DNA of 64,000 nucleotides from Rhodanobacter panaciterrae (GTDB lineage Bacteria; Pseudomonadota; Gammaproteobacteria; Xanthomonadales; Rhodanobacteraceae), in contig NZ_BMXT01000002.1 in NCBI RefSeq assembly GCF_014651895.1, positions 854,040 through 918,039 on the forward strand, given 5' to 3'. The translations under genes and the position numbers were made by a program. A model generated the notes under the pieces. That model did not search any database and was not told the DNA's origin. It was given only the letters and a program-made list of their open reading frames with translations. Of this stretch, positions 1 through 64,000 are shown in pieces (the stretch's first letter is position 1; each line of letters begins with the position of its first letter).

Positions 1-66
1 GTCGTGCTGGCCGATGATGTAGCGGTCGAGTTCGTTGACGATTTCGCGAGGAGTGAGTTCGGACAT
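1..66 (-). CDS. hslU: ATP-dependent protease ATPase subunit HslU (5' end only)
   Basis: The first 22 codons read MSELTPREIVNELDRYIIGQ then HD, the characteristic start of HslU (ClpY), the AAA+ unfoldase that feeds substrates to the HslV peptidase. The gene runs off the left edge, so neither Walker motif is visible. It lies 81 bases downstream of hslV on the same strand, the usual hslVU order. The identification rests on the short but highly conserved N-terminus and on hslV next door. Confidence 0.93.
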   Translation of the reverse strand, partial: MSELTPREIVNELDRYIIGQHD

Positions 67-147
67 GGAGTCACCGGGGATGTTCGTGCGTGGGGAAGCG
101 CAGCGGAGTGTGCGAACCGTGTGCGATCAAGCTATGGCGCGTCGCGC

Positions 148-684
148 CTACAGCTCTTCGATCGACACGTTGTGATTGGTGTAGATGCAGATGTCGCCGG
201 CGATCTTCAGTGCCTTCTCGACGATCGTTCGCGCATCCAGCTCGGTGTTTTCGAGCAGTGCCATTGCGGCCGACTGCGCAAACGGGCCGCCGGAACCGAT
301 CGCGATCAGGCCGTGTTCGGGCTCCACCACGTCGCCGTTGCCGGAGATCAGCAGTGACGTCTCTTTGTCGGCCACCGCCAGCATCGCCTCGAGCCGGCCG
401 AAGCGGCGGTCGGTGCGCCATTCCTTGGCCATCTCCACCGCGGCGCGGGTGAGGTTGTTGTTGTGCTTTTCGAGCTTCTGCTCGAAAAGCTCGAACAGGG
501 TGAATGCATCGGCGGTGGCGCCGGCGAAACCGGCCACGACGTCACCGCTCTTGCCGAGCCGTCGCACCTTGCGCGCATTGCCCTTCATCACCGTGTTGCC
601 GAGCGTGACCTGACCGTCGCTGCCGATCACGACGTGGCCCTCGCGGCGCACGCAGACGATGGTGGTGGCGTGGAAGGATTCCAT
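148..684 (-). CDS. hslV: ATP-dependent protease peptidase subunit HslV
   Basis: HslV (ClpQ) is the threonine peptidase of the cytoplasmic HslUV protease. The 178-residue product has a short propeptide (MESFHA) before TTIVCVRR, so the mature enzyme should begin at Thr7, the catalytic N-terminal threonine. The [21 protein letters not shown] block and the GSGG segment near residue 130 are typical of the family. Length is normal. The start ATG is followed directly by the propeptide seen in other gammaproteobacterial HslV proteins. hslU follows on the same strand, supporting one operon. Confidence 0.97.
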
Positions 685-759
685 GATGCTGTCTTGCTCC
701 GGGAAGGAGCTGACTAGATAGGGATCGGCCGCGCCGATTGCAAGCGAGGCCGGCTGACC

Positions 760-1851
760 TCAGCGCGGCAAGGCGTGCAGGAACGGTGCTGCCGCCGCGG
801 CCACTTCGACCGGCGTGCGGTCGGCCACGCACAAGGCTTCATCATGCGGACCACGCGGACGATAGCGGGTCAGGTTGTCCCGCGTGAACAGCCCCAGCGT
901 GGGTACGCCAGCGGCGCAGGCCAGGTGCATCACGCCGCAGTCGGCGCTGATGTAGCCGTTGCATTGCGCAAGCAGGGCCGCCATCCGGCGCACGTTGCTG
1001 GAATAGAAGGCGGGAAAGCGCAGCTGCAGTTGCGACTGACCATGCGCGGGGAGCATCTCGATAAAGCGCAACTGCGGATGGGCCGCCTGCAGCGCATCGA
1101 CTAGGGTCAGCCACCATTCGCCGCCAAGGCGCTTGTTGCCGGTGGCATTCGGGAACAGCGCGATGACCTGATGATCACCATCGGGTGCATGTCCGAGCAG
1201 GTCGGTCAGCAAAGTGCGGCCGCACGCCTGTTCTTCCGCGCGCAGGTGGATGCGCATCGGCGGCCAGGTGTTGTCCTGATCCAGGAAAGGCAGCCCCATC
1301 GCGCAACGCAGCGCGTATACGCCATCCAACGAAAAGTGGCTGGGCGCGTGGGTCAGTGCGGCTTGCCAGGCCGAGCCGCCATCGCGCAGTTCGCGCTTGC
1401 TGGAAGGCAGGCCGAGCAGATGGCGGGCACCGCTGAGGAAAAGCAGCAGGCGGCCGGAGCGCGAACCGCGGGTGCTGTCGATGGCTAGGTCGTAGCGGTT
1501 CCGTCGCAACCGCAGCAAGGTGCGCAGCAGGTGCACGGGATGATGACCGGGGCGCCGGGTCAGCTGATGGATGTGGCGAACCTGGCGAAATCCGGCGAAC
1601 ACGTCATCGGCCGCCTCGCAACCGGTGACCAGGTCGATCTCGGCACCGGGATAGCGTCGCTCCAGCTCGGTCAGCAGCGGGGTGAGCAGCAGCGTGTTGC
1701 CCAGCCGATGGTTGGGACGCAGCAGCAGGATGCGGAAAATGTCGCGTGGTGGCAGCTCACCAATGCCCAGCAGGTGTCGATGCGTTGGCCGCACGCCATG
1801 ACTGATCACAGCGGGTGCTGTGACGGAAAGTGGTATTTCCGAAAGAGTCAC
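760..1851 (-). CDS. Glycosyltransferase family 9 (heptosyltransferase-like)
   Basis: The 363-residue protein has the GT9 layout. An N-terminal Rossmann domain starts around residue 40 with RILLLRPNHRLGNTLLLTPL, the acceptor-side motif of ADP-heptose:LPS heptosyltransferases. A C-terminal donor-binding half contains GYISADCGVMHLACAAGVPTL followed by GLFT. GT9 enzymes act on the inner face of the inner membrane in LPS core assembly; the actual sugar and acceptor cannot be read here. The listed start is GTG at 1851 with no clear Shine-Dalgarno, and in-frame GTG codons about 14 and 19 codons later are also possible. The gene lies between xerC and hslV and looks like an addition to an otherwise conserved cluster. 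Confidence 0.85.
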   Translation of the reverse strand: MTLSEIPLSVTAPAVISHGVRPTHRHLLGIGELPPRDIFRILLLRPNHRLGNTLLLTPLLTELERRYPGAEIDLVTGCEAADDVFAGFRQVRHIHQLTRRPGHHPVHLLRTLLRLRRNRYDLAIDSTRGSRSGRLLLFLSGARHLLGLPSSKRELRDGGSAWQAALTHAPSHFSLDGVYALRCAMGLPFLDQDNTWPPMRIHLRAEEQACGRTLLTDLLGHAPDGDHQVIALFPNATGNKRLGGEWWLTLVDALQAAHPQLRFIEMLPAHGQSQLQLRFPAFYSSNVRRMAALLAQCNGYISADCGVMHLACAAGVPTLGLFTRDNLTRYRPRGPHDEALCVADRTPVEVAAAAAPFLHALPR

Positions 1852-1965
1852 GGGAACGGATGCCTGGAGGGTTGTAGTACCGCATTTTCGCGGGGGAATC
1901 TTTCCGCAGGCTTATTGCAACGTGCCCGAGGTTTCTCCGTTCAGCGGAGGATGGCAGTTTCGCAC

Positions 1966-2850
1966 TTACTTGCGCCGCGCGCGCGGATGCGCGGCATCGT
2001 AGACCTTGGCCAGGTGCTGGAAATCCAGGTGCGTGTAGATCTGCGTGGTGGCGATGTCGGCGTGGCCGAGCAGCTCCTGCACCGCGCGCAGGTCGCCGGA
2101 GGATTCCAGCATGTGGCTGGCGAAGGTATGTCGCAGCAGATGTGGATGGATGTGTTTCGGGATTCCCTGCTGCAGCGCCAGCGCCTTCATGCGCAGTTGA
2201 ATCGTGCGCGGGTTGATCGGCGCGCCGCCGCGGCCACGGAAGATCGGCGTGTCGGCCTGCATGCCCGCTTCCGCGCCGAGCGCGCGCAGCGCGGCAATCG
2301 CGTGACGTCCGACCGGCACGATGCGGGTCTTGCTGCCCTTGCCGAGTACGCGTACTTCGCCACCATCGAGATCCAGATCGAGCCAGCGCAGGCCGATCAG
2401 TTCGGACAGGCGCAGGCCGCTGGAATAGAACAGCTCCAGCATCGCGCGGTCACGCACGGCCAGCTTGCCGCCGCTGTCGGTCTCGACCAGTGCACTCGCT
2501 TCGTCGACATCGAGAACCTGCGGCAGCTTGCGACGCACCTTGGGCCCGCGCACGCCGAGCAGCGGATCGCCGGCCAGCAGGCCTTCGCGGTTGAGCTGGC
2601 GGAACAGGCTGCGGCAGGAGGACAGCAGGCGCTGGAGGCTTTTCGGCGCCAGGCCGGCACGATGCTCGGCGGCGACAAATGTGCGCATCCGGTTCGCATC
2701 CAATGCATCGAACGAGATCAGTTGCTGCGCTTCCATGAAGCGCAACAGCTTGGCCAGGTCGCGGCGATAGCCGGCCACCGTATGCGGCGAAGCGTGCCGC
2801 TCGTCGGCGAGACGGGCGAGCCAGATATCGACCTGTTGCTCAGGCGTCAT
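1966..2850 (-). CDS. xerC: Tyrosine recombinase XerC
   Basis: XerC, with XerD, resolves chromosome dimers at dif. The 294-residue product has an N-terminal SAM-like core-binding domain (residues 1-90) and a catalytic domain. All catalytic residues are visible: Arg147 (SGLRLSE), Lys171 (GKGSKTR), His237 and Arg240 (HPHLLRHT), His263 (LGHAD) and Tyr272 (IYTHL), at almost the same numbers as in E. coli XerC. It is 7 bases downstream of the DUF484 gene in the classic dapF-DUF484-xerC order, which favours XerC over XerD. Confidence 0.97.
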   Translation of the reverse strand: MTPEQQVDIWLARLADERHASPHTVAGYRRDLAKLLRFMEAQQLISFDALDANRMRTFVAAEHRAGLAPKSLQRLLSSCRSLFRQLNREGLLAGDPLLGVRGPKVRRKLPQVLDVDEASALVETDSGGKLAVRDRAMLELFYSSGLRLSELIGLRWLDLDLDGGEVRVLGKGSKTRIVPVGRHAIAALRALGAEAGMQADTPIFRGRGGAPINPRTIQLRMKALALQQGIPKHIHPHLLRHTFASHMLESSGDLRAVQELLGHADIATTQIYTHLDFQHLAKVYDAAHPRARRK

Positions 2851-2857
2851 TGCCGGC

Positions 2858-3544
2858 TCAGGAGATATCCCGCGAACGCGCCAACGCGGCGGTGATGGTG
2901 GCCGAGATCATCTTCAGGAACAGCGTACCCATGCCCGGCTGGAAACGATCCGGGTCGTGGCTGCCGATCGCCAGGATGCCGGAATCGCCGAGCCGCATCA
3001 TCGCCACCGAACGGATCTGCCCGGCATCGGGACCGAACAGCCGGGTGAGCTTTTCGCTGGACAGGCGCCCGGAGACCGGTTCGTTGTGCTGCAGGAATTC
3101 GGCAAACTCCGGCAGCGCGGCAGCACCTCCCGGAATCTGTTGCAGCCATTCGGCACGCGGCAGTTGCGGCTCATCGCCAAACAGCAGCAGGCGCACCTGC
3201 TCGGTGTGGAAATCCGCGCTGAGCTTGGCGACCACGCTGCGCGCGGTCACTTCCATCGTGTTCGCGCGCAGCAGCGCCACGGTGAGCGAATGCACGCGCT
3301 CCATCAGTTTCTCGTTCTCGGCGGCGATCTCGATCAGCTCGGCCAGCCGGCGTTCAAGCTCGGCATTCTTGTCGCGCAGGCTCTGCAGCTGATACACCGC
3401 CAGCGACGACACCGCGCCCTGTTCGCGCGGCATCGTCAGCTTCGCGGCGAGATCGGGATATTCGCTGAGGAATTCCGGATGGCGCTTCAGATAGGCGGCG
3501 ACCACGCGGGCCTGGGTGGCGTCGTCGAGCAGGGTTGCGGTCAT
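2858..3544 (-). CDS. DUF484 family protein (GAF-like)
   Basis: The 228-residue protein begins with an alpha-helical stretch containing YLKRHPEFLSEYPDLAAKL, typical of DUF484. A coiled-coil region follows at about residues 50-85 (LQSLRDKNAELERRLAELIEIAAENEKLME), then a GAF-like domain. The family is consistently encoded between dapF and xerC in proteobacteria, as here, but its biochemical role is not established. No signal peptide or membrane segment is seen. Cotranscription with dapF and xerC is likely from the spacing. Confidence 0.93.
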   Translation of the reverse strand: MTATLLDDATQARVVAAYLKRHPEFLSEYPDLAAKLTMPREQGAVSSLAVYQLQSLRDKNAELERRLAELIEIAAENEKLMERVHSLTVALLRANTMEVTARSVVAKLSADFHTEQVRLLLFGDEPQLPRAEWLQQIPGGAAALPEFAEFLQHNEPVSGRLSSEKLTRLFGPDAGQIRSVAMMRLGDSGILAIGSHDPDRFQPGMGTLFLKMISATITAALARSRDIS

Positions 3545-3638
3545 GCGGAGCTGTCCTCGAACCGTTACGGGGCGTGCGGAAAGAGCGCGCCGTCTGGCTG
3601 GAGTGTGCGATGGACGCGGGCGCGCTTCAACCGCCGCG

Positions 3639-4487
3639 TCAGGCTTTAGGCGCCGGAACCGTCCATTCGCCCTCGAACGCGAAGGCGGCCGGGCCGGTCA
3701 TCCATAGCGGGTGACCGGGGCCGGTCCAGTCGATCCGCAGCGTGCCGCCGGGCAGTTCCACCTGGACGCGGTCATCGACTTCGCCGCGTTGATGCAGTAC
3801 CGCCATCGCGGCGCAGGCACCGGTGCCGCAAGCGCGCGTCCAGCCAGCGCCACGTTCGTACACACGCAGGCGCAGATGGCCGCGATCGAGTTGTTGCACG
3901 AAGCCGGTGTTGGCGCCTTGTGCAAAGCGTTCGTGCGTGGACAGCAGCGGGCCTAGCTGCATTTGTGCCGGGTCGTCCGGATCGTTCAGCACCACCACGG
4001 CATGCGGATTGCCCATCGACACCGCGCCGATCTGCAGCATGTCGTCACCCGCGCGGATCTCGTAGCGGTCCGCCGCGGCTTCGGCCACGAACGGAATCCG
4101 CGCCGGTTCGAACACTGGCTCGCCCATGTCCACCGCGACCTCATTGGTGGCGAGCAGGCACACCGTCACCGGTCCGGAGGGACTCTCGAGCAGGACTTGG
4201 TCGCCGAGTGCCAGTGCACCGGCACGATGCAGCCATGCGGCCACGCAGCGCACGCCATTGCCGCATTGGCCAGACAGTGAGCCGTCGCGGTTCCAGATGC
4301 CGTAGTAGAAAGCGCAGGACGGATCGCGAGCCGGCTCCACGCTCAGCAGCTGGTCGAAGCCCACGCCAGTACGCCGGTCGCCCAGCGCACGGATCTGCGT
4401 TGCGTCCAGCGCAAAGCCGTCGCGTCGGCAATCCAGCACGACGAAGTCATTGCCGATACCGTGCATTTTCGAGAAGCGCAGCTGCAT
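3639..4487 (-). CDS. dapF: Diaminopimelate epimerase
   Basis: DapF converts LL- to meso-diaminopimelate for lysine and peptidoglycan synthesis in the cytoplasm, without a cofactor. The 282-residue protein carries both catalytic cysteines in their motifs: Cys75 in SGQCGNGVRC and Cys220 in RACGTGACA. The N-terminal MQLRFSKMHGIGNDFVVLD is the family hallmark and fixes the start. It lies 13 bases after lptM on the same strand, the standard order. Nothing is missing or unusual. Confidence 0.98.
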   Translation of the reverse strand: MQLRFSKMHGIGNDFVVLDCRRDGFALDATQIRALGDRRTGVGFDQLLSVEPARDPSCAFYYGIWNRDGSLSGQCGNGVRCVAAWLHRAGALALGDQVLLESPSGPVTVCLLATNEVAVDMGEPVFEPARIPFVAEAAADRYEIRAGDDMLQIGAVSMGNPHAVVVLNDPDDPAQMQLGPLLSTHERFAQGANTGFVQQLDRGHLRLRVYERGAGWTRACGTGACAAMAVLHQRGEVDDRVQVELPGGTLRIDWTGPGHPLWMTGPAAFAFEGEWTVPAPKA

Positions 4488-4500
4488 GGCGAGATCGCGT

Positions 4501-4680
4501 TCAGTTCTGGCCGTTGGTCGGCGTATCGACCGTGGCCGCAGTGGCCGGCACGGCCGGTTTCGCCGGAGCCGATGTCGCAGCGGGCTTGGTCGGCGGCATC
4601 GTCAACGGACCCTTGTTGCCGCAACCGGCAAGCAGGGCGACAACGAGACAGAGCGGTAGCAGCAGGAGGGATCGGCGCAT
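4501..4680 (-). CDS. lptM: LPS translocon maturation lipoprotein LptM (YifL-like)
   Basis: This is a 59-residue small lipoprotein. The signal peptide MRRSLLLLPLCLVVALLAGC ends in the lipobox LAGC with the lipidated cysteine at position 20. It is followed directly by GNKGPL, the conserved CGxKGPL signature of LptM/YifL. The tail is Pro/Ala-rich and disordered. In E. coli LptM helps LptD disulfide maturation in the outer-membrane LPS translocon; that role is transferred from the family. Its place immediately upstream of dapF is conserved. Confidence 0.9.
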   Translation of the reverse strand: MRRSLLLLPLCLVVALLAGCGNKGPLTMPPTKPAATSAPAKPAVPATAATVDTPTNGQN

Positions 4681-4800
4681 GGCGAGGGTTCCTTGGGACG
4701 ACCGCAGTATAGCGATGCCCGCTGCATCGGCCGCAGCATCCGGGTATCGCCCGTTATGATGCGTGCACAAATCGCACGCCGATGCGATGAGGAATTCGTG

Positions 4801-5490
4801 ATGGACTGGAGCACGCTGTTGCGCATGCCGATGACCGTGCTGCTGGTGCTGGCGCTGATCTTTGCGCTGATCACGCTGGTGCAGCTGGTGGTGCTGCGCC
4901 GCCACCTGCACGATCGCCGTCACCTGGCGGCCAGCTGGCGAGCGCTGCTGTGCGTGGCCTTCTTCGCACTGACCTTGCTGCTGGCCGGTACCGGCGCCGC
5001 ACTGCGCGGCTATCGGCTGCTCGGCGAGGAAGCGCCGGTGGTCGACATCGACGCACGCATCCTGTCGCCGCAGCGTTGGGCGCTCACCCTCAGCTGGCCC
5101 GACGGCAGCACGCGACAAGTGCAGTTGTCCGGCGACGACTGGCGCATCGAGGCGGTGGTGCTGAAGTGGAAACTGCCTGCGTTGCTGGCCGGCGTGCCGC
5201 CGCTGTACCGGCTCGATCGTCTGTCCGGCCGCTACGATGATGCGGCCGAGGAAGCCAGCGCACCGCGCACCGTGATCAGCTTCGGCGAAGCCGGCGCCTT
5301 CGATCTGCTCGCTCTCAGCAAGCAATATCCGCGATGGCTACCCGAGGTCGACACCGTCTACGGCAGCGGCGCCTTCCTGCCGCTGGTCGACCAGGGCCAT
5401 TACAGCGTCAGCCTGATGCGCACCGGTGCGTTGGTGGCGCGACCGGACGAAGCCACCGCGCGGCGGATCGGTTCACCACTCGGCGGTTAA
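4801..5490 (+). CDS. Membrane protein of unknown function
   Basis: I chose the ATG at 4801 because TGAGGA lies 9-14 bases upstream; an in-frame GTG directly precedes it, and the ATG at 4693 would fall in the divergent promoter of lptM. The 229-residue product has two N-terminal transmembrane helices (about residues 11-32 and 46-66) with basic loops between them. A soluble domain of about 160 residues then ends in a segment reading PRWLPEVDTVYGSGAFLP. I do not recognise an enzymatic motif. Xanthomonads carry similar proteins of unknown role; efflux-type annotations for them are not supported by anything visible here. Confidence 0.8.
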   Translation: MDWSTLLRMPMTVLLVLALIFALITLVQLVVLRRHLHDRRHLAASWRALLCVAFFALTLLLAGTGAALRGYRLLGEEAPVVDIDARILSPQRWALTLSWPDGSTRQVQLSGDDWRIEAVVLKWKLPALLAGVPPLYRLDRLSGRYDDAAEEASAPRTVISFGEAGAFDLLALSKQYPRWLPEVDTVYGSGAFLPLVDQGHYSVSLMRTGALVARPDEATARRIGSPLGG

Positions 5491-5592
5491 GCAGACAAAC
5501 CGCAAGTCTTGCACTGGCTGCCGCCGCGCCGCGGCGGATCGACCAGGCGCTCAAGTGCATCAACTTTGGTCCACCAGCGCGACAGCGGTCGT

Positions 5593-7092
5593 TCAACGAT
5601 CTGACGGGCTCTGGACCGAACTCGTTTTGACAGCGTTGGTATCAGCGGCTGGCAGCGCTGCCGGAGTTCCTGCGTCGTAACCACCGCCGAGCGCCTGGAT
5701 CAGTTGGACCGAAAGATCCATTTGCTGGCTGTTCAAGGCAGCCATGCGTTGCTCGGCGGCCAACAGTTGCTGGCGGGCGACCAGCGTTTCCAGCGAGCTG
5801 CCCAGGCCACCCTTGTAGAGTTTCATTGCGTCGTTCCAGGCCTGCTGCGCGTCCTGTTGCGCTCGCCGTTCGGCGGTGAGCTGGGTGCGCATCGACTTGA
5901 GCGCGGAGTATTCGTCGGCGACTTCATTGACGGCGCGGATCAGGGTCGCGTTGTATTGCGACACCGAGAGGTCATAGCCGGCGTCGGTCGCCGCCAGATT
6001 CGCCCGGCGTCGACCGCCGTCGAAGATCGGCAGGCTCAGCGCGGGGGTGATGCCGTAGGTGCGCGAGGACAGCTCGAACAGCTTGCTACTGTCGCCCACC
6101 GCTACCAGGCCGGCCATCGCGCTGATGCTGATGTTCGGCAGGAATTCGGTCTTGGCCGCCTTGATCTCCTTGCCAGCCGCCTCGACGCGCCAGCGTGCGG
6201 CGACCAGATCGGCGCGACGGCCGAGCAGCTCCACCGGCAGGTTGTCCGGCAGCGCGAGATCGGCCGGCTTCAATACGCGCGGCCGTGCAATCTGCAAGCC
6301 GCGGTCGGGACCCTGGCCGAGCAGCACGGACAGGCTGCTGCGCACGGCATCGATGGCGCGTTCGACCTGGGCCTTCTGCTGCTGCGCGCTGGCCACCGCG
6401 AAATCGGCCTGATGCAGTTGTTGTGGCGTGCCCAGTCCGGCGGCCAGGTAGCGATGCGCCAGTTCGAGCACCTTGCCGGTGCGCTGCAGTTCGGCGTCGG
6501 CGACGTCCTGCTGGGCAAACGCATAGCCGAGCTGGATATACGCGCGCGCCACGTTCACCGACAGCTGGATGCGTGCCGCATGCGCATCGATCTCGGCGGC
6601 ACGGCTGCGACCCAGCGCGGCCTCCCATGCGGCGCGCTTGCCGCCCCACAGATCCAGCCCCCAGGAAAAATCGAGCGTCGCCGACTTGGCCCAGGCGAAC
6701 GTGCCCAGGTCCTCCACCGGATAGCTGTAATCCTTGCTCGACAACCGGGCGCCGGGTACGGCGGCGTCCAGGTTCAGCTGCGGGCCGCGCGCCGCATTGG
6801 CGCCCTGCACTTGCGCCTGTGCCTGTTTCGCCAGTGCATCGGCGGCCGCCAGTCCGGGATTGTTCTGCAGCGCTTCGCTGATCAAGGCCGACAGTTGCGG
6901 ATCACCGAGCGCGGTCCACCAGTCCTGCGCCGGCCACGCGGCCGGCGTGAGTTGCACATCGGCGAGGCTGTGCTTGGTGGCGAGAGTGTTCGCATCCATC
7001 AGCTGGCCGTCGGGATGCAGGCCGCGACTGGTCGCACAAGCGGCCAGTGCCAAGGTCAGTGCGGTTGCAAGAGACAGGGTACGGAAGGACAT
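5593..7092 (-). CDS. Outer-membrane efflux lipoprotein, NodT/TolC family
   Basis: The ATG at 7092 gives a 499-residue protein with a signal peptide and a lipobox LAAC (MSFRTLSLATALTLALAAC). The body has the duplicated outer-membrane-efflux repeat: long coiled helices such as LSALISEALQNNPGLAAADALAKQAQAQVQGANA's counterpart occur in both halves, and strand regions include RADLVAARWRVEAAGKEIKAA. These proteins form trimeric exit ducts for tripartite pumps. No pump or fusion protein is adjacent, so it is an orphan duct. A GTG 11 codons upstream would add residues ahead of the signal peptide and is less likely. Confidence 0.92.
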   Translation of the reverse strand: MSFRTLSLATALTLALAACATSRGLHPDGQLMDANTLATKHSLADVQLTPAAWPAQDWWTALGDPQLSALISEALQNNPGLAAADALAKQAQAQVQGANAARGPQLNLDAAVPGARLSSKDYSYPVEDLGTFAWAKSATLDFSWGLDLWGGKRAAWEAALGRSRAAEIDAHAARIQLSVNVARAYIQLGYAFAQQDVADAELQRTGKVLELAHRYLAAGLGTPQQLHQADFAVASAQQQKAQVERAIDAVRSSLSVLLGQGPDRGLQIARPRVLKPADLALPDNLPVELLGRRADLVAARWRVEAAGKEIKAAKTEFLPNISISAMAGLVAVGDSSKLFELSSRTYGITPALSLPIFDGGRRRANLAATDAGYDLSVSQYNATLIRAVNEVADEYSALKSMRTQLTAERRAQQDAQQAWNDAMKLYKGGLGSSLETLVARQQLLAAEQRMAALNSQQMDLSVQLIQALGGGYDAGTPAALPAADTNAVKTSSVQSPSDR

Positions 7093-7225
7093 CGGGAAGC
7101 TCACAAGGCAGGACGGTTCGTTCACCGTTTGCGCGGTACCACGACCCCCACGCTCCCCTGAATCGCGGCGACATTATAAGCCCGGTAGCATCCATCGCGC
7201 GGCGTGCTGCAGCACGCGGGCGGCT

Positions 7226-7699
7226 TCAGTCCAGCGATTTCTCGTAGCGCCAGGCATGGGTGCCGTCCTGGTAGTAATGCGGGTAATGGCCGATATGCCG
7301 ATAACCATGGCGTTCGTACAGGCGCACCGCGCCGGCGTTGTCATCGCGCACTTCCAGCCGCACCGCATGGCAGCGGCGCTGACGGGCGGCCGCTTCGACG
7401 GCGTCCAGCAGCGCGGCACCGACACCCTTGCCGCGCGTCTCCGGCTTGCTGGCGATCGAATACAGTCGCGCCACACGGCTGCCCTTGCGAAAGAACACCA
7501 CCGCCGTGCCGAGGAAGTTGCGGTGATTGGCGCTGGCCACCAGCACCAGCGCGGAATCGCTGTCCAGATGGCGGCGGTATTGCGCGCGGCTGAGCCGGTC
7601 GGTGTCGAAGCTGCTCTCTTCCAGTGTCACCAGATCATCCAGGTCGGACAACTCGGCGCGACGCACGCGCACGCTGGCGCTGGCAGGCAGTGGGTGCAT
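7226..7699 (-). CDS. GNAT-family N-acetyltransferase (RimI-like)
   Basis: The 157-residue protein has a complete GNAT fold. The acetyl-CoA pyrophosphate loop is SKPETRGKGVGAALL (pattern R/Q-x-x-G-x-G/A), followed by LYERHGYRHIGHYPHYY near the C-terminus. The ATG at 7699 is preceded by GGAAGGAA at a good distance; an ATG 19 codons upstream has no such site. The gene is divergent from the RimK-like ligase that starts 268 bases away. GNATs are repeatedly found beside that ligase type, so it may modify the same peptide product. Substrate unknown. Confidence 0.9.
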   Translation of the reverse strand: MHPLPASASVRVRRAELSDLDDLVTLEESSFDTDRLSRAQYRRHLDSDSALVLVASANHRNFLGTAVVFFRKGSRVARLYSIASKPETRGKGVGAALLDAVEAAARQRRCHAVRLEVRDDNAGAVRLYERHGYRHIGHYPHYYQDGTHAWRYEKSLD

Positions 7700-7967
7700 G
7701 CTTTCGGGTTCCTTCCGACGAGGGTCGTGCAGCAGATGGGCAGGGGTAATCAGCACGCGCGGACTCTAGCAGCCGGCGCCATGCGACACCCGTGTTTTCT
7801 GGCAGGGTTCGATCCGTGTCGATGCTGTTTATTCAGGCTTCAGCGCCTCACCCTTATCTAAGGCAGGCCTTGTGCAGGACAGGCCCTGTGCCAAACTGCG
7901 CGACTTGTGTGTCCGGCCGCGCTCGCCGCAGGGCATCCCGCCATAGCCGCATCGTCTGAGTGGTGTC

Positions 7968-9452
7968 ATGACCCGTCTGGTCATCGTTGTCGAAAAAGCC
8001 TCCGACTGGAGTTCGTACTACCCGTCCGTCGACGTGATGAGCGCGATGGATTATCTGCGCGAGCCGGTCGGTGGCGACGACGAACGCACCCACGTGATCA
8101 ACCTGTGCCGCAGCTACAAGTACCTGGGCACTGGTTACTACGTGTCGCTGCTGGCCGAGGCGCGCGGGCACAAGGTGATGCCGTCGGTGCGCACGGTGAA
8201 CGACCTGCGTCGGCGCTCGCTGTACGGCGTGGACATCGAAGACCTCAACACCAAGCTGACGAATTTTCTTCCTGCCGGCGGCCGCGATACCACCGACTTC
8301 GGCATCCTGGTCTACTTCGGCGAGACCGCTTACCCGGCGCTGCAGGACTTGGCGCGGCAGGTGTTCGAATCGTTCCCCTGTCCGCTGCTGCGCATCGAGT
8401 TCGAGCGCGACCGCGTGTGGCAGGTCAGCTCGATCAAGCCGGTCGGCCTGCAGACGCTGGACGATGCGCAGGAAGACGCATTCGCCGAAGAGCTCGACCG
8501 CTTCTCCAAGAAGCTGTGGCGCAAGCCGCGCGCGCGCAAGCTGTATCGCTACGACATCGCGATGCTGGTCGATCCGGCCGAGCAGATGCCGCCATCGAAC
8601 AAGAAGGCGCTGAAGGCGTTCATCGCGGCCGGCAAGGAGCTCGGCATCGAGGTCGATCCGATCGGCAAGAACGACTACCAACGCCTCGCCGAATACGACG
8701 GCCTGTTCATCCGCGAGACCACCGCCAGCGACAACCACACCTACCGCTTCTCGCATCGCGCGGAGAAGGAAGGCATGGTGGTGATCGACGACCCGACCTC
8801 GATCCTGCGCTGCACCAACAAGATCTTCCTCAACGACTTGATGGTGTCGCGCAAGCTGGCGGTGCCGCGTACCGAGATCCTCTATCGGGATGACAGCAAG
8901 GGCATGAAGGAAGTCGTCGCCAAGCTCGGCTTTCCGCTGGTGCTGAAGATTCCCGACGGCTCGTTCTCGCGCGGCGTGGTCAAGGTGGAAAGCGAACAGG
9001 CACTGGAACAGGCGGCCAGCGGTCTGTTCCAGCACAGCGCCCTGCTGCTGGCGCAGGAGTTCGTCCCCACGGATTTCGACTGGCGCATCGGCGTGCTCAA
9101 TCGCGAGCCGCTGTACGCGTGCAAGTACTACATGTCGCGCGGCCACTGGCAGATCTACAACCACGGCGCCAAGGGCACCGCGAAATCCGGCGGCTTCGAG
9201 ACGATCGCGGTGAAGGATGCGCCGGCCGAAGTGGTCAAGCTGGCGCTGAAGGCGACCCAGCCGATCGGCGACGGACTCTATGGTGTCGACCTGAAACAGG
9301 TCGGCAACAAGCCGGTGGTGATCGAGGTCAACGACAACCCGTCGATCGACGCCGGCGTCGAAGACGCCCATCTCGGCGATGCCCTGTACCTGCAGATCAT
9401 GCAGGAGTTCCTGCGTCGGATGGAGCGCAAGCGGCAGGGCATTACCGGCTGA
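7968..9452 (+). CDS. RimK-like ATP-grasp ligase with RLAN N-terminal domain
   Basis: The 494-residue protein begins with an RLAN-type domain (about residues 1-150, MTRLVIVVEKASDWSSYYPS). A RimK-type ATP-grasp domain occupies roughly residues 270-490. ATP-grasp features visible are VLKIPDGSFSRGVVKVES (phosphate/adenine loop), AQEFVPTDFDWRIGVLN, and VIEVNDNPSID with the metal-binding Glu and Asn. Family members form amide bonds between a carboxylate and an amino group, with ADP release. The RLAN subgroup is predicted, not proven, to make small peptide metabolites. The divergent GNAT gene is the likely partner. Confidence 0.9.
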   Translation: MTRLVIVVEKASDWSSYYPSVDVMSAMDYLREPVGGDDERTHVINLCRSYKYLGTGYYVSLLAEARGHKVMPSVRTVNDLRRRSLYGVDIEDLNTKLTNFLPAGGRDTTDFGILVYFGETAYPALQDLARQVFESFPCPLLRIEFERDRVWQVSSIKPVGLQTLDDAQEDAFAEELDRFSKKLWRKPRARKLYRYDIAMLVDPAEQMPPSNKKALKAFIAAGKELGIEVDPIGKNDYQRLAEYDGLFIRETTASDNHTYRFSHRAEKEGMVVIDDPTSILRCTNKIFLNDLMVSRKLAVPRTEILYRDDSKGMKEVVAKLGFPLVLKIPDGSFSRGVVKVESEQALEQAASGLFQHSALLLAQEFVPTDFDWRIGVLNREPLYACKYYMSRGHWQIYNHGAKGTAKSGGFETIAVKDAPAEVVKLALKATQPIGDGLYGVDLKQVGNKPVVIEVNDNPSIDAGVEDAHLGDALYLQIMQEFLRRMERKRQGITG

Positions 9453-9459
9453 CCGTTTT

Positions 9460-9505
9460 GCTCCCTCTCCTGCTTGCAGGGGAGGGTTGGGGTGGGGTCG
9501 CTCTT
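9460..9505 (+). repeat. REP-like C/G-rich palindromic repeat, copy 1
   Basis: Hairpin arms CCCTCTCCTGC and GCAGGGGAGGG enclose two bases and are followed by the tail GGGTTGGGGTGGGG. The same arm-plus-tail design recurs at six other intergenic places in this window. It lies between the ATP-grasp gene and a convergent small membrane gene and may also help end transcription. Confidence 0.85.
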
Positions 9506-9515
9506 CGCCCCAAGC

Positions 9516-9773
9516 TCAATGCCATACCGCCGCGTGAAGGGTGTGCCGGCGCGGCCGACACAACGCCAGAAACTGACGCGGCAGTGCCGGCTCCAGCACC
9601 AGCAACACGACCAGTGGTGCGCCGAGCAGCCAGAACGCCGGCGTCCAGCCGAGCAGCTCGGTATGCAGTGGAACCAAGGTAGTCAGCAGCAACGCACCGC
9701 CACTCAGCAGCCACAGCATGGCGGCACCGAGCAGGCGTTGATGGTGTGCAGACGGCAAGGATGATGGACGCAT
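9516..9773 (-). CDS. Small two-helix membrane protein, unknown function
   Basis: The 85-residue protein starts at an ATG at 9773 (MRPSSLPSAHHQRLLG). It has two hydrophobic segments: AAMLWLLSGGALLLTTLVPL (about residues 17-36) and TPAFWLLGAPLVVLLVLEPAL (about 44-64), followed by a basic tail. This two-helix, basic-tail layout suggests an inner-membrane protein. No family motif is recognised. It is convergent with the ATP-grasp gene and divergent from aroE. Hydrophobicity pattern and intergenic position are the only evidence for coding. Confidence 0.65.
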   Translation of the reverse strand: MRPSSLPSAHHQRLLGAAMLWLLSGGALLLTTLVPLHTELLGWTPAFWLLGAPLVVLLVLEPALPRQFLALCRPRRHTLHAAVWH

Positions 9774-9932
9774 GTGCGGTGCCCGTTGGATGGATGACGG
9801 GGACAGCCTGCGATGCGTCCATCTCACAACGTGCGACCCGTGCCTGGACCGGTGAAGGTTGCGATGCCGGCGGCTAGTAGAATGTCTGCGAGCACGCCCG
9901 TCGCGGCGCCAGTCATCCTGCAGGGAATCCGC

Positions 9933-10760
9933 ATGCAACCCGCCCAGTTCGCCGTGTTTGGCCATCCGATCGGCCACAGCCTGTCGCCGCAGATCCACCG
10001 CGCGTTCGCGCAGCAGTTCGGCATCTCGCTCGACTACCGCACGATCGACGCGACGCCGGCCGATTTCGCCGCGGCGGTACGGCGCTTCTTCGCCGAAGAT
10101 GGTCACGGTGCGAACGTCACCGTGCCGCACAAGGCCGCCGCGTTTGCGCTGGCGGATACGCGCAGCGAAGCGGCCAGCCGCGCCGGCAGCGCGAATGTGC
10201 TGACGCGATTGCCCGATGGCCGATTGGCCGCGCACAACACCGACGGCGCCGGCATGGTGCGCGACCTGACCGAGCGTCACGACATGGATCTGCGCGGCCA
10301 CACCGCGCTGTTGCTCGGCGCCGGCGGTGCCGCACACGGCGTGGCGTGGAACCTGCTGGATGCCGGCGTGGAGACGCTGACCATCGTCAACCGCTCGCCG
10401 GAAGCGGCCGACGCGCTGGCCGATGCGATCGGCGAACCGGCACGCGCGCATACGCGTTACTGGGAAGACCTGGCCAGCATCGGCAGCTACGACCTGATCG
10501 TCAACGCGACTTCGGCCGGCCTGCTCGGCGTGTCGCTGCAACTGCCGTTCTCGCTGCTCGGCGCGCGCGCGCTGTGCTACGACCTGTCCTACGGCGCGGC
10601 GGCCGCCAGTTTCCTGGCCTGGGCGAAAACCGCCGGCGCACGCTATGCGTTCGACGGGCTAGGTATGCTGGTGGAGACGGCTGCCGATGCGTTCGAGCTG
10701 TGGCACGGCCAGCGACCGGACACCGAGCCGGTGTACCAGCTGCTGCGGTCGGCGACTTGA
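9933..10760 (+). CDS. aroE: Shikimate dehydrogenase (NADP)
   Basis: AroE reduces 3-dehydroshikimate to shikimate in aromatic amino-acid synthesis. The 275-residue product shows the substrate motif [10 protein letters not shown] (residues 10-19), catalytic Lys67 in NVTVPHK, Asp104 in NTDGAGMV, and the NADP loop GAGGAAHGV (129-137). The ATG at 9933 is preceded by AGGGAA and gives the standard N-terminus; an ORF extends upstream but without family similarity. The YkgJ-like gene follows three bases after the stop. Confidence 0.97.
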
Positions 10761-10762
10761 GT

Positions 10763-11023
10763 ATGCTGGCCTGCCGCGCCGGTTGCGGCGCCTGCTGCAT
10801 CGCGCCGTCGATCTCCTCGCCGATCCCCGGCATGCCGGATGGCAAGCCCGCCGGTGTGCGCTGCATCCAGCTGACCGACGACAACCGCTGCGCGATCTTC
10901 GGCCGGCCCGAGCGCCCGGCGGTATGCAGCAACCTGCGTGCCGAGCCGGTGATGTGCGGCACCGACCGCGCGCATGCACTGGCGTGGTTGACCCAGCTGG
11001 AACAGGCGACGGCATCGCGTTGA
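10763..11023 (+). CDS. YkgJ-family cysteine-cluster protein
   Basis: The 86-residue protein has the cysteine pattern CRAGCGACC near the N-terminus, then Cys37 (VRCIQL), Cys45 (NRCAIF), Cys58 (AVCSNL) and Cys67 (VMCGT). This fits the YkgJ/UPF0153 zinc- or iron-sulfur-cluster family (PF03692 type), whose role is unknown. The start ATG is only three bases after the aroE stop, so it is probably translated from the aroE message. Confidence 0.88.
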
Positions 11024-11135
11024 TGCCGTACAGCCACAAGGCTGCAACACAAGCCGGCTAACGTGGCGGAATCCGCCGGGAGCACGTCGATGACGGACCC
11101 TCCTGCGCGCGGCCATCGTTCACGCAGCAGGTGTC

Positions 11136-11684
11136 ATGCCCCGTTTCCATTTCAGCGTATCGCAGCGATACGCACTTGCTCTTATTGCCGTACTGGTACT
11201 GACCGCGGCCGGCGGCATCTTCTGGTACAGCCGCGCCATGGCGAATGCCTCCTACGGCCCCGCCGGGTCGCCGACTGCGGCGGCGGCTGATGCGCCAGCG
11301 GACGATGCGCAAAGCGGCACCGGCATCCTGCTCGGGCTGGCCCGCGACGCGATGCACGATGGTCGCCTAGTGGCGCCCGCGGGCAGCAACGCCTACGAGT
11401 TCTACCTCAGCGTGCTGCAGCTGGAGCCGAAGAATCCGGCTGCGCAGGAGGCGTTGCGCGAATCCTTTCCGCGCGCCGCGGTGGAGATCGAACACACCAT
11501 CAATCAGTACGATCTGGAAGAGGCACGTCGTGAGATCGATCTGCTGCGCGAGTTCGACAGCAACAACTTCACGCTGGCCCTGCTCGGCGGCAAACTCTCG
11601 GCGGCGCGCAATATGGTGACAAAGCAGCACGAGGCGGAAGCGGAACGCAAGCAGGCCAGCGCCGGAAGTGCGACACGGATGTAA
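11136..11684 (+). CDS. Single-pass membrane protein with TPR-like periplasmic region
   Basis: The 182-residue product has one N-terminal membrane helix (about residues 13-33, ALALIAVLVLTAAGGIFWY), an Ala/Asp-rich linker, then a helical segment with repeat-like character (NAYEFYLSVLQLEPKNPAAQEAL). This resembles the spacer of xanthomonad TonB-like proteins, but there is no TonB C-terminal domain and no YP motif. Function unknown; it most likely sits in the inner membrane with its C-terminus in the periplasm. GCAGG upstream of the ATG supports the start. Confidence 0.8.
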   Translation: MPRFHFSVSQRYALALIAVLVLTAAGGIFWYSRAMANASYGPAGSPTAAAADAPADDAQSGTGILLGLARDAMHDGRLVAPAGSNAYEFYLSVLQLEPKNPAAQEALRESFPRAAVEIEHTINQYDLEEARREIDLLREFDSNNFTLALLGGKLSAARNMVTKQHEAEAERKQASAGSATRM

Positions 11685-11698
11685 CGCGGCATCGAGCG

Positions 11699-12025
11699 TC
11701 AACGCAGCAGCGGTCCGGCCTTTTTCAGCAGCAACGCCACCAGTTCCGGCTGCATGAAGTCATAGCGGTCGGGAATGTCCAGGCAGACCACCTGCTTGCC
11801 TTTGAGTCGACTGCGGTGGCGCGTCTGCAGGCGTCGCCGGTGGCTGGCCTCCATCACCACGATGAGGTCGGCCCACTCCAGCTGTTCATTCGTTAGCACC
11901 ACTTCGGCATCGTCAGCCAGTCCGGCGGAGTCCACCTCCAGCTCCGGCCAAGTACCGAACAACTGCTCGGCAGTGGGGCTGCGCAGGCGGTTGCGGCTGC
12001 ACAGGAACAGGACGCGGCGAGTCAT
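11699..12025 (-). CDS. Low-molecular-weight protein tyrosine phosphatase-like protein
   Basis: The 108-residue protein begins MTRRVLFLCSRNRLRSPTAE, containing the phosphatase P-loop CX5R as Cys9-SRNRL-Arg15 followed by Ser16. LMW phosphatases use this cysteine as nucleophile; the general-acid Asp would be in DIPDRYDF near residue 85. It is shorter than canonical LMW-PTPs (about 150 residues), matching a small subgroup of unknown substrate. Its ATG shares one base with the stop of the carbonic-anhydrase-like gene (TGATG), so coupling is likely. Confidence 0.82.
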   Translation of the reverse strand: MTRRVLFLCSRNRLRSPTAEQLFGTWPELEVDSAGLADDAEVVLTNEQLEWADLIVVMEASHRRRLQTRHRSRLKGKQVVCLDIPDRYDFMQPELVALLLKKAGPLLR

Positions 12026-12558
12026 CAGGCGGAGGCCAGGTACTCGTCCTTCAAGCGCACGTAGTGATCGGCGGAGTAATGCAGCTGTTCGATCTGGCGG
12101 TCGCTGAGCAGGCGCACGAATTTCGCCGGGTTGCCCAGCCACAGCTCGCGCTCGCCGACCACCTTGCCCGGTGGGATCAGCGCGCCGGCGCCGACGAAAC
12201 CGTACTTCTGCACCACCGCACCGTCGAGCACGCTGGCGTGCATGCCGATCAGGCAGTAGTCGCCGATGGTGCAGGCGTGCACCACCGCGGCGTGGCCGAT
12301 GGTGACACCCTCGCCGATCAGGCACGGAAAGCCCGGACCGTACGGGCCGGCGTGGGCGACGTGCACGATGCTGCCGTCCTGGATACTGGTGCGGGCGCCG
12401 ACGCGGATGTAGTTCACATCGCCGCGCAGCACCGTGCCGGGCCAGATCGAGACATCGTCGCCGAGCACCACGTCGCCGATCACGCTGGCGGCCGGGTCGA
12501 CGTAGACGCGTTCACCGAGGGTCGGCGTGATGCCCTTGTAGCTGCGCAGAGGATTCAT
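12025..12558 (-). CDS. Gamma-carbonic anhydrase-like hexapeptide-repeat protein
   Basis: The 177-residue protein is a left-handed beta-helix of hexapeptide repeats (VIGDVVLGDDVSIWPGTVLRGDV and onward). It has the zinc-ligand histidines of the gamma-CA/YrdA group: SIVHVAHAG and GHAAVVHAC. The ATG at 12558 gives the usual N-terminus MNPLRSYKGITPTLG; the longer reading frame runs back into the patatin gene. Members bind metal as trimers in the cytoplasm, but many lack measurable anhydrase activity. It overlaps the upstream patatin gene by 47 bases and the phosphatase-like gene by one. Confidence 0.92.
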   Translation of the reverse strand: MNPLRSYKGITPTLGERVYVDPAASVIGDVVLGDDVSIWPGTVLRGDVNYIRVGARTSIQDGSIVHVAHAGPYGPGFPCLIGEGVTIGHAAVVHACTIGDYCLIGMHASVLDGAVVQKYGFVGAGALIPPGKVVGERELWLGNPAKFVRLLSDRQIEQLHYSADHYVRLKDEYLASA

Positions 12559-14311
12559 CCGCGCATGGTAACTGCTTGCGCGCGCGGGCTTCGAGCAGTT
12601 CGATCGTGTGCCGGTAACCGGCATCGATGGCACGCTGCCAGTCTTTCCAGTCGAGCATGCCGATGTGCTCGAGCGGCGGCGTGATCAGCAAGTCGGCGCG
12701 TGCGCGGCGCTGTTCGCTGGCCGCTTCACCGTTGACCATGCCGGCGCGCACCAGGGTCGAGACCAGGCCCGGCCGGCGAATATCCTGCCGGCGCTGCAGC
12801 AGCAGGCGCCACAACGGCGGCGTGGCCGATTCCTCGGCGGTGGTAAGCAGCGCGATGTCGGCACGGATATCCAGCGCAGTGATGTGGGCGATACCGTCGG
12901 CGGCCATCACGTCGGTCGGCAGGTTGTCGACCAGTGCACCGTCGACATGCACTCGACCCTGGTGCAGCACCGGCGGCAAGACGCCGGGAATCGCGCTGGA
13001 TGCGCGCAGCCACAGCCACAGCGGACCGCGTCGATGCACCGCCATGCCACCGCCGGACAGCTGGGTGGAGACGCAGAAATACGGCAGCGGCAAATCCTCG
13101 ATCTCGAGTGCGCCGAAGGTGCGCCGCAGCATCAGCGAAGCGCGCCGGCCGCGCGTCATCGCCACCAGTGGCAGCGTCCAGTCCGATAGCGGGCGGCCCT
13201 GCACGAAGGCGCGCCGGAAGGTTTCCGTCATTGCGTCGAGTTCCCAGCCGCAGGCCATGCCGGCGCCGATGATCGCGCCGATGCTGGTACCGCCGACCGC
13301 ATCGAACACATGGCCCGCTTCGTGGAGTGCCCGCAGCATGCCGAGGTGCGCCAGCCCGCGGGCGCCGCCGCCGGCCAGCACGACACCGCGGCCATGGCCG
13401 CTGACCCGTCGCGCCAGCCGCACGATGTCGCTGTCGTTGCAGATGTGATGGTGCCGCAGCTCACCGTTGAACGAGGCACGCCAGCGTTGCGCCGAACCGA
13501 GGCTGACCTGGTGGCCGGCATGCAACAGCACCAGGTGGCGCGCGCGATGGCCGGTGCGCTGCGGATCCAGCAGCGCGGCTTCCGGCCACGGCCGTGCCGG
13601 TTGTGCGGCCAGCGCCGGCAACAGCAGCACGTCGGCCTGGCGCAGGCAGCGCTGTCGCCACAACGGGTCGCCGCTCGCATCCAGATAGATCACGAAGCGC
13701 AGCTGGGCCTCGCGCTCGGCGAACCAATCGCTGCTGCGGCCGGTACCCAGCTCGCCATCGATCACGGCGCAACGGCCATAGGCTTCCAGCGCCTGCCCCA
13801 GCTGCATGGCCAGCACGCGGGCCGGCACCGCCTGATCCACCGGCAGGATGGCGAACGTGCGCGGCAAACCGGGCCGGCAGGCATCCGGGTCGCGTTGCTG
13901 CAGCCGCTCGATCGTTACCCGTGCCACGCCGAGCATTGCGTGCGGGTAGCGTCCGAGGAGGGTTTCGAAGGCGCCGCGATCGAGTCGCAGCAATTCGGAA
14001 TCGCGCAATGCGCGCACGGTGCGGGTACGCCGTTCGCCGCCGAGCAGGCTGGTCGCCCCCACGCATTCGCCGGCGGCAATCAGCTGGACCAGTTCGGCCG
14101 CATCTTCCGGCAGCCCGTCGTCGAACACGCCGAGGCTGCCGCTTTTCAGCAGATACAGCGCATCGGCCGCTTCGCCGGATTTGAACAATGGCCGCCCGCC
14201 GGGCAGCGCCAGCCACACCAGCTCGCGGGCCAGCGCTTCACGCGCGGCTGCATCCAGTTGCGCAAACATGGCGCTGTGCGCAAGCAGTTCGGTGACATCC
14301 GGTGGCGACAT
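12512..14311 (-). CDS. Cyclic-nucleotide-binding domain patatin-like phospholipase
   Basis: This is a 599-residue two-domain protein. Residues 1-130 form a cNMP-binding fold (FAQLDAAAREALARELVWLALPGGRPLF, then GECVGATSLLGGERRTRTVRA). The patatin domain starts near residue 310 with the oxyanion loop LAGGGARGLAHLG, has nucleophile Ser343 in GTSIG, and Asp457 in VDGALVDN as the dyad partner. The arrangement resembles bacterial relatives of neuropathy target esterase. The start is uncertain: 14311 has no clear Shine-Dalgarno, and upstream ATGs at 14356 and 14419 are in frame. Its 3' end overlaps the carbonic-anhydrase-like gene. Confidence 0.9.
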   Translation of the reverse strand: MSPPDVTELLAHSAMFAQLDAAAREALARELVWLALPGGRPLFKSGEAADALYLLKSGSLGVFDDGLPEDAAELVQLIAAGECVGATSLLGGERRTRTVRALRDSELLRLDRGAFETLLGRYPHAMLGVARVTIERLQQRDPDACRPGLPRTFAILPVDQAVPARVLAMQLGQALEAYGRCAVIDGELGTGRSSDWFAEREAQLRFVIYLDASGDPLWRQRCLRQADVLLLPALAAQPARPWPEAALLDPQRTGHRARHLVLLHAGHQVSLGSAQRWRASFNGELRHHHICNDSDIVRLARRVSGHGRGVVLAGGGARGLAHLGMLRALHEAGHVFDAVGGTSIGAIIGAGMACGWELDAMTETFRRAFVQGRPLSDWTLPLVAMTRGRRASLMLRRTFGALEIEDLPLPYFCVSTQLSGGGMAVHRRGPLWLWLRASSAIPGVLPPVLHQGRVHVDGALVDNLPTDVMAADGIAHITALDIRADIALLTTAEESATPPLWRLLLQRRQDIRRPGLVSTLVRAGMVNGEAASEQRRARADLLITPPLEHIGMLDWKDWQRAIDAGYRHTIELLEARARKQLPCADESSAQLQGHHADPR

Positions 14312-14442
14312 GGCAGCAAGGTTACGGTGCGATCCATGACAGAACGGCGTGACCATGCGGAATCCGGGGTGCCGGCCGGCTCGCACGGCGTGCTTGATTT
14401 CGGCGGTTGCCGTTGCCACGCTGGCGGCCTCAAGGAGCTCTC

Positions 14443-16500
14443 ATGACCTACGACAACCCATTGCTGGCCGACGATAAGCTGCCCGCGTTCACGCAGATCC
14501 GCCCCGAGCATATCGAGCCGGCTATCGAGGCGATCCTGGTCGACTACCGCGCCGGCATCGACGCGCTCATCGCGCCCGACGCGCCGCGCGACTTTACGAC
14601 CGTGATGCTGACCCAGGAACGGCTGGAACAGCGGCTCGCGCGTGCCTGGGCGCCGGTTTCCCATCTGCATTCGGTGGCCGACAGCGAGGCATTGCGCAAG
14701 GTCTACGGACCAGCCGAGGAAAAGCTCACCGATCATGCGATCGAGCTGGGTCAGAACCGTGATCTCTATGCCGCGGTGCAGGCGCTGGCCGATGCACCGG
14801 ATTTCGCCACGCTGCCGCGTGCGGAACGTGCACTGGTCGAACATGCGCTACGTGACTTCAGGCTTTCCGGCGTGGCGCTGGAAGAGCCGGCACGTTCGCG
14901 CTTCCGCGAGATCGGGGTGGAGCTGTCGAAACTCTCCACCGAATTCTCCAATGCCGTGCTCGATGCCAGCGAGGCGTGGCACGAGCACATCAGCGACGAG
15001 CGCGATCTTGCCGGCATCCCCGAATCCGGCCGCGCGGTGCTGCGCCAGTACGCCGAGGATCAGGATCTGGACGGCTATCTGGTGACCCTGAAACAGCCCA
15101 GCGTGCAGGCCGTGCTCAGCTATGCCGACAACCGCGGCCTGCGCGAGCGGGTGTACTGGGCGTACCAGACCCGCGCTTCCGACCAGGGCCCGAACGCCGG
15201 CAAGTTCGACAACAGCGCGCGCATCGAGAAGATCATGGCGCTGCGTCACGAGGCTGCGCAGCTGCTCGGCTTCGCCAACGCAGCGGAGGAATCGCTGGCG
15301 ACCAAGATGGCGTCGTCGCCGACCGAGGTGATGGAATTCCTGCATGACCTGGCCACGCGCGCGAAACCGGTGGCGCAACAGGAGCTGGCCGCACTGCGTG
15401 AATTTGCCCACACCGAACTGAAGCTCGACAACCTGGAATCGTGGGACGTTGGTTACGCCTCGGAAAAGCTGCGCCAGCGGCAATACGCGCTGGACGAGGA
15501 ACAGTTGAAGCCGTACTTCCCGCTGCCGGCGGTGATCGACGGCCTGTTCGGGCTCACCGAAAAGCTGTACGGCATCACGCTGGCCCCACGTGACGGCGTC
15601 GACGTATGGCATCCGGACGTGCGCTACTACGATGTGCGTGATGCGGATGGTCGCGTGTTCGCCGGCGCCTATGTCGACCTGTATGCGCGCAACGGCAAGC
15701 GCGGCGGCGCGTGGATGGACGTCTGCCGCGCCCGTTTCGACGATGGTGAAAATCTGCAATTGCCGGTGGCCTTCCTCACCTGCAACTTCGCGCCACCGAC
15801 CGAAGGCAAACCTGCCTTGCTCACCCACGACGATGTGCTGACCCTGTTTCATGAGTTCGGCCACGGTCTGCATCACCTGCTCACCGAAATCGCGCTGCCC
15901 TCGATCGGCGGCATCGATGGCGTCGAATGGGACGCGGTGGAACTGCCCAGCCAGTTCATGGAGAACTTCGGCTGGAATCGCCAGGCGCTGGATTTGTTTG
16001 CCCGTCACTACGAAACCGGCGAGCGGCTGCCGGACGAGCTGTTCGAGCGCATGCTCGCCGCACGCCACTTCCATGCCGGCCTGTTCCTGGTGCGTCAGCT
16101 GGAATTCGCGCTGTTCGATTTCCTGCTGCATCTCGACTACGACCCTGCGCAGGGCGCCCATACGCTGGCTGTGCTTGAGAATGTGCGTAAACAGGTCGCG
16201 GTGCTGCATCCGCCGGCGTGGCAGCGGTTTCCGCACGGCTTCAGCCACGTCTTTGCCGGTGGTTATGCGGCCGGTTACTACAGTTACCTGTGGGCCGAGT
16301 TGCTTAGCGCCGATGCGTTCGGCGAGTTCGAGGAGCACGCCGGCGAACATGGCAGCGTGATTGATCGCGCTACCGGCGAGCGCTTCCGCCGTGAGTTCCT
16401 CGCCGTCGGTGCCAGCCGCCCGGCGCTGGAAAGCTTCATCGCGTTCCGCGGCCGGAAGCCGCAGCCGGAGGCGCTGCTGCGCAGTCACGGCCTGGCTTGA
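14443..16500 (+). CDS. prlC: Oligopeptidase A (M3 metallopeptidase)
   Basis: The 685-residue M3A peptidase degrades short peptides, including cleaved signal peptides, in the cytoplasm. The zinc motif is LFHEFGHGLHH with His470, Glu471 and His474; the third ligand is a glutamate about 25-30 residues on, in WDAVELPSQFMENF. A perfect AAGGAG precedes the ATG at 14443. Length and motifs match OpdA/PrlC rather than Dcp. It is divergent from the patatin gene. Confidence 0.96.
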   Translation: MTYDNPLLADDKLPAFTQIRPEHIEPAIEAILVDYRAGIDALIAPDAPRDFTTVMLTQERLEQRLARAWAPVSHLHSVADSEALRKVYGPAEEKLTDHAIELGQNRDLYAAVQALADAPDFATLPRAERALVEHALRDFRLSGVALEEPARSRFREIGVELSKLSTEFSNAVLDASEAWHEHISDERDLAGIPESGRAVLRQYAEDQDLDGYLVTLKQPSVQAVLSYADNRGLRERVYWAYQTRASDQGPNAGKFDNSARIEKIMALRHEAAQLLGFANAAEESLATKMASSPTEVMEFLHDLATRAKPVAQQELAALREFAHTELKLDNLESWDVGYASEKLRQRQYALDEEQLKPYFPLPAVIDGLFGLTEKLYGITLAPRDGVDVWHPDVRYYDVRDADGRVFAGAYVDLYARNGKRGGAWMDVCRARFDDGENLQLPVAFLTCNFAPPTEGKPALLTHDDVLTLFHEFGHGLHHLLTEIALPSIGGIDGVEWDAVELPSQFMENFGWNRQALDLFARHYETGERLPDELFERMLAARHFHAGLFLVRQLEFALFDFLLHLDYDPAQGAHTLAVLENVRKQVAVLHPPAWQRFPHGFSHVFAGGYAAGYYSYLWAELLSADAFGEFEEHAGEHGSVIDRATGERFRREFLAVGASRPALESFIAFRGRKPQPEALLRSHGLA

Positions 16501-16517
16501 GGCGATATCGGTCGTGT

Positions 16518-16541
16518 CGCGCCGTTCGATCCGACGGCGCG
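16518..16541. terminator. Hairpin between convergent prlC and cold-shock gene
   Basis: Eight-base arms CGCGCCGT (16518-16525) and ACGGCGCG (16534-16541) enclose an eight-base loop. A GTTTTT run follows about 10 bases later on the plus strand. The hairpin could end transcription from prlC and shield the convergent cold-shock gene. The T-run is displaced from the stem, so this is only a moderate candidate. Confidence 0.45.
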
Positions 16542-16587
16542 GTATGACGAGTTTTTCAGGGTCAAGATCGCTCAATTCCCGAGGGAA

Positions 16588-16797
16588 TTAGGCAACCTGG
16601 ACTTCCTCAGCCTGCAGGCCCTTCTGGCCCTTGGTGACGACGAACGTGACGCGCTGGCCTTCCTGCAGGGACTTGAAGCCCGTGCCCTGGATCGCGCGGA
16701 AATGCACGAACAGGTCGTCACCGCTTTCCGGGGTGATGAAGCCAAAACCTTTGGCGTCGTTGAACCACTTGACTGTACCGCTCTGACGATCCGACAT
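16588..16797 (-). CDS. Cold-shock domain protein (CspA family)
   Basis: The 69-residue product is a single cold-shock domain with RNP1 as KGFGFI and RNP2 as LFVHF ([20 protein letters not shown]...). It binds single-stranded RNA/DNA as an RNA chaperone. The ATG at 16797, preceded by AAAGG, gives the normal family length; the frame remains open upstream but that part would be leader. A GC hairpin overlaps the stop codon (AATTCCC/GGGAATT, 16574-16589). Whether it is cold-inducible cannot be read from the gene. Confidence 0.96.
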
Positions 16798-17112
16798 GTA
16801 ACTATACCTTTGAAGCATGGATGGTTTGCGGCTCGGAGCGTAGTGCACTTGACCGCAATAGGAGCAGGAAATCTGAGTTGCCTCTGACTCTTGCTTCCCC
16901 AGCATACATCGGAATGCAAGGTTTCGGTGGGTTTTCCGCATAAATTCATGTATATCGGGCCGCCGCTGGCGTCAAAATCCGGTTTTTCGCCAGGGTGAGC
17001 CGCGTTGCAGCGCCGTTTCGGCTGGCATCGGAGCTGTCGGTCCGGTTGCTACGAGGCGCGATGATTCCCCGTTTTCGGTAACCCGCTCAGGCGCTTCCCT
17101 TACAATGCCGCG
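16798..17112. other. 315-base divergent intergenic region, cold-shock leader and xthA promoter
   Basis: No supported gene lies here. The left part should be the 5' leader of the cold-shock gene, which in cspA genes is long and structured; the right part should hold the xthA promoter. Sequence near 16890-16970 is AT-richer than the surroundings. I could not identify a convincing -35/-10 pair or a canonical cold box. Confidence 0.5.
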
Positions 17113-17880
17113 ATGAAGATTGCCTCGTGGAACGTCAACTCGCTGAACGTGCGCCTGCCGCACCTGACCCAGTGGCTGGCCGACGCGCAGCCGGACATCG
17201 TGGCGCTGCAGGAAACCAAGCTGGAAGACGCCAAGTTTCCGGTCGACGAACTGGCCGCGGCCGGCTATCGCGCGGTGTACTCAGGCCAGAAGACCTACAA
17301 CGGCGTGGCGATCCTGGCTCGCGAGCAGCCCACCGATATCGTCACCGATATCCCCGGACTGGATGACCCACAGCGGCGGATTCTGGCCGCCAGCATCGGC
17401 AAGCTGCGTGTGGTGGATCTGTATGTGGTCAACGGCAAGGCCGTCGGCGACGAGAAATACGCCTACAAACTGGACTGGCTGGCCAAGGTGCGCGAGTTTC
17501 TGGCGCACGAGCTGGAGCGTCATCCCAACCTGGTGGTGCTGGGCGATTTCAACATCTGCCCGGACGACCGCGACGTCTACGATCCGGTCGCCTGGGGCGA
17601 AGACATCCTGTGCTCGCCGCCGGAACGCGCCGGACTCAAGGCGATCACCGACCTCGGCCTGCACGACAGCTTCCGACTGTTCGAAGCGGGCGCTGAACAT
17701 TACAGCTGGTGGGACTACCGGCAGGCTGCGTTCCGTCGCAACATGGGCCTGCGCATCGATCTGATCCTGATCGGCGAGGCACTGAAATCCGCCGCCACGG
17801 CGGCGGCGATCGACCGCGAACCACGGCGCTGGGAGCGTCCCTCCGACCACACGCCGGTGACGCTGGAACTGGATATATGA
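17113..17880 (+). CDS. xthA: Exodeoxyribonuclease III
   Basis: The 255-residue enzyme is an AP endonuclease and 3'-5' exonuclease in base-excision repair. Visible motifs are SWNVNSLN (residues 5-12), the metal-binding Glu34 in LQETKLED, GDFNICPDDRDVYDP, and the catalytic SDHTPV near the C-terminus. Length is typical of XthA. Its stop overlaps the ATG of the YecA-family gene (ATGA). Confidence 0.95.
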   Translation: MKIASWNVNSLNVRLPHLTQWLADAQPDIVALQETKLEDAKFPVDELAAAGYRAVYSGQKTYNGVAILAREQPTDIVTDIPGLDDPQRRILAASIGKLRVVDLYVVNGKAVGDEKYAYKLDWLAKVREFLAHELERHPNLVVLGDFNICPDDRDVYDPVAWGEDILCSPPERAGLKAITDLGLHDSFRLFEAGAEHYSWWDYRQAAFRRNMGLRIDLILIGEALKSAATAAAIDREPRRWERPSDHTPVTLELDI

Positions 17881-18557
17881 CCGCAAAAACCGAATGGCCC
17901 AGCTCGCTGGACGACAACGAACTGGATGAACTGGATCGCTACTTGCGCGCGCATACCGGCGAAGGCGACCTGCTGCTCGACGGCGTGCATGGCCTGCTCA
18001 GCGCGCTGGCGGTCGGCCCGCTGCTGGTGCTGCCTGACGAATGGCTGCACGAGGTGCTGCACGAGCCGTTCGCCGATGAGGAGGAAGGCAATCGCGTGCT
18101 GGCGCTGCTGGCCAAGCTCAACGATTCGATCAGCGCCGAACTCGATGTCGAGGCCTACGAACCGATCCTCGGCGAAGTCGAACTGGAAACCGGCCCGATG
18201 CTGTCGGCTGCTGGCTGGTGCGAAGGTTTCAGCCGCGGCATCGACCTGCGCGCGGCGCTGTGGGAGAACCGCCTGTCCGAGGATCCACAACTGATGGAAC
18301 TGCTCGGCCCGGTGATGGCCTTGGCGGTGGACGAAGGTATCCTCAGCGCCGATACCGAGTTCGAGAAGCTCAGCGAGGAGGAGTACGACGAATGCCTGGC
18401 GCAGGTGCCGGCCGTGCTCGGCGCGGTCAATCAGTACTGGCAGGCCAAGCCCGCCACCGAGGCGGAAGTGGAAACGATGGTGCTGCAGCAGCGCCCGGAC
18501 AAGGATGACGATGACAACGCGCCGCCGCGCCAGCGCAGCGGCCACTGGGTGCATTGA
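17877..18557 (+). CDS. UPF0149/YecA-family protein
   Basis: The 226-residue acidic protein matches the YecA/YgfB superfamily: LDRYLRAHTGEGDLLLDGVHGLLSALAVGP at the start and WCEGFSRGIDL in the middle. The C-terminus is a charged DDDDNAPPRQRSG tail and lacks the cysteine-rich SEC-C motif of some YecA proteins. Function is unknown. The ATG overlaps the xthA stop, implying translational coupling. Confidence 0.88.
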   Translation: MTAKTEWPSSLDDNELDELDRYLRAHTGEGDLLLDGVHGLLSALAVGPLLVLPDEWLHEVLHEPFADEEEGNRVLALLAKLNDSISAELDVEAYEPILGEVELETGPMLSAAGWCEGFSRGIDLRAALWENRLSEDPQLMELLGPVMALAVDEGILSADTEFEKLSEEEYDECLAQVPAVLGAVNQYWQAKPATEAEVETMVLQQRPDKDDDDNAPPRQRSGHWVH

Positions 18558-18666
18558 TCGTCGACCCGGCGTTGCCGGAATGAAACGATCCGTTCCTGTG
18601 CCGGTGCTTGGATAAGCGCGGCAAGGGGGCCATCTTGGCGGGCATCATCCTTTACCGGAGCAAGCC

Positions 18667-19500
18667 ATGAGCGATCGCCACATCACCCGCCGCATCCGCG
18701 GCACCGACACCTCCGACGGCGCTGGCGTGAAATTGAAGCGCGTCATCGGCCAGCCGGCGCTGGACATGCTCGATCCGTTCCTGCTGCTGGACGAATTCCG
18801 TTCCGATGATGCTGGCGACTACATCGCCGGTTTCCCCGAGCATCCGCATCGCGGCTTCGAAACGGTCACCTACATGCTGGCCGGGCACATGCAGCACGGC
18901 GACAACCACGGCAACCGCGGCGACCTCACCCCCGGCAGCGTGCAGTGGATGACCGCCGGCCGCGGCATCCTGCATTCGGAAATGCCGCAGCAGGAAAACG
19001 GCCTGATGTGGGGCTTCCAGCTGTGGGTGAACCTGCCGGCGAAGGACAAGATGACCGCGCCGCGCTACCAGGACATCGGCCCCGAACGGATTCCGGTGGT
19101 GCATCCGGCGGAAGGCGTCGAGGTGAAGGTGATTGCCGGCGAGCTGGCCGGTGCCGTCGGCCCAGTCGAGGGCATCGTCACCGCACCGGTGTACTTGGAC
19201 GTAAGCCTGCAGCCCGGCGCCACGTTGACGCTGGATCTGCCGACGGGACATCACGGCTTCGCCTATGTGTTCGAAGGCGAATCGGCGCTGGTCGGTGGCG
19301 AGTCACTGCAACGCAGCGAGCTGGGCGTGTTGTCCGAAGGCGAGCAACTGCAGCTGCGTGGTGGTGACAAGCCATCCCGTCTGCTGGTCGTTGCCGGCAA
19401 GCCGTTGAACGAAAGCGTGGCGCGCTACGGGCCGTTCGTGATGAACACGCCCGAGCAGATCCACGAAGCGATCGCCGACTTCCGTGCTGGCAAGTTCTAA
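18667..19500 (+). CDS. Pirin-family protein
   Basis: The 277-residue protein is a bicupin of the pirin family, with the metal ligands His59 and His61 (PEHPHRGFET), His103 and Glu105 (GILHSEMPQ). Bacterial pirins bind iron, and some (E. coli YhhW) have quercetin 2,3-dioxygenase activity; the physiological role here is unknown. The start ATG follows an AGGAGCA-like site (GGAGCAAGCC). It is convergent with the glycosidase gene, with a REP-like repeat between them. Confidence 0.93.
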   Translation: MSDRHITRRIRGTDTSDGAGVKLKRVIGQPALDMLDPFLLLDEFRSDDAGDYIAGFPEHPHRGFETVTYMLAGHMQHGDNHGNRGDLTPGSVQWMTAGRGILHSEMPQQENGLMWGFQLWVNLPAKDKMTAPRYQDIGPERIPVVHPAEGVEVKVIAGELAGAVGPVEGIVTAPVYLDVSLQPGATLTLDLPTGHHGFAYVFEGESALVGGESLQRSELGVLSEGEQLQLRGGDKPSRLLVVAGKPLNESVARYGPFVMNTPEQIHEAIADFRAGKF

Positions 19501-19518
19501 ATAAAAAAACCGCTTCTT

Positions 19519-19592
19519 GTCATCGCCCCTCTCCCCTCGGGGGAGAGGGGCGATGACCGAAGGAAATCCCCTTGCGGGAAGGTAAGGGGCAG
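19519..19592. repeat. REP-like repeat, copy 2, with 18-bp perfect stem
   Basis: Arms 19519-19536 and 19540-19557 are exact inverse complements over 18 bases with a TCG loop. They are followed by GAAGGAAATCCCCTTGCGGG, a segment present in inverse orientation in the repeat near 41.65 kb. It sits between the convergent pirin and glycosidase genes and probably also works as a bidirectional transcription block. Confidence 0.88.
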
Positions 19593-19609
19593 GTGCTCGT
19601 TGGGAAGTT

Positions 19610-22393
19610 TTAGAGCTGCGGCTCGACCCGCAGCGTAGCCGGCAACGCGTGTATCGCGATCTCCCCATCCCGCCATGCCACCGGCAAGCCGTTGAGTAAC
19701 GTATAGCTCAATGGCATGCCGGCATACGGCCACGGCAGCACCAGCCCACCGGGTGGCACGTTCAGTCCGGCCGGGATGCGCAGTTCAAGTGAGCCATCCT
19801 GTTCGCGCAACGTATAGCTGAGTTCGCCATAAGGCGTGCGCAACCGTTCGATGCCGACACCCTGCCCTTGCAGCCAAGCGGCAGGAATCCCGGCGGCCAG
19901 CACCAGCGCATGATCACGCCCGCGCTCGTAGGCGAACATGTCATAGAGCGAGCGCAGGAAATCCGAGGCGATCCACGCATGTGGCATGTCGCCGACGAAA
20001 CGAGGCTTGCGCGGATCGTGGCCGACTACTTCGGCCCACTGATTCCACGCCGCCGGGCGGCGGTCGGCCATGAAGAAGTTCAGCAGCTGCGGCACGCGCT
20101 CGCGCCAGCCCAGTCGCACGAACGCGGCCACGTTGCGCCATTCGTAGGGCGTGTAGTCATCCCACGTCTTGGTGCCGCCGCCGCGCGCCACGAAGCCCTG
20201 CCAGTAACGCTCGAAGGTCTGCTGCAGCAGCGCCGGCGGCAGCCAGTCCTGCGCGTCGCCGGGCGATAGCGCGATGGTGGTGGAGGTGGGATCGAAGTCG
20301 CCCAGTTCGGCGGCGCCGGGAATGAAGTCGATGCCGTGCTGCCGCACGGTGGCGAGGATCGAGGCGTGCAGGTCGGCGCGAAACTGGTCGCGCGATTCGG
20401 CGTAGCGTGTGGCCTCATCCGTATGACCGAGCGCCGTCGCCAGCTGTACCGCATCGTCATAGCCGACCAGCGACCAGAAATCGTCCCAGTACGAATGCAT
20501 CGGCTTGGCCGAATAACCCTCGTGGCTGATCGAAGCCGGCATCAAGCCATACAGCGCATTCGTCTTCTGCGTCGCCGTGCGTTCACTGGCGCGCAGCTGG
20601 TCCATATAGGCCAGCGTGCGCTCGACCTGCGGCCACAGTTGCTGCAGGCCGGCGCGGTCGTGGCTGTAACGCCACCATTCGGCGATCGCAAAGATCAGCT
20701 CACCCTGGCTGTCGTTTTCGGGCACCGGATCCGCACCGCGCGCGTCGACGCAGCACGGCACCTTGCCGCTACGGAACTGATGCGGCGCATACCAGTGCAC
20801 GAACTCACCGACGACATCGGCGTGGCCGCTGCGCAGCAAGGCCTCGGTCATCATCGCGCCGTCGCGGATCCAGGTGCGCGCGTACGAGCGCGTGCCCGGT
20901 TGCAGCGCGTGGCCATCGCGCGACAGCAGCATCTGCGCCTGCGCGCTGCGTGCGGTATCGGCGAGTGCCTGCTGCGCCGCGGGTAGTTGCAGGCTCACGT
21001 GGTTGAGCTTTTCGCGCCATGCGGCGGCGACCTGCTCGCGCTGTTGTTGCAGCCACGTCGCTGCGTCGTGCGGTGGCTGGAATGCCTGGTCGTCACTGGG
21101 CACCACCAATCCCACAGTGACGCTCGCATGTGCCGGGACAGTCAGCCGATACAGCAGTGCGCTCTGTGCATGTCCGATGTCGTCGTGCAGCGAAGTGACG
21201 CGTGGTTGCTCGCCGCGGGCCAGCCGTTGTGGCAATGCGCCAGCCGCATCGGTGCCGGCGACGAAGGCGGCAGGTGGTTGTAGCGGCACGACACGCAGCC
21301 CGCCGTTGATCTGCAGCGACCGCCCATCCCATGCGAGGTCGTGGATCGGACTGATACCACCGGGTGTGTTGAGAAACTGCGTGGGCGGATTGACCTGGAA
21401 CGGGCGCACCAGCAGTGCCAACGTGAGCGAACGCGTTTGCGCGCCGTCGTTGCGCAGGCGGTATTGCAGCAGCAGATCGGAGCGCGCCGGTGTGCCGCTG
21501 GCGAACACGCTGGTGTCCAGTCCGAGTTCGCCGGACTGCCAGTGCACCGTCGGCATCGGCAGATAGCCGTCGAGCAGACTTTGCGTGGTCTTCACCGTAG
21601 CCCAGTCGATCAGCTGATGGCCGTCGATCAACATCGGTTCGATCGACCAGCCGCCCTTGCGCACTTCCACCGCACCGTCCTCGGAGAGCAGGGCCGAATG
21701 TTTCGCGTCGCCATCCACACCGACCAGGGTCCAGTAGCTCTGCTCGCCGGAGAAGCCGCGCGGATAGACGCCGCGCGGCGCCTTTTGTGCCTGCTGCAGG
21801 AGCAGTGCGTTCGGTGTGACAGCAGCAACCGCCGGCTCGCCCGCGGGTGCCGGTGGCAATGGGGTCAGCCGCAGATGGCTGACGCATAACGTGCCCTTGC
21901 CGCCCTGTCCGGCGTAGACCGTGAACTCGATCGCGCTGGTTTTCCGCAGCGTGCGATCCTTGGCCGGCCCCCACGCCGACTCGATATCGCGCCGCTGCGC
22001 GGTGATCGTCTGCCAGTCGGCGCCGGGCTGGTAGTTCTCGCGCCGATACCACCACACGTTGTCGCCGCTGGCGTCGAGCAGCTTCAGCTGCAGATCGTTC
22101 GGCGGCATCGTGCCGCGCACATCGAACGACAACGCGTAATTGGCGGGAAACGTGAGCGGCAAGGTGCGGCGCAAGGTGGCGCCGCCGGAGACACCGTTGA
22201 AATTGAAATCCAGACACAGCGCTTTGCCGTTTTTCCTATCGATCGAGCGCAGCGATGCGCTGATGTCGTCAGTACCCGATGCCTGCCACGCAGTTGGATG
22301 GCTGAAGTCGTCGAGAGTTTGCGGTGTGGTGGCGTGTGCTGCTGTTCCAAGCAAAAGCAGCAGTACGAACTGAAGTGCACGACAAGAGCGCAC
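19610..22393 (-). CDS. Exported (alpha/alpha)6-barrel glycoside hydrolase with N-terminal CBM-like domain
   Basis: From a GTG at 22393 the protein is 927 residues and starts with a clean signal peptide (MRSCRALQFVLLLLLGTAAHA). A beta-sandwich like CBM11/CIA30 follows (about residues 25-175, DDFSHPTAWQ to LCVSHLRL), then a linker and a six-hairpin barrel. Barrel motifs include TWIRDGAMMTEALLRSG, VPENDSQGELIFAIAEWWRY and NQWAEVVGHDP. I cannot assign a CAZy family. An in-frame ATG at 22456 would instead encode 21 residues from a REP-like repeat before the signal peptide. It is last in the importer operon, so it probably trims oligosaccharides in the periplasm. Confidence 0.82.
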   Translation of the reverse strand: MRSCRALQFVLLLLLGTAAHATTPQTLDDFSHPTAWQASGTDDISASLRSIDRKNGKALCLDFNFNGVSGGATLRRTLPLTFPANYALSFDVRGTMPPNDLQLKLLDASGDNVWWYRRENYQPGADWQTITAQRRDIESAWGPAKDRTLRKTSAIEFTVYAGQGGKGTLCVSHLRLTPLPPAPAGEPAVAAVTPNALLLQQAQKAPRGVYPRGFSGEQSYWTLVGVDGDAKHSALLSEDGAVEVRKGGWSIEPMLIDGHQLIDWATVKTTQSLLDGYLPMPTVHWQSGELGLDTSVFASGTPARSDLLLQYRLRNDGAQTRSLTLALLVRPFQVNPPTQFLNTPGGISPIHDLAWDGRSLQINGGLRVVPLQPPAAFVAGTDAAGALPQRLARGEQPRVTSLHDDIGHAQSALLYRLTVPAHASVTVGLVVPSDDQAFQPPHDAATWLQQQREQVAAAWREKLNHVSLQLPAAQQALADTARSAQAQMLLSRDGHALQPGTRSYARTWIRDGAMMTEALLRSGHADVVGEFVHWYAPHQFRSGKVPCCVDARGADPVPENDSQGELIFAIAEWWRYSHDRAGLQQLWPQVERTLAYMDQLRASERTATQKTNALYGLMPASISHEGYSAKPMHSYWDDFWSLVGYDDAVQLATALGHTDEATRYAESRDQFRADLHASILATVRQHGIDFIPGAAELGDFDPTSTTIALSPGDAQDWLPPALLQQTFERYWQGFVARGGGTKTWDDYTPYEWRNVAAFVRLGWRERVPQLLNFFMADRRPAAWNQWAEVVGHDPRKPRFVGDMPHAWIASDFLRSLYDMFAYERGRDHALVLAAGIPAAWLQGQGVGIERLRTPYGELSYTLREQDGSLELRIPAGLNVPPGGLVLPWPYAGMPLSYTLLNGLPVAWRDGEIAIHALPATLRVEPQL

Positions 22394-22430
22394 CCCCTCC
22401 CAACCTCCCCCTGCAGGCAGGGGGAGGAGC
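22391..22430. repeat. REP-like repeat, copy 3, overlapping a gene start
   Basis: Arms CCTCCCCCTGC (22404-22414) and GCAGGGGGAGG (22417-22427) enclose two bases, flanked by CACCCCCTCCCAA. On the minus strand the tail GGTTGGGAGGGG directly precedes the GTG proposed as the glycosidase start. The repeat therefore separates the permease gene from the glycosidase gene and provides a Shine-Dalgarno-like sequence. Confidence 0.85.
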
Positions 22431-22460
22431 AGGTTGCGGCACCAGTGAAAACTCATGCGC

Positions 22461-23282
22461 TCAGCCCTTCACGCTGCCCAGCAGCAGCCCTTCTAAGTAA
22501 TAGCGCTGCATCGCCAGGAACAGCAGCAGCACCGGCAGCACGGTGACCACCGCGCCGGCCATCATCAGTTCGCTGTCTTGCGCGTGCTCGCGTGCCAGCG
22601 AGGCCAGCCCGATCGGCAAGGTGTAGTGCTCCTGCCCGGTCAGCACGATCAGCGGCCACATGAAGTCGTTCCACGCGGCGAGAAAGCTGAAGATAGCCAG
22701 CGTCACCATGATCGGCTTCAGCAGTGGCATCACGATCTGCATGAAGATGCGCCATTCGCCGGCGCCATCGATGCGCGCGGCTTCCAGCAGTTCGTCGGGA
22801 ATGCCGCGTGCGTACTGGCGCACCAGGAAGATGCCGAATACGGTCGCCATGCCCGGCACGATCACGCCGGCGTAGCTGTTGACCAGACCGATGTATTTCA
22901 GCAGCAGGAACAGCGGCAGCATCGCCACCTGCGCCGGAATCACCAGCGCGCCGATCAGTGCCTGGAACAGCCGCTCACGACCGGCGAAACGCAACTTGGC
23001 GAAGGCGTAGCCAGCCATCAGGTTGAAGGCCAGCGACAACACCGTGATCGCGCTCGACACCAGCAGGCTGTTGAGCAGGTAGCGACTCATGCCGGCATGT
23101 ACGAACAGTTCGCGGTAGTTGCTCATCGTGGCGTGCTTCGGCAGCAACGGCGGCGGCAGCGCGCTGGCACCACCGGGCGGCATGAACGACACCGACAGCA
23201 TCCACAGCAACGGGAACAGCGCGACCATCGTGGCGCCTATCAGCAGGCCATTGATCAGTGCCTTCGCCAGCCGCGGGTTCAT
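22461..23282 (-). CDS. Carbohydrate ABC transporter permease (MalG type)
   Basis: The 273-residue inner-membrane protein has six predicted helices and the EAA loop EAARIDGAGEWRIFMQIVMPLLKP around residues 165-190, which docks onto the ATPase. The family is CUT1 permease component 2. The first four bases of its coding region overlap the stop of the MalF-type permease gene. Together with the lipoprotein and MalF-type permease it makes an importer for oligosaccharides; the sugar is inferred from the neighbouring glycosidases, not from this sequence. Confidence 0.95.
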   Translation of the reverse strand: MNPRLAKALINGLLIGATMVALFPLLWMLSVSFMPPGGASALPPPLLPKHATMSNYRELFVHAGMSRYLLNSLLVSSAITVLSLAFNLMAGYAFAKLRFAGRERLFQALIGALVIPAQVAMLPLFLLLKYIGLVNSYAGVIVPGMATVFGIFLVRQYARGIPDELLEAARIDGAGEWRIFMQIVMPLLKPIMVTLAIFSFLAAWNDFMWPLIVLTGQEHYTLPIGLASLAREHAQDSELMMAGAVVTVLPVLLLFLAMQRYYLEGLLLGSVKG

Positions 23283-24172
23283 GCCGGTGCTCCATCGGGA
23301 TGCTCACCGCGGCGCGAGAGTTTCAGCATCAGTACGGTCACCGCGAACATGATGATGAACAGCAGGAACGCCACCGCCGAGGCGGAGCCGAGGTTCCACC
23401 ACTTGAAGCCCTCGTCGTACATCAGGTACAGCACGCTGGTGGTGCTCTGCAGCGGGCCGCCCTCGGTCATCACGTAGGGCTCGGCGAACAGCTGGAAATA
23501 GCCCGACACGGTAAGGATGCCCACCATCAGCAGGGTCGGCCCCAGCATCGGCCAGGTGATGTGGCGGAACTGGCGCCAGCTCGACGCGCCGTCGATGCGC
23601 GCGGCCTCGTAAAGATCGAGCGGAATCGCCTGCAGCCCGGCGAGGAAGATGATCATGTTGTAGCCGAAGTTCTTCCACACGGCGAACAGGATGATCGTCG
23701 GCATCGCCCAGTGCGGATCGCCGAGCCAGTCGACCGGATGGATGCCGAGTGCATTGAGTGCGTAGTTCATCCAGCCGTATTTGGTGTTGAACAGGTAGCG
23801 CCAGATCACCGCGGTGGCCACCACCGTGGTCACCACCGGCGCGAACAGCGCAGTGCGGAAGAACGGCTTGCATTTCGCCAGCGGCGAATTGAGCAGCAGT
23901 GCCGCACCCAGCGAAGCGCCCATCGACAGCGGCACGCCGACGGCAACGAAATACACCGTGTGACCGAGCGCCGACCAGAACAGCGGACGCTGCAGCAAGG
24001 CCCAGTAGTTCTGCAGCGCCACGAAGCGCAGGTTGTGGATATTCGCCAGCGCGTAGAGGTCGTAGTCGGTGAGGCTGAGCACCAGCGCGGCAATCACCGG
24101 CAACAGGAAGAACACGCCCAGCACCAGTAGCGCCGGTGCGAGGAACAGCCAGGCGGCGCGCTGCGGATTCAT
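23279..24172 (-). CDS. Carbohydrate ABC transporter permease (MalF type)
   Basis: The 297-residue inner-membrane protein starts MNPQRAAWLFLAPALLVLGVFFLLP. It has six membrane helices and the EAA loop YEAARIDGASSWRQFRHITWPMLGP (about residues 194-218). It is a CUT1 permease component 1. The ATG at 24172 overlaps the stop of the substrate-binding gene (ATGA); the frame is open further upstream, inside that gene, without membrane character. Confidence 0.95.
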   Translation of the reverse strand: MNPQRAAWLFLAPALLVLGVFFLLPVIAALVLSLTDYDLYALANIHNLRFVALQNYWALLQRPLFWSALGHTVYFVAVGVPLSMGASLGAALLLNSPLAKCKPFFRTALFAPVVTTVVATAVIWRYLFNTKYGWMNYALNALGIHPVDWLGDPHWAMPTIILFAVWKNFGYNMIIFLAGLQAIPLDLYEAARIDGASSWRQFRHITWPMLGPTLLMVGILTVSGYFQLFAEPYVMTEGGPLQSTTSVLYLMYDEGFKWWNLGSASAVAFLLFIIMFAVTVLMLKLSRRGEHPDGAPA

Positions 24173-25491
24173 CGCGCACTCCCGCTGGCGGCTTGTGGAT
24201 GATCGAGCACCCAGCGACGCTTCTCGAGGATGCGGTCGACCCGATGGTCGATTTCGACGGCGGCCTGGTCGATCGTCAGCTGGCCGGCGATCGCCTGCGC
24301 GGCGACCAGTTGCATCTCGGTGGCAATGCGTTCCCATTCCGGCACGGCCGGTGTCGGCCTGGCGTTTTCGAGTTGCTCGCGGAACGCGCGTGCCTTCGGG
24401 TCGTCGCGCAGCGCGCCGCCTGCCCACGAACTGCGTCGCGGCGGCATGTCGCCGAGCAGATCGTAGAAGCGTTGCTGCACGTCCGGTTGCGACAGGTATT
24501 CGATCAAGGTCCAGGCGGCTTCCTTGTGCCGCGAGCTGCGGAAGATCACCAGGCTGGAGCCACCCGCCGAACCGATGCCGGCAGTGGTCGGGCCGGGCAG
24601 CGGTGCGGTCGACCAGTCATCTTGCTGCGCGGCCGGCAGGCGCGAGCGGAACTCGCCGATGTTCCACGGACCGGACAGGTAAAACGCGTAGACGCCGTGG
24701 CCGAATTCCGACCACGGGTTGCCGGCTTCGACATTGGTGATCGCCGGCGCCTGGTGCAGCTTGAAGGTATCCACGTAGAACTCCAGCGCGCGCTTGAAGC
24801 CGGCGCTCTCGAAGTTGCCGTAGCGACCGCCGTCGCGCAGCAGTGGTTCATCCTGCTGCAGCGCCAGCGACATCAGCTGTTCGTATTCGTTGGTGGGCAG
24901 CAGGATGCCCCAGGTATGGCGCTGCGGATTGCTGAGCGTGGCGAGCATGCGTCGCCACTCGGCCCAGTTGCGCGGCGGTGCATCGAAGCCGGCCTGCTTC
25001 AGCAGATCCGTGCGGTAGAACAACAGCCGCGTGTCGACGTACCACGGCACGCCGTACAGCGCGCCGTCGATCACGTTGGTGGCCCAGATGCTGGCGAAGT
25101 AATCGCCCTGTTTGATTACCGCCGAGTGGTCGACGCGCGGTTGCAGCGGTTCCAGCGCATTGAGCGCCACCATTTCCGGCAGCCAGGTATTGCCGAGCTG
25201 GCTGAGGTCCGGCGTGGAGCCTCCGGCGAAAGCGGTGAGCAGTTTCTGGTGCGCCGCACTCAATGGCAGCTGCTGCACCTTGACGTGGATGTCCGGATGC
25301 GCGCGCTCGAACGCCGGCAGCAGCTTGAGGATGGCCTCGCCCTCGCGACCCACGGTCCAGAAGGTGAGCGCGTTGTCGTCGCTGCTCGATGAAGTACAGC
25401 CGCCGAGCAGGGTCAGGCAGGTCAACAGGCAGGCCATCAGCATGCCGCGCACCGGGCGCCGACGCATGTGGACGGCCGCCGCTGGATTCAT
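24169..25491 (-). CDS. Sugar ABC transporter substrate-binding lipoprotein
   Basis: The 440-residue family 1 solute-binding protein has a lipoprotein signal with lipobox LGGC (LLTCLTLLGGCTSSSS). The mature part shows the expected start (LTFWTVGREGEAILKLLPAFERAHPDIHVKVQQ) and binding-protein features (YGVPWYVDTRLLFYRTDLLKQAG, NPWSEFGHGVYAFYLSGPWN). It would deliver oligosaccharide to the two permeases. The ATG at 25491 overlaps the GH144-type gene's stop; an ATG at 25467 is an alternative that shortens the signal. An anchored binding protein in a Gram-negative host is uncommon but seen in xanthomonads. Confidence 0.94.
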   Translation of the reverse strand: MNPAAAVHMRRRPVRGMLMACLLTCLTLLGGCTSSSSDDNALTFWTVGREGEAILKLLPAFERAHPDIHVKVQQLPLSAAHQKLLTAFAGGSTPDLSQLGNTWLPEMVALNALEPLQPRVDHSAVIKQGDYFASIWATNVIDGALYGVPWYVDTRLLFYRTDLLKQAGFDAPPRNWAEWRRMLATLSNPQRHTWGILLPTNEYEQLMSLALQQDEPLLRDGGRYGNFESAGFKRALEFYVDTFKLHQAPAITNVEAGNPWSEFGHGVYAFYLSGPWNIGEFRSRLPAAQQDDWSTAPLPGPTTAGIGSAGGSSLVIFRSSRHKEAAWTLIEYLSQPDVQQRFYDLLGDMPPRRSSWAGGALRDDPKARAFREQLENARPTPAVPEWERIATEMQLVAAQAIAGQLTIDQAAVEIDHRVDRILEKRRWVLDHPQAASGSAR

Positions 25492-26951
25492 GGCTTTCCG
25501 GTCGCCTTGTCGAGCCAGCCGCCAGTGAAGCCGGCACGTTCCAGGCCCTTGCGGATGTACGGGTTCTTCTTCATCACGTTCCACACGAAATCGCTGCGCC
25601 AGTTCTCGATCATCAACACGATCGGACCCTGGTCGAGGCCCAGTTGTTCGGTGTCGACCCAGCCGATCGGCGTCAGCTTGCCGCTGCGCAGCAAGGTATG
25701 GGCGCGGAAACTTGGATTGAACGCGTCGACGAAGCCGTGCTCGTTGTAGATGTATTTGCCGTAGCGGAGCGTCATCTCCTGCAGCGCGGGAATCACCAGC
25801 TCGGGCGCAAACGCGATCGAGCTGGCGGCCGCGGTCGGCACCAGGGTGCCGTCGTCGACGATATAACCGAGTCCGGCGCCACGAGCCGTATAGCCGTAGA
25901 ACTGCTCATGCTGACGGTTGCCTTCCACGATGATGCCGCCGGGGCCGTTGCTGGCCGTCAGGCCCCACACGTTCTTGCCGTAGCCGGTCCAGCCGGCCGG
26001 ATTGGCGATCGCGTAGTTGCGCTGGGCGATCACCGCACGGCGGCTGTTCTCGAAATAGTCCAGATCGTGCTCGCGATTCCACGCGTCGCGGATGCCGCGA
26101 AAGTCGATCCACACATGGCTGAACTGATGTCCGAACAGTGGCCCGAAGTTCAGCAGTTGCTCGCCCTGGAACTCACCCCAGCTGCGCGAATAGGTGCTCG
26201 TCCACGCGGTCCATGCGTCGGCGCCAACCGGATGGGTGGGCGAGCCAAGCGCCAGCACATAGACCAGCATGCCTTCGTTATAGCCCTCCCAGTCATGCGG
26301 GATGAACTTGCCACCCGGCGTCCAGCCCATGCTGATCAGCGGTTTGCGCACCTGTGCCCAGGTCCAGTTGACCCGGCGGTAGATGCTGTCGGCCAGCGTG
26401 CGGATCTCGCGTTCCTGCGGCGTGTCGCGATCGTAGTAGGACTGCGCGAACAGCACGCCACCGAGCAGCAAGGTGGTATCCACGGTGGACACTTCGGTCC
26501 AGCGCGCGAAGCGCTTGCCGCTCTGCATGTCGAGGAAGTGGTAGTAGAAACCCTGATAGCCGCTGTCGTCGTCTTCGCTGCCGCCCTGCGGTGCATGTTC
26601 GAAGAAGCGCAGCGTGGTCAGGGTGCGTTCGATCGCCTGCTCGCGCGTGATGTAGCCGCGCTCCACGCCCACACCGTAGGCGGTGAGACCGAAGCCGACG
26701 GCGGCGATGCTGGAAAAAGAGTCGCCGGGGTAGTGATCGGGGATCAGTCCATTGACGGGATTCGCGCTGTCCCAGAAAAAGCGGAAGGTGCGCTGTTCGA
26801 GGTCGTTGACCAGCGCCGGGACTGCGGGAGCCCGGGTTGACGTGGCTGTGGCGACCTCACCGTTTGGTCGGGCCAGGCTGGCGGGTGCGGTGAGAGCCAG
26901 CGTTGTGCCGAGCAGGACGGGAAGCCATGCGTGCCGGTTGAAAAACATCAT
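25488..26951 (-). CDS. GH144/glucoamylase-domain (PF10091-type) exported beta-glucanase
   Basis: The 487-residue protein has a signal peptide (MMFFNRHAWLPVLLGTTLALTAPASLA) and the PF10091 glycoamylase-type domain. This covers LEQRTFRFFWDSANPVNGLIPDH at residue about 50, VSTVDTTLLLGGVLFA, GWTPGGKFIPHDWEGYNEGMLVYVLALGSPTHP, and GPLFGHQFSHVWIDFRG, ending with GIIVEGNRQHEQFYGYTARG and LDQGPIVLMIENWRSDF. Characterised GH144 members are endo-beta-1,2-glucanases; substrate here is inferred from that. It is the first gene of the enzyme/importer operon, following two hairpins after the TonB receptor gene. Confidence 0.9.
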   Translation of the reverse strand: MMFFNRHAWLPVLLGTTLALTAPASLARPNGEVATATSTRAPAVPALVNDLEQRTFRFFWDSANPVNGLIPDHYPGDSFSSIAAVGFGLTAYGVGVERGYITREQAIERTLTTLRFFEHAPQGGSEDDDSGYQGFYYHFLDMQSGKRFARWTEVSTVDTTLLLGGVLFAQSYYDRDTPQEREIRTLADSIYRRVNWTWAQVRKPLISMGWTPGGKFIPHDWEGYNEGMLVYVLALGSPTHPVGADAWTAWTSTYSRSWGEFQGEQLLNFGPLFGHQFSHVWIDFRGIRDAWNREHDLDYFENSRRAVIAQRNYAIANPAGWTGYGKNVWGLTASNGPGGIIVEGNRQHEQFYGYTARGAGLGYIVDDGTLVPTAAASSIAFAPELVIPALQEMTLRYGKYIYNEHGFVDAFNPSFRAHTLLRSGKLTPIGWVDTEQLGLDQGPIVLMIENWRSDFVWNVMKKNPYIRKGLERAGFTGGWLDKATGKP

Positions 26952-26979
26952 TGATTGTCTGCCGTGCCTTGCGGGTGGT

Positions 26980-27019
26980 GATCCGTTGAAGCCGTGCTTG
27001 CACGCGACTTCAACGGATC
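26980..27019 (-). promoter_or_regulatory. Cruciform-type hairpin between TonB receptor and glucanase genes
   Basis: Arms GATCCGTTGAAG (26980-26991) and CTTCAACGGATC (27008-27019) are perfect over 12 bases, and the loop itself contains CGTGC and GCACG pairing. There is no T-run on the minus strand, so it is not a standard terminator. Position suggests a transcript-stabilising or processing element between cistrons. Confidence 0.7.
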
Positions 27020-27027
27020 GTCCGAAT

Positions 27028-27052
27028 GTCCGCCCGCAGTGTACGGGCGGAC
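27028..27052 (-). promoter_or_regulatory. Second intercistronic hairpin
   Basis: Arms GTCCGCCCG (27028-27036) and CGGGCGGAC (27044-27052) are perfect with a seven-base loop. The hairpin lies 35 bases past the TonB receptor stop on the minus strand, without a T-run. It stands in tandem with the 26980-27019 hairpin. Confidence 0.7.
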
Positions 27053-27086
27053 CGGTGGAGCGGCAGTACAGCTTGCCGCAGGTGAA

Positions 27087-29954
27087 TCAGAACGTGTAAC
27101 GCGCACCGATCTGGAAGCGGCGGGTCTGGTTCGGATCGGCGCCGGTGGCTTGCCCGAACGTCGGATCCGGCGTGGCGAAATTGCCGTAGTGATAGAAGTT
27201 GGTGTTGTAGCCGTTGATCACATCGCGGTTGAGCGCATTGAAGACATCAAAGCGCAACTGCAATGCCTGGCTCTGGCCCCAGCGCCACTCCTTCGATATC
27301 GCCAGATCGAGGTTGATGTATGGACGTCCATACTTGCCGTTGATGTACTGTGCGCAGTTGTAATCGCACCCGACGAGGCCCGGTGCGGGGTTGTAGCCCA
27401 TCGAGTAGCCGTAGGGCGCGCCCGAGTTGTAGGTGGCGATGGCACTGAAGCGGGTATCCCACGGTCCGTGGACCTGTCCGCTGAGGACCAGGTTGTGTTT
27501 CGGACCGACGTAATCCTTCGGGTATCCGCTCGGGTCAGCGTAGTCGAGCGAGTAGTTGTCGTTGCCGCTCTGGTGCGCGCGCTGATAGGTGTAGGCGATA
27601 TCCACCCCCCATCCCGACGCCGTTGTATACGGCTTGCTGATGCCAATCAGCACGCTGCTCGACTGGGTTTTCTTGTACGCGTTGCTCAACACCACATACG
27701 ACACCGCGGCACCGGGCGGATTGATCAGCGTGAAGCCATAACCCGGTACGCGGTTGCCCCAGACCCAGGTGAATTGCCGGTAGCCGAGTACACGGGACAG
27801 CGTCAGCGAACCGGTCCAGTCACCCATCACCTGCTTGATGCCCACGCTGAACTGGTCGGTGTACGGTGCCTTGGTGTTGTTGTTGATCGTATCGATTTCG
27901 GTGCTGAAGCCGGCTTGGCCGGAAGCGAGAATGCTGTTCAGCCCCGCGGGAGTGAGGTATTTCGGATCCCACGCGATCGTTCCGGGCGTGGCGCCGTTCG
28001 GGCTGAACAGGAAGGTGTAGTTCGGCACCTGCGAATGGATCGGTTCCTGGCTGAGCCAGTCGTACGGCGTGCGTGAGTAGTAGCGGCCGGCGCCACCGAA
28101 CACGGTGGTGCTGGCATCGCCGTCCTTGCTGACGTCGAGCGAGAAACCCAGACGCGGCTGGATCTCGTCCTTCTGTGCCTTGCGGTTGTTCCCGGTGCTG
28201 ATGTTGTCCTGCAGGCCGTTGTACTGGAGTACGTCGTATTGCGACGCCGGCGTGACGTAGTTGTTGTCGAGCGCATTGGTCTCGTAGTCCCAGCGCACAC
28301 CCAGGTTCAGCTGCAGGCGCGAGGTGACATCCCAGTCATCCTGCGCATAGATACCCAGCTGGTTGTCGTGGATGTGGACCCCCGTACCTTGCGGTGAATA
28401 CACCGCGCGATAGGGCGTGTTGAATCCGCCTGGCTGATCGAGGCTGTAGCTGTAGGACGGTACCGCATTGTTGTTCTGCAACAGCCGCAGGCTGTAGTCG
28501 GCATATTTGACGCCGATCTTCACGGTGTGGTCGCCATGCCACGACAGGCCCGAGAAGGTCAGGTCGTCGCGCAGGGTGATCTGATCCTGGGCCTTGTTCT
28601 GCAGGCCGGAGGCACCGCCGAGGGTGGCGGCTCCTTCGTAATTTTGCTGGACCAGATTCGGTTCGGCAGCCACCGGATTCCACGTATAGCGACCCGAGTC
28701 GATCAGCAGGTCGTTGGTCCAGATGTCGCCGCGCGCCTCCCACTTCAGCACCAGATCGCCGACATCGTTCTTGCGGCTGGTACGACCCTGGTACGCCTGC
28801 GTGCCATTGTTGAAAATGACCTCGTTATCCTTGCGATCGGAATAGCTCAGGTCGACGTTGTTGTCCTGATTTGGCTGCCAGCTCAGCTTGCCGAACCAGG
28901 CTTTTTCATTGAACGGTACCGAGAAGGTGCCGTTGTACTGCGCGAACTGCGGGTAATTCGGGCTGATCGCCACGTTCGCATTGTTGACGTCCTTGCGTTC
29001 TTCGTAGTTGATGAAGAACTGCAGCTGATCCTTGATGATCGGGCCGCCGATGTTGAAGCCGCGCTGCTGGCGCTTGTAGTCGGGCTTCTTCACGTGATTC
29101 TTCTTGTCGAAGGAATCCTGCGCGATCATCGACTGGTTCTGGAAATAGTCGTAGACGGTGCCGTGGAATTCGTTGCTGCCTGACTTGGTGACCGCGGTGA
29201 TGATGGCGGTGCCGGCCTGCTCGTACTCGGCCTTGTAGTTCTGTGTAAGCACGCGATATTCGGCGATCGCTTCCTGCGAGAACGGATTGCCGCGGCTGGA
29301 ATCCTGACCGACCAGACCTCCTTTCAGGATGTCATTACGCTGGCTGGCGCCGTCGATAAAAACGTTTACATTTTCGGCCGACTGACCGCCTGACGAGAAC
29401 GATTTATTGGTTGGGTCATGCGAGATGGTGACGCCCGGCACCAGCTGCGCAAAGTCGAGGAAGTTGCGCTCGTTTTGCGGCAGGTTGGCGATCTGCGCCT
29501 GCGAGACGTTTTGTGCCACTTCCGAAGTGCGTGTCTCGAACAGCGACGCTGCGCTTACGGTGACGCCGGTCAGGTTGGTAGCGTTGGCGGTGCTGGGTGC
29601 TGCCGCTGCCGCCGCGGTGTTCAGATTCAAGGTGAGCGACTGACCCACATGTACGGCGACGGTCTGGTTCGCACTGCTGCCGTTGCCGCTGGCCACGATG
29701 TTGTAGCTGCCTGGCGCCAGACCGACCAGGGTGTAGTTGCCGTCGGCGGTGACCTTCGATTTGTTGACGAAGCCGGTGGTGGTATTGGTGGCGACGACGT
29801 CGGTTGGCACCTGCCCTTGCGGTGCCGTGATATGGCCGCGCAGGGTGGCCGTGCTGTTCTGGGCGTAAACGACGCCCGGCAGTGAAAGTGTGCTGGCGAG
29901 CAAGCCGGCGAAAGCCAGCGAGATCTGTCTGGATAGCATGCGTTGATTGACCAT
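27087..29954 (-). CDS. Oar-like TonB-dependent receptor
   Basis: The 955-residue outer-membrane protein has a signal peptide ending at VVYA-QN. An N-terminal carboxypeptidase-regulatory-like domain follows (TATLRGHITAPQGQVP to VGQSLTLNLN, about residues 35-110), then a plug (TSEVAQNVSQAQIANLPQNERNFLDFAQLVPG) and a beta-barrel ending in GARYTF. This layout is the Oar subgroup. It would take up large glycans or oligosaccharides using proton-motive force via TonB-ExbBD, which are not in the window. GGGAGAGGG and GTCAGG precede the ATG. It lies between the LacI gene and the glucanase/importer genes, suggesting it serves the same sugar. Confidence 0.93.
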   Translation of the reverse strand: MVNQRMLSRQISLAFAGLLASTLSLPGVVYAQNSTATLRGHITAPQGQVPTDVVATNTTTGFVNKSKVTADGNYTLVGLAPGSYNIVASGNGSSANQTVAVHVGQSLTLNLNTAAAAAAPSTANATNLTGVTVSAASLFETRTSEVAQNVSQAQIANLPQNERNFLDFAQLVPGVTISHDPTNKSFSSGGQSAENVNVFIDGASQRNDILKGGLVGQDSSRGNPFSQEAIAEYRVLTQNYKAEYEQAGTAIITAVTKSGSNEFHGTVYDYFQNQSMIAQDSFDKKNHVKKPDYKRQQRGFNIGGPIIKDQLQFFINYEERKDVNNANVAISPNYPQFAQYNGTFSVPFNEKAWFGKLSWQPNQDNNVDLSYSDRKDNEVIFNNGTQAYQGRTSRKNDVGDLVLKWEARGDIWTNDLLIDSGRYTWNPVAAEPNLVQQNYEGAATLGGASGLQNKAQDQITLRDDLTFSGLSWHGDHTVKIGVKYADYSLRLLQNNNAVPSYSYSLDQPGGFNTPYRAVYSPQGTGVHIHDNQLGIYAQDDWDVTSRLQLNLGVRWDYETNALDNNYVTPASQYDVLQYNGLQDNISTGNNRKAQKDEIQPRLGFSLDVSKDGDASTTVFGGAGRYYSRTPYDWLSQEPIHSQVPNYTFLFSPNGATPGTIAWDPKYLTPAGLNSILASGQAGFSTEIDTINNNTKAPYTDQFSVGIKQVMGDWTGSLTLSRVLGYRQFTWVWGNRVPGYGFTLINPPGAAVSYVVLSNAYKKTQSSSVLIGISKPYTTASGWGVDIAYTYQRAHQSGNDNYSLDYADPSGYPKDYVGPKHNLVLSGQVHGPWDTRFSAIATYNSGAPYGYSMGYNPAPGLVGCDYNCAQYINGKYGRPYINLDLAISKEWRWGQSQALQLRFDVFNALNRDVINGYNTNFYHYGNFATPDPTFGQATGADPNQTRRFQIGARYTF

Positions 29955-30057
29955 GACCTGACCCTCTCCCGTAATCGGTGCAAGTAGTTCGGACTGTCTG
30001 CTGTCGCGTTGCTTTGTGTTGCCCGTGAGCGGAACGCCCCCACGATCCGTTCAAGCA

Positions 30058-30082
30058 GAACCGCCTCATGTCGATGCGGTTC
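30058..30082. promoter_or_regulatory. Inverted repeat in the lacI to TonB-receptor gap
   Basis: Arms GAACCGC (30058-30064) and GCGGTTC (30076-30082) flank an 11-base spacer, within the 167 bases between the lacI stop and the receptor start. It could be a transcript hairpin ending lacI or a protein-binding site for the receptor promoter. It does not resemble the AAACG-type LacI operators found elsewhere in the locus. Confidence 0.35.
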
Positions 30083-30121
30083 CAGCCGGCGCCGCCCTGC
30101 GCCAGTCTTGATGTCTGTCCG

Positions 30122-31132
30122 CTATACGAGCGGTGCGCCGCTGGACACCCGCACCACCAGTTCGGCGTTGACGCGGCGATGCGTGCCGGCCATCACGGTG
30201 TCCGGGTTGTCGATCTGTTCGCCCAGCAGCTCCATGGCCTGGCTGCCGAGTTCGGCGATGTGCACCTGGATCGTGGTCAGCGGCGGCGTTACGTAGCGCG
30301 CCATCGGCACGTCGTCGAAACCGCTGATGGCGATTTCCTCGGGTACGCAGATACCGGCGTCGCGCAAGGCCGCCATGCATCCGATCGCCATCATGTCGTT
30401 GGCAGCAAATACGGCATCCGGGCGTGGCCGCAGTGCCAGCACCTGCTGCCCGGCGCGGTAACCGGATTCCTCGCTGAAGTCACCGTGCAGCACGATCGCC
30501 GGACTGTCCGGTGAGTGGCTGGCGAGCGCTTCGCGGTAGCCGAGTTCGCGTTCGGCGGCATCGCGGTTGCCGGATGGCCCCTGGATGAACACGATCCGTC
30601 GGTGGCCGAGTGCCAGCAGGTGTTCGACCATAAGACGTGCCCCACCATCGTTGTCCACTGACAGCGCGCAGTAGTCGGCGCCGGCCAGCCGGGTGTTCAT
30701 CAGCACGGTGGGCAGGTCATGCGGCAGGTTCTGCTGCAGGAAGGCGGCGTCGGCATGCGGCGACATCAGCAGCAAGCCATCGACGCGGCCCTGCATCGCG
30801 CGCAAGGCCGCGGCGGCGGCATCGGCGTCGTCATGGGAGCTGGAGACCAGCAGGTGCAGGCCCCGCGCCCGCGCGGCCAGGTCGATGCCGCGGATCAGCT
30901 CGGAAAAGAACTCGCCATACAGATCCGGCAACAGCGCGCCGATGGTGTTCGTGCGGCGGGTGATCAGCGTGCGTGCCGCGGCGTGCGGCACATAGCGCAG
31001 GCGACTCGCGGCATCACGAATACGCTGGCTGGTCTCGGCAGTCACTCCGCGGCCGTCATTCAGGGCGCGAGAGACGGATGCCACGGAGACCTTGGCTTCA
31101 CGCGCTACGTCTTTGATGGTTGCCGCTGCCAT
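30122..31132 (-). CDS. LacI-family transcriptional regulator
   Basis: The 336-residue repressor has the LacI helix-turn-helix at residues 5-24 (TIKDVAREAKVSVASVSRAL) and the hinge helix RLRYVPHAAARTLITRRT. The effector domain contains AVFAANDMMAIGCMAALRDAGICVPEEIAISGFDD. It is the likely regulator of the sugar locus: it lies immediately upstream of the TonB receptor. LacI-type 14-bp sites occur upstream of this gene (31175-31188) and between the GH1 and ATPase genes (34178-34191). Inducer unknown, presumably a glucan breakdown product. Confidence 0.95.
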   Translation of the reverse strand: MAAATIKDVAREAKVSVASVSRALNDGRGVTAETSQRIRDAASRLRYVPHAAARTLITRRTNTIGALLPDLYGEFFSELIRGIDLAARARGLHLLVSSSHDDADAAAAALRAMQGRVDGLLLMSPHADAAFLQQNLPHDLPTVLMNTRLAGADYCALSVDNDGGARLMVEHLLALGHRRIVFIQGPSGNRDAAERELGYREALASHSPDSPAIVLHGDFSEESGYRAGQQVLALRPRPDAVFAANDMMAIGCMAALRDAGICVPEEIAISGFDDVPMARYVTPPLTTIQVHIAELGSQAMELLGEQIDNPDTVMAGTHRRVNAELVVRVSSGAPLV

Positions 31133-31538
31133 AAGGAGTTGCCCGGAAGCTCCGAAACCCAGTCATGGCGGCAACGTAAACGTTTTCATGGCGAGTTGTA
31201 AAGTGCCTGTAAAGACAAGATTTTTGCTGCGTTGCGGAATGTTTTTTCCAGCTTTGGCCACCTTCCGGTGCCCGGATCGTTAGCGTGGCGATTGATGGTG
31301 GCAGTCCGCTATCGGAGAAATCCCGCTGTGGCAGTGCAACAACCGGTCGATAAAGGTTTGAGCGATCGGCGATTTACCAAATCTGTGGATGGCGTCCTAC
31401 TTTTGCCGGATTCCGACTATTGTTAAAAAATCCATTCCGTCGTTAAATCAAGGTTAATCTTCGCGGACTCAACCGACTGTATCCTCAACTTCCCGCGACA
31501 TTGAACAAACCACGGCCAAGTTGCTGTTTTTTCATACC
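31133..31538. other. 406-base divergent intergenic region with LacI site
   Basis: No supported gene is present. The left end holds the lacI leader and a LacI-type operator (31175-31188). The remainder (about 31200-31480) is markedly AT-richer than its neighbours, with runs such as TTGTTAAAAAATCC near 31422. It probably contains the promoter of the SPFH-type gene, but I could not pick one confidently. Confidence 0.55.
31175..31188. promoter_or_regulatory. LacI-type operator upstream of lacI
   Basis: CGTAAACGTTTTCA has the central CG and AAACGTTT core of LacI/GalR-family sites. It agrees at 11 of 14 positions with the palindrome at 34178-34191. It lies 43 bases upstream of the lacI start, so autoregulation is likely. 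Confidence 0.7.
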
Positions 31539-31997
31539 ATGATGACTCTGTTGACCCTCCTGCTCCTGCTGCCTGTCGTGCTGATTGCCAGCGCGGTCAA
31601 GGTTGTGCCGGTCGGCCAGGTCTACAGTCTGTATCGGCGCGGCAAGCCGGTGCGTCTGCTGCAGGCGGGCATGCATCTGGTGCTGCCGTTGCTGGACCGG
31701 GTCGCGCACAAGATCAATCTGGCTGGTCAGACGCTGCGTTTCGAGCAGCCGCTGGCCGATGCGCATGATGTGCGTGGCACGGTGTACTGGCAGGTGCTGG
31801 AGCCGGAGCGCGCCGACGCGGTGTTCGAACAGGTCGATCAGCTGATTCGCCGCGGCGCGCAGGAAGCCTTGCGTGACGAGCCGGCGACCGACCATGCCGA
31901 TCGCCGCGACTTGAGTGCACGCGTGAAGCAGTCCTTGAACAGCGCGCTGCGCGAGCGCGGCATGATGGTGACCCGGGTCGAGCTCGACGTGGCCTGA
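31539..31997 (+). CDS. Short SPFH/Band 7-like membrane protein
   Basis: From the ATG at 31539 the product is 152 residues: one N-terminal membrane helix (MMTLLTLLLLLPVVLIASA) then VKVVPVGQVYSLYRRGKPVRLLQAGMHLVLPLLDRV. This matches the start of SPFH (stomatin/prohibitin) domains, up to RVELDVA. Normal SPFH proteins are longer, with a coiled-coil tail; here the protein ends after the domain core. TTG at 31521 and ATG at 31542 are alternative starts, and none has a clear Shine-Dalgarno. An intrinsic terminator follows. Function unknown. Confidence 0.75.
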   Translation: MMTLLTLLLLLPVVLIASAVKVVPVGQVYSLYRRGKPVRLLQAGMHLVLPLLDRVAHKINLAGQTLRFEQPLADAHDVRGTVYWQVLEPERADAVFEQVDQLIRRGAQEALRDEPATDHADRRDLSARVKQSLNSALRERGMMVTRVELDVA

Positions 31998-32058
31998 GTC
32001 GTGAATCGCGTCAGGGCGACCGAGAGCGCCCACGCCACAGGGGATTTGTGAATCTTGC

Positions 32059-32084
32059 AACCCGCTTCGGCGGGTTTTTCTTTT
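32059..32084 (+). terminator. Intrinsic terminator after SPFH-type gene
   Basis: Stem AACCCGC / GCGGGTT with a TTCG tetraloop is followed directly by TTTTTCTTTT. This is a textbook rho-independent terminator on the plus strand. It separates the SPFH-type gene from rsmG. Confidence 0.92.
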
Positions 32085-32158
32085 GTCGGTTTGCATCCGT
32101 GCTGGCATCGTTGCCGTCCGGCCGGGATACTGCCGGCCCCGGATCACAGGAAAGCATC

Positions 32159-32788
32159 ATGGCTGCGCGCGACGCCTTGCAGGCACGACTCGAACAAGGC
32201 ATTGCCGAACTGGGACTGAGCCTGCCGGTCGACGCCGTGCCGCGCCTGCTCGACTATCAAGCCCTGCTGGAACGCTGGAACGCGGCCTACAACCTCACCG
32301 CCGTGCGCGATCCGGCGGAGATGGTCACCCGCCACCTGCTCGATTCGCTGGCGATCCTGCCGTACGTGCAAGGCCAGACCTTGGCCGACCTCGGCACCGG
32401 ACCGGGTCTGCCGGGCATTCCGCTGGCGATCGCCGCGCCGGGACGCGAGATCCTGCTGGTCGATTCCAATGGCAAGAAGGTGCGCTTTCTGCGCGAAGCG
32501 ATTCGCGCGCTGAAGCTCGATGGCGTGCGCGCGGTGCAGTCGCGGGTCGAAGACGTCGAAGGCCAGTACGACTGCGTTACCGCGCGCGCGTTTGCCAGCA
32601 TGGCTGACATGCTCGGCTGGGGCGGCCATCTGCTGGCCCCGGACGGGATCTGGCTGGCGATGAAGGGCAAGCGGCCGGACGACGAGTTGCCGGGGATTCC
32701 GTCAGGATTCGAAGTGCGCAGCACGCATGAACTGGCGGTGCCGGGGCTGCCGGCCGAGCGCCATCTGCTGGTGCTCGGCCGCACCTGA
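32159..32788 (+). CDS. rsmG: 16S rRNA (guanine527-N7)-methyltransferase RsmG
   Basis: RsmG (GidB) methylates G527 of 16S rRNA using S-adenosylmethionine. The 209-residue protein has NLTAVRDPAEMVTRHLLDSLA, the SAM-binding LADLGTGPGLPGIPLAI, and LVDSNGKKVRFLRE. AGGAAA precedes the ATG at 32159. Normally parA follows immediately; here 2.6 kb with the GH1 and ATPase genes intervenes. Confidence 0.96.
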   Translation: MAARDALQARLEQGIAELGLSLPVDAVPRLLDYQALLERWNAAYNLTAVRDPAEMVTRHLLDSLAILPYVQGQTLADLGTGPGLPGIPLAIAAPGREILLVDSNGKKVRFLREAIRALKLDGVRAVQSRVEDVEGQYDCVTARAFASMADMLGWGGHLLAPDGIWLAMKGKRPDDELPGIPSGFEVRSTHELAVPGLPAERHLLVLGRT

Positions 32789-32794
32789 TCCGGA

Positions 32795-34150
32795 TTATTC
32801 GTCCAGCACGCCGCCGTTGCTCTCGATCACCTGCGCGTACAGTTTTGCGGTGGCTTTCGGGGTGCGCTGCTGGGTGGCGAAGTCGACGTGGTACAGCCCG
32901 AAGCGCTTGGAGAAACCCAGCGACCACTCCAGGTTGTCCATCAGCGACCACGCGTAATAGCCCTTCAGGTTCACCCCGGCGTCGATTGCCCTGTGCAGCG
33001 CCTTGAGGTGTTTGCGCAGATAGTTGGTGCGTAGCGGATCGTCGAGCACGCCGTTCTCGGCCACCGGCGGATCGTAGAACGCCGAACCGTTTTCAGTGAT
33101 GTACAGCGGGATGTCGCCGTAGCGATCCTTGAACCAGGTCAGCGTGTCGGTCAGGCCTTGCTCGAACACTTCCCAGCCCGTTTCGGTATAGGTCTTGTTC
33201 GGCTGACGCACCGGCACCGCCTTCAACGGATACGCGTTCGAATCGTGCTTGACCACCGCGCGGGTGTAGTAGTTGATGCCGACGAAGTCGACCTTCTGGT
33301 TCGTCAGTTTGAGATCGTCCTCGGGGAAATCCGGCCACGCGTCGCCGAAGATCTCCTTCAGCTCGGGCGGGTAGCTGCCGAGCAGCGCCGGATCGGCGAA
33401 CTGCTGGTTCATGTAGGCATGCGCGCGACGCGTGGCGGCCACATCTTCGGCGCTGTCCGAATGCGGGTATTTCGGCTCGATGTTGAACACCACGCCGATC
33501 TCGTGCTTCCCATGTGCGCGATACGCCTGGATGCCGGCGCCACTGGCGCGCATCAGGTTGTGCGCGGCGATCGGTGCCTCGTATTTGTTGCGGTGGCCCG
33601 GCGCCAGCGCACCGTGCAGATAGCCGCCGTCGGTGACCACCCACGGTTCGTTGAGCGTGGCCCAGCGCGGCACGCGGTCGTCCAGCGCCTTGAACATCAC
33701 TTCGGCGTACTCGGCGAACCAGTGTGCGATGTCGCGATTGAGCCAGCCGCCGCGGTCGTCCAGCGCGGCCGGCAGGTCCCAGTGGAACAGCGTGGCGTTC
33801 GGCGCGATGCCGTTTTCCAGCAATTGATCCACCAGTCGCGAATAGAAATCCAGTCCCTTCGGGTTGATCCGGCCGGTGCCCTCGGGCAGTACGCGCGCCC
33901 AGTTGATGCTGAAGCGGTAGCCGTGCAGGCCCAGCGCTTTCATCAACTGCACGTCGTCCTTGTAGCGACGGTAGTGATCGCAGGCGATATCGCCGGTATC
34001 GCCGTTGCTCATCATCCCCGGCGTATGCGCGAAGCGCTGCCAGATGCTGGGGCCGGCGCCATCGGCCAGTGGCGAGCCTTCGATCTGGTAGGCCGAGGTG
34101 GCGGCACCCCAATGGAAGCCGTCAGGGAAGCGGAAGCTGGGGCGGGTCAT
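32795..34150 (-). CDS. GH1 family beta-glucosidase
   Basis: The 451-residue protein has no signal peptide, so it is cytoplasmic. The acid/base Glu168 is in TLNEPW, the nucleophile Glu353 in YITENGSAF, and the N-terminal signature FRFPDGFHWGAATSAYQIEGS is complete. GH1 enzymes split beta-linked glucosides, fitting final hydrolysis of imported oligosaccharides. It is convergent with rsmG and divergent from the ATPase gene, sharing a promoter region that carries a LacI-type operator 28 bases upstream of its start. Confidence 0.95.
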   Translation of the reverse strand: MTRPSFRFPDGFHWGAATSAYQIEGSPLADGAGPSIWQRFAHTPGMMSNGDTGDIACDHYRRYKDDVQLMKALGLHGYRFSINWARVLPEGTGRINPKGLDFYSRLVDQLLENGIAPNATLFHWDLPAALDDRGGWLNRDIAHWFAEYAEVMFKALDDRVPRWATLNEPWVVTDGGYLHGALAPGHRNKYEAPIAAHNLMRASGAGIQAYRAHGKHEIGVVFNIEPKYPHSDSAEDVAATRRAHAYMNQQFADPALLGSYPPELKEIFGDAWPDFPEDDLKLTNQKVDFVGINYYTRAVVKHDSNAYPLKAVPVRQPNKTYTETGWEVFEQGLTDTLTWFKDRYGDIPLYITENGSAFYDPPVAENGVLDDPLRTNYLRKHLKALHRAIDAGVNLKGYYAWSLMDNLEWSLGFSKRFGLYHVDFATQQRTPKATAKLYAQVIESNGGVLDE

Positions 34151-34177
34151 GGGGATACCTGCGACTAAAATGCTTGA

Positions 34178-34191
34178 TGTAAACGATTACA
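34178..34191. promoter_or_regulatory. LacI-type operator between GH1 and ATPase genes
   Basis: TGTAAACGATTACA is a near-perfect 14-base palindrome of LacI/GalR type. It is placed 28 bases before the GH1 start and about 90 before the ATPase start. It links these two genes to the lacI-centred locus 3 kb away. Confidence 0.8.
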
Positions 34192-34281
34192 TGGGCAGAA
34201 TAGCCCAATGCTCCGCCGATGTGCAGACAAGCGCATGCTTCGGCGGGACGGCCATCGTGGCCTTACGCACCGGAGATGCCG

Positions 34282-35373
<1,092 letters not shown>

Positions 35374-35442
35374 GGGCGGGCGGCACTCGGCGGAGTGAGG
35401 CATTACACTAAACCCTCTCCTGCGTACGGTAGCTATCCATCC

Positions 35443-36292
35443 ATGGCTCGCATCATCGCTGTCCACCACTGCCGTCAATCTCGCCGCTGCGCTGGCTGCC
35501 GCGAAGCGCAAGGTATTGCTGGTCGACTTCGATCCGCAGGGCAACGCGACGATGGCCTCGGGCATCAACAAGCGCGAGATCAAGGCCAGTGGCTGCGAGG
35601 TGCTGCTGGAGGAAGTGGAGATCAGCGCGGCGATCGTGCCGACCGATGCGCATTACGACCTGCTGCCGGGCAACGGCGACCTCACCGCCGCCGAGCTGAA
35701 GCTGATGGACGCGCTGGCGCGCGAGCATCGGCTGAAGGAGCTGTTGGCGAAGGTCTCGGCGAACTATCACACCATCCTGATCGACTGCCCGCCGTCGCTG
35801 AACCTGCTCACCCTGAATGCGCTGACCGCCGCCGATGGCGTGCTGATTCCGGTGCAATGCGAATACTTCGCGCTGGAAGGCCTGTCCAGCCTGCTCGACA
35901 CGGTCAAGGCGGTACGTCACCGGCTGAATCCGACACTGGAGATCGAGGGCCTGCTGCGCACCATGTACGACGTGCGCAACAACCTCGGCAACGAGGTTTC
36001 CGCCCAGCTCACCCAGCATTTCGGCGACAAGGTGCTGCGCTCGATCATCCCGCGCAACGTGCGTCTGGCCGAAGCGCCCAGCCACGGCCAGCCGATCCAT
36101 CTGTACGACCGCAGTTCGCGCGGCGCGATCGCCTATATCGGCCTGGCCGGCGAAATCATCCGGCGCGAACGCGCGCTGACGCGCACCGACCACGTCGATC
36201 CGGTCGACAACATTGAACCGCCGGCGGCCGCATCCGCGCACGGCGACAGCGGCCCGACGCTCAAGGCGCCGGCCGCCAACCATCAGGAATAA
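35443..36292 (+). pseudogene. parA: Chromosome-partitioning ATPase ParA, frameshifted: Walker A motif deleted
   Basis: ParA uses ATP to move ParB-parS complexes. The reading starts normally at 35443 (MARIIAV) and then continues in another frame as TTAVNLAAALAAAKRKVLLVDFDPQGN to the stop at 36292. Between them the P-loop expected in ParA (NQKGGVGK) is absent. The junction GCT-GT/CCACC implies loss of about 26-29 bases near 35462. The rest is intact: LLVDFDPQGN, LIDCPPSLNLLTLNAL, QCEYFALEGLSSLLDTV, FNVRLAEAPSHGQP-like RNVRLAEAPSHG. Reading from TTG 35516 gives 258 residues without ATP-binding lysines. It may be a true mutation or a sequence/assembly error. Confidence 0.88.
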
Positions 36293-36295
36293 AGC

Positions 36296-37165
36296 ATGGC
36301 TGCTGCGAAGAAACGTGGATTGGGACGCGGGCTCGATGCCCTGCTTGGCGGCGACGGCGAGGCTGCGCCGTCCGTGCTGGCGCAGGAAGGCGAGTTGCGC
36401 ATGCTGCCGATCCAGCAGATCCAGCCCGGCAAATACCAGCCGCGCCGGCACTGGAACGATGAGGCGCTGGACGAACTGGCCGCGTCGATCAAGGCGCAAG
36501 GTGTGATCCAGCCGGTGGTGGTGCGCGAACTCGGCAAGAACAGCTACGAGCTGATCGCCGGTGAACGTCGCTGGCGCGCCGCGCAGCGTGCCCAGTTGGG
36601 CGAGATTCCGGCGCTGATCAAGAAAGTATCCGAAGAAGCCGTGCCGGCGATGGCACTGATCGAGAACATTCAGCGCCAGGACCTCACTCCGCTGGAAGAA
36701 GCCGATGCGCTGAAGCGTTTGATCGACGACTTCGACCTCACCCACCAGCAGGCCGCCGACGCGGTCGGCCGCTCGCGTGCATCCGTGTCGAACATGCTGC
36801 GGCTGACCGAGATGCCGGAATCGATCAAGCGGCTGCTCGACGACGGCAAGCTGGAAATGGGTCACGCGCGCTGCCTGCTGACCCTGCCCGAGCACGATGC
36901 CGAAAGGCTGGCGCTGGAAGCGGCACGCCACGGCTGGAGCGTGCGCGAGCTGGAAGATGCCGCCCGGCGCGCACAGCAGGAGCCGAAGGGCAAGGCGAAG
37001 AGCGCGTCACCGCGCGACGCCAACGTCGCCGATCTGGAACGCCAGCTCAGCGAACGCTTCGCCACCCGGGTCGAACTGGCGCAGGGCCGTGGTGGCCGCG
37101 GCAAGCTGGTGATCCATTACCACAGCAACGACGAGCTGGACGGGATTCTCGGCAAGATCCGCTGA
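36296..37165 (+). CDS. parB: Chromosome-partitioning protein ParB
   Basis: ParB binds parS, slides as a CTP-dependent clamp and is moved by ParA. The 289-residue product starts with the KKRGLGRGLDALLGG segment that contacts ParA, followed by the CTP-binding/ParB box GERRWRAAQRA (about residues 90-100) and IENIQRQDLTPLEEADA. The DNA-binding helix-turn-helix (THQQAADAVGRSRASVSNMLRL) and a C-terminal dimer domain complete it. It is intact, starting 3 bases after the parA stop with AGGAA upstream. Confidence 0.95.
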   Translation: MAAAKKRGLGRGLDALLGGDGEAAPSVLAQEGELRMLPIQQIQPGKYQPRRHWNDEALDELAASIKAQGVIQPVVVRELGKNSYELIAGERRWRAAQRAQLGEIPALIKKVSEEAVPAMALIENIQRQDLTPLEEADALKRLIDDFDLTHQQAADAVGRSRASVSNMLRLTEMPESIKRLLDDGKLEMGHARCLLTLPEHDAERLALEAARHGWSVRELEDAARRAQQEPKGKAKSASPRDANVADLERQLSERFATRVELAQGRGGRGKLVIHYHSNDELDGILGKIR

Positions 37166-37175
37166 TGCTTATTCT

Positions 37176-37218
37176 CCCTCCCCTGCAAGGCAGGGGAGGG
37201 TTGGGGAGGGGTGCTCTT
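37176..37218. repeat. REP-like repeat, copy 4
   Basis: Arms CCCTCCCCTGC (37176-37186) and GCAGGGGAGGG (37190-37200) are followed by TTGGGGAGGGG. It lies in inverse orientation to the copy at 37245-37282, forming a BIME-like pair downstream of parB. Confidence 0.85.
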
Positions 37219-37244
37219 GATCTGCGCCTTTCAAGTCAAAAGCC

Positions 37245-37282
37245 TTACCCCCTCCCAACCTCCCCCTGCGTGCAGGGGGAGG
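37245..37282. repeat. REP-like repeat, copy 5 (inverted partner of copy 4)
   Basis: The tail TACCCCCTCCCAA leads into arms CCTCCCCCTGC (37259-37269) and GCAGGGGGAGG (37272-37282). It is essentially identical in its arms to the copy at 22391-22430. Confidence 0.85.
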
Positions 37283-37360
37283 AGCAGCATGCGCTTTGGC
37301 ATTAAACTGCGCACCTGCTGCGTCGAGTGCAGCCGTTGCCCCTGCTGAAAGGCTTCCCCC

Positions 37361-38077
37361 ATGCCGCAACTTTCCGTCGTCGTCCCCGTCTTCAACGAGC
37401 GCGACAATATCCCGCCGCTGCTCGCCGAAATCGCCACCGCGCTGCGTGGCAAGGTCGATTACGAAGTCATCTACATCGATGACGATTCCAGCGACGACAG
37501 CCGTGCCGTGCTGGCCGCGCAGAAATCCAGTCATCCGGAACTGCGCGTGCTGCATCACGTCACCCGCAGCGGACAGAGCACCGCGGTGTGGAACGGCGTA
37601 CGCGAAGCGACGTCGCCGTGGATTGCCACGCTCGATGGCGACGGCCAGAACGATCCTGCAGATATTCCGAAGCTGTTGGCTGCGCGCGATGCGGCGGTCG
37701 CCGAGACGCGGCTGTTCGCCGGCTGGCGCACCACCCGTCGCGACAGCTTCAACAAGCGGATCTCCTCGAAGATCGCCAACGCGGTGCGTTCGCGCATGCT
37801 GCGGGACGCCACGCCGGATACCGGTTGCGGCCTGAAGCTGTTCGATCGCGAAGTGTTCCTGCGCCTGCCCTACTTCGACCACATGCACCGCTACCTGCCG
37901 GCACTGGTCAAGCGCGCCGGCTTCCAGAGCCAGAGCGTGCCGGTCGGCCATCGCCCGCGCACCGCCGGCGTGTCCAAGTACGGCATGCTGGACCGGCTGT
38001 GGGTCGGTCTGGCCGATCTGCGCGGCGTGGCGTGGCTGATGCGCCGTGGCAAGGTGACCAAGGTCGACGAGCTCTGA
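37361..38077 (+). CDS. Family 2 glycosyltransferase, dolichol-phosphate-mannose synthase-like
   Basis: The 238-residue GT2 protein has the DPM1-type core: VVVPVFNERDNIPPLL at the N-terminus, YIDDDSSDDSRAVL, WIATLDGDGQNDPADIP with the DXD-like motif, and GCGLKLFDREVFLRLPYFDHMHRYLPALV. There are no membrane helices. Such enzymes transfer a sugar from a nucleotide donor to polyprenyl phosphate for LPS or lipid A modification. Donor and acceptor are unknown. Confidence 0.88.
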   Translation: MPQLSVVVPVFNERDNIPPLLAEIATALRGKVDYEVIYIDDDSSDDSRAVLAAQKSSHPELRVLHHVTRSGQSTAVWNGVREATSPWIATLDGDGQNDPADIPKLLAARDAAVAETRLFAGWRTTRRDSFNKRISSKIANAVRSRMLRDATPDTGCGLKLFDREVFLRLPYFDHMHRYLPALVKRAGFQSQSVPVGHRPRTAGVSKYGMLDRLWVGLADLRGVAWLMRRGKVTKVDEL

Positions 38078-38158
38078 ATCGAGAGAACGCTGATCTACGT
38101 CATGTCGTACTGATCCGGTAGTCGTATGCTGGCGATCTTCCCGTTCGGGAGACCGCTC

Positions 38159-38527
38159 ATGAGCATCGCCGTCAAACGTGTCTACGAGCCGGCCGCGAAA
38201 GCCGATGGTTATCGCGTGCTGATCGATCGGCTATGGCCGCGTGGACTGAGGAAGGACGCGGTGTCACTGGATCAGTGGGCGAAGGAACTGGCGCCGTCGA
38301 CCGCATTGCGTCAGTGGTTTGCGCACGAGCCGGCGCGCTGGGACGGGTTCCGTCATCGTTATGCCACCGAGCTGGATGCCGCCGCGGAGCACTGGCGTCC
38401 GCTGGCCGAGCGGGCGGCGCGACATGTGGTCACCCTGCTGTATGGCGCGCGCGACGAAGAGCACAACAACGCGGTAGCGTTGAAGGCGTACCTGGAGAAC
38501 TGGTTGCATATGCACGGCCCGCGTTGA
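38159..38527 (+). CDS. DUF488 family protein (YeaO-like)
   Basis: The 122-residue protein has the DUF488 signature KRVYEPAAKADGYRVLIDRLWPRGLRKD and a later ERAARHVVTLLYGARDEEHNNAVALKAYL. The family is widespread and of unknown function. The ATG at 38159 follows GGGAGA and gives the usual N-terminus. It is convergent with the patatin gene. Confidence 0.9.
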   Translation: MSIAVKRVYEPAAKADGYRVLIDRLWPRGLRKDAVSLDQWAKELAPSTALRQWFAHEPARWDGFRHRYATELDAAAEHWRPLAERAARHVVTLLYGARDEEHNNAVALKAYLENWLHMHGPR

Positions 38528-38539
38528 GGCCGTATCGAC

Positions 38540-39490
38540 TCAGGACGGGCGCAGCGGCGTGGCGGATTTCGACCAGCCGGCCAGCGCTTCGCGAGCCTGT
38601 TCACGGCCGTGTTCGATCAGTTCACGGGCGCGATAGAACTCATAGGCGGTCGACATGTTGCGCGGCAACTGAATCAGCAGATCCGGCTCGTACGCCGCCA
38701 ATCGCAGTCGCGAGAGATTGGCCTGCATCAGATCCATCGACTGGTAGAGCAGGTCCAGCGCGCCGGGCTCGCGCGGTTTGCCTTCGCTGTGTGGCAGGAT
38801 CCGGCCGAAGAATTCGCCGACGCGGTGACGAAAGCTGCCCTCGTCGGCCGGGTCAATCTCCTCGATCGCGACGGGTGCCATCTGCGCCGGGCCGTCCATG
38901 CTGACGGCAAACAGATAATCGGCCGGATCGCGGATCAGCGGCGTCACCGGCACCGGATTCAGCAGCGCGCCGTCGACCAGCCGACGCCCGTCAAGATGAT
39001 GTGGCCGGAACACGGTGGGGATCGCGATCGAGGCACGGATCGCGTCGAACAACGAGCCGCGGGTCAGCCACACCTCGCGTTCGCGGTCGAGGTCGGTGGC
39101 GACCGCGGTGAAAGCGAGCGGCAACTCCTCGATGCAAACGTCGCCGATCAACTCGCGCATGGTGCCGATGATCTTCTCGCCCTTGATCAGGCCGCCGCCG
39201 GAAAACGTCCAGTCGAGCAGCTTGAACACGTCGAGCTTGGCCAGCGTGCAGACCCAGTCGCGATACACGTCGAGCTTGCCCATCGCGTACACGCCACCGA
39301 TCAGCGCGCCCATCGAGGTACCGGCGATGGCGGTGATCTCGAAGCCTTGCGCCACGATCTCCTCGATCGCACCGATATGCGCCAGCCCTTTCGCGCCACC
39401 GGCACCGAGCGCCAGCGCCACGGTCGGTTTGCGCGCTCCGGCGGATGGCTCCGGCACGATTGGCGCGGCGGAAGTATCGTGGACTTTCAT
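38540..39490 (-). CDS. Patatin-like phospholipase (RssA-like)
   Basis: The 316-residue protein has the patatin oxyanion loop LGAGGAKGLAHIG (residues 29-41), nucleophile Ser59 in GTSMG, and dyad Asp173 in VDGALLNPVPV. It has no signal peptide and no cyclic-nucleotide domain, unlike the 12512-14311 patatin. The family hydrolyses lipid acyl esters; substrate unknown. AAGG precedes the ATG at 39490. Confidence 0.92.
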   Translation of the reverse strand: MKVHDTSAAPIVPEPSAGARKPTVALALGAGGAKGLAHIGAIEEIVAQGFEITAIAGTSMGALIGGVYAMGKLDVYRDWVCTLAKLDVFKLLDWTFSGGGLIKGEKIIGTMRELIGDVCIEELPLAFTAVATDLDREREVWLTRGSLFDAIRASIAIPTVFRPHHLDGRRLVDGALLNPVPVTPLIRDPADYLFAVSMDGPAQMAPVAIEEIDPADEGSFRHRVGEFFGRILPHSEGKPREPGALDLLYQSMDLMQANLSRLRLAAYEPDLLIQLPRNMSTAYEFYRARELIEHGREQAREALAGWSKSATPLRPS

Positions 39491-39712
39491 GGCTGACCTT
39501 CAATCACGGATGGCATGCTTTGTCGTGATCATGCGGTCTCCTGCGTCGAGGCGCTGTAGTGCAGAAAGCATGAATCACGTTGAATATCGAGCCAAGTCTG
39601 CGCCGGCTGGTTAGGATGAAGCCAAGCCGCAGTGGCAACAAGTCCTGGAATCACGCATGCCATCCGTTGACCGAACCCCGTTCCGATCGCCGTTTCGTCG
39701 TGGAGCTGGCGC

Positions 39713-41485
39713 ATGAGCTGGCAGGCGTGGGCCACGGTGGCCGTGATCGTGCTGGCGATGGGCCTGTTCGCCAGCGAGAAGTTGCGCATCGATCTGGTGG
39801 CGTTGCTGGTGTTGGCGGCGCTGGTGATCCTGGGCATCGTCAGCCCGGTCGAGGCGCTGAGCGGATTCAGCAATGAAGCCACGGTGACGGTGGCGGCGAT
39901 GTTTGCGCTGAGCCTGGGCATCGAACGCTCCGGGGCGCTGGAGCCACTGACCCGGCTGCTGATGCGGATCAAGCGGCCGTGGCTGCTGACCCTGGCCCTG
40001 ATGCTGGCGATCGCGCCGCTGGGCGCCTTCATCAAGAACATCGCGCTGGTCGCCACCTTTCTGCCGCTGGCGTTGCGTGTATGCCAGCGCACGCACACCT
40101 CGCCGGCGCGCGTGCTGATGCCGATGGCCTACGCCGCGCAGATGGGTGGCGTGTGCACGCTGATCGGCACGTCCTCGAACCTGCTGGCGGACAGTCTGGC
40201 GCAAGAGCACGGCATGGCTGCCTTCGGCGTGTTCGAATTCACCCGCATGGGTGTGGTGCTGGCGGTGGTCGGCATCGTCTACCTGATGCTGGTCGGCCGC
40301 TGGCTGCTGCCGCGCCAGGTGAACGCCGAGATGCCCGAGCAGGAGGAGATCGGCAAATACGTGACCGAACTCGAAGTGACCGGGCAGTCGTCGCTGCTGG
40401 GCAGCAGCATCACCGATGCCCGGCTTGGCGAGCAGTTCGGTGTCTATCCGCTGGAGCTTCTGCGCGGCGAGAAGCGCATGTGGTCGCCGCGCAGTCAGGA
40501 GATCGCCGTCGGCGATGTGTTGCTGGTACGTGGCGACTGGGAAAAGATCGAGGATTTCCGGCGCCGCGCCGGACTGCGCAGTGCGCCGGACAGCCGCTAT
40601 GTGCAGGACACCAATCACCTGCGCGTGATGGTCGAGCTGATGGTCGCGCCCGCCAGTCCGATTGAAGGTCGCCGGCTGGATGAAACCGGCCTGCGTTGGC
40701 GCTACGACGCGGTGGCGCTGGCGATTCACCGCCGCGGCCAGCTACTGCGCGACAAGCTCAGCGACGTCAGCCTCGCGGTAGGCGACGTGTTGCTGGTGCT
40801 GGTGGACGAGGAGGCGATGTCCAACCTGCGCAACGACGAGGCATTCATCGTGCTGAGCGAGCGCGAGGAAGCCCATCGCACGCCGCGCAAGGCGTGGTAC
40901 GCCGTCGCGATCATGGCCGCGGTGGTGATCGGTTCCGGCCTGCACTGGCTGCCGATCCCGATCGCGGCGATCTGTGGCGCCACCGCGATGGCGCTGACCG
41001 GATGCTTTGGCCGTAAAGACGTCTACGAAGGCATCGACTGGAAGATCATCATCCTGCTCGGTGCGATTCTGCCGCTGGGTATCGCGATAGAGAAGAGTGG
41101 TTTATCGCAGACGCTGGTGCAGATGGGGCTGGGCGTGGTCGGCAACCATGGCCCGCTGGCGGCGTTGCTGATGGTGTATCTGCTGACCGCGCTGCTCACC
41201 GAACTGATGGGACACAATCCGTCGGTGGTGCTGATGGTCGGCATCGCCGCCTCGGTCGCGCATGCGATGAACGTGGATCCGCGACCGTTCGTGGTGGCCG
41301 TTGCGTTCGCCGCCGCCACCTCGTTCGCCACGCCGGTGGGCTATCCCACCAACACCATGGTCTATTACGCCGGTGGTTACCGTTTCACCGATTTCATGAA
41401 GGTGGGCATTCCGCTGATCCTGATCTTCTGCGCGCTGTCGATGTGGCTGATCCCGCTGTTCTGGCCGTTCCACCCGCTTCAATAA
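39713..41485 (+). CDS. SLC13/DASS-type anion transporter with two RCK_C (TrkA-C) domains
   Basis: The 590-residue inner-membrane protein has a first membrane bundle (residues 5-205, with AFIKNIALVATFLPLA and GGVCTLIGTSSNLL). Two tandem cytoplasmic TrkA-C-like domains follow (about 215-385; repeated AVGDVLLV motifs at both ends). The second membrane bundle spans about 393-585, with TELMGHNPSVVLMVGIA and SFATPVGYPTNTMVYYAGGYRF. This fold transports sulfate, phosphate or dicarboxylates, usually with sodium; the substrate is unclear. GGAG lies before the ATG. Confidence 0.92.
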   Translation: MSWQAWATVAVIVLAMGLFASEKLRIDLVALLVLAALVILGIVSPVEALSGFSNEATVTVAAMFALSLGIERSGALEPLTRLLMRIKRPWLLTLALMLAIAPLGAFIKNIALVATFLPLALRVCQRTHTSPARVLMPMAYAAQMGGVCTLIGTSSNLLADSLAQEHGMAAFGVFEFTRMGVVLAVVGIVYLMLVGRWLLPRQVNAEMPEQEEIGKYVTELEVTGQSSLLGSSITDARLGEQFGVYPLELLRGEKRMWSPRSQEIAVGDVLLVRGDWEKIEDFRRRAGLRSAPDSRYVQDTNHLRVMVELMVAPASPIEGRRLDETGLRWRYDAVALAIHRRGQLLRDKLSDVSLAVGDVLLVLVDEEAMSNLRNDEAFIVLSEREEAHRTPRKAWYAVAIMAAVVIGSGLHWLPIPIAAICGATAMALTGCFGRKDVYEGIDWKIIILLGAILPLGIAIEKSGLSQTLVQMGLGVVGNHGPLAALLMVYLLTALLTELMGHNPSVVLMVGIAASVAHAMNVDPRPFVVAVAFAAATSFATPVGYPTNTMVYYAGGYRFTDFMKVGIPLILIFCALSMWLIPLFWPFHPLQ

Positions 41486-41507
41486 AGCAAAGCGCCTTTT
41501 GCGTTTG

Positions 41508-41547
41508 CTCTCTCTCCCCTTGCGGGAGAGGGTTGGGGAGAGGGGGA
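41508..41547. repeat. REP-like repeat, copy 6
   Basis: Arms CTCTCCC (41512-41518) and GGGAGAG (41524-41530) are followed by GGTTGGGGAGAGGGGG. It lies just past the transporter stop and belongs to the same family as the copies at 9.5, 22.4 and 37.2 kb. Confidence 0.82.
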
Positions 41548-41631
41548 CACGCCGCGCTGGCGGCCGGCTAGGAAGCGCGTTTGCTTGAAAGGACTTCTGC
41601 GCGTCTTCGATCACTTATGTCGCGAGCACCG

Positions 41632-41693
41632 GGCCCTCTCCTTCCCGCAAGGGGATTTCCTTCGGTCACAATCCTCTCCCGCAAGGGGAGAGG
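41632..41693. repeat. REP-like repeat, copy 7, composite
   Basis: A CTCTCCTTCCCGCAAGGGG segment and a CCTCTCCCGCAAGGGGAGAGG hairpin flank TTTCCTTCGGTCACAA. Its inner part is the inverse complement of the segment at about 19555-19582, including GAAGGAAATCCCCTTGCGGG. It lies between the transporter and the convergent WYL gene. Confidence 0.85.
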
Positions 41694-41771
41694 AGGCGAT
41701 CGTGCCGTGCGGGTTCGCATCTTCGTGCATTTGAATACACGAGGATTGCCCGGTATTCCCGCCCATCGGTT

Positions 41772-42749
41772 TTATTGTCGGGCGTAGCCCGACAGCGCCA
41801 GTTGCAGCAGGATCTTCATCTCCTCGCGCAATGGCAGCGGTGCCACCACTTCCGCATCCGGGCCGTACTTGAGCACGTCCATCAGCAGCTCCTTCGAATT
41901 GGAGTAGGGCACTTTCAGTTCGTAGCGGCCGTCGGGCAGCCATTCGCCCTTCTGCTGCGAGTGCCAGTGTTCGTCGGCGACCCAGCGTGCGGCGTGCGGC
42001 GAGAAGCGGATGGTCGCCCATGCCTTCGGCTTGCCGGCGAAGATGCCGTAGCTGGAGGCGAGCAGGTCGTTGAGATCGGCCTCGCCCACATCGGTGGCGG
42101 CCGCATCCAGTGACTGCGCCTCGACGATGCGATCGACCGCAAAGCTGCGCAACGCCTCGCGGTCGTGATCCCAGACGTCGAGGTACCAGTTGTCGCGGTA
42201 ATGTGTCAGTCGCTGCGGCGACACCGTGCGGCGGCTGTCCGCGTTGGTGGTGCGCGCGCGATAGCGGAAGCGCAACTGTTTCCGCTCCAGCACGGCGCCG
42301 GCGACGATGCGGAACACCTGCTGGTCCAGCTTGCGCTCGCCCCAGGGGATCACCCGGATCCGTTCGATCGGCAACGCCTTGCCGCTGCCCTGGTCGGACA
42401 ACAGGCCTTCGATGCGCGCCTTGAATGGAGCCAGCGCGCCGGCCAGCACGCCGGGGCCGGAACGGCTGATCAGTTCGTTCAGGGCCAGCAGCGCGGCCAG
42501 TTCGTCCGAGGTCAACCACAGCCCCGGCAGCTCGAACTTCTCGCCCTCGCCGACCTCGTAGCGGAAGGCGGCCTGATCGACGCCGGCACTCTCGATCGGT
42601 GCGCCCAGCGCATCGCGCAGAAAGGCCACGTCGCGATACAGCGTGGCGCGCGAGCACTCCAGTTCACCGAGCAGGCGCGACAACGGAATCGGGTAGTGCG
42701 CCGACTTCAGCAATCGGTGCAGGGTCAATATGCGTTCGTAGCGATCCAT
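41772..42749 (-). CDS. YafY/WYL-domain transcriptional regulator
   Basis: The 325-residue protein has an N-terminal DeoR-like helix-turn-helix (RYERILTLHRLLKSAHYPIPLSRLLGELECSRATLYRDVAFLRDALG). The WYL domain (about residues 140-230) includes QRLTHYRDNWYLDVWDHDREALRSFAVDRI, and a C-terminal extension follows. WYL regulators respond to nucleic acid or nucleotide ligands and often control stress or defence genes; no obvious target lies next to it. Confidence 0.93.
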   Translation of the reverse strand: MDRYERILTLHRLLKSAHYPIPLSRLLGELECSRATLYRDVAFLRDALGAPIESAGVDQAAFRYEVGEGEKFELPGLWLTSDELAALLALNELISRSGPGVLAGALAPFKARIEGLLSDQGSGKALPIERIRVIPWGERKLDQQVFRIVAGAVLERKQLRFRYRARTTNADSRRTVSPQRLTHYRDNWYLDVWDHDREALRSFAVDRIVEAQSLDAAATDVGEADLNDLLASSYGIFAGKPKAWATIRFSPHAARWVADEHWHSQQKGEWLPDGRYELKVPYSNSKELLMDVLKYGPDAEVVAPLPLREEMKILLQLALSGYARQ

Positions 42750-42885
42750 GGCACTTCATCAGGGCATGCGTGGGTGCAGCGTTGTAGCATGGGTGCGTGC
42801 TGCAGTACTCGCAAGCCCGCCCGCCATCCGGATGGCTGTGACGCGATCGCCTGTGCTGAATTCTCTGCCTTCAACCGGTTCATCC

Positions 42886-43791
42886 ATGCAGCCTGTCCGT
42901 GATTTGCCGAATACTGCCAAGCCCGCCAATGATGCGGACAAGCCGCCGGCATATTGGCGCGCAGAGTCGGTGGCGCCGTTGTGGCGGATATTGGCGGCCA
43001 GTGGCTACGGCTTGTGGACCTGGCTGGGGCTGGCGCTGGTGCTTGGGTTGTACCCGGCTGGCCGCAGCGGCACCTTGCTGCCGCTGTGCGTCGGCACCGT
43101 GCTGGTGAGTATCGGCCTGCTGGTGGCTTGCCTGCCATGGCGCGGAGCATCGGGCTGGTATGGCTGGCATCCGCGGCGGGACAGCCGCCCGACCGGGGCG
43201 GCGCTGCTGGCGCTGGCGACGTTTCTGCCGATGTTGGCCGTGGCCGGGCTGGCACGCGGCGACAACATCTTTTGGGCAACCCGGTTGGCCGGTGCGGTGT
43301 TGGCGTTGTGCAGCCTGGCCAGCTTGGCCTACACCGGGTATCGCTTTCGACGGCAGCTGTCGCCGGCCTCGCAGCGCGCCTCGGCATCGTTACCACTCAG
43401 CCGGCTGGTCTTCGCCGGCTACGCCGGAGGACTGTGGCTCTGGCTGTGCACGCTGGCCGAAGGTGAGCTGGTGGCTCCACGCGGCCTGTCCCCGTGGATC
43501 CTGCTGCTGCTGACGCTGGCCTTGCTGCTGGGTCTGCTGGAGGGTCAGGCCTGGCAGGCGCTGGCCAAGCTGGGTGCACACGGCAACGCAAGCCTCGAAC
43601 ATGCGTTGCAGCCGGCGCGCTTTGTCGCGGCACTGTTTACCTTTGTATTTCCATGCATCGCCCTGTTGCTGGCAAGGCAGGATGGGGTCGATCTGGCTGC
43701 GGCGGCAGTGGCTGTACCCAGTTGCCTGTTGGGCAAGTGGCTGGAGCGTTACTTGTATGAATCGCTGCTGCTGCGTGGCCCGGCGGGTTGA
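42886..43791 (+). CDS. Polytopic membrane protein of unknown function
   Basis: From the ATG at 42886 the 301-residue product has about eight hydrophobic helices arranged in pairs, with Arg-rich loops (YGWHPRRDSRPTG, YTGYRFRRQLSP). I recognise no transporter motif. Starts at 42832 or 42748 are possible, as none has a clear Shine-Dalgarno. Its upstream end is divergent from the WYL regulator, so it could be that regulator's target, but this is only positional. Confidence 0.75.
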   Translation: MQPVRDLPNTAKPANDADKPPAYWRAESVAPLWRILAASGYGLWTWLGLALVLGLYPAGRSGTLLPLCVGTVLVSIGLLVACLPWRGASGWYGWHPRRDSRPTGAALLALATFLPMLAVAGLARGDNIFWATRLAGAVLALCSLASLAYTGYRFRRQLSPASQRASASLPLSRLVFAGYAGGLWLWLCTLAEGELVAPRGLSPWILLLLTLALLLGLLEGQAWQALAKLGAHGNASLEHALQPARFVAALFTFVFPCIALLLARQDGVDLAAAAVAVPSCLLGKWLERYLYESLLLRGPAG

Positions 43792-43868
43792 CGGTCTCTG
43801 TTCATTGCGAGTTCAAGCCGTGCCGTTAAGGTAGCGCATCACTATTACTTAACAAACGGACTGTCCCG

Positions 43869-44687
43869 ATGAAAAAGACCTTGATCGCCGGCCTGCTGCT
43901 GGCCGCTTTCGCGAGCTTCGCCGCGCAGGCCCAGGATGCCTCGACCGACCCCAGCGCGGCTGCCAACAATGGTGGCTGGACCGGTTCGGGCGAGTTCGGC
44001 TTTGCCTCGGCCACCGGCAACACGCGTTCGCAGAACATCAATGCCAAGCTCGGCCTGAACCAGGAAAACGAGCAGTGGAAGAACAACTTCTACGTCGACA
44101 TGCTGCGCGCCAAGAGTCAGCAGAAGGTGGTCGATTCGGCCGGCAACACCATCGACGAGTTCAACACCACCGCGAACCGCTATGACGGTGGTGCCTCGGT
44201 TGGCTACAAGCTCGATCCGCGCAGTTACATCGTCGGTGCCGCCCGTTACGAGCACGACGACTTCGGCGCCAACCTGTGGCAGGGCGTCGTTTCGCTCGGT
44301 TACGGTTACATCGCCCTGAAGGACGATCGCAACGAGCTGTCGTTCGAAATCGGTCCGGGTTACAAGCGCTACCGCCCGGCCGACGTGGATGTGCTGGTCG
44401 GCACCGTGATGGTGCCGCAGCGGCAGATGACGCAGGGCGAAGTCGTGGCTCGTGGCTTGGTCGACTACAAGTTCAAGATCAGCGCCAACACCGCGTTCGA
44501 GAACACGTTCCTGATGGAAGCGGGCTCGAAGAACACCTATCTGCAGAACGACGCCGGTCTGGCAGTCAGCATGACCAAGAAGCTAGCGCTGAAAGTCGGC
44601 TTCCAGGTGCGTCACAACAGCGACGTGCTGGTGGGCGTCAAGAAGACGGATACGCTGACCACGACCAACCTGGTCTACAGCTTCTAA
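43869..44687 (+). CDS. DUF481 outer-membrane beta-barrel protein (YdiY-like)
   Basis: The 272-residue protein has a signal peptide (MKKTLIAGLLLAAFASFAAQA-QD) and a DUF481 barrel: WTGSGEFGFASATGNTRSQNINAKLGL, then alternating amphipathic strands, ending in the C-terminal Phe (NLVYSF) that the BAM machinery recognises. Function is unknown. It is a single gene with its own promoter gap and a hairpin after it. Confidence 0.92.
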   Translation: MKKTLIAGLLLAAFASFAAQAQDASTDPSAAANNGGWTGSGEFGFASATGNTRSQNINAKLGLNQENEQWKNNFYVDMLRAKSQQKVVDSAGNTIDEFNTTANRYDGGASVGYKLDPRSYIVGAARYEHDDFGANLWQGVVSLGYGYIALKDDRNELSFEIGPGYKRYRPADVDVLVGTVMVPQRQMTQGEVVARGLVDYKFKISANTAFENTFLMEAGSKNTYLQNDAGLAVSMTKKLALKVGFQVRHNSDVLVGVKKTDTLTTTNLVYSF

Positions 44688-44713
44688 GCAGCGGTTTGCG
44701 CAACGTGGCAATG

Positions 44714-44743
44714 GCGGCCCTTCCGCGCGAGCGGGAGGGCCGC
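44714..44743. terminator. Bidirectional hairpin between DUF481 and hemC genes
   Basis: A 13-bp stem (GCGGCCCTTCCGC with one G-T pair against GCGGGAGGGCCGC) is capped by a GCGA tetraloop. It lies in the 62 bases between convergent genes. No T-run follows on either strand, so termination may need Rho or rest on the stem alone. Confidence 0.6.
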
Positions 44744-44749
44744 GTTGCG

Positions 44750-45667
44750 TTAGAGGCCGAGCAGCTCGCTGGCACCCTGTGCGAGCAGGTCCGCTGCGAC
44801 CTGGTGACCCAGTGCCACCGCCTGATCGCTCGGTCCGCTGGCTTCCGCGTGCAACAGCCGACCGCTGGCCGAATCGCCGACCATGCCGCACAGATGCAGG
44901 CCATGTTCGCCCAGCATGCACCAGGCGCCGACCGGCACCGTGCAGCTGCCGCCGAGTGCCTGGTTCATCGCGCGCTCGGCGCTGATGGTGAGCCGCGTAT
45001 CGGCATCATCGAGTGCGGCCAGCAGGCTCAGCACGCTGGCATGGTCGTCGCGTGCCTCGATCGCGATCGCCGCCTGGCCCGGTGCCGGCAGCCAGTCCGG
45101 CGCGGCCAGCCGCGAGCGGATGCGTGAAGCCAGACCGAGCCGTTCCAGTCCGGCACAGGCCAGCACGATCGCTTCGTAATCGCCGGCATCGAGTTTGCCC
45201 AGCCGGGTGCCGACATTGCCGCGCAGGTCGAGCAAGACCAGGTCCGGCCGCAACGCGCGCAACTGCGCCTGCCGGCGCAGCGACGAGGTGCCGACCTGTG
45301 CGCCGTGCGGCAACGCGGCGAGATCCGCGTAGTCATTGCTGACGAAGGCATCGGCCGCATCGGCGCGCGGCAGGATCGCCGGCAACACGAAACCCGGCTC
45401 CAGCTGCGACGGCACATCCTTCAGCGAATGCACGGCCAGATCGGCGCGACCTTCCAGCATCGCCACCTCGAGCTCCTTCAAAAACAGACCCTTGCCGCCG
45501 ATCGTCGCCAGCGGCTGGTCGAGAATCTCGTCGCCGCGCGTGCTCATCGGTACCAGCTCCACCGTCAGCCCCGGATGCGTCGCGCGCAGCAGCGCGGCGA
45601 CGTGCTCGGCCTGCCACAGCGCGAGCGCGCTCTTGCGGGTGGCGATACGCAGGGTGGAAGGATTCAT
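44750..45667 (-). CDS. hemC: Hydroxymethylbilane synthase (porphobilinogen deaminase)
   Basis: HemC polymerises four porphobilinogen units to hydroxymethylbilane in heme synthesis. The 305-residue product shows [13 protein letters not shown], the catalytic Asp84 in VHSLKDVP, and Cys242 in GGSCTVPVG, which carries the dipyrromethane cofactor and has the same number as in E. coli. GGAG precedes the ATG at 45667; the upstream frame extension is not part of the family. hemD does not follow in this window. Confidence 0.97.
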
Positions 45668-45935
45668 CGGAACTCCGCGGCATTCGGCAAGCGCGCATTG
45701 TCGCGTAGTTTCCGCGCCGCGGTGCAGTGGCGTATCCGCGCAGGGTTGTGCGTCCAACAAGCAGATGGAGCGGTATGGCGCGTGGTGTATCCGGCAAGGC
45801 GGATTTCGCGCGGTCTGGTCGGCGGAAGGCATGCATTCTTGCGACATGAATAGCGAAGTTCCTGCGGCCGCATTCACCTTGCTGTAATGGATTTCCTTGC
45901 ATGCTGCATTCCTCTCAAGCAGCGAGGTGGCCGTT

Positions 45936-46142
45936 ATGGGAATTCTGGATACTCTGGGTGAAGTGGCAGGTGCGATTGCTGCCGTTGAAGGTGCCGAAAA
46001 GCTCGATCCGAATGCGGGCCTGTTGACGAAAGGCCTCGCCGCTGTTGCCGGTTTCAAGGGTACCGGTGCGCTCGAGTCGCTCGTCGAGAAAAAAGAAGGT
46101 GAAGGCGAGCCGAGCGACGCTGACGCTACTCCGCAAGCCTGA
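45936..46142 (+). CDS. Small acidic protein, unknown function
   Basis: The 68-residue product starts at ATG 45936 with GAGG upstream: [23 protein letters not shown], then [24 protein letters not shown] and a Glu/Asp-rich tail. The N-terminal half is rich in Ala/Gly/Val and could form amphipathic helices; there is no signal peptide. A strong terminator begins 19 bases after the stop, which supports it being a real, separately transcribed gene. No family recognised. Confidence 0.68.
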
Positions 46143-46160
46143 TACCCCAGTTCGAATCGC

Positions 46161-46199
46161 CGGGCCAGCCTCCGTCAGGGGGCTGGCCCGTTCGTTTTC
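46161..46199 (+). terminator. Intrinsic terminator after the small acidic gene
   Basis: A perfect 10-bp stem CGGGCCAGCC / GGCTGGCCCG (46161-46170, 46181-46190) with a ten-base loop is followed by TTCGTTTTC. It is well placed to end transcription of the 45936-46142 gene. Confidence 0.85.
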
Positions 46200-46280
46200 A
46201 GTTCCTGCGCAGAGCTGCTCGCAAGCAAGGCGGCTGCAGACCCCGGCATCCGGCAGCGCCACGCGATTGGAATTCAAAGA

Positions 46281-46306
46281 AAAAGGCGCGGTTGACCGCG
46301 CCTTTT
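46281..46306. terminator. Bidirectional intrinsic terminator
   Basis: Arms AAAAGGCGCGGT and ACCGCGCCTTTT pair over 12 bases around two bases. A/T runs on both sides let it act on both strands. It lies just downstream of the RND pump gene on the minus strand and also backs up the 46161-46199 terminator. Confidence 0.9.
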
Positions 46307-46352
46307 CCCGGGATGCCTGAGTGCTATCGACGCCTGGGCGAGGCTGTCACTT

Positions 46353-49300
46353 TCAGGCCTGCAAGGTCGGCTCCTCTGCCGCCAGCCGCTGATCGTCCGA
46401 CGGCTGACCTCCGTGATGATCGGCAGCCAGCAGCAGGTAGAACGCCGGCACCACGAACAGGGTGAACACGGTGCCGATGGCCAAGCCGGTGGAGATCACC
46501 AGGCCCATGTTGAAGCGGCCAGCCGCGCCCGCACCGGAAGCGATCACCAGCGGCAGCACGCCCAGCACCATCGCCGCGGTAGTCATCAGGATCGGCCGCA
46601 GGCGTACCGCCGCGGCGTGTTCGATCGCCTCGCGTTTGGACATGCCGTCCAGTTGCGACTGATTGGCGAACTGCACGATCAGGATGCCGTGCTTGCTGAT
46701 CAGGCCCATCAAGGTCACCAGGCCCACCTCGGTGTAGATGTTGAGGCTGGTGAACAGGTTGACGAAGATCAGCGCGCCGAACAGCGCCAGCGGCACCGAG
46801 ACCAGGATCACGATGGGATCGCGCAGGCTGTTGAACTGCGCGGCCAGGGCCAGGAACACGATGATCACGGCAAACAACAAGGTCGCGCCGAAACCGCCGG
46901 ACTCCTGGGTGAACTGGCGTGACTGGCCGGCGTAGTCCACGTTGTAACCGGTCGGCGCGACCTCCTTCACCAGATCACGCAGGTAGGTCAGTGCATCGCC
47001 TTGCGACAGCCCGCTGACGCCGGAGATCGTGGCCGAGTTCAACTGCTGGAAACGGTTCAGCGACTGCGGCACCACCTGCTTGGTGATCTTCGCCACGGTC
47101 GATGCCGGGATCACCGAGCCGTCCGGCACACGGATGTAGTAGTCCAGCACCTGGTTCGGATTGAGCCGGTCGACCTGCAAGACCTGCGGGATCACCTTGT
47201 ACGAGCGGCCGGAGATCGAGAAGTAATTGACGTAGCCACCGCCCAAGGCCGAGCCGAGTGCGGCACCGACATCCTGCTGGGTCAGCCCCAGCGTGGTGAT
47301 CATGTCGCGGTCGAGGCTGACCGTACTCTGCGGCTTGTCGACCTTGAGGTCGGAGTCGACGAAGTAGAACTTGCCGCTGGCCTGCGCCTTCTGCAGTACC
47401 TGGGTAGCGACATCGTTGAGGTTCTCGAACGGCTCGGTGGTGGTGATCACCACCTGGATCGGCAGGCCCGACGCGCCCGGCAACGGCGGGAACTGGAACG
47501 CCGCCACGCGGCCGCCGGCGATGCCGTTCCACTTGTCCTGCAAGACTTGCTGCAGTTCGTGCGCGCTGCGGTGACGCTGGTCCCATGGCTTGAACAGCAC
47601 GCCGCCGATGCCCTGGTTGATGGTGGGCACGCCGGTCAGCTGGAACATCTGCTCGTATTCCGGCACCTGCTTGGACAGATCGAACATCTGCGTCGCATAG
47701 ACATTCATCTGCTGCGCCGTCGTGTTCGGCGACCCCACGACCTGACCGACCACGATGCCCTGGTCTTCTTCCGGCGCCAGTTCCGATTTCGAGGTCATGC
47801 CCAGCGCGATGGTGGCCAGCAACAGCAACGCACTCATCACCACGATCACCGACCAGGTCGACAAGGTGTTGTGCAGCACGCGCTGATAACCCTGGTGCAC
47901 GCGTTCGAACTGGCGGTCGATGAACTGCACGAAGCGGCCATTCTCCTGCTCGTTGCGGAAGAACCGGGAGCACATCATCGGCGACAGGGTCAGCGCCACC
48001 ACCGCCGACACTGTCACCGCACCGGCGAGGGTGAAGGCGAATTCGCTGAACAGCGCACCGGTCAGTCCCTTCTGGAAACCGATCGGCACATACACCGCGA
48101 TCAGCACCACGGTCATCGCCAGAATCGGTCCACCCAGCTCGCGCGCGGCGAGCAACGCAGCCTGCAATGGCGTCTTGCCCTCCTCCTTCATGTGCCGGTC
48201 GACGTTCTCGACCACGATGATCGCGTCGTCCACCACCAGGCCGATCGCCAGCACCAGCGCCAGCAGGGTCAGCAGGTTGATCGAGTAGCCCAGCGCCAGC
48301 ATCACGAAGAAGGTGCCGATAAGCGACAGCGGCATCGCGATCACCGGGATGATCACCGCACGCAGGCTGCCGAGGAACAGGAAGATCACCAGGGTGACGA
48401 TCAGCAGCGCCTCGGCCAGCGTCTTGACCACCTCGTTGATCGAGCTGTTCACGAACTTGGTGCCGTCGTAGACGATCTCCCCGGTCAGTCCGCTGGGCAA
48501 CTGGCTCTGGATGTCCGGGAACGCCTCGCGCACGCGCTTGGCCACGTCCAGCACGTTGGCGTCGGGCGCGACCTTGATGCCGATGAACACCGAGCGCTTG
48601 CCGCTGAAGGCCACGTTGAAGTCGTAGCTTTCCGAGCCCAACGAGACCGTGGCCACGTCCTGCAGACGCACGATTGCGCCGTTGACCTGCTTGATCGCCA
48701 GCTGCTTGAACTCATCGACCGAGTGCAGCGCGCTGTCGGCGGTCAGATCGACCGTCACCGCCTGGCCCTTGCTGGAGCCGACCGCGGCCAGATAGTTGTT
48801 GGAGCCCAGTGCCGTGTTCACATCGCTGGCGGTGATGCCATGTGCCGCCATCTTGGCCGGGTCGAGCCAGGCACGCAGCGCGAACTGGCGTGCGCCGAGC
48901 AGCTCGGCGGTCTGCACGCCATCGATCGAATCGAGCTTGGGCTTGACCACGCGCGCGAGGTAGTCGGTGATGTTGTTGGTCGGCAGCACATCGCTGTAGA
49001 AGCCCATGTACATCGCGTCGACCGTCTCGCCGGTCTGCACGTTCAGCACCGGCTGCTGCGCCTGCGGCGGCAGCTGGTTCTTCACCGAATTGACCTGGGT
49101 GGTGATCTCGGTCAGCGCGCGGTTGGCGTCGTAGTTCAGACGCAAGGTCGCGGTGATGGACGACACACCCTGCACACTGCTGGAGGACAGGTAATCGATG
49201 CCCTGCGCCTGCGAGATCGCCTGCTCCAGCGGCTGGGTAACGAAGCCGGCCATGGTTTGCGCATCGGCACCGTAGTACGCGGTGCTGACGGTGACCGTGG

Positions 49301-49427
49301 CGTTCTCGGTCTTCGGGTACTGGCGCACGGTCAGGCTGCTGACAGCCTTCACGCCCAGCACCAGGATCAGCAGGCTGACGACGATCGCCAGCACCGGCTT
49401 GTTGACGAACAGGTCGGTGAATTTCAT
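46353..49427 (-). CDS. RND multidrug efflux pump (HAE1, AcrB-like)
   Basis: The 1024-residue inner-membrane pump has twelve helices and the HAE1 layout: MKFTDLFVNKPVLAIVVSLLILVLG at the start, the proton-relay Asp pair in GLVVDDAIIVVENVDRHM (fourth helix), and large periplasmic loops. It ends with GLISKHGILIVQFANQSQ and PILMTTAAMVLGVLPLV. It exports hydrophobic or cationic compounds using protons, with the fusion protein and outer-membrane factor of the same operon. The substrate cannot be read; the motifs resemble the MexF/MdtBC-side subgroup loosely. Confidence 0.96.
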   Translation of the reverse strand: MKFTDLFVNKPVLAIVVSLLILVLGVKAVSSLTVRQYPKTENATVTVSTAYYGADAQTMAGFVTQPLEQAISQAQGIDYLSSSSVQGVSSITATLRLNYDANRALTEITTQVNSVKNQLPPQAQQPVLNVQTGETVDAMYMGFYSDVLPTNNITDYLARVVKPKLDSIDGVQTAELLGARQFALRAWLDPAKMAAHGITASDVNTALGSNNYLAAVGSSKGQAVTVDLTADSALHSVDEFKQLAIKQVNGAIVRLQDVATVSLGSESYDFNVAFSGKRSVFIGIKVAPDANVLDVAKRVREAFPDIQSQLPSGLTGEIVYDGTKFVNSSINEVVKTLAEALLIVTLVIFLFLGSLRAVIIPVIAMPLSLIGTFFVMLALGYSINLLTLLALVLAIGLVVDDAIIVVENVDRHMKEEGKTPLQAALLAARELGGPILAMTVVLIAVYVPIGFQKGLTGALFSEFAFTLAGAVTVSAVVALTLSPMMCSRFFRNEQENGRFVQFIDRQFERVHQGYQRVLHNTLSTWSVIVVMSALLLLATIALGMTSKSELAPEEDQGIVVGQVVGSPNTTAQQMNVYATQMFDLSKQVPEYEQMFQLTGVPTINQGIGGVLFKPWDQRHRSAHELQQVLQDKWNGIAGGRVAAFQFPPLPGASGLPIQVVITTTEPFENLNDVATQVLQKAQASGKFYFVDSDLKVDKPQSTVSLDRDMITTLGLTQQDVGAALGSALGGGYVNYFSISGRSYKVIPQVLQVDRLNPNQVLDYYIRVPDGSVIPASTVAKITKQVVPQSLNRFQQLNSATISGVSGLSQGDALTYLRDLVKEVAPTGYNVDYAGQSRQFTQESGGFGATLLFAVIIVFLALAAQFNSLRDPIVILVSVPLALFGALIFVNLFTSLNIYTEVGLVTLMGLISKHGILIVQFANQSQLDGMSKREAIEHAAAVRLRPILMTTAAMVLGVLPLVIASGAGAAGRFNMGLVISTGLAIGTVFTLFVVPAFYLLLAADHHGGQPSDDQRLAAEEPTLQA

Positions 49428-49436
49428 GGCGTTTGC

Positions 49437-50597
49437 TCAGTTTTCCTGCGGCGCGGGATGAGCGCTGTCAGCCGGCTGCACGCTGTTGTCGATCGCGATC
49501 GGCGCGTCGTTCTTCAGCTTGATCTGGCCACTGGTCACGACCACGGTACCGGCTTCGATACCCTTGACGATCGCCACCTGGTCGCCGCGGGTGTCGCCTA
49601 CCGTGACAAAGGTCTGTTTCACCGTGGACGGCAGCGGCTGGCCCTTGTCGTCCTTGCCCTTGGACGGCTGCACCACGTACACGGTGTCGCCGTACGGGTT
49701 GTAGACGATCGCCGCCTGCGGCAGGGTCAGCTGGCGTTGCTGGCTGCCGGCATCGACGCTGACCTTGGCGAACATGCCGGGGGTGAGCGCCTTGTCGTGG
49801 TTGGGCACGGTCGCCTCGACCTGCACGTTGCGCGTGCCGGGATCGACCTTGGGGTTGATCGCGTTGAGCTTGCCGCTGAAACTGCGGCCGGCGTAGGCAT
49901 CCAGCTTCATGTTCACGACCTGGCCCACCTGCAGGCGACCCAGTTCGCTTTGCGGCACGTAGAAATCGACGAACAGCGGATCGAGCTGCTGCACCGTCAC
50001 GATCGTGGTGCCGGCGCTGAGGTAGGCGCCGGGGCTGACGGTGATGATGCCGGCGCGGCCGGCAAACGGCGCGCGCAGCTGCTTCTTGGCGACCACCACT
50101 TGCTGCTGCGCCACGGCGGCCTGCTTCGCCTTGAGATCGGCGGCGGCGGTGTCGTAATCGGCCTTGCTGATCGCCTGCACCGCGAGCTGCTTGCGCGCTC
50201 GCTCGAAGGTGAGCTGGGACAGCTGCGCTGCGGCCTCCAGCTGTTGCAGCTGGGCCACGTCGTCGCCGTCGCGCAGCTGCACCAGCACCTGGCCCTGCTT
50301 CACGTCCTGCCCGGAGGTCAGGTTGACTCCGGTGACCAGGCCGGCCACATCCATCGCCAGATCCGCGCCCCTGGCCGCGCGCAGTGTGCCGACGGCACTC
50401 AGCGACGGCTGCCACGGTTGTTCGCTGGCGGTGGTGGTGCTCACCGTGAACGGCGCCGGCTTCGGCATGCCGTGGATCATCCGCACTATCAGCAGCGCCT
50501 TGATGCCGACGATAAGCGCGATCAGCAGCACCACCCCGAGAATCATCCAGAGCATGCGCTTGGTGGTGCTGGGTTTCTTCTCGACGCGCGTGGTCAT
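49437..50597 (-). CDS. RND efflux membrane fusion protein
   Basis: The 386-residue protein has an N-terminal membrane anchor (about residues 16-40). A lipoyl/hairpin region follows (VAGLVTGVNLTSGQDVKQGQVLVQLRDGDDVAQLQQLEAAAQL and KKQLRAPFAGRAGIITVSPGAYLSAG), then beta-barrel and membrane-proximal domains. It bridges pump and outer-membrane duct in the periplasm. AAGGAG before ATG 50597 fixes the start, which is 11 codons inside the longer open frame. The pump gene follows 9 bases after its stop. Confidence 0.95.
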   Translation of the reverse strand: MTTRVEKKPSTTKRMLWMILGVVLLIALIVGIKALLIVRMIHGMPKPAPFTVSTTTASEQPWQPSLSAVGTLRAARGADLAMDVAGLVTGVNLTSGQDVKQGQVLVQLRDGDDVAQLQQLEAAAQLSQLTFERARKQLAVQAISKADYDTAAADLKAKQAAVAQQQVVVAKKQLRAPFAGRAGIITVSPGAYLSAGTTIVTVQQLDPLFVDFYVPQSELGRLQVGQVVNMKLDAYAGRSFSGKLNAINPKVDPGTRNVQVEATVPNHDKALTPGMFAKVSVDAGSQQRQLTLPQAAIVYNPYGDTVYVVQPSKGKDDKGQPLPSTVKQTFVTVGDTRGDQVAIVKGIEAGTVVVTSGQIKLKNDAPIAIDNSVQPADSAHPAPQEN

Positions 50598-50618
50598 GCG
50601 CGAACTCCTTGGGTTATT

Positions 50619-50736
50619 GCGATCATCCACGATCGCGAAAGTCTAAAAGCGGACATCCTGTCCGCGAGGCTGTTTTTGCGATCGTCCATGATCGCGAAGA
50701 TCAAAAAGCGGGCATCCTGCCCGCATTCCTGATAGG
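50619..50736 (-). promoter_or_regulatory. Tandem duplicated attenuator-like hairpins in the efflux operon
   Basis: Two imperfect copies with a 59-base period begin at 50619 and 50678. Each holds a GCGATC/GATCGC inverted repeat and a hairpin: GCGGACA/TGTCCGC at 50649-50665, and GCGGGCA/TGCCCGC at 50708-50724. On the minus strand the hairpins are followed by TTTT and TTTTT, so each looks like an intrinsic terminator lying between the outer-membrane-factor and fusion-protein genes. Confidence 0.8.
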
Positions 50737-50738
50737 AG

Positions 50739-52220
50739 CTACGGATTCTGCTTGGCGACGTTCATGTCGGCGTCACTGCGCCAGCCGCCACCGAGTGCGG
50801 CGTACAGGGCGGCGGTATCGCCAAGTCGTGCGGCGCGTGCCTGGATCAGAGCGATAAGCGCCTGCTGGTAACTGCGCTGGGCATCGAGCAGGTTGATATA
50901 GCCGGTCGCACCCATCTGATATTGCTGGCGGGTCAACTCCAGTTGCTGCGCTGCCGCGCTTTCGGCGATGGCTTGCGCGGCCAGCCCTTGAGCGTCGTAT
51001 TCGAGCGCCTGCAACGAGTCGGCGACATTCTGGAAGGCCACCAGCACGGTCTGTTGCCAGTCCGCCACGGCCTTGTCCAGGCCGGCCTGGGCGGCACGCT
51101 TCTTGTGCAGCAGCTCGCCACCATGGAACAGCGGCTGGGTCAGGCCCAGGCCCAGCGACCAGGCGTCGGTGCCGGCGGAAAACAGATCGCCGGCGCGCAG
51201 CGCCTGCGAGCCGGCACTGCCGGACAGGGTGATCTGCGGCAGCATCGCCGCGGTGGCCACGCCCACTCCGGCCGAGGCCGCATGCAGTTGCGCCGAGGCC
51301 GCGCGGATATCCGGGCGCTGTTCGACCAGGCCTGAAGGCAGGCTCACCGGAATGTCCTGCGGCAGGCTGATCGCATCCAGCGTCAGCGGCGACAACTCCA
51401 GTTGCGCCGGGGTGGTGCCCAGGTAGGTCGCCAGTTGGTTGCGGGTCGCGGCGAGCTGCGCGCGCAGCGGTGGCAAGGTGGCTTCGGTAGCGGCCAACTG
51501 CGTGCGCACGGCCAGCGTATCGGACAGCGATTTCGAGCCGATTTGCTGCTGTTGCTGGGCGATCTTCAGACTCTTGCGCTGGGTGTCGAGAATCTGTTCG
51601 GTCGCGTGCAACTGCTCGCGCAGCGAGGCCTCCTGCAGTGAGGCGGTGACCACGTTGGCGGCGAGAGTCAGATAAGTCGTGTCGAGCTGGGCGCGCTGAT
51701 AGTCGGCCTGCGCCAGCTGTGCCTCGATGCCGCGGCGTACACCGCCGAACAGATCCAGCGTATAGCCCACGCTGACTGACGCGTTGTAGACGGTAAACGG
51801 GCCGAGCCCGCCGGGAATCCCCGACTGCGCCGCTGATTGCTTCTCGCGGGTGCCGCCGGCTGAGGCGTCCAGCGACGGAAACAGGCCACCACGGGTCGCG
51901 TTGGCGCTTTCCTGCGCCTGCCGAAGTGCGGCCTGGGCCGAGGCAATCGACGGGCTGTGGCTGAGTGCCATGTTCACCCGGCGGGTCAGTTCGGCATTGC
52001 CGAACGTGGTCCACCAGCGTGTGGGCACGTCACGACCTTGCATGAAGCGCTGTGCATCGCCATCGGCGCCCTTGCTCGACACCGTGGCGGAAGGCAATGG
52101 CTGTGCGGTGTAACGATCCACCGGCGGAGCGTCCGGGCGGTGGTAGTCGGGGCCGACGGCACAGCCGGCGAGGGACAGCCCGATGAGCAGGGCAAGCGCG
52201 CGGGCGCTGCCGGTCAGCAC
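50739..52220 (-). CDS. RND efflux outer-membrane lipoprotein (NodT/OprM family)
   Basis: This is the trimeric outer-membrane duct of the RND system. From GTG 52220 it is 493 residues, with a lipoprotein signal (MLTGSARALALLIGLSLAGC, lipid on Cys20), then AVGPDYHRP, the usual NodT start. The duplicated efflux-protein repeat is present (VNMALSHSPSIASAQAALRQAQE and later LVEQRPDIRAASAQLHAA). A longer frame begins at ATG 52295, but that codon coincides with the -10 element of a good promoter, so it should not be translated. TTG 52253 is the main alternative. First gene of the efflux operon. Confidence 0.9.
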   Translation of the reverse strand: MLTGSARALALLIGLSLAGCAVGPDYHRPDAPPVDRYTAQPLPSATVSSKGADGDAQRFMQGRDVPTRWWTTFGNAELTRRVNMALSHSPSIASAQAALRQAQESANATRGGLFPSLDASAGGTREKQSAAQSGIPGGLGPFTVYNASVSVGYTLDLFGGVRRGIEAQLAQADYQRAQLDTTYLTLAANVVTASLQEASLREQLHATEQILDTQRKSLKIAQQQQQIGSKSLSDTLAVRTQLAATEATLPPLRAQLAATRNQLATYLGTTPAQLELSPLTLDAISLPQDIPVSLPSGLVEQRPDIRAASAQLHAASAGVGVATAAMLPQITLSGSAGSQALRAGDLFSAGTDAWSLGLGLTQPLFHGGELLHKKRAAQAGLDKAVADWQQTVLVAFQNVADSLQALEYDAQGLAAQAIAESAAAQQLELTRQQYQMGATGYINLLDAQRSYQQALIALIQARAARLGDTAALYAALGGGWRSDADMNVAKQNP

Positions 52221-52289
52221 GATGGGCTTCAGGTCAGACAGGTGACTGGACAAGGGAATGGCCTGGCAGGGTGGAGCCGGTCGGCACAA

Positions 52290-52321
52290 TAGCATACTGA
52301 TTAGTTCAGATATATGTCATG
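52290..52321 (-). promoter_or_regulatory. Efflux operon promoter
   Basis: On the minus strand ATGACA, an 18-base spacer and TATGCT form a sigma70-type promoter upstream of the outer-membrane-factor gene. The -35 side lies inside the 52310-52330 palindrome. Transcription would start near 52283, downstream of the ATG at 52295, which argues against that start codon. Confidence 0.65.
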
Positions 52322-52330
52322 GACATATAT
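52310..52330. promoter_or_regulatory. Operator-like palindrome overlapping the efflux promoter
   Basis: Nine-base arms ATATATGTC and GACATATAT, perfect inverse complements, are separated by three bases. It covers the -35 side of the efflux promoter. Size and symmetry fit a TetR-type repressor site. No regulator gene is adjacent, so the repressor would be encoded elsewhere. Confidence 0.7.
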
Positions 52331-52398
52331 GCTGCCAAAACGCTTTCTGTCGGGAGCAGGCCCTGTCGGCGGCCAGTCCAGTCGCTACGGAGCTCTGC

Positions 52399-54447
52399 TC
52401 AGCCCCCCAGCAAAGCGCTGGCCCGCCGCACCACATTGTCGACACTGAAGCCGTATTCGCGCAGCAACACCTCGGCTGGCGCGGAAGCACCGAAACGGTC
52501 GACGCAGAGCATGTCGCCTTTTGCGCCCACGTAGCGCTCCCAGCCTTGTGAGACACCGAGTTCCACCGCGAGGCGCGCCGATACGTTGGGTGGCAGCACC
52601 TGGTCGCGATAAGCCTGCGGTTGCGCGTCGAACAGTTCCCAGCTCGGCATCGACACGCAGCGCACCGCGACGCCATCGGCCTGCAACTGGTCGGCGGCGG
52701 CGAGGATCAAGGCGACTTCGGAACCGCTGGCGATCAGGATCAGTGACGGCTTGCCGTGCTTTGCATCGCTCAGCACATACGCGCCCTGGCGCACACCGTC
52801 GGCGCTGGCATAACGCGTGCGGTCGAGCGTGGGCAGATCCTGCCGGGTCAGCGCCAGCAGCACCGGATGTTTCTCCGATGCCGCCGCGACCTTCCACGCC
52901 ACCGCCGTCTCGTTCGCATCGGCGGGGCGGATCACGGTGAGGTTGGGGATCGCGCGCAGGCTGGCCAGTTGTTCCACCGGTTGGTGGGTGGGACCGTCTT
53001 CGCCCAGCGCGATGCTGTCGTGGGTGAACACGTGCACCACATGCACGCCCATCAGCGCGGCGAGGCGGATCGCCGGGCGCATGTAGTCGGAGAAGATCAG
53101 AAAGGTCGAGCCGTACGGCAGGAAGCCGCCGTGCACGGCCAGTCCGTTGCAGATCGCGCCCATGGCGTGCTCGCGCACACCGAAGTGCAGGTTGCGACCG
53201 GCGTAGCTCCAGCCGGCGCTGTCGGAACCTTGCGTGTCCTGTCCCGGCGTGGCGGCCGGGTTGAAGTCGCCGAGTCCCTTCAGATTGGTATGCGTCGAGG
53301 AATCGAGATCCGCCGAGCCGCCAAACAGCGCGGGCAGTTTCGGCGCGAGCGCATTCATCACCTTGCCGCTGGCGACGCGGGTGGCCATGCCTTTGGCATC
53401 GGCAGGGAACACCGGAATGTCCGCGTCCCAGCCGGCCGGCAGTTCGCCGCGAAGGCGACCCTGCAGTTCTTTCGCAAGATCGGGGTACGCCTTGGCATAG
53501 GCGTCCAGACGTCCATTCCACTCGGCCTCTGCCTTGGCGCCCTGTTCGAGTGCCTCGCGGAAATGTGCCAGCGCCGGCTCCGGTTCCAGGAAGTCGGGTT
53601 CGAGTGGCCAGCCGAGCTTCTGCTTGGTCTTCTTCGTATCCTCGACACCGAGCGGCGAGCCGTGTGCCTTGAAACTGTCCTGCTCGGGCGAACCGAAACC
53701 GATATGCGTGCGCACCAGGATCAGCGACGGTCGCGTGGTGTCGGCGCGGGCGGCGTCGAGCGCGGCGCTGATCGCGTCGACGTCGTTGCCATCGGCCACG
53801 TGGATGATCTGCCAGCCATAGGCCTCGAAGCGCTTGGCGCGATCCTCGGAGAAGGTGATATCGGTGCCGGCGGCCAAGGTGACGTAGTTGTCGTCGTACA
53901 GGCAGACCAGCTTGCCGAGTTTGAGATGTCCTGCGAGCGAAGCCGCTTCGCTGGCGACGCCTTCCATCAGATCGCCGTCGCTGACGATCGCCCAGGTGCG
54001 GTGGTCGATCACCTGGTGACCGTCGCGGTTGTAGCGCGCGGCCAGGTGCGCCTCGCCGATCGCCATGCCGACCGCATTCGCCAGACCCTGGCCGAGCGGC
54101 CCGGTGGTCACTTCGACGCCGGGCGTGTGGCCGTATTCGGGATGTCCCGGTGCCTTGCTGCCCCACTGGCGGAACTGCTTGAGATCATCCAGCGACAGCG
54201 CGTAGCCGGTGACATGCAGCAGGCTGTACAGCAGCGCCGAGCCGTGGCCTGCGGACAGCACGAAGCGGTCACGGTCGGGCCAGTGCGGATTCGCCGGGTG
54301 ATGCTTCAGCTGTTTCGTCCACAACGTGTACGCCATCGGCGCGGCGCCGAGCGGCAGGCCGGGATGGCCGCTATTGGCCTTCTGCACCATGTCCACCGAC
54401 AGGAAGCGAAGCGTGTTGATGCATTGCTGGTCGAGATCGGTGGACAT
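52399..54447 (-). CDS. tkt: Transketolase
   Basis: Transketolase moves two-carbon units between sugar phosphates in the pentose phosphate pathway, using thiamine diphosphate. The 682-residue protein has [20 protein letters not shown], the cofactor motif [32 protein letters not shown], and [28 protein letters not shown]. Full length. It is the last gene of the zwf-tal-pgi-pgm-tkt group, 40 bases after pgm. Confidence 0.97.
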
Positions 54448-54487
54448 GATGATGCCTTTGATGACGTGGAGTGGATGAATGCGCGAC

Positions 54488-56130
54488 TCAGGCGAGTGCG
54501 GCGTCGACGATGCTCTGGGCTTCCTTCAATAGACTCTGCAGGTGGTCTTCGCTCTTGAAGCTTTCCGCGTAAACCTTGTAGATCGCCTCGGTGCCGGACG
54601 GCCGTGCGGCGAACCAGCCACTGGCCGCGACGACCTTGATGCCGCCGATCGCCGCGCCGTTGCCCGGCGCCTTGTCCAGCACTTGCGTGATCTTCTCGCC
54701 GGCGAGCTGGTCGCTCTTCAACTGGTCGGGCGACAGTTTCGCGAGCTTGGCTTTCTGCGCGGGCGTGGCAGCGGCTTCGACGCGATCGGCGAACGGCTTG
54801 CCGAGCTCATCGGTCAGCTGCGCGAACAACTCGCCCGGGTCCTTGCCCTGCCGCGCGGTGATCTCGGCCGACAGCAGCGCCGGCACCAGACCGTCCTTGT
54901 CGGTGGCCCATACCGAGCCGTCGTGGCGCAGCAACGAAGCGCCGGCACTCTCTTCGCAGCCGAAGCCAAGCGAGCCGTCGAACAGGCCTTCGGAAAACCA
55001 CTTGAAGCCGACCGGCACTTCGTACAGCTTGCGCCCGAGCCGCTTCACCACGCGGTCGATCAGCGCGGTGGTGACCACGGTCTTGCCGACGGCAGCATTC
55101 GCGCTCCACTGCGGCCGGTGCTGGTACAGGTAATCGATCAGCACCGACAGGTAATGGTTCGGCTCCATCAACCCGTTGCTGCGGGTGACAATGCCGTGGC
55201 GGTCGTGGTCGGTGTCGCAGGCGAACGCGACGTCGTAGGTGTCCTTCAGCCCGATCAGCCGCTGCATCGCGTACTTCGACGACGGGTCCATGCGGATCTT
55301 GCCGTCCCAGTCCACGCTCATGAACGCGAACTGCGGATCGACCACCGCACTGACCACGGTGAGGTCGAGCTTGTAACGCTCCGCGATCGGCGCCCAGTAA
55401 TGCACGCCGGCGCCACCCAGCGGATCGACGCCCATATGCACGCCGGCACTGCGGATCGCCTCGAAGTCGATGATGTTGGCGAGGTCGACGACATACGTGT
55501 TGAGGTAGTCGTGCTCGTGCGTCGTGGCGGCCTGGCGCGCCTGCGCGAACGGCATCCGCTTCACATCTTTCAGGCCACCTTCGAGCAGCGCATTCGCGCG
55601 GTTCTGCACCCAGCCGGTGATATCGGTGTCGGCCGGGCCGCCGTTCGACGTGTTGTATTTGAAGCCGCCGTTGTCGGGCGGGTTGTGCGATGGCGTGATC
55701 ACGATGCCGTCGGCGAGACCGCTGGTGCGCCCTTTGTTGTAGACCAGGATCGCGTGCGAGATCGCCGGTGTGGGAGTGAACTCGCCGCCCGTGGAGATCA
55801 TCGTCTGCACGCCGTTCGCGGCCAGCACTTCCAGCGCATTCTCGAACGCGGGCTGCGACAGCGCATGCGTATCCGCACCGATGAACAGCGGGCCGTCGAT
55901 GCCCTTCGACTTGCGGTACTCGCAGATTGCCTGGCTGATCGCCAGGATGTGCCACTCGTTGAAGCTGCGCTCGAACGAGCTGCCGCGATGGCCGGAGGTG
56001 CCGAACGCCACGCGCTGCGCGGCCACCGACGGATCGGGCTTGAGGTCGGCATACGCCGCGAGCAGCTTCGGGATGTCGACCAGGATCGATGCCGGTGCCG
56101 GCTTGCCGGCGAGTGGACTGATGATCTGAC

Positions 56131-56134
<4 letters not shown>
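54488..56134 (-). CDS. pgm: Phosphoglucomutase, alpha-D-glucose phosphate-specific
   Basis: Pgm interconverts glucose-1- and glucose-6-phosphate. The 548-residue product has the phosphoserine Ser149 in [16 protein letters not shown], the magnesium loop DTDHDRHG, and the substrate loop GFGCEESAG. It is the E. coli Pgm type (about 546 residues) rather than the phosphomannomutase type. The ATG at 56134 overlaps the pgi stop (ATGA); the longer frame upstream is the 3' end of pgi read in another phase. Confidence 0.96.
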
Positions 56135-57791
<1,657 letters not shown>

Positions 57792-57795
<4 letters not shown>

Positions 57796-58895
57796 GGCAG
57801 AGCGGGTCCCTTCGACTTGTCTTCCAGTGCGCTCGCCTTGTCGGCGATCCGCTGCAGCAGCTGCTTCCAGGATTTGACGAAGGCCGCGGCACCGTCGATC
57901 TGCAGCTTGAGTGCCAGCGCATCGGTGTCGACGCCAGCCTTGCCGATCTGCGCCAGCACGCTATCGGCATCACCGCCGTCGCTGGCCATCACGCCATGCA
58001 GCTGACCGTGGTCGGCGAATGCGAGCAGGGTTTTCTCCGGCATCGTGTCGATCGTGTCGGGCGCGGCGAATGCGCTGATGTACATCGTGTCGGGCGCCGA
58101 CGGATCCTTGACGCCGGTGCTGGCCCACAGCAGGCGCTGCGGATGCGCGCCGGCGGCTTCGAGTTTCTTCCAGCGCTCCGACGCGAGCAGTTCGCGATAG
58201 GCGCGATAGGTTTGCTGGCCCACCGCGATGCCGAGCTTGTTGTGCAATTCGACCGGTAGCTGCGGGTTGCTGGCCACGTCCCAGCGGCTGATGAACAGCG
58301 AGGCGACCGAACCCACGCGCGAACCGAGCCCGGCGGCGATGCGACGCTCGATGCCGCGCATATACGCCTCGGCGACGGCCACGTACTGCGCGCAGGAAAA
58401 CAGCAGGGTCACGTTGATCGGAATGCCGAGGAAGATCGCTTCCTCGATCGCCGGGAGGCCTTCCGGCGTGCCGGGAATCTTCACGAACAGGTTGTCGCGC
58501 TGCGCCTGGCTGTGGATCTGTTTTGCCGCCTCGATCGAGCCGGCGGTGTCGGCGGCCAGCAAGGGCGAGACTTCCATCGAGACCCAGCCATCGACGCGGT
58601 CGGTGGCGTCGAAAATCGGCCGGAACAGGTCGGCCGCGCGACGCAGGTCTTCCAGCGCCAGCTCGGTGAACAGCGTTTCGCCGGACAGACCGGCCAGCGT
58701 CTTGGCGTGCACGCCGGCGTCGTAGGCATCGCCGTCGCCGATCGCGGCATCGAAGATGCTCGGGTTCGAGGTCAGCCCGGTGACCGAGTCCTCGGCGATG
58801 TAGCGCGCCAGCGTGCCGTCGTCGAGCAGGGTGCGGGTGATGTTGTCCAGCCACAGGCTCTGGCCGAGTTCGTGCAATTGCTGGGTCGCTTTCAT
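57792..58895 (-). CDS. tal: Transaldolase
   Basis: Transaldolase transfers dihydroxyacetone units in the pentose phosphate pathway. The 367-residue protein is the longer actinobacterial/cyanobacterial-type transaldolase. It has [31 protein letters not shown], and the Schiff-base Lys139 in [13 protein letters not shown]. It overlaps pgi by four bases. Confidence 0.96.
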
Positions 58896-58934
58896 GCTTG
58901 CTCCATGACTTCAGTTCATTCGAGACGGGTTGTT

Positions 58935-59648
58935 TCAGTCTGCCGGAAGGTTGATGACGGGCGCGTCGGGCAGGAAATCAGCAAGCTTACGCTCGCGCAG
59001 ATCGCCGACGCGAGCGATGCGGATATCCGCTGCCGCGCGCACGTCTTCCGGCGCCTGTGCGGCGTAGTGGCCCTGCTCCACGAACACCGTGGTCAGTCGC
59101 TGGCCGAGCCGCTGTTTCATGTCGGCCAGGATCTGCGGCTTGTCGTCGACCATCACGTAGTGCGCGGCCGGGTAGCGCTGCTGCATCGCCACCAGCATCT
59201 GCTGTTTGTGCACATAGATCAGCACCTCGCCGCGCAGCGCGTCCCACAGCCCGGCGTGCTGGATCTTGCGCGGCTGGAACACCACGTCGCCGTCGGACAG
59301 GATCGCCGTCGGGCCCAGCGTGCGCAGGTGGGCGACGGTGTCCAGCGCGTGCGGGTACAGCCGGCTGGCGAACGGATACTCCAGCAGGTATTTCGACATC
59401 TGCAGCAGCGCCGGCTCGTTGTCCAGGCCGACGCGGAAGCGCTGCAGCGCGCCGAGGTAATCGGCGTAGCCCAGCTCGTCGCGCAGCTGCGCATAGATCG
59501 CCCAGTAGCGCTCGCGCTCGGTCGCGCCGAACGCCTGTTCCAGCGTGTCGCCGAGGTCGGCGGCGAAGCGGTCGTTGTCGAGCAAGGTGTTGTCGACATC
59601 GAGCAGGAAGACCACCGACGCGGTGGCGGGAGTGTGGTCGCTCAACAT
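58935..59648 (-). CDS. HAD-superfamily hydrolase in the pentose phosphate operon
   Basis: The 237-residue HAD protein has the nucleophile motif [20 protein letters not shown] (first Asp about residue 18), a helical cap domain, [11 protein letters not shown] and [18 protein letters not shown]. It is probably a phosphatase; substrate unknown. The ATG at 59648 overlaps the zwf stop by seven bases and tal follows 39 bases after it. Context suggests a sugar-phosphate substrate. Conserved placement beside zwf/tal in relatives would need checking. Confidence 0.88.
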
Positions 59649-61048
59649 GGCTCGCTCGCCTCGGCTTGCGGATCGTGCCAGCCCTCGGCGCTGCTGACGA
59701 TCTTGGCGGCCTCGGCCGGTCCCCAGCTGCCCGGTTCGTAGAAGCTCACGCTGCCTGGATGCTGCAGCACGCGGTCGACCACCGCCCATGCGGCTTCGAC
59801 GCATTCGTCGCTGGTGAACAGCGCGTTGTCGCCGCGGATCGCGTCGGCGAGCAGCCGTTCGTACGGCGGTTTCTCCGGCTCCGCATGATGCCTTGCCACC
59901 AGTTCCACCGGATCGCCCTGCATCGTCTCGCCGGGCCGCTTGACCCGCATGCCCTCGGCAATGATCACCTCCGGGCTGAGCCGGAAGCGGAAGTAGTTCG
60001 ATTGCGGCGGCGTGATCTCGTCGAACACCGACAGCGGCGGTGTCTTCATGTCCACCATCACCTCGGTGGTGGTGATCGGCAGGCTCTTGCCGGCGCGGAT
60101 GTAGAACGGCACGCCGGCCCAGCGCCAGGTGTCGATATGCAGGCACAGCGCCACGAAGGTCTCCACGTTGGAATCCGGCGCCACGCCCTCGACCTTGCGA
60201 TAGCCGTCGAACTGGCCGCGCACCACTTCGGCCGGATCGAGCGGGCGCATCGCGCGGAACAGTCGCAGCTTCTCTGCATTCAGCGAGACCGGGTCGTTGC
60301 CGATCGGCGCATCCATCGCCAGCAACGAAGTCACTTGCAGCAGATGGTTCTGCAGCACGTCGCGGATCGCGCCGACACCCTCGTAGAAACTGCCGCGGCC
60401 GTCCACGCCGAACTGCTCGGCCATGGTGATCTGCACGCTGTCGACGTAGCGGTTGTTCCACACCGGTTCCAGCACGGTGTTGGCAAAGCGGAAGTACAGC
60501 AGGTTTTGCACCGGCTCCTTGCCCAGATAATGGTCGATGCGGAAGATCGCCGGTTCCGGGAACACTTCGTGCAAGGTGCGGTTGAGCGCCTGCGCCGAGG
60601 CCAGGTCGCGGCCGAACGGTTTTTCCACCACCACCCGCGCGTTGTCGGCGCAACCGGCCTGCTGCAGGTTCTTCACCACCACGCCGAACAGACTCGGCGG
60701 TATCGCCAGGTAATGCAGCGGCGCCTTGGCGCTGCCCAGCACCTGCTTCAACTGGGTGAACGTGGCCGGGTCGTTGTAGTCGCCGTCGACGTACTGCAGG
60801 CGTGCCGCGAACTTCGCAAACGCGGCCTCATCGACGTCGCCGCCGTGATTTTTCGCCGCCTGCGCCAGGCTGTCGTGTGCGCGTTGGCGCAGCTGCTCCA
60901 CGCTCCAGCCGGAATGCGCCACGCCGATGATCGGCAGGTCCAGCCCGTCGCGCAGCATCATCGCCTGCAGCGCGGGGAAGATCTGCTTGTAGGCCAAGTC
61001 GCCAGTGGCGCCAAAAAAGACCAGGGCATCCGAGGGGAGTGATGTCAT
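59642..61048 (-). CDS. zwf: Glucose-6-phosphate 1-dehydrogenase
   Basis: Zwf oxidises glucose-6-phosphate to 6-phosphogluconolactone with NADP. The protein has the nucleotide loop [31 protein letters not shown], and the substrate motif [14 protein letters not shown], with the catalytic His. The ATG at 61048 gives 468 residues starting [21 protein letters not shown] lies 12 bases upstream. ATGs at 61066 and 61126 are also in frame and would add an Ala-rich stretch. It opens the operon. No 6-phosphogluconolactonase or gnd gene is adjacent. Confidence 0.95.
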
Positions 61049-61252
61049 GGTGAGTGCTTTCTCCATGGGGCTGGCCGGCGCCGTCATTGGCGCAGCGTAT
61101 GGTGCAGCCGATGCGGCGGCATGCATGAACCTGCAACATGCCGGAGATCGGGTCTACTTTCCAGCCTGCACGCAGCGAAGTTAAACCGATGCATAAGTCG
61201 GTACGTCTACAGGTTGACCCGCCGACCGCAGGAAGCTGCGACGATGGAACGC

Positions 61253-61747
61253 TCAGCCAGCCAGCTGCTTGAACATGACCAGGGCATCGACAAATCCGAG
61301 GCGCTGATGCCGGAACGCCCGCGGCAGCGTGCCGACCACGGTGAAGCCGAGCCGCTTCCACAGGCGCACGGCGCGTTCATTGGTCGATACCACCAGGTTG
61401 AACTGCATCGCCAGAAAGCCCATCGACAGCGCCTGCGCTTGCGAGTGCTCGCACATGGCCGCGGCAATGCCCTGGCCTTGCGCGTCAGCGGCGACGACGT
61501 AGCCAGCGTTGCAGACGTGCCCGCCCAGGCCCGGCTGGTTCGGTTTGAGGATGTAGCTGCCCACGACACGTCCGTCCGGCGAACAGGCCACGAAGGTCGC
61601 GGCTGGCAGCTCGACCCAGGCCTGGTGTGCTTCGGCCTCGGTACTGTGCGGGGAGTTGGCGTAGGTATCGCCGGACTGGAAGGTCGCGTGCAGGATCGAC
61701 CAGACGGTGGGCCAGTCGGTTTCCTGGAAGGGGCGTATGAGGGTCAT
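61253..61747 (-). CDS. GNAT-family N-acetyltransferase
   Basis: The 164-residue GNAT has MTLIRPFQETDWPTVWSILHATF at the start and GYVVAADAQGQGIAAAMCEHSQAQALSMGF with the acetyl-CoA loop Q-G-Q-G-I-A. It ends with the GNAT feature ERAVRLWKRLGFTVVGTLPRAF. Substrate unknown; similar proteins exist beside phosphinothricin acetyltransferases. It lies 0.2 kb upstream of zwf on the same strand. Confidence 0.9.
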   Translation of the reverse strand: MTLIRPFQETDWPTVWSILHATFQSGDTYANSPHSTEAEAHQAWVELPAATFVACSPDGRVVGSYILKPNQPGLGGHVCNAGYVVAADAQGQGIAAAMCEHSQAQALSMGFLAMQFNLVVSTNERAVRLWKRLGFTVVGTLPRAFRHQRLGFVDALVMFKQLAG

Positions 61748-61794
61748 GAGTGTGATGGGTGAATCCGCTCGATGGAGAAGTGTGCGCTTGGCCT

Positions 61795-62124
61795 TCAGTC
61801 GACAATGAACAATGTTGCCCCGACTTCGGTGAACGACCGGTGCGGTTCCGCATTGTCGGCGACTTGATAACTCATGCCAGCGGTCAGCGTGAACTTGCGG
61901 CCGTCTTCCAGTTCGGTGTGAAGTTCTCCCTCGATACACAAAAGTACGTGCCCCTTAGCGCACCAGTGATCCGCGACGTAGCCAGGCGTGTACTCGACCA
62001 TCCGAACGCGGACGTCTCCAAGCTGCAGTGTTCGCCAGTAGGCGCTACCGCTTGCGCCCTTGTGTTCCGTCCGTTCGACCTTCGACCAGTCTGTCGTGCC
62101 GAACGGGATGCCTGACATCTGCAT
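61795..62124 (-). CDS. DHCW-type cupin protein
   Basis: The 109-residue single-domain cupin contains YVADHWCAKGHVLLCIEGELHTELEDGRKF, the motif of the DHCW cupin family. It is probably a metal-binding protein; activity is unknown. AGGA before ATG 62124 decides the start; an ATG eight codons upstream has none. It is flanked by small unrelated genes on the same strand. Confidence 0.85.
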   Translation of the reverse strand: MQMSGIPFGTTDWSKVERTEHKGASGSAYWRTLQLGDVRVRMVEYTPGYVADHWCAKGHVLLCIEGELHTELEDGRKFTLTAGMSYQVADNAEPHRSFTEVGATLFIVD

Positions 62125-62159
62125 GTTTAATCCTGAGGTGTTTGGCAACCAATGCTGCT

Positions 62160-62582
62160 CTAACCGCGCAAGATCGGCTCCCCGGTACGCGGGTTTGTGA
62201 GGGTCACATTCTCGAGCGCTCGAATGCGCCAGATCTCGTTCTGTCTCGTCAGTACTGCGAGGATCAGCGTGTCCACCGCATGGGGTCCGGCCGGGTGAGC
62301 GGCACCGGCCGACAGACGACTCCAGAAATGTATGACCACCGCTCCATCAGCAATGTGAGCGACATCGATCAGCTCGTTTTCCAGCGTGGAGTCGCGATAG
62401 ATTGTTTCGTGAATCGGAGCGTGCAGCGCCACGATCTCATCGATGCCTTGGACATAGTGCCCGAAGCGATTTACGAACGTCGCGCCTTCATCGAACAAGT
62501 CCGCGAGAGCAGCCATGTCATGTGCATTCCAGGCGGCCTGAAATGCACTGGGCGCATCTTCCGGTCTTTGCATTTTGGCCAT
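62160..62582 (-). CDS. SgcJ/EcaC-like NTF2-fold protein
   Basis: The 140-residue protein matches the SgcJ/EcaC DUF4440-type NTF2-like family: FQAAWNAHDMAALADLFDEGATFVNRFGHYVQGIDEIVALHAPIHETI, and later IWRIRALENVTLTNPRTGEPIL. The fold makes a small-molecule cavity; function is unknown, often near antibiotic or stress genes. A degenerate attC-like site lies 38-80 bases before its start, so it may have been acquired as a gene cassette. Confidence 0.85.
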   Translation of the reverse strand: MAKMQRPEDAPSAFQAAWNAHDMAALADLFDEGATFVNRFGHYVQGIDEIVALHAPIHETIYRDSTLENELIDVAHIADGAVVIHFWSRLSAGAAHPAGPHAVDTLILAVLTRQNEIWRIRALENVTLTNPRTGEPILRG

Positions 62583-62619
62583 GAGGGTTGTGGTCAGATG
62601 TCTCTTGGATGACTACGGT

Positions 62620-62655
62620 GCCTGACGTTCCGGTTTAGCGGCATCCGCTGCAATC
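62620..62655. other. Degenerate attC-like site
   Basis: On the minus strand GCCGCTAAACCGGAACGTCAGGC matches the attC end consensus (CGCTTAACTCAAGC plus GTTRRRY) at 15 of 21 positions, as I aligned it. AGCGG/CCGCT form a stem at 62637-62649. It lies just after the RibD-like gene on the minus strand. It is diverged, so this is tentative. Confidence 0.4.
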
Positions 62656-62671
62656 GGTGGCTGGGCCGCCC

Positions 62672-63301
62672 TCACTGACGCACATAGCGCAAGTGCGTGG
62701 CGTGTGGACCATCAAGCACCTTGTCGATGCGAAACTGCGGCCCGGGCTCGCGCAGGTTCTCGAAGAGACGCCGCCCGCCGCCGAAAAACACGGGTGCCAA
62801 GGCGATTTCCAGCTCATCAACGACACCCAGGTTCAGGTACTGCTGGATCACATCCGCTCCACCCGCGATACGAATATCACGACGGCCTGCTGATTCCCGA
62901 ACCAGCTCCAGGGCACGCTCCGGCCCGTCATTGATGAAGTAAAAGGTCGTCCCGCCGGGGCGCACCCAGGGTTCGCGTTTCTCATTGGTGAGAACGTATA
63001 CCGGCGTGTGAAACGGAGCCTCCTCTGGCCACGCGCTCTCGCCCTGGTCGAACATCCGCTTGCCCATGATGTTGGCGCCGATGCGCTCCGTGGTGCTGCG
63101 AACCAGGTCATTGACCGGGCCGGTCTCTCCTCCTGATCCGAACATGTGGTTCTCGCGGAAGTACTGTTGATTGATGAGCCAGCCCATCAACGCACCCCAC
63201 TTGGCGCCCCAGTTCTTGTACCCGGGATTCTCCATGGTCATTCCTTCCGGAGCCATGTAGCCATCGAGGCTAAGTCCAATGTTGACGAATACTTTGCTCA
63301 T
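62672..63301 (-). CDS. Dihydrofolate reductase/RibD C-terminal-domain family protein
   Basis: The 209-residue protein begins MSKVFVNIGLSLDGYMAPEG, a start typical of the RibD C-terminal/DHFR-like family. NIMGKRMFDQGESAWPEEAPFHTPVYVLT, AGGADVIQQYLNLGVVDELEIALAPVFFGGGRRLF complete it. These proteins bind NADPH but their substrates are unknown; it is not a canonical FolA. It starts 29 bases after the core end of an attC-like site and ends before another, consistent with an integron gene cassette. Confidence 0.88.
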   Translation of the reverse strand: MSKVFVNIGLSLDGYMAPEGMTMENPGYKNWGAKWGALMGWLINQQYFRENHMFGSGGETGPVNDLVRSTTERIGANIMGKRMFDQGESAWPEEAPFHTPVYVLTNEKREPWVRPGGTTFYFINDGPERALELVRESAGRRDIRIAGGADVIQQYLNLGVVDELEIALAPVFFGGGRRLFENLREPGPQFRIDKVLDGPHATHLRYVRQ

Positions 63302-63329
63302 GATTCTTTGCTCGCATGTTCGGATGTCG

Positions 63330-63371
63330 GTCCAGCGCTTGAGTTAAGCGGCGCCGGCAGATGCTCAACTC
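63330..63371. other. Integron attC-like site downstream of GNAT cassette
   Basis: CGCTTGAGTTAAGCGGCG (63336-63353) is identical over 18 bases to the site at 63910-63927. Arms GAGTTAAGC (63341-63349) and GCTCAACTC (63363-63371) pair with one mismatch. On the minus strand the core end is GCTGGAC, one base off GTTRRRY. The GNAT stop codon lies inside the left arm, as often seen in cassettes. Confidence 0.7.
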
Positions 63372-63886
63372 GGGGCAACAGATCTAACCATGACGATATC
63401 TCGTTGAGGATCGCCGCCAAGAGGAAAGGTATGATCACCCACCTCCACGAACCCCAGTTTCTTGTAGAACGAGATGGCCCTTGGGTTGCGCTCCCAGACA
63501 CCAAGCCACAATGCATCTGACTCATGTTGCTTGATTTCGTCGATGCAAACCTTCATGAGCTCCTGCGCGATGCCCTTGCCATGCCAGTCTTCGACAACGT
63601 AGAGGCGTTGAATCTCCCCCGGACTTTTTGCCGAAACACAGTCAGGTGCCTCCCCCCAGCGCAATTGGGCATAACCAATCAATCTGCCTTCGTCTTCGCT
63701 CACCAAGGTAACCATTCCAGGATCAGTGATCTCGACCGCTTGAATCTGCTCGCTGTAGCTATTTCGGCAGTGAAGTTCCATATGTTCGGCCGTATTCATG
63801 GCACCAAACGTTGCCCTAAATGTGGCCTCGGCCATCTCAGAGAGTGCCTTGGCGTCATTTAAGTGAGCTTTTCGTATGGTTGGCAC
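63365..63886 (-). CDS. GNAT-family N-acetyltransferase, gene-cassette type
   Basis: The GTG at 63886 is preceded by GGAGG five bases away and gives 173 residues: MPTIRKAHLNDAKALSEMAEATFRATFGAM, the acetyl-CoA loop YVVEDWHGKGIAQELMK, and LGVWERNPRAISFYKKLGFVEVGDHTFPLGGDPQRD. The longer reading frame from 63973 would cross the attC core and is rejected. The gene is bracketed by two attC-like sites, is less GC-rich than its neighbours and has no own promoter visible, all typical of an integron cassette. Substrate unknown. Confidence 0.88.
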   Translation of the reverse strand: MPTIRKAHLNDAKALSEMAEATFRATFGAMNTAEHMELHCRNSYSEQIQAVEITDPGMVTLVSEDEGRLIGYAQLRWGEAPDCVSAKSPGEIQRLYVVEDWHGKGIAQELMKVCIDEIKQHESDALWLGVWERNPRAISFYKKLGFVEVGDHTFPLGGDPQRDIVMVRSVAPS

Positions 63887-63903
63887 CAAGACCTCCAAAG
63901 AGC

Positions 63904-63956
63904 ATCTAACGCTTGAGTTAAGCGGCGGCGTAGCCGCCTTGAATGATTGAATGGAC
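63904..63956. other. Integron attC-like recombination site
   Basis: Read on the minus strand the site runs from GTCCATT (degenerate inverse core) through CAATCATTCAAG. A perfect GGCGGC/GCCGCC hairpin and CTTAACTCAAGC follow, ending in GTTAGAT, an exact GTTRRRY core. Layout and sequence resemble the aadA-type attC. The GNAT start codon lies 18 bases after the core. Confidence 0.82.
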
Positions 63957-64000
63957 TCCTCCCGCGTCGCCACACGGCTTCGATGAGCCAGACAGGAGCG

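Follow-up and report, generated by a model that had tools for sequence, protein, structure and literature searches.

The parA gene of Rhodanobacter panaciterrae, which codes for the motor protein that helps separate copied chromosomes, lacks exactly 29 bases in its assembly when aligned with the intact gene of the nearest genome found (G034, locus L009, hereafter the sister), and with these it has lost the entire Walker A motif, KGGVGKT. The loss is confirmed in the assembly. We put at about even the chance that it is a very recent null allele of a single strain, one that would deprive the ParB–parS–SMC half of the segregation machinery of its ParA motor. An assembly error is almost as likely as such a fresh allele.

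The window, by which we mean the whole stretch of 64,000 nucleotides analyzed (G000:C2:854040-918039), belongs to a genome of 3.46 Mb in 12 contigs, with an estimated completeness of 99.94% and a contamination of 0.01. Its position 64000 is apparently the end of contig C2 (918039). The sister, which served as the reference for the comparisons below, is 94% identical over the parA–parB query. Upstream of parA, the window features a sugar uptake block (22461-35373) around rsmG (32048-32788), in which an ABC permease and a binding protein were recognized by Pfam, and a receptor, a LacI-type regulator, a glycosidase and an ABC ATPase by eye.

The deletion and the reading frames of parA

The junction can be placed after position 35462 or after 35463, and the two ends have one base in common. 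The deletion removes nearly all of codons 8-17, including every residue of KGGVGKT, and shifts the frame (Table 1). Beyond it, TTAVNLAAALAAAKRKVLLVDFDPQGN resumes at 35465 in the +1 frame, which closes with the TAA at 36290-36292; in a six-frame search this remainder matches PF13614 from profile position 16, and the rest of the AAA_31/ParA domain is present. The first-pass annotation had described a parA in which MARIIAV runs directly into another frame without the P-loop, a loss of 26-29 bases that is not a multiple of three, and an intact parB starting three bases after parA. Each of these observations is borne out: the motif is gone and the frame is shifted, the comparison with the sister fixes the loss at 29 bases, and parB, at 36296, retains all three ParB domains.

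Table 1. Features of the parA–parB locus, in window coordinates.
Feature	Position	Strand	Basis
Surviving first seven parA codons, MARIIAV	35443..35463	+	Reading from the ATG at 35443
Junction of the 29-base deletion	35462..35464	+	Comparison with the sister locus L009
parA remainder, residue 18 onward, +1 frame, free of stops up to its own TAA	35465..36292	+	
258-aa ORF with a TTG start inside the remainder, without Walker A	35516..36292	+	PF13614 from profile position 35
Shifted-frame translation starting at the original ATG, 257 aa	35443..36216	+	Pfam search
parB, complete: ParB_N, HTH_ParB, ParB_C	36296..37165	+	Pfam

No single open frame spans parA from start to stop: the frame of the ATG departs after 7 codons and stops at 36216, and the 257-aa out-of-frame product found no Pfam match at 0.001. 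The frame of the gene body is open back to 35399, with ATG, GTG and TTG all absent before 35516; the 258-aa ORF that begins there scores 148.3 bits against PF13614 (profile positions 35-177), as compared to 213.3 bits (2-177) for the intact protein of the sister. The deviant Walker A motif is absent from both readings of the locus. Since there is no start in the body frame before 35516 and a frameshift cannot restore the P-loop, every product of the locus would lack Walker A. A programmed frameshift was accordingly rejected, as a return to the body frame still yields a protein without the P-loop; neither recoding nor an alternative start offers a remedy, because the loop itself is missing.

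As for how the bases might have been lost, an origin by repeat slippage is unsupported, since the two sides of the junction share a single base. In a DNA fold computed for the same stretch of the sister, some of the lost bases may pair with bases just downstream, an observation to which we give no weight. Nine of the 848 possible 29-base deletions in parA remove all seven motif codons, a proportion that does not amount to a test, because the finding itself had been picked for hitting the motif. On the minus strand, a 492-aa ORF lies antisense to parA–parB (window 35453-36931); its codon composition, with a GC1 of 0.84 exceeding its GC3 of 0.71, resembles that of a shadow cast by the genes on the sense strand.

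Phyletic distribution of intact parA

The first-pass annotation had proposed a comparison with parA of close relatives, and these prove to be intact. Among the 58 relative loci checked out of the 109 fetched (L009-L065 and L067, from two collections in which some genomes are possibly duplicated), all 58 have KGGVGKT in the corresponding position; 55 were recognized with a strict pattern and three by inspection. Of five further stretches from the genus, four (G003, G013, G033 and G022) encode the motif, and the fifth (G029) ends within parB and holds no parA. In a survey of 45 genomes of the genus, a ParA match at 1e-80 was obtained in 43, starting from residue 1 in 42 of them and from residue 17 in this genome; the two without a match, G011 and G029, are both 89% complete. 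Across the order, 383 of the 398 genomes drawn had a ParA match at 1e-60, and among the matches listed all but that of this genome start at residue 1; G241 (5e-64) and G262 (1e-61) are weak matches counted in the 383 that fall outside those listed, and they may have an incomplete ParA.

We also probed six genomes without a ParA match for ParB. It is present in G029, at a contig end, and in G051, where a piece of parA lies beside it; no ParB match at 1e-20 was found in G011, G420, G156 and G197. G420, a 99% complete genome of the same family, was thus matched by neither ParA (1e-60) nor ParB (1e-20), either because both are truly missing or because the assembly is incomplete there; within the order draw, the eight other genomes that share its genus code, g30, do have ParA.

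Within the genus sample, the deletion itself appears confined to a single genome. A 27-mer across the junction, allowing up to 3 mismatches, occurs in just one of the 45 genomes of the genus, namely this one, and by that pattern the allele was not found to have spread any further. The exact 258-aa product is listed for one contig, as long as the coordinate at which the window ends on C2, and its 90% cluster comprises 8 member sequences. Among the relatives of this ParA that bear an organism name, the closest are Rhodanobacter proteins. Among the listed titles and abstract openings from the literature, we found no report of a natural parA loss or of this case in Rhodanobacter (parA, RB-TnSeq).

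Sequence constraint and the age of the deletion

Beyond the junction, parA differs from the sister by 24 synonymous and 4 nonsynonymous substitutions, and in the core (residues 18-253) a single residue differs. Depending on the outgroup, 12-14 synonymous and 3-4 nonsynonymous changes fall on the branch of this genome, and 8-10 and 0-1, respectively, on that of the sister; these counts are too few for the nonsynonymous excess on the former to be read as relaxation. A long-standing decay into a pseudogene was rejected, given a body frame without a stop codon, a dN/dS of 0.055 against the sister and an unconstrained share of the branch of no more than 14-17% (95% bound, assuming 0.08 as the baseline dN/dS). 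Because the remainder is so well preserved, the deletion is either very young or present in the assembly only.

The same preservation might be taken to mean that the P-loop-less remainder is made, for instance from the TTG at 35516, and kept for an ATP-independent role such as binding ParB. The open 258-aa frame with its low dN/dS and the openness of the body frame upstream to 35399 are consistent with such a product, but constraint had acted along some 83% of the branch or more before it could have mattered, so that the low dN/dS says little. Further, the first part of the fold is missing along with the P-loop, and no relative with the same form was found in the genus. We therefore regard a retained P-loop-less ParA as extremely unlikely.

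A recent allele or an assembly error

What speaks for a real allele is the cleanness of the 29-base loss and the lack of any other clear frame break in the compared parts of the window. The latter comes from a codon-position-filtered scan of 90 relative ORFs, with 11 flagged, that superseded an earlier unfiltered one (72 relative ORFs, 18 flagged, many of them antisense); both relied on sequence from G020, G034, G035 and G021, which together span the window from about 10 to 61 kb, though not continuously. Of the 11 flagged cases, only parA against G034 displays two pieces of high identity that adjoin each other but lie in different frames. Three others come from a permease aligned to its paralogue with 38-40% identity, another has second pieces of 43% and 32%, and the six remaining are partial matches that could hide other differences.

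It is nearly as probable that the deletion is an error of the consensus or the assembly and that parA is whole in the strain itself. The strong constraint on the remainder, with its one core residue off the sister, is the same picture that an error would be expected to give, and the intactness of parA from residue 1 in 42 of the 43 matched genomes of the genus points the same way. So does the region upstream of the ATG, where the 84 bases immediately preceding it are identical to the sister, and the 120 bases before it contain two differences, located 115 and 85 bases upstream. Moreover, the P-loop DNA is GC-rich, and a word of 17 bases that it has in common with the minD gene of the same genome ends at one of the two possible placements of the right breakpoint. 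This last is a weak hint of misassembly, because the word is shorter than those commonly used by assemblers, whose usual word lengths exceed 17 bases. Also counting against an error, the deletion is not a homopolymer slip, the P-loop DNA finds a single further match in the genome when up to 2 mismatches are allowed (six places with up to 3), and the compared parts of the window show no second clear frame break. If it is nonetheless an error, it serves as a warning that deposited genomes may falsely show a core gene as knocked out.

The search for a second ParA

Besides parA, four proteins of the genome match AAA_31: MinD (367.3 bits to TIGR01968, cut-off 212.9), Mrp/ApbC (412.1 bits, cut-off 348), a Wzc-type polysaccharide kinase, and a 210-aa orphan ParA-like ATPase with the motif KGGCGKS (C6:18277-18906). 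The orphan scores 113.6 bits to its best family (cut-off 180), and the intact ParA of the sister 118.9 bits to the same model; thus, these scores do not separate the two. As the orphan is found in all 45 genomes of the genus, it is ancestral rather than a response to the loss of parA. No second Soj-type ParA was found among the AAA_31 matches of this 99.94%-complete assembly, nor was a second copy of parA–parB, for which a 1866-base query matched the genome once over its full length and twice over 28 bases. The suggestion of the first-pass annotation that the strain might use a second ParA is hence not supported, with the other ATPases of this type being MinD, Mrp/ApbC, the Wzc-type kinase and the genus-wide orphan; its two other options, life without ParA function and an error in the assembly, are those weighed above.

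We consider it very unlikely that one of these ATPases has replaced ParA. The orphan and the Wzc-type kinase, the latter on C2, do exist as candidates, and in Streptococcus pneumoniae, which lacks parA, the Walker-type ATPase CpsD is described as being involved in the movement of ParB–parS (PMC7022226). However, the presence of the orphan throughout the genus makes it older than the loss, neither it nor the kinase adjoins parB, and the family scores of the orphan are not decisive.

ParB, parS and SMC

The partners of ParA appear to be in place. The product of parB, which adjoins parA and starts three bases after its stop, scores 196.1 bits to TIGR00180 (cut-off 58.45), has its N-terminal, HTH and C-terminal dimerization domains above their cut-offs (PF02195, PF17762 and PF23552), and shows a dN/dS of 0.046 against the sister. 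SMC is of full length (1032 bits, cut-off 567). Scanning the genome with the parS consensus at up to 2 mismatches yielded three sites, namely C2:843892 (one mismatch), C2:843268 (two) and C1:1094854 (two). The first two are candidate parS sites within recF (L126 1476-2579; G000:C2 near 843.2-844.4 kb), about 46 kb from parAB and outside the window. By analogy with P. aeruginosa, where one parS-like site with two mismatches bound ParB poorly (PMC5098823), the two-mismatch sites may be poor binders of ParB.

Predicted consequences for chromosome segregation

On the known mechanism, in which Walker A, in its deviant form KGGXXK[S/T], contacts ATP (PMC9178275) and the ParA dimer is stimulated by ParB (PMC7333895), ParA is predicted to be dead in this genome, with ATP binding, dimerization and DNA binding lost. 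Lacking the P-loop, the 257-aa out-of-frame product would be unable to bind ATP, as would one from a later start; in the absence of ATP binding no DNA-bound ParA dimer would form, and ParB–parS would not be actively moved. ParB could still load SMC. The out-of-frame reading from the ATG ends 79 bases before the start of parB, and ribosomes on that frame would still reach the vicinity of this start, such that little polarity on parB is expected.

If it behaves like parA mutants of Pseudomonas, the strain would be expected to be viable but slower, with more anucleate cells. Engineered strains devoid of ParABS are viable and produce more anucleate cells in many species, the exceptions being Caulobacter, Hyphomonas and Myxococcus (PMC7333895). 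In P. aeruginosa, inactivation of parA is reported as non-lethal, with anucleate cells up more than 100-fold and ParB prone to degradation (PMC2895232); given this instability of ParB in parA nulls, the ParB half may not be fully working without ParA. In Xanthomonas citri, a member of the same order, several attempts at deleting parB are reported to have failed (PMC3937727), which suggests that loss of the Par system may be costly in this order. From these data on ParABS-less strains, P. aeruginosa and X. citri, we would expect the isolate, if the allele is real, to grow with a segregation cost.

Comparison with known systems

In biological terms, the gene is a well-known one and the allele is one with loss of function. 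If real, it would provide a ready test of segregation by ParB–parS–SMC without the ParA motor, in the very order where the deletion of parB in X. citri failed (PMC3937727). A stronger version, in which this Rhodanobacter strain does well on ParB, parS and SMC in the absence of a ParA ATPase, and constitutes a natural experiment splitting SMC loading by ParB from ParA-driven movement of the origin in a group that otherwise almost always has the pair, strikes us as rather doubtful.

The closest known counterpart is the chromosomal ParA/Soj of ParABS systems, as represented by the gene of the sister and the solved chains 1wcv and 8ray. The R. panaciterrae locus shares with it residues 18 onward, including the DFDPQGN and ILIDCPP segments, as well as the parA–parB order and the upstream region; it differs in being frameshifted, in lacking all of KGGVGKT, and in that its 258-aa ORF starts past the P-loop. 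The engineered parA nulls of P. aeruginosa (PMC2895232, PMC5098823) resemble it in the loss of ParA with parB in place in a gammaproteobacterial ParABS system, but are laboratory-made, have a known phenotype, and their ParB is prone to degradation. With S. pneumoniae, whose ParB–parS–SMC system is described as having no parA (PMC7022226), it shares the presence of ParB and SMC without a ParA partner; there, however, the absence of ParA is a property of the species, whereas here it is seen in one genome with a fresh break.
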